A DNA stretch of 35,308 nucleotides, taken from the NCBI GenBank assembly GCA_016935565.1, contig JAFGQS010000082.1:1-35308 (forward strand), written 5' to 3'. Position 1 is the first letter of the stretch, and each line of letters starts with the position of its first letter. Origin of the DNA: Deltaproteobacteria bacterium (GTDB lineage Bacteria > Desulfobacterota > Syntrophia > Syntrophales > UBA6807). The notes beneath the pieces are model-generated. The model did not search any database. It was given only the letters and a program-made list of their open reading frames with translations, and had not been told where the DNA came from. Made by a program: the position numbers and the translations under genes. Positions 1 to 35,308 of the stretch are shown piece after piece.

Positions 1-945
1 CATGATCTCAAGACCTTCCCGGACATCCACCTGAAAGTGATCGGCACCTCTGACCGGTTCGCACTGAAAAAGGTAATAGGGTTTTACCGAAATCCGTTGA
101 AGGCCATAGAGGAGATCTCGCATGACCTCGTACGAGTCGTTGACCCCCCTGAGCAGGACGGACTGGTTTACGACAGGAATTCCGGATGCCGTGAGCATTT
201 CACATGCCCGTGCTGCCTCCTCTGTTACTTCTTTCGGATGGTTGAACTGCGTGACGAACCAGAGGGGTCGATACCGTCGAAGCAGGGAACAGATATCATG
301 ATCGATCCTCATGGGCAGGACGACGGGAACCCTGCTTCCGATGCGGATAACGTCAACATGGGATATGGCCTTCAGGGAAGCAAGAAACCAGTCAAGAGTC
401 TCTATATCCATCATCAGGGGGTCTCCTCCCGACAGGATTACCTCACGAATCTGACCTGTCTCCGATATATAATCGATCATCCGCTGGAGGCTCTTGTGTG
501 ACCGTTCCTTTTTTCGTTTTTTCCATCTCCGTTTTCGATTACAGTGCCGGCAATACAGGGCGCATGTAGCGGTAACCATGGACAGACAACGATCGGGGTA
601 TCGGTGGATCAGATCGGGAACGGGCATATTTTTTTCTTCCTCAAGGGGATCATCGACGGTATCCCGGGAATAATCCGTTTCCCTGAGATCTGGAAAACAC
701 TGAATCCGAAGGGGATCTCTCTCATCAAACACGTCGATCAAGGAAATATAATAGGGAGTTACGGAAAAGCGATAGGACTCGACGACGCTCGCGTATTTTT
801 CCAGATGCGACACCGGAATAGAGAGAACCCTGGCCAATTGGGAGAGTGTACGGATACTATTCTCTATCTGCCACCGCCAGCCGTTCCAATCAGCGGGCGA
901 CACCTGTTCATAGAGTTTTTTTCTCGGATTTTCCTTCGCTAACAT
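1..945 (-). CDS. KamA-family radical SAM lysine 2,3-aminomutase-like protein (partial, C-terminus beyond window)
   Basis: The minus strand is open from an ATG at 945 to the left edge, giving 315 residues with no stop. A radical SAM cluster motif, CALYCRHC, lies at residues 128-135 (C128, C132, C135), followed by a basic run and by VILSGGDPL around residue 170, a hallmark of the lysine 2,3-aminomutase/EF-P-lysine aminomutase family. The last visible part (EPVRGADHFQVDVREGLEIM) matches the stretch before the PLP-binding lysine, which must lie outside the window. The family moves the alpha-amino group of lysine to the beta carbon using SAM, a 4Fe-4S cluster and PLP. The product may be free beta-lysine or a beta-lysyl group for EF-P; the sequence here does not decide this. 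A GTG directly before the ATG is an alternative start, and no strong ribosome binding site is seen. The gene is divergent from aroF. Confidence 0.9.
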   Translation of the reverse strand, partial: MLAKENPRKKLYEQVSPADWNGWRWQIENSIRTLSQLARVLSIPVSHLEKYASVVESYRFSVTPYYISLIDVFDERDPLRIQCFPDLRETDYSRDTVDDPLEEEKNMPVPDLIHRYPDRCLSMVTATCALYCRHCNRKRRWKKRKKERSHKSLQRMIDYISETGQIREVILSGGDPLMMDIETLDWFLASLKAISHVDVIRIGSRVPVVLPMRIDHDICSLLRRYRPLWFVTQFNHPKEVTEEAARACEMLTASGIPVVNQSVLLRGVNDSYEVMRDLLYGLQRISVKPYYLFQCEPVRGADHFQVDVREGLEIM

Positions 946-1044
946 CACGTTTCAAACAGTTTTTTTATTTACGGTTCAGTCAAGCCTGCCTTCTATCACA
1001 AATCAGAGAAACTTCAATGAGAAAGTGCAGGATATATTTTCTCC

Positions 1045-1074
1045 TTGACAACTGTCGCGATTATGATGTATAAA
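1045..1074 (+). promoter_or_regulatory. Promoter of the aroF-aroC unit
   Basis: TTGACA at 1045-1050 and TATAAA at 1069-1074 are separated by 18 bases, a good sigma70-type promoter. Transcription would begin near 1081, about 20 bases before the leader peptide ATG at 1104. This is read from the sequence only. Confidence 0.75.
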
Positions 1075-1103
1075 TCAGTCACTTTTTTACAAGGATTATT
1101 TTG

Positions 1104-1187
1104 ATGGGTAAAAATGTTACTTTAAATTGGTGGTTTAGCTATTTTTATTATAGCTCACCGGTTTACCCATCGCTTGTAAAGATGTAA
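1104..1187 (+). CDS. Aromatic leader peptide upstream of aroF (27 aa, Trp/Phe/Tyr codon run)
   Basis: A 28-codon frame starts with ATG at 1104 and ends with TAA at 1185-1187. AAGGA at 1091-1095 is a ribosome binding site 8 bases upstream. The central peptide is NWWFSYFYYSSPVY: two Trp, two Phe and three Tyr codons between 1128 and 1151, plus a further Tyr codon at 1164. In a 27-residue peptide this is far above chance, and it sits between a good promoter and two tandem T-tracted hairpins ahead of aroF, the first enzyme of the common aromatic pathway. The obvious reading is an attenuator leader whose translation reports the charging of tRNA-Trp, tRNA-Phe and tRNA-Tyr together. I know of single-amino-acid leaders (trpL, pheL); a combined W/F/Y leader on aroF is unusual. 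The function is inferred. Confidence 0.85.
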   Translation: MGKNVTLNWWFSYFYYSSPVYPSLVKM

Positions 1188-1208
1188 ATCACACTACATA
1201 AAACACTT

Positions 1209-1250
1209 AAGCCATGGGTAGATCGAAAGATGCTGCACCATGGTTTTTTT
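1209..1250 (+). terminator. First aroF leader terminator-like hairpin (segments 3:4)
   Basis: CCATGG at 1212-1217 pairs with CCATGG at 1238-1243, and seven T residues follow at 1244-1250. The core stem is only six base pairs with a 20-base loop, so it is a weaker terminator than the one that follows. Confidence 0.5.
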
Positions 1251-1258
1251 ATTTTCAG

Positions 1259-1293
1259 GCCATGGTGGCATTGATGACACCATGGCTTTTTTT
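1259..1293 (+). terminator. Second aroF leader terminator (segments 5:6)
   Basis: GCCATGGTG (1259-1267) and CACCATGGC (1278-1286) form a perfect nine-pair stem with a ten-base loop, followed by seven T residues at 1287-1293. It ends four bases before the aroF ribosome binding site, which fits an attenuator. Confidence 0.8.
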
Positions 1294-1312
1294 GTCGAGG
1301 AGGTATCGAAAA

Positions 1313-2341
1313 GTGATTATCGTTATGAAAAAAAGTGCAACAGAAGGTCAAATCGAAAACGTAATCAGGTGGGTTGAGTCTGTCGGTTACAAGACTCACC
1401 CGTCATTTGGTGTTGAACGGACAATCATCGGTTGCGTTGGAGATGGTCGGAACAATGAGTACCTGAAGTTTGCTGAATCTCTCTCGGGTGTTGAAAAAAC
1501 GATACCGATCCTGAAGCCCTATAAATTAGCAAGCCGTGAGGCAAAGGAAGGCAACACCATCATACGGGTGGGCACCGTTGAAATTGGTGGTCCGGACTTT
1601 GTTGTCATGGCAGGGCCCTGTTCCATCGAGAGTGAGGAACAGATGATGGAGAGTGCCTTCATCACGAAAAAGGCCGGTGCCGATATCATCAGGGGTGGTG
1701 CATTCAAGCCGAGGACATCCCCGTACAGTTTCCAGGGAATGGAAGAGAACGGCCTCAAACTCCTGAGAAGAGCGGGAGACAAAACGGGAATGCCCGTGAT
1801 TACCGAAGTAATGAATACATCCGACGTGGACCTTGTAGAGGAATATGCCGACATTCTTCAAATCGGAGCACGAAACGTTCAGAATTTCGCTCTGTTAAAA
1901 GAAGTCGGCAAGGCGAAAAAACCGGTACTTCTCAAACGAGGGATGATGACAACCATCGAGGAGCTTCTCATGTCTGCAGAATATATCATATCATCGGGAA
2001 ACCACGATGTCATACTCTGCGAACGAGGTATCCGTACCTTTGAAACGGCGACGAGGAATACCCTCGATATCAGTGCCGTACCGGTTCTGAAGGAACTGAC
2101 CCATCTTCCGATTATCGTTGACCCCAGCCACGCGGCGGGAGACTGGAAGTACGTTCCGGCTTTAACGAAGGGAGCCCTGGCTGTGGGGGCTGATGGTGTC
2201 ATGATTGAGGTTCACCCGGAACCGGAAAAGGCTGTCTCCGACGGAGCCCAGTCCCTGAGACCTGAAAGGTTCTACCAGCTCATGGAGGAAGTGAGAACCC
2301 TGGAAAAACTCATGAGGAAAGAGATGAGGTCGAAACAATGA
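1313..2341 (+). CDS. aroF: 3-deoxy-7-phosphoheptulonate (DAHP) synthase
   Basis: This enzyme condenses PEP and erythrose-4-phosphate, the first step of the shikimate pathway. The frame is open back to 1214, but that extension runs through the terminator hairpins. GTG at 1313 is chosen because GAGGAGG at 1297-1303 lies nine bases upstream and the resulting N-terminus ([18 protein letters not shown]) fits the family. The protein is 342 residues. Residues 1-65 form the small ferredoxin-like N-terminal regulatory domain seen in Thermotoga-type enzymes. The TIM barrel shows GPCSIES from residue 101, [39 protein letters not shown] and [10 protein letters not shown]. The type is the AroF/KDO8P-related type I beta family. 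It is the first gene of a tightly packed unit; its stop overlaps the aroB start as ATGA. The leader suggests joint control by Trp, Phe and Tyr supply. Confidence 0.97.
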
Positions 2342-3432
2342 AACAAATTAAATTGAATCTGGAAAGGAATGTGTCATCCTCTTATGATATTTGCATCGGA
2401 CATAACATTCTTGATCGAATAGGACTGATCATCGCAAAAAACAACGGGGCTCACCGTCACATTGTAATCGCTGATTCTACCGTATCGGCCCTCCATGGTG
2501 ATTCCTTTCTCGACATATTGAGAAAAATGAACCTGACCGCCGATCTGATCGAGTTCCCTGCAGGCGAAGCTTCCAAGAATATGGACACCATACTATCCGT
2601 GGCGAGGCAACTCATTGAACTCGGGGCAGATCGGAGCTCAGCATTGATTGCCCTTGGTGGTGGCGTCACCGGTGATATTGTCGGATTTGTGGCCTCCATC
2701 TACATGCGATCCATTCCCTATATTCAGGTTCCGACGACACTCGTTGCCCAGGTGGACAGCAGTATCGGCGGAAAGACGGGAATCGATCTGCCGGAAGGAA
2801 AAAATTTGCTCGGAACCTTTTACCAGCCGAAAGGAGTCTTCATCGATCTTCAGTTTCTGGATACCCTTCCGGACTACGAATTCAATAACGGTCTCGCAGA
2901 AATCGTTAAATACGGCATCATTGATGACGTAACATTATTCGATCTGCTGGAAAATCAAACGGAAGACATCAAGAAGCGTGACATGACGCTCATGAAGCGG
3001 ATAGTCCAACAATCATGCACCATAAAACGGGGAATTGTGGAAATTGACGAGAAGGATGTGGGAATCCGCCGAATTCTTAATTTCGGTCATACCATCGGAC
3101 ATGCCGTCGAGGCAGAGTCGGGTTATACAATCAGTCATGGAGATGCCGTCTCCGTCGGCATGATCGCAGCGGCCAGAATATGCCAGAAGCTCGACTACCT
3201 GCCGTCCGCTGATCGGAAGAGAATTGAAACTCTCATACGAGCGTTGGATCTGCTCGATCACATACCGGAATCGATCAGTACCCCGGGAATTCTCTCACGG
3301 ATTGCAACCGATAAAAAGAAAAAGGGTCATATCGTCCATTTTGTTTTGTTAAAGAGAATCGGTGTACCATTCATCAACGGTTCCGTGGCAGATAGAATCA
3401 TTCATGAAACCATCGAGGAGTTAAGGAAATGA
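2338..3432 (+). CDS. aroB: 3-dehydroquinate synthase
   Basis: Converts DAHP to 3-dehydroquinate using NAD+ and a divalent metal in the cytoplasm. At 364 residues it has the normal length. The family signature is unmistakable: [19 protein letters not shown], then [32 protein letters not shown] and [10 protein letters not shown], with the metal-binding histidines in [11 protein letters not shown] and [10 protein letters not shown]. The start overlaps the aroF stop and the stop overlaps the pheA start, both as ATGA, so translation is probably coupled across aroF-aroB-pheA. Confidence 0.98.
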
Positions 3433-4511
3433 CGCCGGCATCACTGAAAGATTTGAGAAACCGCTTGAAAAAAAAGGACGAAGCACTTGTCGGATTGCTT
3501 AACGAACGAGCTCGAATATCATTAGAAATCGGAGAAGTCAAAAAGAAGGCGGAATTAAACGTGTATGATCCCCCTCAGGAAAAAAAGATTTATCGTTACC
3601 TGAGTAAAATCAATGACGGGCCTCTTCCGGATGAATCTCTGCGAGAGATTTTCAAGGAAATCTTGTCTGCGTCACGGTCTCTCCAGATGCCTGAAATGGT
3701 AGCATTCCTGGGACCGGAAGCGTCTTTTTCCCATGCAGCGGCTCAATCTCACTTCGGAAAGAGTACCCGCTTTTCTCCTCAATCCACGATTCTCGATGTC
3801 TTTGATCAGGTCGAACGGAAACGGGTACCGTGGGGTGTTGTTCCGGTGGAAAACACTATCGAAGGAATGGTTAAATTGACCCTGGACAGGCTCATTGCCA
3901 CACCACTGAACATCATGGCTGAAATCTTTCAACCAATCACGCATTGCCTCATGTCGACGATCACCGATATGAAGGCACTGAAGCGGATCTATTCTCATCC
4001 ACAGGCTCTTGCCCAATGTCAGGAATGGACACGGAAGCATGTCCCGTTCTGTTCGCTTCATAACATTGAGAGCACAGCCGCCGCAGCTCAAAAGGCATTG
4101 AACGATGCCGAAGGAGCAGCCATCGGAAGCAGTAAAGCGGCCCTCCGGTATGGGCTGAGCATTCTCTCCGACGGCATTGAGGATTATCCATCAAATATAA
4201 CCCGGTTTCTCGTTATCGGCGAAGGGATAAACAGATCGACGGGCAGGGACAAGACGTCCATTCTTTTCGGAACCCGTCATCAGCCGGGGGCGTTGTATCG
4301 TTCACTGGAACCTTTCGCGCAAAAAGAAATCAATCTCGTTAAGATCGAATCGTATCCCATAAAGGAACGGATGTGGGAATACTTGTTTTTCGTGGATTTT
4401 GACGGGCACAGGGACGAAGAAAAAATACAGGCGTGCCTGGAAGACCTGCAAAGCCAGGCTACCTTTGTCAAAATACTCGGTTCTTATCCGAAAGGAGATA
4501 TAAAATCGTGA
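3429..4511 (+). CDS. pheA: Bifunctional chorismate mutase / prephenate dehydratase (P-protein)
   Basis: Converts chorismate to prephenate and then to phenylpyruvate for phenylalanine. Residues 1-85 are an AroQ-type chorismate mutase helix domain (LRNRLKKKDEALVGLLNERA). Residues about 93-275 are prephenate dehydratase, with VAFLGPEASFSHAAA, VPVENTIEGMV, YSHPQALAQC and the catalytic Thr-Arg-Phe in NITRFLVIG. Residues about 280-357 are an ACT domain, with PGALYRSL for effector binding. The second ACT motif reads IESYP rather than the usual IESRP. The gene sits between aroB and aroD, so it draws chorismate made by genes downstream in the same unit. Its stop overlaps the aroD start. Confidence 0.97.
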   Translation: MTPASLKDLRNRLKKKDEALVGLLNERARISLEIGEVKKKAELNVYDPPQEKKIYRYLSKINDGPLPDESLREIFKEILSASRSLQMPEMVAFLGPEASFSHAAAQSHFGKSTRFSPQSTILDVFDQVERKRVPWGVVPVENTIEGMVKLTLDRLIATPLNIMAEIFQPITHCLMSTITDMKALKRIYSHPQALAQCQEWTRKHVPFCSLHNIESTAAAAQKALNDAEGAAIGSSKAALRYGLSILSDGIEDYPSNITRFLVIGEGINRSTGRDKTSILFGTRHQPGALYRSLEPFAQKEINLVKIESYPIKERMWEYLFFVDFDGHRDEEKIQACLEDLQSQATFVKILGSYPKGDIKS

Positions 4512-5191
4512 TTTGTGTTCCCGTTGTTGCCACAACGAATGAAGATGCAGTGAATCAGATGGAACGCTGCTTCCCCTTGGCTGATGTTGTGGAGTTGAGA
4601 ATCGACGTCATCAAACAGGTAGAGCTGAAAGACCTGCTCGTCCATCAGAAGGACAGGATCATGGTCACCAACAGAAAGAAAGAGGAAGGGGGAAAGTTCG
4701 CCGGCAAAGAAACGGAGAGGATCGAGTTGTTGAATGACGCCGTCACCCTGGGAGCGGGTTTTGTTGATGTTGAATTAAGGACAGGTGATGATCTCAGGGA
4801 AATGCTGTCAGATAATATATTGCACCATCAAGGACGATCACAATTGATTCTCTCCCACCACATTTTCGACGGAACGCCTTCATATAGTGAACTGCAGGAC
4901 ATTTTTCACGAATGTGTCGCCAAGGGTGCCCGTATCGTCAAGATCGTCACCTTTGCCAACGCAGTGGAAGATACCCTGAATATCCTGAAACTGATCGGTT
5001 ATGCAAAGAAGATAAATCAGAAAATAATCGCTCATTGTATGGGGAAAAAGGGGAAGATCAGCAGGATTATGGCGCCCTTTTTCGGTGCATACATGAGCTT
5101 CGCCTCCCTTGATAAGGGGTTAGAATCAGCTCCGGGGCAACTGACGGTTTCCGAGATGAAAGACTTTCTCAGGATCTTAAAAGATGAATAG
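4508..5191 (+). CDS. aroD: 3-dehydroquinate dehydratase, type I
   Basis: Dehydrates 3-dehydroquinate to 3-dehydroshikimate by a Schiff-base mechanism. The start is GTG at 4508, overlapping the pheA stop as GTGA, with AAGGAG at 4492-4497 as ribosome binding site. A longer open frame from 4433 lies inside pheA and is not used. The protein is 227 residues, typical for type I. Visible motifs are VVELRIDVIK, IMVTNRKKEEGG, FVDVEL, the catalytic His in SHHIF (H118), the Schiff-base Lys in RIVKIVTF (K145), IAHCMGKKGKISRI and the C-terminal SAPGQLTV. Its end overlaps aroE by eight bases. Confidence 0.96.
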   Translation: MICVPVVATTNEDAVNQMERCFPLADVVELRIDVIKQVELKDLLVHQKDRIMVTNRKKEEGGKFAGKETERIELLNDAVTLGAGFVDVELRTGDDLREMLSDNILHHQGRSQLILSHHIFDGTPSYSELQDIFHECVAKGARIVKIVTFANAVEDTLNILKLIGYAKKINQKIIAHCMGKKGKISRIMAPFFGAYMSFASLDKGLESAPGQLTVSEMKDFLRILKDE

Positions 5192-6002
5192 TGAACAACA
5201 GCTTTTCGCCCTTTTCGGCAATCCGGTACAACACAGTCTTTCTCCGCTCATGCATAACGCGGTGTTCGATACATTGAAACTGGATGCCCGCTATATCGCA
5301 CTGCGCGTGGAAAACGCGCGGGATATCATTGTGCACATGAGAAGGATGAACATCACGGGAGCGAGCATAACGATTCCCCACAAGACTGCACTTATGAAGT
5401 ATCTGGATGAATTTACCGACAGTTCCCGGCGGATCGGTGCGGTCAACACGGTCGTTCATTCCGACGGCACGATGAAAGGAGACAATACCGATTGGATCGG
5501 CTTGACATGCGCTCTCCGGGAATCACTTACTATTACAGGGAAAACGTTTGCTATCCTCGGTGCTGGAGGTGCCGCACGGGCGGTTGTCTTCGGCATTCTG
5601 GAAGAAGGGGGAACTTCCGTCATCTTCAACAGAACGACACGAAAGGGAGAGATGATGGCACGGGAATTCGGGTGTGAATTTCACCCGATGGAAGACATCG
5701 GGAAAATCTCCGCTGACTGCCTGATCAATACGACACCTGTGGGTTTGAGCCCGGACGCTGAACGATCAACGGTGAGCAAAGACATCCTTCCGAATTTCGC
5801 ATGGGTCATGGATATCATATACAACCCTTTGAAAACAAAACTTTTACAGGACGCGGAAGAATCGGGATGTTCGATCATCTCGGGTCTTTCAATGTTTGTT
5901 CACCAGGGGGCGGAACAGCTGAAAATCTGGATGAATGTACAGCCTCCCCTTGATTTCATGAAAAAAGTCATACTGGAAAAATTGAGAAATGAAGGCAGTT
6001 AA
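5184..6002 (+). CDS. aroE: Shikimate dehydrogenase (NADP+)
   Basis: Reduces 3-dehydroshikimate to shikimate with NADPH. The 272-residue protein begins with the substrate-binding motif LFGNPVQHSLSPLMHN, then ITIPHK with the catalytic Lys (K67), GAVNTV and GDNTDWIG with the catalytic Asp (D103). A Rossmann fold follows, with ILGAGGAARAV and FNRTTRKG, the latter typical of NADP preference. The C-terminus has the conserved SGLSMFVHQGAEQ. It overlaps aroD by eight bases and aroA by 14 bases, consistent with one polycistronic message. Confidence 0.97.
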   Translation: MNSEQQLFALFGNPVQHSLSPLMHNAVFDTLKLDARYIALRVENARDIIVHMRRMNITGASITIPHKTALMKYLDEFTDSSRRIGAVNTVVHSDGTMKGDNTDWIGLTCALRESLTITGKTFAILGAGGAARAVVFGILEEGGTSVIFNRTTRKGEMMAREFGCEFHPMEDIGKISADCLINTTPVGLSPDAERSTVSKDILPNFAWVMDIIYNPLKTKLLQDAEESGCSIISGLSMFVHQGAEQLKIWMNVQPPLDFMKKVILEKLRNEGS

Positions 6003-7254
6003 ACGAATACAAAATCTTGATGCAACGGTACAGGTACCGGGTTCGAAGAGTTATACTCAGCGGGCTCTTATTATTGCGTCACTGGCGGAAGGAAAGTCTT
6101 TCTTACGCAATCCTCTGATTGCAGAGGACACACAATACCTCATCGAGGCCCTCAGTGCACTCGGAACACGGATCGTGGTTGCCGAAAATGACATTATCGT
6201 AACAGAAACTGCCGGAAAGATAAAGAATCCGGGGAAAAAGTTGTTTCTCGGAAACAATGGCACCGCTATGAGATTTCTCACAACACTTGTTTCTCTCGGC
6301 AAGGGTGAATTTATTATCGACGGGAACAGTCGACTGCAGGAAAGACCGATACAGCCGCTCCTCGATGCACTGAGGACACTGGGCGTTGACTGCGGAAGTA
6401 TTGATGGAAATGGCAGACTGCCTGTTACGATCAGGGGCGGTGGCATCGATGGCGGAAAGGTCATATTTACCGATACGGAAAGCAGCCAGTATATCTCCTC
6501 CATTCTGATCGCTTCTCCCCATGCACGAAGCGATGTGGATATTCAACTTCGAGGACACACGGTCTCAAGACCTTATATCGATATGACGATTGATGTCATG
6601 AACCATTTCGGTGTGGAAGTAACACGAAAAGGACCAAATGGGTACACGGTGAAAGCTCCCCAGAAATATACGGGACAGCGATACCTGATCGAAGGTGACG
6701 CATCGAGTGCTTCCTATTTCTTTGTAGCCGCCGCGATCTGCAAGGGAAGGATCAGAATCGAAAATATGAATCCGAATACCATTCAGGGGGATATTGACTT
6801 CCTGAAGCTGTTGGAAACCGTGGGGTGTGACGTTGACCGGAGAAATGACGGTATAACGGTTACCGGCGGTGAACTGCATCGAGGCGACCTGGAGTTTGAT
6901 ATGGCAAACATGCCCGATATGGTCCCCTCACTGGCCATCCTGTCGGCCTTCAGACCGGGACAGACGGTAATTAAAAATGTGTCCCATCTGCGATTGAAGG
7001 AAAGTAATCGGCTTGAGGCACTGGTCACCGAATTAAACAGAATCGGTATCGATGCTAAAGAACTGTCAGACGGACTGGTCATCAACGAAGGGACTCCTCA
7101 CGGCGCTGATATCGAAACATACGACGATCACCGGATCGCCATGAGTTTTGCTGTTGCTGGACTCGCAACGGAAGGAATAAGAATCAAGAACCAGGGGTGT
7201 GTTAAAAAATCATTCCCGGGATTCTGGAATGAATTGGACAGGTTGCTCACATGA
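5989..7254 (+). CDS. aroA: 3-phosphoshikimate 1-carboxyvinyltransferase (EPSP synthase)
   Basis: Joins PEP to shikimate-3-phosphate to form EPSP. At 421 residues it has the usual length. Motifs include VPGSKSYTQRALIIASLAEG near the N-terminus (K20), LFLGNNGTAMRFL for PEP binding, LQERPIQPLLDALRTLG, SSQYISSIL, YLIEGDASSASYFF, LRLKESNRLEAL and TYDDHRIAMSFAVAGL. The two-domain pseudo-repeat order is normal. It overlaps aroE upstream and aroK downstream (ATGA at 7251). Confidence 0.98.
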   Translation: MKAVKRIQNLDATVQVPGSKSYTQRALIIASLAEGKSFLRNPLIAEDTQYLIEALSALGTRIVVAENDIIVTETAGKIKNPGKKLFLGNNGTAMRFLTTLVSLGKGEFIIDGNSRLQERPIQPLLDALRTLGVDCGSIDGNGRLPVTIRGGGIDGGKVIFTDTESSQYISSILIASPHARSDVDIQLRGHTVSRPYIDMTIDVMNHFGVEVTRKGPNGYTVKAPQKYTGQRYLIEGDASSASYFFVAAAICKGRIRIENMNPNTIQGDIDFLKLLETVGCDVDRRNDGITVTGGELHRGDLEFDMANMPDMVPSLAILSAFRPGQTVIKNVSHLRLKESNRLEALVTELNRIGIDAKELSDGLVINEGTPHGADIETYDDHRIAMSFAVAGLATEGIRIKNQGCVKKSFPGFWNELDRLLT

Positions 7255-7784
7255 AAAACATTGTTCTCCTGGGATACCGCTGTACCGGTAAATCATCGGC
7301 AGGAATGAAAATCGCCGAACGGCTCCGTATGCGTTTTTTCGATACGGATCATCTCATCGTCGAACAGTCCCGCATGTCGATCGGGGAATTGGTGAACGAA
7401 GGCGGGTGGAGCCTGTTTCGACGGAAGGAAAAAAACGTTATCAGAAAACTCGCTTCAACAGTCGGAAGTGTCATCGCAACGGGAGGTGGTGCATTTGAAG
7501 ATCCCGAAAACAGAGAACATTTAAAAAGAAACGGCCTTTTTATCTGGCTGCACGCCGATGCAAAAACCGTTATACGACGAATGGAGTCGGATCAAAAGAG
7601 CGCCCATCAGCGCCCTTCCCTCTCCGCCGACGACGTGTATACCGAGGTTGTAACGACCATGGGGAAAAGAGAGCCGGAATACCGACGAATTGCTGATTTT
7701 ACCATCGATACGTCGACAAAGAGCATTGAATCGGTAGTTGATGAAATTTGCACTTTTGTAGAAAACAGTAATAAAAAAGACTGA
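7251..7784 (+). CDS. aroK: Shikimate kinase
   Basis: Phosphorylates shikimate at the 3-hydroxyl with ATP. The 177-residue P-loop kinase starts with LLGYRCTGKSSAG, a Walker A motif with Cys where Gly is more common. It continues with FFDTDHLIVEQ (shikimate-binding Asp), ATGGGAF and the lid region QRPSL with its conserved Arg. It comes after aroA although it acts before it in the pathway. Its start overlaps the aroA stop as ATGA, and aroC begins 11 bases downstream. Confidence 0.95.
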   Translation: MKNIVLLGYRCTGKSSAGMKIAERLRMRFFDTDHLIVEQSRMSIGELVNEGGWSLFRRKEKNVIRKLASTVGSVIATGGGAFEDPENREHLKRNGLFIWLHADAKTVIRRMESDQKSAHQRPSLSADDVYTEVVTTMGKREPEYRRIADFTIDTSTKSIESVVDEICTFVENSNKKD

Positions 7785-7795
7785 AGGAAAGGGAC

Positions 7796-8851
7796 ATGTC
7801 AGGAAACACAACGGGAAAAGTCTTTACGGTAACCACGTGGGGAGAATCACACGGCGGGGCTATCGGTGTGGTGGTGGACGGGTGTCCTCCCAATATTTCT
7901 CTGAGCGAACATGACATACAGGAAGACCTGGACAAAAGGAGACCGGGACACAGTCCGTCGGCCTCTCCCAGAACGGAAGAAGACAGAGTAGAAATTCTCT
8001 CGGGGATATTTGACGGAAAGACGACAGGAACACCGATTTCTTTGATTATCAAAAACAAAGATGTCAGAAGTTCCGACTATGATGAGATCAAGGATCTCTT
8101 CAGACCCGGACATGGAGATTTTACCTATCAAAAGAAATACGGCATTCGCGATCATCGGGGAGGAGGTCGCGCATCGGGCCGGGAGACCGCTGCCCGTGTC
8201 GCCGCCGGCTCCATCGCGAAAAAGGTGATAAACCGTGAAGGTATAACCGTTACCGCCTTCACGCACGAATTAGGCGGCATTGTCGCCGAGAACATCACCA
8301 TGGCGGACATGAACAGAAACCGATTACAGTGCCCCGATATGAAGGCTGCCGAGAAGATGGAAGAGAAGCTGCAGGAAGCGCGGGAAAACGGGGATTCTCT
8401 GGGAGGAATCGTGGGGATTATTGTCCGGGGATGCCCCCCGGGGCTGGGAGAGCCGGTATTCGATAAGATCGACGCCGATCTGGCCAAAGCACTCATGAGC
8501 ATCGGCACCGTCAAGGGTATCGAAATCGGTTCCGGATTCGGGTCATCGCAGATGCCGGGATCGGAATGTAACGACCAGATAACACCGGAAGGATTTATGA
8601 CAAACAATGCAGGAGGAATACTGGCGGGAATTACCAACGGTGATGACATCATCATCAGAATCGCCTGCAAACCCATTTCATCCATTGAAAAATCTCAGCA
8701 GACCATTGATAGCGGGGGAAATCCACGGACGATTTCGATCACGGGAAGACACGATGTGTGCGTTATACCCCGCATCATTCCCGTGTGCGAGGCCATGGTC
8801 ACTATCGTTCTTGCCGATCATCTCTTACGATACAGGGCTATCCGCACATAA
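7796..8851 (+). CDS. aroC: Chorismate synthase
   Basis: Converts EPSP to chorismate with reduced FMN, the branch point to Trp, Phe and Tyr. The 351-residue protein shows FTVTTWGESHGGAIG, VDGCPPNISLSE, RRPGHSPSASPRTEEDRVEILSG (residues about 44-67), YGIRDHRGGGRASGRETAAR and GSGFGSSQMPGSECND. AAGGAAAGG just upstream is the ribosome binding site. It ends only seven bases before the trp promoter -35 element and no terminator is visible between them, so some aro transcripts could read into the trp leader. Confidence 0.98.
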   Translation: MSGNTTGKVFTVTTWGESHGGAIGVVVDGCPPNISLSEHDIQEDLDKRRPGHSPSASPRTEEDRVEILSGIFDGKTTGTPISLIIKNKDVRSSDYDEIKDLFRPGHGDFTYQKKYGIRDHRGGGRASGRETAARVAAGSIAKKVINREGITVTAFTHELGGIVAENITMADMNRNRLQCPDMKAAEKMEEKLQEARENGDSLGGIVGIIVRGCPPGLGEPVFDKIDADLAKALMSIGTVKGIEIGSGFGSSQMPGSECNDQITPEGFMTNNAGGILAGITNGDDIIIRIACKPISSIEKSQQTIDSGGNPRTISITGRHDVCVIPRIIPVCEAMVTIVLADHLLRYRAIRT

Positions 8852-8857
8852 ATACTC

Positions 8858-8886
8858 TTGACATACGGGTGAAATATTGCTATACG
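8858..8886 (+). promoter_or_regulatory. trp operon promoter
   Basis: TTGACA at 8858-8863 and TATACG at 8881-8886 are separated by 17 bases, an almost ideal sigma70-type promoter. It starts seven bases after the aroC stop. Transcription would begin near 8893, about 22 bases before the leader peptide. Confidence 0.8.
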
Positions 8887-8914
8887 GGTCACACTTACGA
8901 TAGTGGGAAGAGAT

Positions 8915-8989
8915 ATGAATCGGATAACATTACAGATAAATAGCTGGTGGTGGTGGAACAATCACAGGGGGAGGTTTGTCCATCGCTAA
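8915..8989 (+). CDS. trpL: trp leader peptide (24 aa, four consecutive Trp codons)
   Basis: ATG at 8915 opens a 24-codon frame ending in TAA at 8987-8989. A GGAAGAG-like site lies a few bases upstream. Codons 11-14 are four TGG in a row (8945-8956), giving the peptide core INSWWWWNNHRGR. The frame lies between a promoter and two tandem T-tracted hairpins ahead of trpE, so it fits a ribosome-mediated trp attenuator. Trp codons lie inside pairing segment 1, as in the enterobacterial system. Confidence 0.92.
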   Translation: MNRITLQINSWWWWNNHRGRFVHR

Positions 8990-9017
8990 CGTCACAGAAT
9001 AAATAAATCGAGCACGA

Positions 9018-9054
9018 GCCGTGGAGAATCTCCTTGAATCTCCACGGCTTTTTT
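9018..9054 (+). terminator. trp attenuator terminator 1
   Basis: GCCGTGGAGA (9018-9027) and TCTCCACGGC (9039-9048) form a perfect ten-pair stem with an 11-base loop, followed by six T residues. It is a textbook intrinsic terminator. Confidence 0.92.
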
Positions 9055-9082
9055 GTTGTTCCATCATCGTATTACAGAAACA

Positions 9083-9108
9083 GGCCGTGATAACCCGCGG
9101 CCTTTTTT
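9083..9108 (+). terminator. trp attenuator terminator 2
   Basis: GGCCGTG (9083-9089) and CGCGGCC (9096-9102) pair with one G-U, with a six-base loop and six T residues at 9103-9108. It lies 27 bases before trpE and backs up the first terminator. Confidence 0.75.
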
Positions 9109-9135
9109 ATTTTAAAGAACAGAGGTAGCAAGACC

Positions 9136-10632
9136 ATGTACAACCCGTCATTTGAAACATTTACACAGCGAGCGAAAGAAGGAAATCTGATCCCTGTCTA
9201 CAAGGAAATTCTGGCTGACACGGAAACACCGGTAACGGCACTCATGAAGCTCCGTTCCAAATCGTACGCCTTTCTCCTGGAGAGCGTGGAAGGCGGCGAA
9301 AAATGGGGGCGGTATACGTTTCTCGGGTCCGATCCAACCACAATTATGAGAATCAAAGGAGACGACATTGTAATCAAAGATAATGGAGAGACCCATCGCT
9401 ATAAACATGGTGGAGATCCCCTTAAACATTTGAAAAATCTGTTGGAGCGGTATCGGCCTGTTCCGGCAGAGGGTCTTCCCCGATTTTACGGTGGTGCGGT
9501 GGGATTTCTCGGCTACGATATGGTCCATTATTTTGAGAGGCTCCCCGACACGACGACCGATGATCTCGACACCGATGATGCAACCTTTCTCATTACCGAC
9601 ACCCTCATGATCTTTGACAACGTACGGCAGACCATCAAAGTCGTGGCCTGCGTTTCAACCGAAGGCAGTGACAATCTCCGTACGCTCTATGATGAAGGTG
9701 TCAAAAAGATCGATGACATGACAGCGATGCTGCAAAGACCCATTGAAAGCACGGAGGGGGCATACACAGGGGAAACCGACGTTTCGCTTCAATCCAACAT
9801 GACGCCGGATGATTTCAAGGCTATCGTGCAGAAAGCCAAGGACTATATCGTCGCAGGCGATATCATCCAGGTTGTTCTCTCACAGCGGTTTGAGCGGTTC
9901 AATGATATGGACCCCGTCGACCTGTACCGGGCACTTCGGTATGTCAATCCCTCACCCTATCTCTTTTATCTGAAGCTCAACGATCTGATCCTGATAGGAT
10001 CATCTCCGGAAGTCATGGTCCGGCAGGAAGAGGGAATTGTTGAATTACGACCCATTGCAGGAACGAGGAAACGGGGAACAAACGAGCAGGAAGACCGTGA
10101 TCTCGCCAATGAACTGCTCAATGACCCCAAAGAAAAGGCCGAGCATATCATGCTGGTAGATCTGGGAAGAAACGATCTGGGGAGAATTGCACGGATCGGC
10201 AGTGTTCAGGTGAATCAAATGATGGTTGTGGAGCGGTATTCCCATGTCATGCACCTCGTCTCCAATGTTCAGGCACACCTGGCTCATGACAAGGATTGCT
10301 TCGATGTTCTGAAAGCAACCTTCCCGGCAGGGACTCTCTCGGGAGCTCCGAAGATCAGGGCGATGGAAATCGTTGATGAACTTGAAATTTCCCGGAGAGG
10401 TCCTTACGGCGGGGCTGTCGGTTACTTCAGTTATTCGGGAAACATGGATTTCGGTATTACCATCCGGACGATGATCGTCAAGAACGGAAAGATCTACATA
10501 CAGGCCGGAGCGGGCATCGTTGCGGATTCCGACCCCGACATGGAATATAAAGAAACCGTTAATAAAGCGGCAGGAATGATGCAGGCCATCAAGCTTGCCG
10601 CATCCAAATTTAAAATACACAACAGAGTTTAG
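9136..10632 (+). CDS. trpE: Anthranilate synthase component I
   Basis: Makes anthranilate from chorismate using ammonia delivered by TrpG. The 498-residue protein has the N-terminal regulatory part with SYAFLLESVEGG, containing the LLES element of the Trp feedback site. The chorismate-binding domain carries GDIIQVVLSQRF, NPSPYLFYL, IGSSPEVMV, RPIAGTRKRG, AEHIMLVDLGRNDLGR, THE-like TFPAGTLSGAPKIRAME and IQAGAGIVADSDP. It contains a single Trp residue. It is the first structural gene after the attenuator; trpG follows after 14 bases. Confidence 0.97.
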   Translation: MYNPSFETFTQRAKEGNLIPVYKEILADTETPVTALMKLRSKSYAFLLESVEGGEKWGRYTFLGSDPTTIMRIKGDDIVIKDNGETHRYKHGGDPLKHLKNLLERYRPVPAEGLPRFYGGAVGFLGYDMVHYFERLPDTTTDDLDTDDATFLITDTLMIFDNVRQTIKVVACVSTEGSDNLRTLYDEGVKKIDDMTAMLQRPIESTEGAYTGETDVSLQSNMTPDDFKAIVQKAKDYIVAGDIIQVVLSQRFERFNDMDPVDLYRALRYVNPSPYLFYLKLNDLILIGSSPEVMVRQEEGIVELRPIAGTRKRGTNEQEDRDLANELLNDPKEKAEHIMLVDLGRNDLGRIARIGSVQVNQMMVVERYSHVMHLVSNVQAHLAHDKDCFDVLKATFPAGTLSGAPKIRAMEIVDELEISRRGPYGGAVGYFSYSGNMDFGITIRTMIVKNGKIYIQAGAGIVADSDPDMEYKETVNKAAGMMQAIKLAASKFKIHNRV

Positions 10633-10646
10633 AAGGAGGAAAAAAT

Positions 10647-11231
10647 ATGATTTTAATGATCGATAACTACGATTCCTTTACCTACAATCTCGTCCAGTAT
10701 TGCGGCCAGCTTGGAGAAGAGGTTGTCGTTCATCGAAATGACGAAATTTCAATCGAACAGATACGGAGCTTACAACCGGATGCCATTCTCCTCTCTCCCG
10801 GCCCCCGGACACCCCGGGAGGCGGGCATTACGGTAGACATTATCAGGCATTTCCATACAACAATCCCCATTCTCGGGATCTGCCTGGGTCATCAGGCTAT
10901 CGGATATGCCTTTGGTGCCGATGTCGTCAAGGCCGACAGAATAATGCACGGCAAAACCTCCGGCATTATCAATGACGGAAAATGCATTTACAGAGGATTA
11001 CCGAACCCGTTCCAGGCAGGCCGTTATCATTCCCTGATTCTGAAAAGGAGTTCCCTTCCCGACTGTTTAAAAGTAACCGCCGAAACGGAAGATGGGGAAG
11101 TTATGGGCATCAGGCATGAAAAATATCCCGTGGAGGGAATCCAGTTTCATCCTGAATCGGTTTTGACCCCGAACGGAAAGCGAATAATCAGGAACTTTAT
11201 GGCCATCGCCATCGGTTCTTCCAACAACTAA
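10647..11231 (+). CDS. trpG: Anthranilate synthase component II (glutamine amidotransferase)
   Basis: Hydrolyses glutamine and channels ammonia to TrpE. At 194 residues it is a stand-alone class I amidotransferase. MIDNYDSFTYNLVQY is the typical start, and the triad is Cys in GICLGHQ (C79) with His and Glu in FHPES (H168, E170). AAGGAGGA just upstream is a strong ribosome binding site. Such subunits can also serve PabB in folate synthesis; the position between trpE and trpD argues for the Trp role at least. No Trp residues are present. Confidence 0.96.
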   Translation: MILMIDNYDSFTYNLVQYCGQLGEEVVVHRNDEISIEQIRSLQPDAILLSPGPRTPREAGITVDIIRHFHTTIPILGICLGHQAIGYAFGADVVKADRIMHGKTSGIINDGKCIYRGLPNPFQAGRYHSLILKRSSLPDCLKVTAETEDGEVMGIRHEKYPVEGIQFHPESVLTPNGKRIIRNFMAIAIGSSNN

Positions 11232-11249
11232 TGAAAGGAGTTTTTTATC

Positions 11250-12260
11250 ATGATCAGAGAAGCAATTGACAAGGTTGTACACAAAAAAAATCTGAAAGAA
11301 TCGGAAATGATGAATGTAATGGATGCCGTAATGGAAGGAAAGGCAACACCGGCACAGATCGCGTCTTTCATTACGGCATTAAGAATGAAGGGCGAAACAG
11401 TGGAAGAAGTCAGCGGAGCGGCACGTATCATGAGACAGAAAGCCACGAGGATTGATGCCCGCTCGTCCGTTATTGTTGACACCTGCGGAACCGGGGGAGA
11501 CGGCATGAACACCTTCAACATATCGACGACGGCGGCATTCGTTGTGGCAGCTGCGAATATAACAGTTGCCAAACACGGCAACCGCGCCGTTTCCAGCGGT
11601 TGCGGCAGTGCCGATGTCCTGGAGGCACTGGGAGTCAATATCACCGTAGGTCCTGAAATTGTTGAAGAATGTATCCATGAAATCGGCATCGGTTTTCTCT
11701 TCGCTCCCAGACTCCACGGTGCCATGAAACATGCCATTGGTCCGAGAAGAGAAATCGGAATCAGAACAATATTTAACATGCTGGGACCCCTGACAAATCC
11801 TGCCGGTGCGACATCTCAGCTCATCGGTGTCTACGATCCCCGTTTGACGGAAATGTTCACCGGTGTCCTGCAAAATCTGGGAACGAAGAGAGCCTTTGTG
11901 GTGCACGGTTCTGATGGCCTTGATGAAGCAACGGTTACGGGAGAAACGCGGGTCTCGGAACTGAAAGACGGCCTGGTTACGACTTATAACATCGATCCCA
12001 TTGACTTTTTCGGAGAAACATGCCGTGGCGATGATCTCCTCGGCAAGGATGCAACGGTCAACGCACAGATCACCAAGGATATCCTGACAGGAAAGGATGG
12101 TGCCTGCCGAAAGATCGTTCTGTTGAATGCTGCCCTTGCCATCGTGGCGGGAGAAAAGGCAGACTCGATACGGGAAGGCATTGCCGTCGCGGAAGACTGC
12201 ATTGACAGCGGGAAAGCCATCAAAAAACTGCAGTCCCTGATAGAAATGAGCAATAGTTGA
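11250..12260 (+). CDS. trpD: Anthranilate phosphoribosyltransferase
   Basis: Transfers phosphoribose from PRPP to anthranilate. The 336-residue protein has the family signature [20 protein letters not shown], then [55 protein letters not shown] and [17 protein letters not shown] lies upstream of the ATG. It is separate from trpG, unlike the fused enterobacterial form. No Trp residue is present. Confidence 0.98.
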
Positions 12261-12269
12261 AGCGGAACG

Positions 12270-13058
12270 ATGATTTTAGAAACGATCGTAGAAAATAAAA
12301 AACGAGAAATCAGGCGACTGAAGGAAGAGCGGCCCCTTCCTGTCCTGAAAGCATCTCTTGGAAGTATTGCTCCTCCACGTGATTTTAAAACGGCTCTGAC
12401 CGGCCGGGACTGTTCCATTATCGCCGAGGTGAAGATGCGTTCACCGTCAAAAGGATTGATCAGGGAAGACTTCGATCCTGTCGGCATTTCCTCACTGTAT
12501 GAAAAAAAGGGTGCGGCGGCTATCTCGGTTCTCACGGACGAACAATTCTTCGGGGGTAAAAGCTCATACCTGACGGATATTAAAAGAGCCGTGGGCATCC
12601 CGGTGCTGCGGAAGGACTTTATTATCGATCCTTATCAAATTTACGAAACGAAAAGCCTGGGAGGAGATGCCGTTCTCCTGATCACGCGGATCCTTGATGA
12701 AACTATGCTCGTCCACTGCATTAACCTGGCAGAATCTCTCGGCCTTTCACCTCTCGTGGAGGTCCACTCCCGCGGAGACCTTGATAAAGCTGCTGCCGCA
12801 GGTGCCGGTATCATCGGGATCAACAATCGAAACCTGCAGACCTTTGCTACGGATTTGCGGAACAGCCTCGATCTGGCACCCTTTATCCCGGAAAATACGG
12901 TCGTCGTGAGCGAAAGCGGCATCCGGACGAGAGACGATATCGAAATCTTAATGAAGGAAGGGGTCCATGCTTTTCTCGTGGGTGAAGCGCTCATGAAGGC
13001 TGAGGATGTGGGTGCGAAACTGGAGGAACTTCTGGGAAAAGGCGGAGAAAAACAGTGA
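12270..13058 (+). CDS. trpC: Indole-3-glycerol phosphate synthase
   Basis: Closes the indole ring from CdRP with loss of CO2 and water. The 262-residue TIM barrel begins with ILETIVENKKREI and shows IIAEVKMRSPSKG (catalytic Lys and Glu region), AISVLTDEQFFGG, VLRKDFIID, GINNRNLQTF and VVSESGIRT. It is a monofunctional form, not fused to trpF. It begins nine bases after trpD and overlaps trpF as GTGA. It has no Trp residue. Confidence 0.97.
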   Translation: MILETIVENKKREIRRLKEERPLPVLKASLGSIAPPRDFKTALTGRDCSIIAEVKMRSPSKGLIREDFDPVGISSLYEKKGAAAISVLTDEQFFGGKSSYLTDIKRAVGIPVLRKDFIIDPYQIYETKSLGGDAVLLITRILDETMLVHCINLAESLGLSPLVEVHSRGDLDKAAAAGAGIIGINNRNLQTFATDLRNSLDLAPFIPENTVVVSESGIRTRDDIEILMKEGVHAFLVGEALMKAEDVGAKLEELLGKGGEKQ

Positions 13059-13714
13059 CTGAAATCAAGATCTGTGGAATTACCAATCGGAAAGACGCTT
13101 TTGCGGCAGTCGAGAGCGGCGTCGATGCACTGGGGTTTATCTTTTACAAAAAGAGTCCCCGGTATGTATCACCGGAAAAAGTAAAAGAGTTTATCGAAGG
13201 GCTCCCTCATACCGTGACGAAAGTCGGCGTTTTCGTCAATCACGACGCCTCTGAAGTCAAAACAATATTTGATTTCTGCCGTCTCGATCTGCTCCAGCTT
13301 CACGGTAACGAGTCACCCGATTACTGCAGTGATTTTCCGGCATCTGTCCTTATCAAGGCACTATCACCGAAACCGGGAGATGACTTCGAACTATTATCAC
13401 ACTATCCCGTCAAAGCTTTTCTTGTTGACACGTATGACTCCGAGCGCTACGGAGGAACCGGCAGGACATCAAACTGGGAATTGGCAGCAAAACTCTCGGC
13501 GATACATCATCTTATCCTCTCCGGTGGTTTGATGAAAGACAACATCCGTGAAGCAATCGCAACGGTGTCACCGTTGGCCGTCGATGTCAACAGCGGTGTG
13601 GAGGTATCACCGGGAAAGAAAGATCACCACAAGATCAGAGAGATTGTGGATATTATACGACGGACGGATAGTCGTCCCGATACAAACTATACGGGCATTT
13701 TTACACGGGAGTAA
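13055..13714 (+). CDS. trpF: Phosphoribosylanthranilate isomerase
   Basis: Isomerises PRA to CdRP. The GTG start at 13055 overlaps the trpC stop. The 219-residue barrel starts with TEIKICGITN, the conserved catalytic Cys motif, and continues with ALGFIFYKKSPRYVSPE, VGVFVNHD, LLQLHGNESPDYC, FLVDTY with the catalytic Asp, YGGTGRTSNW, LSGGL and VDVNSGVEVSPGKKDH. It contains one Trp. Confidence 0.95.
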   Translation: MTEIKICGITNRKDAFAAVESGVDALGFIFYKKSPRYVSPEKVKEFIEGLPHTVTKVGVFVNHDASEVKTIFDFCRLDLLQLHGNESPDYCSDFPASVLIKALSPKPGDDFELLSHYPVKAFLVDTYDSERYGGTGRTSNWELAAKLSAIHHLILSGGLMKDNIREAIATVSPLAVDVNSGVEVSPGKKDHHKIREIVDIIRRTDSRPDTNYTGIFTRE

Positions 13715-13761
13715 GGTGCCTTGAAGGAATGTAACATATTTTAAACATGAAACGTTTCCTC

Positions 13762-13790
13762 GTTGAATTTCCCCGGAGGATGGATTCAAC
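13762..13790 (+). repeat. Inverted repeat in the trpF-trpB spacer
   Basis: GTTGAAT (13762-13768) and ATTCAAC (13784-13790) can form a seven-pair hairpin in the 107-base spacer, the longest gap inside the trp unit. There is no T-tract, so it is not a terminator; it may affect message processing. The sequence around it shows no promoter I trust. Confidence 0.4.
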
Positions 13791-13821
13791 AGGGTAAACT
13801 TGAAACTGAAAAGGTGAAACA

Positions 13822-15015
13822 ATGAACGCACGATTACCCGATAAAAACGGACATTTCGGAATTTTCGGGGGCCGGTATGCAGCGGAAACGCTCATGCCAG
13901 CTCTCATCGAACTGGAACATGCCTATGCCGAAGCGAAGAAGGATAAAGCCTTCACGAAAGAGTTCAATCGTTACCTTCAGGAATACTCGGGAAGAGAGAC
14001 ACCGCTCTATTTTGCAGAGCGTCTCACGAAAAAGCTGGGAGGTGCCAAAATCTACCTGAAACGGGAAGATCTCAATCATACGGGTTCACACAAGATCAAT
14101 AACACGCTGGGGCAGGCCCTCCTCGCCAGGCGGATGGGCAAGAAGCGTGTTATCGCAGAGACGGGTGCGGGCCAGCACGGTGTGGCCACGGCGACCGTTG
14201 CAGCCCTCTTCGGGATGGAATGCGAGATATTCATGGGTGCGGAAGATATAAAGCGACAGGCACCCAATGTCTTTCGTATGAAAATCCTCGGCGCTCAGGT
14301 AACGTCGGTTACAAGTGGAACGGACACGCTGAAGGATGCCATGAATGAGGCTATGCGACACTGGGTTTCACGGGTGAGAGATACCTTTTATGTTATCGGC
14401 ACGACGGCAGGTCCCCACCCCTACCCCGCCATGGTCAGGAATTTTCAGAGTGTCATTGGCAAGGAAACGAAACGACAGATCCTGAAAAAGGAGGGAAGGC
14501 TCCCCGATGTTCTCATTGCCTGTATCGGTGGAGGGAGCAATGCCATGGGACTCTTTTACCCTTTCAAGGATAATCATGACATTACCATGATCGGTGTCGA
14601 AGCCGGGGGTAAGGGGATTGCGACGGGAATGCACGCTGCAAGTATATCGGCAGGAAATATCGGAGTCCTCCACGGTAACAAGACCTATCTGCTCCAGGAT
14701 GAACACGGCCAGATCAAAGACGCCTACTCCATAGCGGCGGGACTTGATTACCCGGGCGTCGGACCGGAACATGGCTACTTTCAGTCAACGGGGAGAGCCC
14801 GATATGTAACCGTTGATGACGCGGAAGCCACTGAAGCCTTTCTCTGCCTTTCCGAGTACGAGGGCATTATTCCGGCCATGGAAAGCGCCCATGCAGTGGC
14901 ATATACCATGAAACTGGCACCAACGCTGTGCAAAGATAAAATTATTGTTATCAATCTCTCCGGCAGGGGTGACAAGGATGCGGGCATCATCGCGGAAAAA
15001 TTGGAGGTTCACTGA
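13822..15015 (+). CDS. trpB: Tryptophan synthase beta subunit
   Basis: Joins indole and serine with PLP. The 397-residue protein is of the TrpB1 type, with [30 protein letters not shown] holding the PLP Lys (K91; Ser where Ala is usual before HK), [33 protein letters not shown] and the C-terminal LSGRGDKD. It pairs with trpA, which starts two bases downstream. An AAGGTGAAAC stretch is the likely ribosome binding site. It contains one Trp. Confidence 0.98.
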
Positions 15016-15017
15016 TA

Positions 15018-15818
15018 ATGCGACGAATTCAGAAGAAGTTCAATGACCTGAAAAAAAGGGGTGATAAGGCCCTGGTTGCGTATCTGACGGCAGGAGATCC
15101 CAGTCTGGAAATGACGAAGGAACTTATCATGGACCTCGATGAGGCCGGTGTTGATATCCTTGAAATCGGTGTCCCCTTTTCCGATCCGACTGCGGATGGA
15201 CCGACGATCCAGGCCGCTTCGCAGAGATCTCTGCAAAGAGGAACAACACTGTCCGCCATTCTTCATATGCTCGAAACGGCGAGGAAGTTCACCGAGATAC
15301 CGATCGTTCTGTTCGGTTACTACAACCCCATATTTATTTACGGCACGGAGCAATTCGCGAAACAGGCAAAAAAATCAGGTGTTGACGGAATTCTGGTTGT
15401 TGACCTCCCCCCCGAAGAGTCTCGAGAGCTGAGACAATACACTGATCGAGCCGAGATCGATTTTATTTCACTCATCGCTCCGACAACATCATCCGAACGA
15501 ATCGGAAAGATCTCTCGGAATGCCACGGGATTTCTCTATTATGTTTCAATAACCGGTGTGACGGGAACGCAGAAGCCCGTGGTTTCCGACATCAAAAAAG
15601 AAATGAAAAGGATACGAGAGCAAACGACAATGCCTGTCGTTGTCGGTTTCGGCATATCAACACCACAGCAAGCGGCAGAAATTGCTCCCTATGCCGACGG
15701 AGTTGTCATCGGAAGCGCCTTTGTCCGACTGATTGAGGAACACGGAGACAAAAATAACTTCGTGAATATCATATGTTCTTATGCTAAGGATATCAAGATA
15801 TCTCTACGGAACAGGTGA
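15018..15818 (+). CDS. trpA: Tryptophan synthase alpha subunit
   Basis: Cleaves indole-3-glycerol phosphate and passes indole to TrpB. The 266-residue TIM barrel shows [30 protein letters not shown] with the catalytic residues at E49 and D60 (the same numbers as in Salmonella), [44 protein letters not shown] and VVGFGIS. No Trp residue is present. Confidence 0.98.
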
Positions 15819-15855
15819 GGGGTTACTACGGGATAAATACCAGGAGTTATGAGCG

Positions 15856-16611
15856 GTGAAAAAGTTTGAGATAGGCATTATTGGCGGCACCGGCGGCATC
15901 GGCAACTGGTTTGCCGATTTTTTCACAAAAGAAGGGTATACCGTTCATGTATCGGGAAGACGGACCGGTATGGGTGTGAAGCAGATGGCCGAACAATGCC
16001 GGGTGGTAATCGTCAGCGTTCCGATCGGCGTTACCGGTGAGGTAATTGAGCAGGTCGGACCATGCATGAAAGAGGAATCGCTTTTAATGGATTTTACCTC
16101 GCTGAAAGAAAAGCCGGTTCAAGCAATGTTGCGGCACTCGGTATCGGAGGTCATGGGATGTCACCCCCTCTTCGGCCCCGACATTGATTCAATCGATGGT
16201 CACAATATAGTTTTCTGCCCGGGAAGAATGAAAAAGTGGTCCCGGTGGCCGAAAGATCTGTTTGAAAAAAAGGGAGCCCATACCATCGAAATGACACCTG
16301 AGAACCATGACGAGATGATGGCCATCATTCAGGGATTGAATCATTTCAATACAATTATGATGGAACTTGCCCTCAGAGGTACCGGCGTTGACCGTTCCGA
16401 ACTGAAAAACTGTTCAACGCCGATCTTCGATACAAAGCTCGGCATCATCGATAAAATATGCACCACCGACCCACGTCTCCATGCGGAAATTCTTACCCTC
16501 AATCCGTATTTGAACACGATACTTGACCTGTATGAAAAAAATCTGACCGATCTGAAACGCCTGATCAAAAGTGGAAACACTGAGGGTTTGATAAAGCTCA
16601 TCAAAAAATAA
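15856..16611 (+). CDS. tyrA: Prephenate dehydrogenase
   Basis: Oxidatively decarboxylates prephenate towards tyrosine. GTG at 15856 is the start, nine bases after AGGAG at 15842-15846. The 251-residue protein has a dinucleotide-binding start, IGIIGGTGGIGNWFADFF, then VIVSVPIGVT, LMDFTSLKEKPVQAM, MGCHPLFGPD with the catalytic His, and a helical C-terminal domain with GLNHFN. It is monofunctional, with no chorismate mutase or ACT domain. A use of arogenate instead of prephenate cannot be excluded. Only 37 bases separate it from trpA, so it probably belongs to the trp transcription unit. Confidence 0.93.
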   Translation: MKKFEIGIIGGTGGIGNWFADFFTKEGYTVHVSGRRTGMGVKQMAEQCRVVIVSVPIGVTGEVIEQVGPCMKEESLLMDFTSLKEKPVQAMLRHSVSEVMGCHPLFGPDIDSIDGHNIVFCPGRMKKWSRWPKDLFEKKGAHTIEMTPENHDEMMAIIQGLNHFNTIMMELALRGTGVDRSELKNCSTPIFDTKLGIIDKICTTDPRLHAEILTLNPYLNTILDLYEKNLTDLKRLIKSGNTEGLIKLIKK

Positions 16612-16768
16612 ATCAAATTCATGTAATCATTTCTTCTTGTTGACCATACCACCAATATACTGATAAACTTCATATAAATACTGAATGGAAAGAAAAGGAT
16701 CGGTTCGTATGGCTGTGTAAAGAGGTCGGGCTTGTAGAGGAAACGGTTTGATAAAAAAAGGGGGGGCC

Positions 16769-16978
16769 ATGAGTACCAATCTTGACAAGTTGACCACACC
16801 ACTTGAGATTCTGGAGGCCGCATTGGAAAAGGAGGAAGAGGCCTACAATTTTTATGGAGCACTCCTGGAAAAAACACAGATCGAGATGTTCCAGGATGTC
16901 CTTGAAACATTGAGAAACGAAGAATATAACCATATGGACATTATCAAGAAAATGATCGCTGACATAAAGTTCGGCTGA
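16769..16978 (+). CDS. Small ferritin-like / rubrerythrin-type protein (69 aa)
   Basis: The ATG at 16769 follows a G-rich ribosome binding site; a TTG at 16748 is a less likely start. The protein contains EILEAALEKEEEAYNFYGALLEKT and RNEEYNHMDIIKKM, i.e. an Ex6Y helix and an ExxH helix, as in half of a ferritin-like four-helix bundle. With only two such helices it would need to dimerise to build a di-iron site. Related stand-alone rubrerythrin domains handle peroxide or iron in anaerobes; the role here is inferred. A possible promoter (TTGACC at 16640 with TAAACT 18 bases on) suggests separate expression from tyrA. Confidence 0.75.
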   Translation: MSTNLDKLTTPLEILEAALEKEEEAYNFYGALLEKTQIEMFQDVLETLRNEEYNHMDIIKKMIADIKFG

Positions 16979-17118
16979 CGAATGAATGCAGTGCGATATC
17001 ATGCTTGAGCCTCCATTCGGCAGTTCCTTTGTCCCACAAAAAGGGTACAGATCTCGTTCGTTATTCGAAATAACCAACGAACCATGATGAAAAATGTATT
17101 GTTTGGAGGAGAGTGGTG

Positions 17119-17988
17119 ATGCACACTTTGTCTCATGAACTCCTTGCCTTTACAACCTCAGACGTCACGGTAACCGAAGATTACGTCAACGTTTCCGATG
17201 GGGTTTCCTTAAAAATAATCGATTTTACACCTGCAGGTGACGGACCTGAGCAACCGATGATTGTTTTTATTGCGGGCCTGGTTTCCTTAATCAGTGGCTG
17301 GCAAAACGTCCTGAAACAACTGACACCCCGATATCGAACTATTTATTTAGAAACAAGGGAAAAAAAGAGTGCTCTCTTGCCGGAAGACAAAACTGTGGAT
17401 TTTTCAATAAGCCGTATGACCCAGGATATTGCAGAATTCCTTCAGCAAAAGGTTCCCCCCGAACGGCCTTTCTGCTTCGTGGGAAGTTCACTGGGATCTA
17501 CCATTATTCTCGATTATCTGAGTCAAAGTTCCCGGCAATCATTCGATGCGTTTACAATTGCACCAAACTGCGAATTCCGTGTTCCTCTCTGGTTCTTACT
17601 GTCTCTCTGGCTGCTGCCCCCCTTTTTCTATCCGGTAACCAAGTCGACATTGAAATGGTACCTCCGTAACTTTCGCCTTGATAAGTACAGGGAACCGGAA
17701 CAGGTAAAAAAATATGAAGGAACGATTGACGAGGCGGAACCAGAGAGGCTGAAGGCATGCGCGCTTGCAATTAAGGACTACACATTGTGGGATAAACTGC
17801 GGAACATAAAAGCCCCGGTACTCGTCATCGCCGCAAGGACCGACATCCTGCATGAAGTTGATGAAATTGAAAGGATGGCATCCCTTATGCCAGCCGCCCG
17901 ACTTGAAATTATGACAAGCAATAAGGAAACGCACAGCGAAAAAGCGGGTGTTCTCATTGCCGATGAAATTGCTCAACACTTTTTATAA
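17119..17988 (+). CDS. Alpha/beta hydrolase
   Basis: Start at ATG 17119, eight bases after GGAGGA; two GTG codons just before it are too close to that site. The 289-residue protein has an alpha/beta hydrolase fold: MIVFIAGLVSLISGW near the N-terminus (oxyanion region), the nucleophile elbow GSSLGS (S124), an aromatic-rich lid around residues 150-190 (FLLSLWLLPPFFYPV), Asp in ARTD (D242) and His in ETHSEK (H272). The substrate is unknown. Neighbours give no clear pathway. Confidence 0.85.
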   Translation: MHTLSHELLAFTTSDVTVTEDYVNVSDGVSLKIIDFTPAGDGPEQPMIVFIAGLVSLISGWQNVLKQLTPRYRTIYLETREKKSALLPEDKTVDFSISRMTQDIAEFLQQKVPPERPFCFVGSSLGSTIILDYLSQSSRQSFDAFTIAPNCEFRVPLWFLLSLWLLPPFFYPVTKSTLKWYLRNFRLDKYREPEQVKKYEGTIDEAEPERLKACALAIKDYTLWDKLRNIKAPVLVIAARTDILHEVDEIERMASLMPAARLEIMTSNKETHSEKAGVLIADEIAQHFL

Positions 17989-18071
17989 AAGTATGCCTTA
18001 CCTGTTATTCATGAACAAGACGTGGTATACTGCACCGGTGAAAGCACAACTGAAAAAGTGAGAGAACAATC

Positions 18072-18716
18072 GTGATTACCATGCCTGGAACTATCGCAAT
18101 CCTGTTTGCCGTCCTGTGTGCATTCTTTTTTATCGCTTTTATCATGGCTTTCAAAAGAAAGCGATTCTTCGGCGTTGTCGTCAATATCACTCTCGTCATA
18201 CTTCTGCTTGCGGTATCCGGACTCTTCGGCATGATTTCAATTGCCACGCACGGCTATCATGTACTGACACACGAGGAATCGGCAGCACGTGTGAATGTCG
18301 AACCGACCGGTCCCCGGAAATTTACCGCTCGATTCCGATTTACCGATGGACGCACTGTTGCATTTGATATGGCCGGCGACGAGCTCTACGTCGATGCGCA
18401 CATTCTCAAGTGGAAACCGATAGCGAACTTTCTCGGCCTGCATACGTCGTATGAACTTGATCGTGTTTCGGGTCGATATGTCAAACTGGACGACGAAAGA
18501 GACAAACTACGAACTGTCTTTTCCGTTTCACAAAAAAAGACCGTCGACATGTTCGATCTGCGCGAGAAATACCCTATACTGAAGCTTCTGGTTGACACGG
18601 AATACGGTTCAGCCACATTCATTATGGCCAACAGACCGGAAGAGATGGAACTTCGAGTCTCGACGACGGGACTTTTAATTCGTCATATAACGAGACAAAC
18701 AGCACAAAAAAAATAA
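18072..18716 (+). CDS. Membrane-anchored protein of unknown function (214 aa)
   Basis: GTG at 18072 or ATG at 18081 may be the start. Two hydrophobic helices (about residues 6-27 and 34-57) are separated by a basic loop, FKRKRFF. They are followed by a soluble part of about 150 residues with FTARFRFTDGRTVAFDMAGDELYVDAHILKWKP and a charged DLREKYPILKLLVDTEYGSATF region. The pattern suggests a periplasmic beta-rich domain held by two membrane segments. I do not recognise a domain with known function. Confidence 0.75.
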   Translation: MITMPGTIAILFAVLCAFFFIAFIMAFKRKRFFGVVVNITLVILLLAVSGLFGMISIATHGYHVLTHEESAARVNVEPTGPRKFTARFRFTDGRTVAFDMAGDELYVDAHILKWKPIANFLGLHTSYELDRVSGRYVKLDDERDKLRTVFSVSQKKTVDMFDLREKYPILKLLVDTEYGSATFIMANRPEEMELRVSTTGLLIRHITRQTAQKK

Positions 18717-18867
18717 ATCATCCGAATTTATGGGTCTCTATTTGGCCCGCTATCATTGTAAATGAGATACTTTATTGTTTCGTGTATCCTGATTATCAAA
18801 GCACCGGTCATCATATTGAAAGAAATGTAATACTTTTAGCGGGAGGCTTTCTGAAAACGTTCACTGA

Positions 18868-19236
18868 CGTACCGGCTTCCAAGTAAGGGATAGAACGAAT
18901 GGACGAGTCCTCGAACAGGGGTACAGGAGAAAAAAGACACAGCCACAGCGGATTAACGGTTTCACCAGCATCCCGCAGAGCATTTACTGGGCAATCGTAA
19001 CATTAACAACCGTGGGGTATGGCGATATATCACCCCAGACAGGCATCGGCCAGGCATTGGCCGCGTTGATTATGATTATCGGTTACAGCATCATTGCCGT
19101 TCCGACAGGAATTATTACAGTGGAGATTTCTCGTGCGGCGAAAATGAAAGATACTCATAATATATGTTCGTCATGTGGCGCCGGGGACCACGATAATGAT
19201 GCGGATTACTGTAAATACCGCGGCAATAAGCTATGA
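18868..19236 (+). pseudogene. Remnant of a voltage-gated-type K+ channel (pore and last helix only)
   Basis: The frame reads [29 protein letters not shown] followed by a hydrophobic helix ([20 protein letters not shown]). This is the pore loop with the TTVGYG selectivity filter and the last transmembrane helix of a Kv-like channel. Upstream a stop at 18865-18867 ends the frame and none of the earlier five helices can be found, so the first two thirds are missing. The C-terminal tail [23 protein letters not shown] resembles the zinc-ribbon tail of these channels, but the fourth Cys reads Arg. No ribosome binding site is seen. I read it as a decaying fragment. Confidence 0.75.
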
Positions 19237-19367
19237 ATCTCTAGTTCGTTCATTTCCGTAGCTCTGAGAAGGGAGCCGTCGTCAAACCATAGAGATTTTT
19301 TTAATCACAGGAGAGCAATTAACCCGTTTTATTGTGACATGTTACATAACAATGATGGAGGTTACCA

Positions 19368-19619
19368 ATGGAAAAACCTGTCAAGATATATACGCTCAGT
19401 ACCTGCAGCCACTGCAAGTCCACGAAAAAGCTTCTCGACGACTGCAACGTGAAATATGAATTTACCGATGTTGATTTGCTCGATACAGCGGAACGGGCTG
19501 CAATTATGGAAGATGTAAGAAAAATAAATCCTCGCTGTTCGTTCCCAACGATCATTATCGGGGATACGGTCATTGCGGGATATAAAGAAAAAGAAATTAA
19601 GGAGGCTCTTGGATTATGA
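19368..19619 (+). CDS. Glutaredoxin-like redox protein
   Basis: An 83-residue thioredoxin-fold protein: VKIYTLSTCSHCKSTKKLL with the active CxxC at C13 and C16, then RCSFPTIIIGD with the cis-Pro and VIAGYKEKEI. GGAGG lies upstream of the ATG. The stop overlaps the next start as ATGA, so it is translationally coupled to a ferredoxin:thioredoxin reductase catalytic subunit. The likely role is as the electron acceptor of that reductase. Confidence 0.9.
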   Translation: MEKPVKIYTLSTCSHCKSTKKLLDDCNVKYEFTDVDLLDTAERAAIMEDVRKINPRCSFPTIIIGDTVIAGYKEKEIKEALGL

Positions 19620-19951
19620 AAGACGTAACACAACTACATGACATGTTACAGAAGGTTCAAGAGGCAAAAGGATACTATTTTAACAAAGACAATAAAAGGG
19701 TTTTTGAACTGCTTGCGGCCCTTCTTTTGAATAGACAACGATACGGTTACATGTCCTGTCCCTGCAGACTGGCATCCGGTGACCGAGAAAAGGATAAGGA
19801 CATCGTCTGTCCCTGCATTTACAGAGCCCCTGATGTGGAAGAATTTGGAAGTTGCTACTGCAATCTGTACGTCTCAAAAGACTGGAACGAAGATAAGGTT
19901 CCCCACGTCTACGTCCCCGAAAGACGACCGCCGGAGAAAATGCCCTATTAA
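19616..19951 (+). CDS. Ferredoxin:thioredoxin reductase catalytic (beta) subunit-like protein
   Basis: A 111-residue protein with the three-part Cys signature: CPC in MSCPCRLASGDRE, CPC in IVCPCIYRAPD, and CYC in FGSCYCNLYVS. In the plant enzyme these ligate a 4Fe-4S cluster next to a redox-active disulfide that takes electrons from ferredoxin. Bacterial forms work without the variable subunit, and none is seen here. Coupling to the glutaredoxin-like gene suggests ferredoxin-driven thiol reduction, which suits an anaerobe. Confidence 0.92.
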   Translation: MKDVTQLHDMLQKVQEAKGYYFNKDNKRVFELLAALLLNRQRYGYMSCPCRLASGDREKDKDIVCPCIYRAPDVEEFGSCYCNLYVSKDWNEDKVPHVYVPERRPPEKMPY

Positions 19952-20065
19952 TACTCGTTGACCCGTCTTGTAAAAGGATCAGAATATAGCTGTTGGTTGC
20001 TATGGAGAACTTTCGATAGAGCCCACCCCGTCGTAACGATAAAAATTGAATTCCACTTCAGATTA

Positions 20066-20112
20066 TAAAGAAGGCACCCGGCACATACTATGGCAGAAGT
20101 GCCTTTCTTTAT
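20066..20112. terminator. Bidirectional terminator between the FTR gene and the cold-shock gene
   Basis: GGCAC (20073-20077) and GTGCC (20099-20103) form the core of a stem extended by AAAGAA upstream and TTTCTTT downstream, so A/T tracts exist for both strands. It lies between convergent genes. Confidence 0.65.
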
Positions 20113-20127
20113 CGAAATCTCGACGTA

Positions 20128-20328
20128 TTATAACGGTTTAACGTTTGTCGCAGCCGGACCCTTCTGACCGTCCTCTATCTCAAAGCTCACACGCTGGCCC
20201 TCATATAACGTTCTGAAACCGTCCCCCGTGATAGCACTGTAATGGACGAAAACATCACCGCCCTCATCCTTCTCAATAAAGCCGTACCCTTTGCGCTCGT
20301 TAAACCATTTTACCTTACCTTCCGACAT
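20128..20328 (-). CDS. Cold-shock protein (CspA family)
   Basis: A 66-residue single cold-shock domain: [21 protein letters not shown] with RNP1, DVFVHYSAI with RNP2, and the C-terminal GPAATNV. The frame is open back to 20400, but ATG at 20328 is the start because AAAGGAGT lies just upstream and the family begins here. It binds single-stranded nucleic acid and is usually an RNA chaperone. A long leader with a terminator-like hairpin lies between the probable promoter and the gene. Confidence 0.95.
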
Positions 20329-20390
20329 TGATTGCCAACTCCTTTCGATCAAATTTTCAAAGTCGGATAGCAACGATGACAGAAAGTAAA

Positions 20391-20431
20391 AAACCACCAT
20401 CCCCCCGTCGGGGTCGGTGGTTCTTTTTTTT
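20391..20431. terminator. Terminator-like hairpin in the cold-shock gene leader
   Basis: AACCACC (20392-20398) pairs with GGTGGTT (20416-20422), with an inner C-run/G-run stem. Eight T residues follow on the plus strand and a TTTTTT run follows on the minus strand, so it can act both ways. On the minus strand it lies about 60 bases before the cold-shock ATG and downstream of a plausible promoter, so it may be an attenuator in the 5' leader. Confidence 0.6.
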
Positions 20432-20525
20432 AATTCACAACGTCCACATCCAACTTCTACTTACTTAACCCCGTTAAAATTCAAAATATTATTACAGGGT
20501 TTATTAAAATAAATATTGTACAAAC

Positions 20526-20554
20526 TGCATAATACACCGTTTTCTTCAAGTCAA
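20526..20554 (-). promoter_or_regulatory. Probable cold-shock gene promoter
   Basis: On the minus strand TTGACT (20554-20549) and TATGCA (20531-20526) are 17 bases apart. This would give a leader of roughly 190 bases, usual for csp genes. The rest of the 400-base gap is AT-rich with no gene. Confidence 0.45.
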
Positions 20555-20612
20555 GGCTTTTTTCAAGAAATTTTTTCACTCATCTGCAAGAAATATAACA
20601 TTTATTTTATCC

Positions 20613-20641
20613 TTGACATCTGCCGGAAAACCTTATTTAAA
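20613..20641 (+). promoter_or_regulatory. Possible promoter of the chalcone-isomerase-like gene
   Basis: TTGACA at 20613-20618 and TTTAAA at 20636-20641 with a 17-base spacer. The -10 element is weak. Confidence 0.4.
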
Positions 20642-20742
20642 CCGTTACGACCATTCAATGCCGCTAAAAAAAAATAACAAACTGCCGATGATGAGATATG
20701 TGAAGTCAATACTTGCTTGGAGTAAGGTCGCGGACTCATTCT

Positions 20743-21360
20743 ATGGCGAACATTCATATCTCAGCGAACAAACCGGATAAGCGAAACATTATTTTAACTG
20801 TTATCATTGCCGCTCTTCTTCTTACAGCGGTTATCGGATACTCTTATGCGGAAAATGTATCTACAACGGACGTCTCATTTCCCGAAACAATACATGCCGG
20901 CGGAAAAACATTGAAGCTCAACGGCGTCGGGAAAAGAAAGTTCTTATGGCACACTGTCATATCAGCAGGATTATACCTGGAACATCGGACAAACGATGCT
21001 GGGAATGTTATCGAATCGGAACAGGTCAAATGTCTCTATAATCAGTTTCTGGTGGATAAAATTCCTGCACAATGGGTCCGAAAAGGTGTTCAAAGATTAT
21101 TCAAAAAGACCAATTCCTCTGAGCTATGCCTGAAGCACAAAGAAGAGTTAGAACAGTTCGCCCTCTGGTATGATTCGGATGTGTCCCGTGGCGAAACATC
21201 AATCATCACGTACGTACCCGGCGTCGGCTTGACATTGAAATACAGGGGTCGAGTCAAGGGAACCATCCCGGGACGAGAGTTTGCACGGATGTATTTCAGC
21301 TGCGGGTTCGGACATAACGCTGACGAGACGGCGAAAAAAGGATTCCTCGGTCTTCAATAA
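20743..21360 (+). CDS. Exported chalcone-isomerase-like domain protein
   Basis: ATG at 20743 is preferred; a TTG at 20713 extends the frame. The N-terminus has a basic start and a hydrophobic stretch, IILTVIIAALLLTAVIGYSYA, so it is a signal peptide or anchor. The mature part begins with VSFPETIHAGGKTLKLNGVGKRKF, then VISAGLYLE, and ends with PGREFARMYFSCGFG. This is the pattern of the bacterial chalcone isomerase-like family. Members are thought to bind fatty acids or similar ligands in the periplasm; a catalytic role is not shown. Confidence 0.8.
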   Translation: MANIHISANKPDKRNIILTVIIAALLLTAVIGYSYAENVSTTDVSFPETIHAGGKTLKLNGVGKRKFLWHTVISAGLYLEHRTNDAGNVIESEQVKCLYNQFLVDKIPAQWVRKGVQRLFKKTNSSELCLKHKEELEQFALWYDSDVSRGETSIITYVPGVGLTLKYRGRVKGTIPGREFARMYFSCGFGHNADETAKKGFLGLQ

Positions 21361-21454
21361 ATTCTCCCGCAAACATATCATTCCCTTTTTCTGTTTGAAC
21401 TTACGGATATTTTACGTTACGGTATCTCTCGCATATTAAAACGTGGAGGTTGCT

Positions 21455-22252
21455 ATGGGATTAGAATTCGAAAAGGACGGGCACATTGTAAAAGTGGGTC
21501 TGAACATACCCGAAACATTAAACGCACTGGGGCCGGACATTCTCTATGACTTATATAAAATATGGGAAGAATGTCAGGAGGACGACACCGTCAGAGTAGT
21601 CATACTGTACTCGGCACTGCCTCAGATATTCTGTTCAGGCATGGACCTCAATACGGCAATACCGGTTCTGACGGCGGCGCGGAAGCCGGAAACGGAGGGT
21701 GAAAAGTGGCTGATTTCCGACGATAATGCCGTGGGAAAGGCCATGCTGAAATACAAAGATCTGGACAGACCCGTAATCGCTGCCATAAACGGCTATTGTC
21801 TCACCGGGGGATTTGAAATGACCATGGGCTGTGAACTCAGAGTAGCAGCCGAAGATGCCGTCTTCCAGATGCGAGAGACAACCCTCGGCATTATGCCCAT
21901 CGGGGGTTCCAACGTTTTCCTGCCCATGCAGGTCGGAACGACGAGGGCACTGGAAATACTCCTTACGGGCAATAATTTCTCCGCTTCAACCCTTTATGAG
22001 TGGGGGTTCTTGAACCGCGTCGTGCCTCGTGAGAAGCTCATGGATGAGGCAATGTCTCTGGCCGGAAAGATTGCGAGCAACGGCCCCCTCTCCGTCAGGA
22101 ACATGGTCAAGCTCTCACGACAGATAAAGGAATTGTCTTTCGAAGCGGCAATGAAACGAGAAATTGAAATCGGATTTCCCGTTTTCATGAGCGATCAGGC
22201 TCGCGAAGGCATCCGTGCCCAGAAAGAAAAACGGAAACCGGTTTTCAAATAA
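21455..22252 (+). CDS. Enoyl-CoA hydratase/isomerase family protein (crotonase)
   Basis: ATG at 21455 is five bases after GGAGG; the upstream in-frame GTG is part of that site. The 265-residue protein has the crotonase fold: VVILYSALPQIFCSGMDL (oxyanion loop), AAINGYCLTGGFEMTMGCELRVAAEDAVFQMRETTLGIMPIGGS. Both acidic positions used by hydratases (E in GFEM and E in RET) are present, so hydratase activity is possible. The C-terminus has the usual helical trimerisation part ending REGIRAQKEKRKPVF. The acyl-CoA substrate is not known. Confidence 0.9.
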   Translation: MGLEFEKDGHIVKVGLNIPETLNALGPDILYDLYKIWEECQEDDTVRVVILYSALPQIFCSGMDLNTAIPVLTAARKPETEGEKWLISDDNAVGKAMLKYKDLDRPVIAAINGYCLTGGFEMTMGCELRVAAEDAVFQMRETTLGIMPIGGSNVFLPMQVGTTRALEILLTGNNFSASTLYEWGFLNRVVPREKLMDEAMSLAGKIASNGPLSVRNMVKLSRQIKELSFEAAMKREIEIGFPVFMSDQAREGIRAQKEKRKPVFK

Positions 22253-22299
22253 CAGCGTCTTCATTTCAATATCCTGAAGTACGTACGAAGTCACAGACG

Positions 22300-23163
22300 A
22301 TGCGTAATCGGTCCGGTATGAAACAGAATCCTGTATATTCATCGGTTGTCTTTGCCGGCGGTGGGAGCCGCTGCCTCTGGCAGGTCGGCTTCTGGATGGA
22401 AGTTGCACCGGTACTTAACCTTGCACCCAAAACGATTGCAAGTGTCAGCGCAGGTGCGACCATGGCCTGCTATCTTTTTTCCGATCGATTCAGTCGTGCC
22501 GTTGAACACTTCAAGGAAATAACATCGTTAAACGAGCGCAACTTCTATCCCCTCAATGTTTTTCGCGGGAAACCGGCATTTCCTCAATACGCCCTGTATC
22601 GTGAGGGAATTCTGGCCGCGATCGACCAGGCGGCCCTGGAAACCTTGCATCACGGACCTGAAATTCGGGTCTTGATCACCAGACCCCCCCGCTGGGCAGG
22701 GCCGCGGTTGGCAACGCTTATCGGATTCTTCTGTTACTCGCTTGAAAAGAAACTGTATTCACCGGTACATCCCGCCTTTGCATCTCGGATCGGATTTAAA
22801 CCGGAGGTCGTAACGGTTGACACATGCACGACACCGGAAGAACTCGCCGATTTGCTGTTGCAATCGTCATGCACACCACCCTTTACCCCGGTTCTGTACA
22901 GAAACAACCGGCCCGTTCTTGACGGCGGTCTTATCGATAATGTCCCGATCAGAATCCTGGACAAAAACGAGGGAAACATTCTTATTCTCCTCACGCGACA
23001 ATATCCGCCAGAGCGGATTCCGAATATTATCGGACGCACGTATATACAGCCGTCTCAACCGATTGCCGTCTATAAATGGGATTATACCAATCCCCAGGGT
23101 CTCGAAGATGCTTATTACCTGGGCAGGCAGGACGGGCAGAAATTCCTTGATAGAGTCATGTAA
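22300..23163 (+). CDS. Patatin-like phospholipase
   Basis: A 287-residue protein; ATG at 22318 is an alternative start. VVFAGGGSRCLWQVGF is the glycine-rich oxyanion motif with Cys where Gly is usual after Arg. SVSAGA holds the nucleophile Ser (S50), with Ser in place of the first Gly of GxSxG. The dyad Asp is in LDGGLIDNVPI (D208). The family hydrolyses acyl esters of lipids. It is soluble, with no signal peptide. It begins 47 bases after the crotonase gene, perhaps co-transcribed. Confidence 0.85.
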   Translation: MRNRSGMKQNPVYSSVVFAGGGSRCLWQVGFWMEVAPVLNLAPKTIASVSAGATMACYLFSDRFSRAVEHFKEITSLNERNFYPLNVFRGKPAFPQYALYREGILAAIDQAALETLHHGPEIRVLITRPPRWAGPRLATLIGFFCYSLEKKLYSPVHPAFASRIGFKPEVVTVDTCTTPEELADLLLQSSCTPPFTPVLYRNNRPVLDGGLIDNVPIRILDKNEGNILILLTRQYPPERIPNIIGRTYIQPSQPIAVYKWDYTNPQGLEDAYYLGRQDGQKFLDRVM

Positions 23164-23192
23164 CCAGCACCGGTTGCATTTACTCTGATGAA

Positions 23193-23414
23193 GTGCCACG
23201 GGCAATCGAGGTAGGTGTATTCATTGTGAGAGCGTTTATCAAGTTGCGGCAATTAATAGCAGACAATAAAGAGCTATCCGGAAGATTAGCGCGACTCGAG
23301 CGCCACGTGGCAGATCATGACGAACAGATAATTGAGATGGTGAAGGCTATCAGGCAACTGATGAAACCGGCCCTGCCACCAAAGAGAAGGCGCATTGGCT
23401 TTTATTCTGATTAA
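23193..23414 (+). pseudogene. C-terminal fragment of an ORF6N-type DNA-binding protein
   Basis: Reads PRAIEVGVFIVRAFIKLRQLI, a coiled-coil-like ELSGRLARLERHVADHDEQI, then MVKAIRQLMKPALPPKRRRIGF. This resembles the C-terminal end of ORF6N (KilA-N-related) proteins common in prophages and accessory regions, where the N-terminal domain of about 100 residues precedes it. That domain is absent; the upstream sequence is the patatin gene. Only a GTG start without a ribosome binding site is available. It is most likely a remnant. Confidence 0.6.
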
Positions 23415-23788
23415 AACTAACCGTGCACCTATAAGCCACACGCGGATAAAGCCGCGCTGCTGAAATTAAAAATTCCCCCGTATCTCCATAACCGATCACA
23501 ATAATCGGAACGCTCAATATATACTTCAGAAATATGCATTCCCGGAAAACGTGACAAACAATGAGAAATACCATCGTGATTGAATGCTTCATTCAATCCC
23601 TTTGAAAACTTCTTTTAACATCATCCCTCTTTTGATCATCTTTTAAGACTTTGTTTCACAGCGTCTGTTTCATATAAAATACCAGTAATCAACAGGTTAA
23701 GAATATCTTTTCACGAAATCGCTAAACTGGCACGGTTATTTCATATCTATAAAGCAAAACAGAGAAAAAATGAATGGAGGATATAAAA
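23415..23788. other. Intergenic stretch with no gene
   Basis: 374 bases without a convincing reading frame. A TTGTTT/TATAAA pair with a 16-base spacer near 23650-23680 could be a promoter for the small membrane protein that follows; I do not trust it enough to list it alone. Confidence 0.5.
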
Positions 23789-24064
23789 ATGAAAAAGACA
23801 TTACAAACAGCAATTATTGCAGCATTCGTCGTCCTTATCACCGCATCATTCAGCTTCGCTGAGTATGTAGCTTCTGAAGCAGGTAACTTTCCCTACTTCC
23901 AGCTTGGCTGCGTCATCATGGGAGGACTCATCATCACATCGCTGAAGCACAAGTACGAAAAGATCTATCTGAGCGAAGCGATCAGCTCCTTTGCTCTTTA
24001 CACGGTTTTGATAGCTCTTTTCACATCGCCTGTCATCGACGCGATCAAGACCCTGATGAGCTAA
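23789..24064 (+). CDS. Small membrane protein of unknown function (91 aa)
   Basis: ATG at 23789 has GGAGG upstream (an earlier in-frame ATG at 23774 overlaps that site). The protein has three hydrophobic stretches: a signal-like N-terminus (TAIIAAFVVLITASFSFA), FQLGCVIMGGLIITSL and ISSFALYTVLIALFTSPVI, with a basic loop KHKYEKIYLSEA between the last two. I do not recognise it. The next gene, 73 bases on, is an AtpZ-like protein, so the two may work together at the membrane. Confidence 0.75.
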   Translation: MKKTLQTAIIAAFVVLITASFSFAEYVASEAGNFPYFQLGCVIMGGLIITSLKHKYEKIYLSEAISSFALYTVLIALFTSPVIDAIKTLMS

Positions 24065-24085
24065 GGTAGTACACTAAAGACTTTA

Positions 24086-24104
24086 CCCCTCCCACTGGGA
24101 GGGG
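24086..24104 (+). repeat. Intergenic GC hairpin between two small membrane genes
   Basis: CCCCTCCC (24086-24093) and GGGAGGGG (24097-24104) form a perfect eight-pair stem with a three-base loop. There is no T-tract, so it is more likely to stabilise or mark a processing site in the message than to terminate. Confidence 0.6.
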
Positions 24105-24137
24105 TGAAACGATCACAAGCAAAGGAGGACTGATACA

Positions 24138-24371
24138 ATGTTACTAACACAAAGAAAAGATCAAAACACAAACTATATGCAATTGTTCTTGCTGACTGCC
24201 TGGGGTCTGGCGATCGTCGTGATGTCATTCATATCCCTCTATGTCGGATACTGGATCGACGGAAAGTTCAACACGGGTCCAACCTTTATGCTGGGCCTGT
24301 TCTTCCTTGCCATTTTCCTGAGCATCGGACGGTTCTACATGGATGTATGGCAGAAACACCGGCAATATTGA
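24138..24371 (+). CDS. AtpZ/AtpI-like small membrane protein
   Basis: A 77-residue protein with two membrane helices: LFLLTAWGLAIVVMSFISLYVGYWID and FMLGLFFLAIFLSIGRFYMDV. The GYWIDGKFNTGPTFMLGLFFL stretch, a helix with conserved Gly then D-x-x-x-x-T-x-P/T and a second helix, is typical of the AtpZ family encoded with F-type ATP synthases (proposed Mg2+/Ca2+ transport or c-ring assembly). No ATP synthase genes are in the window. AAAGGAGG precedes the ATG, and a strong terminator follows. Confidence 0.8.
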   Translation: MLLTQRKDQNTNYMQLFLLTAWGLAIVVMSFISLYVGYWIDGKFNTGPTFMLGLFFLAIFLSIGRFYMDVWQKHRQY

Positions 24372-24418
24372 ACAGCACGGGCAGTTGCAACTTTTAACGT
24401 AGGTTATAAACTGATTTA

Positions 24419-24451
24419 AAAATCCCCCTTATGACAGAGGGGGATTTTTTT
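24419..24451 (+). terminator. Intrinsic terminator after the AtpZ-like gene
   Basis: AAAATCCCCCT (24419-24429) pairs perfectly with AGGGGGATTTT (24438-24448), with a run of T to 24451. Confidence 0.92.
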
Positions 24452-24584
24452 GTCTTCGAAACAGCCGTTGCATGAGACAGGATGCAGTTCAAGTCTGGTC
24501 CTCGCTCGTTGATTCATTGCAATTTTTTGATTAAAGTAAATCAAATCAACAAGGGCTGGTATACACTCTTAAGCATAAATGAGA

Positions 24585-25043
24585 TTATATGCCCAATCTC
24601 ACGGGAATCAACTCGGGCCAATATACTGGATGATATTCTTTCTCACGGTAGTTGTTGATTAACCTGAGAGTATGCCATCGGGTTCTCACGTCATGCGGAT
24701 TTTCCCAGGGTAGTTCTCTCAGTTTCTTTGCATATTCAATGACTCCTTCCCTATTGTTCCCCCTGAGTGACCGTTCAAATTCCAGCATATATCCATGGCA
24801 GCATTCGACATCGCCATTCTCCTTTATCTTTCCCAGCGGACAATAACTGCATCGTTCTTCGGGCTCCCTCTGATAAAGCTGACAATATTCCCCGTCAATA
24901 ATGCACGGATGGAAATACAGAAAATGGTGCTTTTGATTTTCCCACTCAGGCCATTTTTTTTTCCCCGCAAGCGGATGTTTTATAACCCAGTTCATTAATT
25001 TCCTGTGATTTTTCTCCATATTTTCCAACCATGATTTTTTCAC
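24585..25043 (-). CDS. Cys-rich protein of unknown function (about 152 aa)
   Basis: GTG at 25043 is chosen after a long G-run; TTG at 25064 would add seven residues. The centre shows HPCIIDGEYCQLYQREPEE, then RCSYCPLG and VECCHGYMLEFERS, six Cys in about 45 residues, suggesting a metal site or disulfides. The rest is rich in Trp, Lys and Arg (WVIKHPLAGKKKWPEW). No signal peptide is seen. I do not recognise the family. It is alone on this strand here. Confidence 0.65.
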   Translation of the reverse strand: MKKSWLENMEKNHRKLMNWVIKHPLAGKKKWPEWENQKHHFLYFHPCIIDGEYCQLYQREPEERCSYCPLGKIKENGDVECCHGYMLEFERSLRGNNREGVIEYAKKLRELPWENPHDVRTRWHTLRLINNYREKEYHPVYWPELIPVRLGI

Positions 25044-25064
25044 GCCCCCCCCCTTTCTCCTCAA

Positions 25065-26126
25065 CGCTCCACGTTAAGGATGTTTATTTTTTACGGCAGC
25101 AAGGAACATATCGTACATGCTGACCGTCCCTGTTTTCTCACAGACGATGTTGCCACAATAGATCATCTGTTCTTTACGCACCACCACAATAACAATTTGT
25201 CTGATACGTTGTATTATCATGAGAAGAATCTTCACGCATCTTTCGCTCTGAGTGGTCGTAGTTATATCCCTTCCGACATGGGGGGCATCGAAATTTTATC
25301 GTCGTCTTCATTGCCATGCCCCCTTTTTTATTCAGCATGTGCTCATTCGGAACCGCCGGAAAACATGCATGGGAAAACTGTGTATACATTTCCAGATGAG
25401 AAACAGGACTTTCAGCGGTTTGAAAATATCCGCTTACAGTTGATTGAGTTGGAAAGAGATTGATAGTGTCATTAAGAACCCAAAGTGGGAAGAGATTGAA
25501 AATATTCGTTACGTGAAAGAAATGATAGTAAGAATCTGTTTTTTTATAAAGGTACTTTACATGAAAACAGGTCACACGTCAATAATCCTTGAAAATAGCT
25601 CATAACCGTCCACAAAACAGATATATCAACGACGATTACTGATCATGCGGCATATAAACCTTCACGGACCGTTGGAAAAGTGCCGACATGAGGCTGGTTA
25701 AAAATGTTCAGCGGTAAGGCTTCCGAATTTGCTTGCCTTGTTGCACAGACTGGTAGGAACTCATTTTCTTATTGCGTCCCAACGATTGTCTGCAGGCAGT
25801 CATCGGTCGCGCTTCCAGAGCACTGGTGGGCACGATAAAATTAATGTCAGATTAAAACTCAATGAACACTGTTATATCGACCCCGACTATGAATGGAACT
25901 TCCCTACAGAAAAAGAATTTACTGAATTTAAAAAGAATCACCCCGCCTACAAAGAAATGTGATTCGCTATTTAAGTCAAACGAACAATATGCCGAAAAAA
26001 TAATACACAGTGGAACTATAATGTATTGGTCCGTTTGTTGTGTGGATTAAACTGCGGCAAAAAACAGAATCGCTATGAATGATCGCCGAGGTCACACCAC
26101 CTATTTGATAAGAAAGGGAACGGGAC
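25065..26126. other. About 1 kb with little coding evidence
   Basis: Between the Cys-rich gene and the HDOD gene no long, family-like frame is seen. Open frames at 25080-25463 and 25729-25962 (plus strand) have unusual composition and no ribosome binding site; the end of the second (DPDYEWNFPTEKEFTEFKK) looks protein-like and may be the tail of a decayed gene. A 47-residue minus-strand frame is listed separately. Confidence 0.45.
25174..25317 (-). CDS. Possible small zinc-ribbon-like protein (47 aa)
   Basis: ATG at 25317 follows AAAGGGGG on the minus strand. The peptide reads MAMKTTIKFRCPPCRKGYNY near the start and ends TNCYCGGA, i.e. a CxxC pair and a CxC pair about 28 residues apart, which could hold a metal. 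It is short and isolated, so chance is possible. Confidence 0.35.
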   Translation of the reverse strand: MAMKTTIKFRCPPCRKGYNYDHSERKMREDSSHDNTTYQTNCYCGGA

Positions 26127-27230
26127 ATGAAAACCATAGGAGAGATTGATCCGGAATTGTTGCGGGAATCTCAGGTATTGATTCGGGATCGTTATACTTA
26201 TAATGATTTAGGTCATCCCGCTGTCCAGGAAATCTTTAATATCTCTACGGTAAAAAAAGCAGATGAAATAGCTGAAAGTAACGGTAAGCGTGTTTCGACG
26301 GGTGATGAATACTTGAATATAGATCTCGATTCATATGATATTCCTGAACATATGGAAGTGGGCCCGTCATTTCTTGATACAATTATGAAGGATATTAAAC
26401 TTCCCACGTTACCGGACATTCTGATGAAAATTCATGAGGTTATTCGAAATCCCAACAGCTCAGCTCATGATATGGCCGAAGTCATCAGTATGGATGCCGG
26501 TCTGTCGTCAACTATTCTAAAAATAGTGAACAGTGCTTTCTATAATTTTCAATCCGAGATCGACACACTGTACCGGGCAGTTGCCGTTATGGGAACAAAG
26601 CAGCTCAGTGCTCTTACCCATGGCATCAAAATTATCGATTCATTCAAAGGCATTTCGTCCGGCGTTTTAAATATGCGATCTTTCTGGAAACACTGCATTG
26701 CCTGTGGTATCGCATCCCGTGTCCTCGCAAATTATAAGGGGTTATTGAGTGCGGAACGTCTATTCATGGCGGGACTCTTTCATGATATTGCCCGCCTTGC
26801 ATTACACAGTCACGCATCGACGATCTCAATCTATATCCTCATGAAATCGAGAAAAACCTGTAATCCCCTCCGTGTTGTCGAAAAGGATACAATGCAATAT
26901 GACCATGCGGAGATAGGCGGGTTACTCTTGAATAAATGGAATCTCCCCATGTCACTGGAAAATACGGTAAGATACCATCACACACCGCTCAGTGCAGATA
27001 ATGAATTGGAGGCTTCAATCGTCCATATTTCGGATGTTCTTATCAATGCTCTGGCGTTGGGATCAAGCGGCGAGTATTATATTCCGACATTAGACCCCGG
27101 TGCCTGGGAAGCTCTTGACCTGCCCGAAGCCATACTGCCGCTGGCGGCAAAAGAAATCGAATCTCAAATTGATGAAGTATTCAATTATTTCTTTTCAGGT
27201 AACAGCAAGGCTGCCATGAAGGTGGCATAG
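26127..27230 (+). CDS. HDOD domain protein
   Basis: A 367-residue protein. Residues 1-75 are a charged N-terminal part of unknown fold. From about residue 85 an HDOD domain follows: IKLPTLPDILMKIHEVIRNPNSS, VISMDAGLSSTILKIVNSAFY, LYRAVAVMGTKQLSAL, FWKHCIACGIASRVLA, AGLFHDIARLAL, DHAEIGGLLLNKW and VRYHHTPL. HDOD proteins are HD-superfamily relatives that act in signalling, often without enzyme activity; this one retains an HD pair in FHDIAR. AAAGGGAACGGG upstream is the binding site. No receiver or GGDEF domain is attached. Confidence 0.9.
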   Translation: MKTIGEIDPELLRESQVLIRDRYTYNDLGHPAVQEIFNISTVKKADEIAESNGKRVSTGDEYLNIDLDSYDIPEHMEVGPSFLDTIMKDIKLPTLPDILMKIHEVIRNPNSSAHDMAEVISMDAGLSSTILKIVNSAFYNFQSEIDTLYRAVAVMGTKQLSALTHGIKIIDSFKGISSGVLNMRSFWKHCIACGIASRVLANYKGLLSAERLFMAGLFHDIARLALHSHASTISIYILMKSRKTCNPLRVVEKDTMQYDHAEIGGLLLNKWNLPMSLENTVRYHHTPLSADNELEASIVHISDVLINALALGSSGEYYIPTLDPGAWEALDLPEAILPLAAKEIESQIDEVFNYFFSGNSKAAMKVA

Positions 27231-27257
27231 GGAAAAGCAGAAATCGGAGGATTTTAT

Positions 27258-27293
27258 ACAACAGCCCCGCAGTCAAGCGGGGCTGTTGTCATT
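27258..27293. terminator. Bidirectional terminator between HDOD and symporter genes
   Basis: ACAACAGCCCCGC (27258-27270) and GCGGGGCTGTTGT (27277-27289) make a perfect 13-pair stem with a six-base loop between convergent genes. The T-tracts are short on both sides. Confidence 0.85.
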
Positions 27294-27298
27294 TTCGC

Positions 27299-28828
27299 CT
27301 ATACCCGGCTGACTCCGAAAACAAAATCCAGATGTTCTTTATCGGGGGCTTTACTCTGCGTCATTCTGCTGATGATCACATAAACAAGCAGGGCAATGAC
27401 AAAGGAAGGAATAATTTCATGAATATTCTTCAGCTCTGCGTAATTCAGGCGGAATCCCCATCTCCAGATGATGCAGGAAGCCATACCAATCAACATCGAC
27501 CAGAACGCCCCGTGGCCCGTACCCCATCGCAGGTATAGTCCTCCAAAGATTGCCGGGAAGAAACTGGAGGCAAAAACGGCACCGGCAAACGCGGTAAGTT
27601 CCACGATTCCCATCGGCGGGAAAACGGTAACAAGAAAAACAATAGCACAGTAAATAACAATCGTCATTTTTGTCCTCGTTACGATCTGTTCCTGATCCAT
27701 CGGCCTGAAAAGGTTCCACATATCGCCGATAAAGGCAGTCCCGACGATCAGCATGACAGAAGCAAGGGAAGACATACCGGCGGCAAACAACCCCGCAAGA
27801 CAGATTCCGCTTATCCAGGGATTACCGAACTTTGCCAGCATGAATCCGATGACCTGGTCAGTATGCTTGACCAGGAAGGCTGCTTCCTTTTCCGTTGCCA
27901 TTCCGTGGACGAGAGCACCCAGTCCCATAACACAGATCAGGGAAACTCCCAGGAAGACGGGTGTTGCAATCATGGCAAACTTCATGCTTTTTGCGTTATC
28001 GACGGAATAAAATCTGATTAAGCATCGCGGCTCGGCAATTTGTTTCATACCGACGGCCAGGCCGATTCCCAGAATATACATGAACGATACAAGGGAACAG
28101 AATGTGACGAGGCCATCTCCCATAGGTTTACCTGCCTTTGTTACGTGAGTAACATAAGAAATATTTGACATTAATTCGCCCCAGCCGCCCACATACATTG
28201 CAGGAAGTATGACCATGATAATGGCGACAAAGAACATCATCAAACCCTGAACAGCATCGGTCCAGAGCACGCTGTACATCCCCCCCCACACGGTGTAAGC
28301 ACAGGTAATGAATATTACCAGGAAGGCTCCCCATGCATAAGGAACATTGAGAACTCTATCCAACAGGTGCGCACATCCTTTGGCAATTCCGACCATGTAC
28401 CACAATGTCGCAAAAATGATGACAAAAGCAGCAAACGCTCTCATGACTTTGGATAGTGTGCTTTTATATCGATAGTCAAAGTAATCGGGAATTGTAACGG
28501 AATTTAAACTCGCCGTTTGCTTCCTCATTCTCGGCCCTAATAAGAGCCAGGAAAACATACAAAATATGGTCCAGAAGAGACCGACCCATGCCCAGCACAG
28601 ACCTGCTTGAAATGCCTGTCCAGCCTGCCCGATATACGTGTTTGTACTGATAAACGTTGAAAAGAAGGCCAATGAGATTACCCAACCGGGTATCTCTCTC
28701 TTGGCAATATAATATTCCGAAACACCCTCAGAAGCTTTCTTTTTAAACCACCATCCGATATAAAGACACAGTGTTATGTAAACAACGATTAAAAACAATA
28801 TTGGCCAGTTGTCAGCTAAATATTCCAT
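27299..28828 (-). CDS. Sodium:solute symporter (SSS family)
   Basis: A 509-residue inner-membrane transporter with about 13 hydrophobic helices. It begins with NWPILFLIVVYITLCLYIGWWFKKK, then the family stretch SEYYIAKREIPGWVISLAFFSTFISTNTYIGQAG, PDYFDYRY, YTVWGGMYSVLWTDAVQG (SSS signature region) and AGLFAAGMSSLASVML with the Na2-site Ser residues. It takes up an organic solute with Na+; the substrate cannot be read. AGAGGTAA is upstream of the ATG. A 41-residue membrane protein lies just upstream on the same strand, and a class III CoA transferase further upstream hints at a carboxylic acid substrate. Confidence 0.93.
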   Translation of the reverse strand: MEYLADNWPILFLIVVYITLCLYIGWWFKKKASEGVSEYYIAKREIPGWVISLAFFSTFISTNTYIGQAGQAFQAGLCWAWVGLFWTIFCMFSWLLLGPRMRKQTASLNSVTIPDYFDYRYKSTLSKVMRAFAAFVIIFATLWYMVGIAKGCAHLLDRVLNVPYAWGAFLVIFITCAYTVWGGMYSVLWTDAVQGLMMFFVAIIMVILPAMYVGGWGELMSNISYVTHVTKAGKPMGDGLVTFCSLVSFMYILGIGLAVGMKQIAEPRCLIRFYSVDNAKSMKFAMIATPVFLGVSLICVMGLGALVHGMATEKEAAFLVKHTDQVIGFMLAKFGNPWISGICLAGLFAAGMSSLASVMLIVGTAFIGDMWNLFRPMDQEQIVTRTKMTIVIYCAIVFLVTVFPPMGIVELTAFAGAVFASSFFPAIFGGLYLRWGTGHGAFWSMLIGMASCIIWRWGFRLNYAELKNIHEIIPSFVIALLVYVIISRMTQSKAPDKEHLDFVFGVSRV

Positions 28829-28928
28829 AATAATTACCTCTCACAAGGGTTTTCAAGAGATTAGATCTTCCAATGTGAACTGCAGTCAAAAATCTGTGTT
28901 CTTTACGATTTTAAATTCGGGTTTAGCA

Positions 28929-29054
28929 TTAGGTCGGGTCCGACGTGTCTTCGGCTCTGTCACCAATATCAACCTTCATTCGTAAAACGATTATTGCATT
29001 GATAACAACCAAAGCAGCCATTCCCCAATAGGCCAGGGCTGTCAAAAAATCCAT
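28929..29054 (-). CDS. Tiny membrane protein upstream of the symporter (41 aa)
   Basis: ATG at 29054 has AAGGAGG seven bases upstream. The peptide MDFLTALAYWGMAALVVINA continues with a single hydrophobic helix and a polar tail ending ED and TSDPT. It ends 100 bases before the symporter start. Small one-helix partners are known for several SSS transporters; this one may be such a partner. The assignment rests on position and shape. Confidence 0.7.
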   Translation of the reverse strand: MDFLTALAYWGMAALVVINAIIVLRMKVDIGDRAEDTSDPT

Positions 29055-29319
29055 GATTCTACCTCCTTCTTTATTTATGAGACCTCGCCGTGGTTTATAG
29101 ATACTAACCAGTCTTCGATTGGCAAATATCATTTATTTATTTTACAGGCAAGAACGAATATAAATCAAATTGGATAGTTGAAGACAATTTGTTGGAATTT
29201 CTAGCAGAAAAACTTCATGCACCATGGAAAATATCAAAGTATAATACTCCGGTCTGTCGGGTATGAACAGAAGCGGAAACAAAGCATGATATCAGATTTA
29301 TTGTGTATCGTTTTTTCTC

Positions 29320-30534
29320 TTATACGATTTTGTTAATAACCCCTTCTTCTTTTAATCCTTCTATTTCTTCCTGTGAGTACCTGAGTATGTCACGTAACAC
29401 CTCTTCCGAATGCTCTCCCAGGAGCGGCGCATGTGCATATACTTCTCCCGGCGTTTCAGAAAGATGAATAGGGGAGCCGGCGATTTTCATTGTTCCTATT
29501 CCCGGCTGCTCTATGTCCACAAGCATCTTTCGATATGAGATGTGGGGATCTTCACAAATATCTCTCATGGTATTGATGGGTGAGTACGGCAATTGTGCTT
29601 TTTCAAAAATATCAGACCACTCCTTCGATGTTTTTTTTCTGAGTTCATCAGCTAGAATCGGGATAAGTTCATTTTTATTCTGTGTCCTCAGTGGATTGGT
29701 TGCAAATCGGACATCGTCTGTCAAATTCTCTCTCCCGATCGTTCTGCAGAACGTGGCCCACAGATTGTCGTTTCCGATCGGTGTTATGATCCAGGAGTCC
29801 TTCGTTTCAAAACCCTGAAACGGAGTAATAGAAGGATGGGCACTGCCCAGCGGACCCGGAATAGTGTTCTCTATCGTATATCGGGCAACAGCATTTTCAA
29901 GCACACAGAACAGACCGTCTACCATGGCACCGTCATGGTGTTGTCCTCTCCCTGTTTTCTCCCTGCGGAATAATGCAGCGAGAATCCCGATGACGGCTTG
30001 ATGACCGGCGAATATATCTCCGACGGATGAGCCGACTCTGCATGGGGGTCCCCCTTCCGGTCCCGTGATACTCATAATACCGCTGTAGCCCTGGGCCACC
30101 ATGTCATAAGCGGGACGCGTATCATATCCGGGAAGTGTGTTATGGCCGAATCCGCATATGGACGCATAAATCATCCCGGGGTTTATCTTTTGAATTTCTT
30201 CCCACCCAAACCCCAATTTTTTCATTGTGGTTGGCCTGAAGTTTTCGACTAGAATATCAGATACTTCTATAAGTTCACGCAGTATTTTCTTCCCTTTTTC
30301 ATGTTTTAAATTGAGCACCATACTTTTCTTATTGCGATTAAGACTTATAAAATAACCGCTTCGGTTTTTATCGTGTTCGCCGACAAAAGGACCAAATTCC
30401 CTTGAATCATCTCCGTGAGGCGGTTCGATATGAATAACCTCGGCACCAAGATCCGCCAGAAACATCGTGCATGTCGGTGCAGCCAAAACATGGCTCAGGT
30501 CAACTACCCGGATTCCTTCCAAAGCCCTGCTCAT
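29320..30534 (-). CDS. CaiB/BaiF class III CoA transferase
   Basis: ATG at 30534 has GAAGGAG upstream; the open frame continues 12 codons further. The 404-residue protein starts ALEGIRVVDLSHVLAAPTCTM, then FLADLGAEVIHIEPP, ISLNRNKKSMVLNLK, ILVENFRPTTMKKLGF, and AYDMVAQGYSGIM with the Asp that forms the acyl anhydride (D144). VGDIFAGHQAVIGILAAL and GRGQHHDGAMVDGL complete the family pattern. It moves CoA between carboxylic acids. The acid is unknown; the symporter genes are next on the strand, 265 bases away. Confidence 0.93.
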   Translation of the reverse strand: MSRALEGIRVVDLSHVLAAPTCTMFLADLGAEVIHIEPPHGDDSREFGPFVGEHDKNRSGYFISLNRNKKSMVLNLKHEKGKKILRELIEVSDILVENFRPTTMKKLGFGWEEIQKINPGMIYASICGFGHNTLPGYDTRPAYDMVAQGYSGIMSITGPEGGPPCRVGSSVGDIFAGHQAVIGILAALFRREKTGRGQHHDGAMVDGLFCVLENAVARYTIENTIPGPLGSAHPSITPFQGFETKDSWIITPIGNDNLWATFCRTIGRENLTDDVRFATNPLRTQNKNELIPILADELRKKTSKEWSDIFEKAQLPYSPINTMRDICEDPHISYRKMLVDIEQPGIGTMKIAGSPIHLSETPGEVYAHAPLLGEHSEEVLRDILRYSQEEIEGLKEEGVINKIV

Positions 30535-30783
30535 AATAACTCCTTCCTGATTGTTACTCTTTGTTTTCAATCAAAATGTTCGTAAATCGATTTCATTGTT
30601 CGAAACAACAGAGATGCGTGTTTTTATTATAACCAAGCGAATTTTGTCAAATGTTTTGGATAAACGTGATTCGATTTCCTTATATGATATCGAGTTTCAT
30701 CCGGTAAAGAGACCCGGAACGTCCCGTTGTTATTATTGATCAATGGACAGCCTGTAATAAAACGGATGGGAAGGCAGGGAAAA

Positions 30784-31590
30784 TCAGACTCTTTGCGCCC
30801 GATCATTAAACATCCGGATCAGCTCGTCGCCTGTTTTAAGTGCATAATCATCGGTAAACTCATAATCCCATCTGTTTCTGATAAATACATTTCGCACCTT
30901 GTCTCGGTAATTCAGTGAGTCGATGTACACGTGATTGACATATGGATTTAGTGCTTTATACAGGTTTCTGGGATTCATGGGAAGGAGAGGACCGATGAAT
31001 GCCCATGTGTCGACACCTGCTTCATGCAATTGCTTCAGGGCTGCCAGACGGCTTTTTATCGGTGGTGACGTCGGTTCAAGGATCTTTCGAATCCTGTCAC
31101 TATCCGTTGGAATGGAAATGCCCACGGAAATGCGAGACATGGAAGAAAACAGGTCGATATCACGGGTAACGAGTGGCGATCGTGTCAGGATATCGATTCC
31201 CCAGCCAAACTCTCCAAGCAACTCGATACACTGCCGGGTAAGCCTGTATCGCATCTCCACAGGCTGATAAGGATCACAGACACTGGAAAGAAGGACGGTA
31301 CCTGCTTTTCTTTTTCGGGACAATTCTGCCCGTAAAATTTCAACGATATTTACTTTAACCTCGACGAATGTTCCCCATCGAAACTGTGCATGATGATGGG
31401 AATATCTGCGCATGAACGCTGCATAGCAATACAGGCAACCATGTCCACATCCGAGATACGGATTAATAACATATTCCACATCGGGAATTTTTGATCTGAC
31501 CAGTGCAGATCTTGTAATTATTTCAGTTATATCCATAGATGAATCGACTTTGTTGTTTTTCTTGTTTTCCCGGATATTTTCCTTACGCAA
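30784..31590 (-). CDS. SPL-like radical SAM protein
   Basis: A 268-residue protein with the radical SAM motif in NPYLGCGHGCLYCYAAFM (C48, C52, C55). GTFVEVKVNI, SSVCDPYQPVE and LTRSPLVTRDIDLF follow, as in the group of proteins related to spore photoproduct lyase (Rv2578c type). The reaction is not established for this group. The first possible start, TTG at 31590, overlaps the stop of the upstream winged-helix gene; ATG at 31536 is an alternative. No convincing ribosome binding site is seen for either, so translational coupling is likely. Confidence 0.88.
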   Translation of the reverse strand: MRKENIRENKKNNKVDSSMDITEIITRSALVRSKIPDVEYVINPYLGCGHGCLYCYAAFMRRYSHHHAQFRWGTFVEVKVNIVEILRAELSRKRKAGTVLLSSVCDPYQPVEMRYRLTRQCIELLGEFGWGIDILTRSPLVTRDIDLFSSMSRISVGISIPTDSDRIRKILEPTSPPIKSRLAALKQLHEAGVDTWAFIGPLLPMNPRNLYKALNPYVNHVYIDSLNYRDKVRNVFIRNRWDYEFTDDYALKTGDELIRMFNDRAQRV

Positions 31591-31765
31591 CGGGGGAGTA
31601 AAAACATCGTTTGGGAGAATCTATCTTTCCTTCCTTTTTCAGTTTAGCAATAGCTTTTGACACTTCTTTCTTGTCCAGCTTCGTTTTTGCGGCGATATCA
31701 CCCGGTCGCATCGGTTTTCCTTCGTTCTTCATTGCATCCAGTATCATTTTTTCTTTATCAGCCAT
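31583..31765 (-). CDS. Small winged-helix DNA-binding protein (60 aa)
   Basis: Reads KEKMILDAMKNEGKPMRPGD, then TKLDKKEVSKAIAKLKKEGKI and KRCFYSP. This is a minimal helix-turn-helix with a wing, like short MarR/ArsR-type regulators or nucleic-acid binders in anaerobes. GGGGGTGTGAA precedes the ATG. It overlaps the SPL-like radical SAM gene, so the two are probably made together; it may regulate the pair or bind the radical SAM protein's target. Confidence 0.8.
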   Translation of the reverse strand: MADKEKMILDAMKNEGKPMRPGDIAAKTKLDKKEVSKAIAKLKKEGKIDSPKRCFYSPVA

Positions 31766-32100
31766 TTCACACCCCCATGATAATTAATGTATACGACAAA
31801 CATGTCATCATAATGAGTCCTCAAGAGTAATGGTACTATATTTTTTGTCCAAATATTTCAATCGTTGTTTACGCGGGCTTAATCAGCAACATGCCCGCAC
31901 AACGCGAGGCAGCATGTTCTGATCATTTCATGTAAATAAAAAGTCCCGGATGATTCTATTCACCACGAAACACCTTTGGGAACAGGGTTCGTTCAACCGT
32001 TTCCTTATCATTCAATACGGTATCGCAATAATCGTTTGCTTCCTCGAAGAACTTTTTTTATAGTTAGAAACAATTTCACACGTATCAAAGGTATCAAGAA
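31766..32100. other. Divergent intergenic region
   Basis: 335 bases between the minus-strand winged-helix gene and the protease. GCGGGC/GCCCGC near 31873-31898 can form a six-pair hairpin without a T-tract. No promoter pair is clear. Confidence 0.5.
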
Positions 32101-35100
32101 ATGAAAGACAAAAGAATTATAGCTTACACAATAATGGTTTTCTTCATTCTTGTGTTCTTCATTGTCAGTCTCCCACATCTTTCCTTCTCAGAAGCAATGA
32201 AGAAATGTAAACCCATTACAATGGGAGTTTTCGGAAATGAAAAGGTGAAGGAAACAAGCCGGGAGGCATCAGAGAGCAAATCCATATTGATACGATTCGG
32301 ACACCGGCATTTTGATCCCATCAAAGAAACTTCGACGCCGGCGAGAAAGCATCCTTCCGGAACAGCCATCGTCAAAAGTATTCAAGCATACCCGACAGGA
32401 ACAATCGGCTATTATATTGTCCAGTTTGACGGTCCGGTGAAGAATTTCTGGAAGAAGAAATTGCTGGATACGGGTGCCGATATCTTTGATTATATCCCTG
32501 ATTTTGCATTTATCATCCGAATGAACTCTGAAAATGAGGACGTTGTACGAACGCTCCCCCACGTTCGGTGGCTGGGAGTATATCAGCCTGAATACAAATT
32601 GAGTCAGCGTACCTATGACAAGGTACTTGCATCAAAAACAAAAAAAGGAGAGGCTGAAACCGGCTTTATGATGTTCCACATTACGATCTTCCCCGACGAG
32701 AATCCGATCGGGATCACATCGGAATTGTCTTCTTTCGGCTGCGTTATTCTGGACGTGGTGACCACGAAATGGAAAACCACCGTAAAAGCAAATGTGCCGG
32801 CTGACAGGATAAGCGATGTGTCATCAATCCCGGGAGTAAAGTGGATCGAACCTGCACCTAAATGGAAACTCTTTAACAACAAATCGACAGACATAATGTA
32901 CGTCAGAGCACCCCGCAATACTCATGGACTTTACGGTGAAGGGCAGACCGTGGGGATCTGCGATACAGGTCTCGATCGGGGATCAACCGAACCTCTTTAT
33001 CTCCATAACGATTTTGAAGATGGATCGCAAAATAGCAGGGTTATTCGAATATTTGACCTCGTGGGTGACGGAGCGGAAGGTACCGATAGTCACGGTACCC
33101 ATGTGGCGGGATCGGTCCTGGGAAACGGGATAGAATCGGGAAGCAATCCCTCAGCAAATGACTTTCCTGCTACCTGTTTTGCCGGCATCGCACCCAAAGC
33201 ATCTCTTGTTTTTCAGGCAGCAGGTAATAATTCAACCGGGGCATTGTACATTCCATCGGACCTCAATGTACTTTTTCGCCAAGCTGATAATGCCGGGGCT
33301 GATCTTCATACCAACAGCTGGGGTTCGGCAAACGTGAACGGAATTTACAGTTCAGAGTCACAAGAAGTCGACGAATATATGTGGGATCATCGCGATTTTT
33401 TGATCTTGTTCGCCGCCGGTAACGAAGGAACGGATATGGATCGCGATGGTGTTATCGATTTGTACAGCATGAGCCCACCGGGAACGGCAAAAAACTGCCT
33501 CACCGTGGGGGCGTCCGAAAGTAATCGACCGAGCGGAGAAGGATATGACTATGATTGGGGTGATTTATGGCCTATAGACTTTTCGGAGGATCCGATCTTT
33601 TCCGATCATGTATCAGATGAACCGAACGGCATGGCCCCCTTCAGCTCACGGGGGCCTGTTTTAGATGGAAGGTATAAACCGGATGTCGTGGCACCCGGTA
33701 CAAATATTATATCCGTCAGATCATCCCTTGCCACTGACGATGGCTGGGGCGTATACGACAGTTCGTATCTGTATGAAGGCGGAACCAGCATGTCGGCCCC
33801 CCTGACGGCAGGAGCCGCGACCCTGATGAGAGAGTATCTGATTGAAGAAGAAATATTTTCAAACCCATCTGCTGCTTTGATCAAGGCAGCTTTACTCAAT
33901 GGTGCCGAAGATATATCACCCGGACAATACGGGACCGGTGTCACCCAGGAAATCCCCAACGCACCGGTACCGAATAACGTGGAGGGATGGGGTCGGCTGA
34001 ACCTAGCAAATGCTGTCTATCCTGCATCCCCCTTTAACATTGTGTATTATGACGAGCAGGATTCACTGAGTACCGGCGAGAGTCACGAGTACCTGATCAA
34101 TGTATCGGCTTCGGGTAACCCGATGAAGATCAATCTCGTCTGGACCGACTATCCGGGAACACCTCAGGCACAGGGAGGGCTGGTGAATGACCTTGACTTA
34201 CAGGTGACGGATCCTTCGTTAGGTATCCACTACCCGGACAATGCATCCCAGAAATCAAGCCTCAGCATGCTTTCCTATGACAGCAGCGCTTCGGAAGCTG
34301 TATCGCCCGCAGACAGAATAACGATTCGGTTCACACCACCATCATATCCCGCCAACATAGAATCGACCACATTTTATTTTGCCAACAATCCCGGCGACCC
34401 GGATGATCCGGTTGAAACTGATGTTGATGTGGTGGTGTATGACGATGACGGGGCAGGAAGTCTCCCGGGAACGGAACTGTTCAGAAAAACCCTGGGGTAT
34501 ATACCGACAGGATACATCACCATCGGAATCACCGGTGTTGTCATCAACACCGGTGATTTTTATGTAGCCATAGAAAAAACCAGCGCTGATGTCGGCGTAT
34601 ATTACACGGATGATTCCAACCCTACCGGGAGAAGTTACATTTATAATGGATCGGCATGGATTCTGTCGAGCTATACGGCATCGATATATGCCAACGTCAG
34701 GGGGGCGGTGTATGGAACCTCATTTGACAGGGTAAACAATGTTGTCGGCATGAAACTGGACAATCCCGATACCGGAATTTATACGGTCACGGTAAGCGGA
34801 TACAACGTACCGCAGGGCCCGCAACCGTACGCACTGGTAATCAGCGGTTCATTGGAATCCAGATCACTACAGTTCAGTGCAGCATCATATACCGTGGATG
34901 AAAACGGTGGGACCGCCACAATAACCGTCACCCGCACCGGCGGAACCGATGGCGCAGCGAGCGTGGAATATGAAACCAGCAATGGTACGGCGACGGCAGG
35001 CAACGATTATGAATCCATCGGTGGGACCCTGACCTGGAGTGACGGTGAAAGCAGTTCAAAAACCTTCACCGTTACCATTATCGATGATTCCGAAGTGGAA

Positions 35101-35265
35101 GGGGATGAAACAGTAAATTTGACCATCAGTAACCCCGACCCCGACGGACAGATCTCTCTGGGAAGGCCCAAAACAGCGGTACTTGTCATTCAATCCAACG
35201 ATTCAGGCGGGCAGGGAGGCGGTGGGGGTAACTGTTTTATCCAAACGACCACCTCCGTTAAATAA
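32101..35265 (+). CDS. Secreted subtilisin-like serine protease (S8) with Calx-beta domain
   Basis: A 1054-residue protein with a signal peptide (IIAYTIMVFFILVFFIVSLP). Residues about 45-265 look like a long propeptide (YYIVQFDGPV, WLGVYQPEYKL, WIEPAPKW). The S8 domain follows: Asp in VGICDTGLD (D288), His in DSHGTHVAG (H331) and Ser in GGTSMSAP (S563). Residues about 655-910 resemble the C-terminal beta sandwich of KP-43-type proteases, but about 160 residues (713-872) are inserted into it. Residues about 923-1035 are a Calx-beta domain (YTVDENGGTATITVTRTGG, DYE, DSEVEGDETVNLTI). The tail is Gly-rich and ends NCFIQTTTSVK. It is probably an extracellular, calcium-stabilised protease. AAAGG nine bases before the ATG is the binding site. 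Confidence 0.93.
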   Translation: MKDKRIIAYTIMVFFILVFFIVSLPHLSFSEAMKKCKPITMGVFGNEKVKETSREASESKSILIRFGHRHFDPIKETSTPARKHPSGTAIVKSIQAYPTGTIGYYIVQFDGPVKNFWKKKLLDTGADIFDYIPDFAFIIRMNSENEDVVRTLPHVRWLGVYQPEYKLSQRTYDKVLASKTKKGEAETGFMMFHITIFPDENPIGITSELSSFGCVILDVVTTKWKTTVKANVPADRISDVSSIPGVKWIEPAPKWKLFNNKSTDIMYVRAPRNTHGLYGEGQTVGICDTGLDRGSTEPLYLHNDFEDGSQNSRVIRIFDLVGDGAEGTDSHGTHVAGSVLGNGIESGSNPSANDFPATCFAGIAPKASLVFQAAGNNSTGALYIPSDLNVLFRQADNAGADLHTNSWGSANVNGIYSSESQEVDEYMWDHRDFLILFAAGNEGTDMDRDGVIDLYSMSPPGTAKNCLTVGASESNRPSGEGYDYDWGDLWPIDFSEDPIFSDHVSDEPNGMAPFSSRGPVLDGRYKPDVVAPGTNIISVRSSLATDDGWGVYDSSYLYEGGTSMSAPLTAGAATLMREYLIEEEIFSNPSAALIKAALLNGAEDISPGQYGTGVTQEIPNAPVPNNVEGWGRLNLANAVYPASPFNIVYYDEQDSLSTGESHEYLINVSASGNPMKINLVWTDYPGTPQAQGGLVNDLDLQVTDPSLGIHYPDNASQKSSLSMLSYDSSASEAVSPADRITIRFTPPSYPANIESTTFYFANNPGDPDDPVETDVDVVVYDDDGAGSLPGTELFRKTLGYIPTGYITIGITGVVINTGDFYVAIEKTSADVGVYYTDDSNPTGRSYIYNGSAWILSSYTASIYANVRGAVYGTSFDRVNNVVGMKLDNPDTGIYTVTVSGYNVPQGPQPYALVISGSLESRSLQFSAASYTVDENGGTATITVTRTGGTDGAASVEYETSNGTATAGNDYESIGGTLTWSDGESSSKTFTVTIIDDSEVEGDETVNLTISNPDPDGQISLGRPKTAVLVIQSNDSGGQGGGGGNCFIQTTTSVK

Positions 35266-35308
35266 CAAAGAGGCAGTTGAGTGGGGTCAGTCGTTGACTA
35301 TTGACTAA

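Follow-up and report, generated by a model that had tools for sequence, protein, structure and literature searches.

How the common first step of a branched pathway can be tuned to several end products is a question raised by a locus in the genome of a deltaproteobacterium of the Syntrophales (lineage UBA6807; GenBank assembly GCA_016935565.1, a draft in 196 contigs), in which the DAHP synthase gene aroF is preceded by a short open reading frame with Trp, Phe and Tyr codons in a single run. The stretch analysed, referred to here as the window, comprises positions 1 to 35,308 of contig JAFGQS010000082.1, and a first-pass annotation made from its letters had proposed that the leader feeds an attenuator. 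Our reading, to which we give a probability of roughly 0.87, is that the aroF leader is a ribosome-mediated transcription attenuator which integrates the charging of tRNA-Trp, tRNA-Phe and tRNA-Tyr; regulation in the cell is something we infer from sequence comparison and computed folding.

The aromatic gene cluster and its leader peptide

The aroF gene (1313-2341, forward strand; TIGR01361 above cut-off) starts with GTG behind the ribosome binding site GAGGAGG (1297-1303). An in-frame upstream extension to 1214 was taken as accidental, as it runs through both of the terminators described below. On the same strand follow aroB, pheA, aroD, aroE, aroA, aroK and aroC (2338-8851) and then trpE, G, D, C, F, B, A and tyrA (9136-16611); from aroF to tyrA, 16 genes thus run in one direction and make up the common pathway and all three of its branches. 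This complete aromatic supraoperon had been overlooked in the first-pass annotation, as had a second leader peptide within it, which is taken up below with the other copies of the RNA frame.

The leader ORF (1104-1187, forward strand; ATG at 1104, stop at 1187) encodes 27 amino acids, MGKNVTLNWWFSYFYYSSPVYPSLVKM, and rereading confirmed the peptide first described, with WWFSYFYY and another Tyr: the control codons W W F S Y F Y Y are leader codons 9-16 (1128-1151, forward strand) and the extra Tyr is codon 21, beyond this block. The ribosome binding site and promoter that had been claimed for it are also present, the former as AAGGA (1091-1095, forward strand) and the latter as a candidate read from the sequence (1045-1074, forward strand), with TTGACA at 1045-1050, an 18-nt spacer and TATAAA at 1069-1074. 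No site was reported at 1045-1074 by a strict promoter scan, because the scan requires T at the last -10 position. Upstream of the leader in relatives, promoter-like elements matching at least 5/6 positions at -35 and at least 4/6 at -10 were found in 43 of 96 cases, compared with 9.0 expected from shuffles.

Alternative structures of the leader RNA

The leader RNA can be divided into six segments, all on the forward strand, most of which have two possible partners. Segment 1 (1103-1112) includes the start codon and pairs with segment 2 (1159-1171), the latter being bound to segment 1 in the OFF state or to segment 3 in the ON state. Segment 3 (1211-1225) is at once the alternative partner of segment 2 and the 5' arm of terminator 1 (3:4; 1211-1250, U-tract 1244-1250), the 3' arm of which, together with the start of the U-tract, is segment 4 (1233-1246). 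Segment 4 is in turn the alternative partner of segment 5 (1257-1269), which forms the 5' arm of terminator 2 (5:6; 1259-1293, U-tract 1287-1293) and pairs with the 3' arm, segment 6 (1278-1286), in the OFF state or with segment 4 in the ON state. Segments 3, 4, 5 and 6 resemble one another because their CCATGG core is a palindrome.

Both pairings proposed in the first-pass annotation hold at the level of bases. The stem 1102-1112/1162-1172 consists of 10 standard pairs (1103-1112 with 1162-1171) and, as seen by eye, a U-G wobble between 1102 and 1172, and the alternative 12-bp pairing of 1159-1170 with 1214-1225 consists of 12 standard pairs including G-U (11 checked, the last by eye). What had escaped attention is that the target of this alternative pairing is the 5' arm of terminator 1, and that a similar terminator 2 comes next. 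The minimum free energy of the aroF leader region is -70.1, as against a mean of -42.7 for shuffled sequences (z -7.0). No Rfam family matched in the window at the gathering threshold, and the hits for 1030-1330 up to an E value of 10 included no amino acid leader or T-box family.

These structures suggest the following mechanism. With all three tRNAs charged, the ribosome would reach the stop codon and cover segment 2, or 1:2 would re-form; segment 2 being unavailable, terminator 1 and then terminator 2 would form and transcription would stop before aroF. Were any one of the three tRNAs short, the ribosome would stall within the aromatic block, its leading edge stopping just 5' of segment 2, which could then capture segment 3 and prevent terminator 1, and segment 4, once freed, could pair with segment 5 to the exclusion of terminator 2. 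The logic of such three-aromatic sensing would be that of an OR gate.

Conservation of the leader and its spacing

AroF loci were sampled from public genomes and from the order to which the genome of the window belongs. A leader ORF lies upstream of aroF in 97 of 100 order-level regions; the genomes of regions L192, L204 and L212, where no leader ORF was found, each have a covariance-model match close to a copy of aroF. Codons for Trp, Phe and Tyr occur together in 99 of 108 non-redundant aroF leaders (near-duplicates removed; a few picks, e.g., L053, are doubtful), whilst eight have no Trp and one has no Phe. The score by which ORFs in relatives were selected favours aromatic clusters and so accounts for part of their aromatic content, but for neither the mixing of three residues nor the spacing. 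When 14,460 ORFs of 15-45 aa from both strands of 100 related regions were taken as background, W+F+Y clusters of like density were found in 63 counted aroF leaders and only eight other ORFs. As such clusters are rare in the background and the leader is conserved throughout the order, the cluster is, judged by this comparison, not due to chance. Among order-level regions, Trp codons in the aroF leader do not go along with whether the cluster includes trp genes.

The order of the aromatic residues varies among relatives, as does the distance from the start codon to the block in aroF leaders; what is fixed is the distance from the block to segment 2. Aromatic density, by number of codons upstream of segment 2, is 0.58-0.94 at positions 3-11, 0.29 at position 12 and at most 0.12 elsewhere. 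In each of the 69 aligned leaders (69/69) a gap of 9, 12 or 15 nt separates the last aromatic codon from segment 2, and the stop codons of these leaders fall 18-30 nt past the start of segment 2. A fixed spacing between the codon block and segment 2 is what a sensor of ribosome position requires.

The sequence AGGAGG (Arg-Arg codons) is common right before the leader stop codon in the relatives of alignment A1 and is absent in the window; it may serve to keep a terminating ribosome over segment 2.

Covariation of the paired segments

Covariation was assessed in alignment A1, which holds 58 sequences. The OFF structure (1:2, 3:4, 5:6) is paired in 89.3% of cells, as against 28-45% in slid controls, and 16 of its 28 pairs have changes on both sides, a figure reached by none of 500 shuffles; the compensatory changes that the first-pass annotation had wished to see are thus present. 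The ON structure (2:3, 4:5) is paired in 91.7% of cells (29-44% when slid). Its variation is mostly one-sided, through G-U, as would be expected if every segment must retain two partners, and its count of double-change pairs, matched by 64 of 500 shuffles, is not exceptional. When partners were taken from other genomes, the cognate segments outpaired the swapped ones for 1:2, 2:3, 3:4, 4:5 and 5:6, and no cognate advantage was found for unrelated control segment pairs, although the z values of this test overstate certainty, since related sequences are not independent. The five chained helices are supported by this covariation. The leader frame, the aromatic codons and the stems, on whose conservation the proposal had been made to depend beforehand, were all found to be conserved among order-level relatives.

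Folding with a ribosome and probable control of the second terminator

Folding was computed with a model ribosome that keeps the RNA on its 5' and 3' sides apart and whose footprint ends 12 nt after the first base of the A-site codon. In the window, the probability of terminator 1 is 1.00 without a ribosome and 0.98-1.00 with a ribosome at codon 16 or later, and falls to 0.25 or below with the ribosome at codons 9-15. It had been claimed that all stall codons of the block leave segment 2 just clear of the ribosome footprint; in the computed structures codons 9-15 indeed free segment 2 and melt terminator 1 and positions from codon 16 onward do not, which places Tyr16 at the edge. Codons 4-8, ahead of the aromatic block, also lower terminator 1 (0.16-0.27), and the folding therefore marks the downstream edge of the block, not its upstream edge. 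Averaged over 69 relatives, the same scan brings terminator 1 down only to 0.53-0.61 when the ribosome stands 5-9 codons upstream of segment 2, and gives 0.99 with the ribosome downstream of it. The dependence of terminator 1 on ribosome position, as predicted by this model, can be stated with confidence.

The second terminator requires more caution. A stalled ribosome does not keep it from forming in the full-length window RNA at equilibrium (P about 0.9), and in the window 4:5 and 5:6 have the same energy (-15.7 each), so that control of terminator 2 would have to be kinetic, or else leaky. The persistence of terminator 2 at equilibrium is what would be seen in a classical attenuator in which terminator 1 alone is regulated, terminator 2 being weak or a back-up, such as a duplicated terminator 1, and the 4:5 complementarity a by-product of the CCATGG repeat. 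The palindromic core, which makes segments 3 to 6 alike, is in keeping with such an arrangement, as are the value for the 4:5 core and U-tract alone, which is only z -1.8, and the finding that in 20 Phe-leader copies described below 4:5 pairing is possible but without covariation (z -0.5). In the aroF leaders, however, the bases outside the core do co-vary between segments 4 and 5, as when GCUA in one is matched by UAGC in the other (z -4.0, as against 0.3 for the control pair 3:6), and 4:5 is on average more stable than 5:6, the means over 67 relatives being -19.5 kcal/mol for the 4:5 hairpin and -15.3 kcal/mol for terminator 2, with a barrier of about 12. Moreover, a strong and unregulated terminator 2 would presumably cap expression permanently. 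We consider regulation of terminator 1 alone to be possible but doubtful, and a cascade in which the stalled ribosome would disarm both terminators, for which covariation and energetics argue, to be the likelier of the two readings.

Copies of the RNA frame before other genes

The second leader peptide of the window, MNRITLQINSWWWWNNHRGRFVHR (8915-8989, forward strand), lies between aroC and trpE and has a block of Trp codons only (WWWW). It is followed by tandem terminator hairpins (9018-9110, forward strand; stems 9018-9048 and 9083-9102, each with a U-tract after it), and covariance model R1 matches this region before trpE at 8898-9107. A Trp-rich leader, the ORF being chosen for Trp, precedes trpE in all 12 of the surveyed clusters that contain this gene. 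In equilibrium folding of the trpE leader, terminator 1 always formed with no dependence on ribosome position, and an antiterminator was not identified. The Rfam trpB motif was considered for this leader and set aside, at 22.8 bits against a cut-off of 59.

A covariance model built from the aroF-leader alignment has matches in 145 of 155 genomes of the class and in 158 of 297 genomes drawn from the phylum, counts which include copies before other genes and weaker matches that were not all inspected. In the source genome, a Phe-only leader, MVNSRFSRFGSFFAFFSFFGEVCLLSS, precedes a gene for a periplasmic binding protein (Peripla_BP_6; L253, G000:C16:56951-57123, minus strand), and the 21 binding-protein copies across related genomes have four to eight Phe codons and no Trp, which suggests, on the strength of codon content, a Phe-linked transporter. 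Also in this genome are a Phe/Tyr leader, MSMTAISTADSYFCFFRRVCLLCS, before an acyl-CoA ligase gene (L254, G000:C193:48451-48630, minus strand), runs of Ala codons before an alanine-type transaminase-like gene (L295, G000:C75:5165-5300), a Val-rich leader (VVNVVVVVAAG) before an acetolactate synthase-like gene (L297, G000:C176:24010-24143) and, as a weak match, a Leu-rich leader before a 2-oxoacid oxidoreductase-like gene. The Ala-codon runs recur before alanine-transaminase-like genes in L276, L282 and L283, which like L295 have a related two-terminator frame. Outside the class, W/F/Y or F/Y leaders are found before aroF and before the gene for an unrelated entry enzyme, ADTH synthase, and in other members of the phylum before AroA'-type genes. 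The same frame with three or four Trp codons also precedes the gene for a Phenol_MetA_deg family protein (PF13557) in L258, L259, L261 and L277.

That block and gene match on a single frame is the strongest evidence for the sensing of codon identity. The integration of three tRNAs, as first suggested for the aroF leader, would follow from its codon content, and the copies with only Phe, Trp, Ala or Val codons strengthen it. Dense aromatic runs might instead act as a general slow-translation or nascent-chain stalling element which does not sense tRNA charging, in the manner of TnaC, for which stalling by free Trp is mentioned in PMC8429421, but the runs carried by copies of this frame (Phe, Trp, Ala or Val/Leu/Ile) change with the downstream gene and the order of residues varies, as one would expect of codon reading rather than of a specific stalling peptide; we therefore hold such an element to be very improbable. 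That the leader ORF is a functional small hydrophobic protein, with hairpins that just end another transcript, is hardly credible despite its conserved length and conserved C-terminal V-C-P motif, as the aromatic residues vary in order, the V-C-P codons form part of segment 2, where they are nearly invariant as nucleotides and paired to segments 1 and 3, the codon block changes with the downstream gene, and the gene at the window start, 5' of the leader, is read on the minus strand, so that no upstream transcript needs the terminators.

Returning to codon reading by a ribosome-position sensor, we lean towards the view that these copies belong to a phylum-wide modular attenuator family with a common RNA frame, whose codon block is swapped to suit each downstream gene and whose domino of five mutually exclusive helices would let one stalled ribosome disarm two tandem terminators. 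On this view two copies are nested in the aromatic supraoperon, one at its entrance that senses any of the three amino acids and one ahead of the trp branch that senses Trp alone. A single RNA appears to solve the tuning of the entry step by reading three tRNAs, with a Trp-only RNA gating the trp branch of the same operon. Copies of the frame that differ in their block (Phe, Trp, Ala or Val) provide natural matched comparisons for the study of attenuator evolution, and leader codons could suggest the substrates of uncharacterised transporters and enzymes.

Comparison with known attenuators

The aroF leader has the attributes of the trp/his type: a short leader ORF, with a ribosome binding site, upstream of the operon, control codons that correspond to the operon's amino acid products, an intrinsic terminator and an antiterminator that are mutually exclusive and, in computed folding only, a choice between the two that is decided by the position of the stalled ribosome. 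The first-pass annotation held that known leaders usually read one amino acid, which is broadly right, but there are exceptions. In enterobacteria, the ilvGMEDA and thr leaders each read several amino acids made by their operon; these are the branched-chain amino acids, or Thr and Ile, and not the aromatic ones, unlike in the aroF leader. A leader for all three aromatic amino acids was not found in the open-access literature searched, and an earlier description elsewhere is possible; nor was anything found there on an aromatic leader attenuator in Deltaproteobacteria, and the papers listed by a search on tandem terminators did not contain that phrase.

The trpL and pheL leaders of E. coli likewise have a leader peptide, a terminator and a competing antiterminator (PMC11802643), but read one amino acid with four segments and one terminator, unlike the aroF leader. 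For the aroA'-...-trp supraoperon of Desulfovibrio vulgaris, an attenuator has been predicted upstream (PMC1173090); there too the host is a delta-proteobacterium and the operon an aromatic supraoperon, but the prediction, unlike the present one, described neither a leader peptide nor its codons. A further exception to the one-amino-acid rule is the aroR leader of aroF in C. glutamicum, a leader peptide with the aromatic codons Phe-Tyr-Phe before a DAHP synthase gene, which acts by attenuation and for which a response to Phe, but none to Tyr, has been reported (PMC4046766, PMC11802643). Unlike the leader in the window it has no Trp, the two being compared by description, and its response calls for caution here, as codons that are present need not all be sensed.

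In structure, the likeness is to the his leader of E. coli and Salmonella, in which, of segments A-F, the pairings AB, CD and EF stop transcription and BC and DE permit read-through (PMC10989985). The topology is shared, with 1:2, 3:4 and 5:6 set against 2:3 and 4:5, but in the his leader only EF is described with a U-run, whereas in the aroF leader U-tracts follow both 3:4 and 5:6, and the his leader reads one amino acid where the aroF leader carries codons for three. The nearest known systems in the literature searched are the aroR leader of C. glutamicum, its closest functional relative, and the six-segment his leader.
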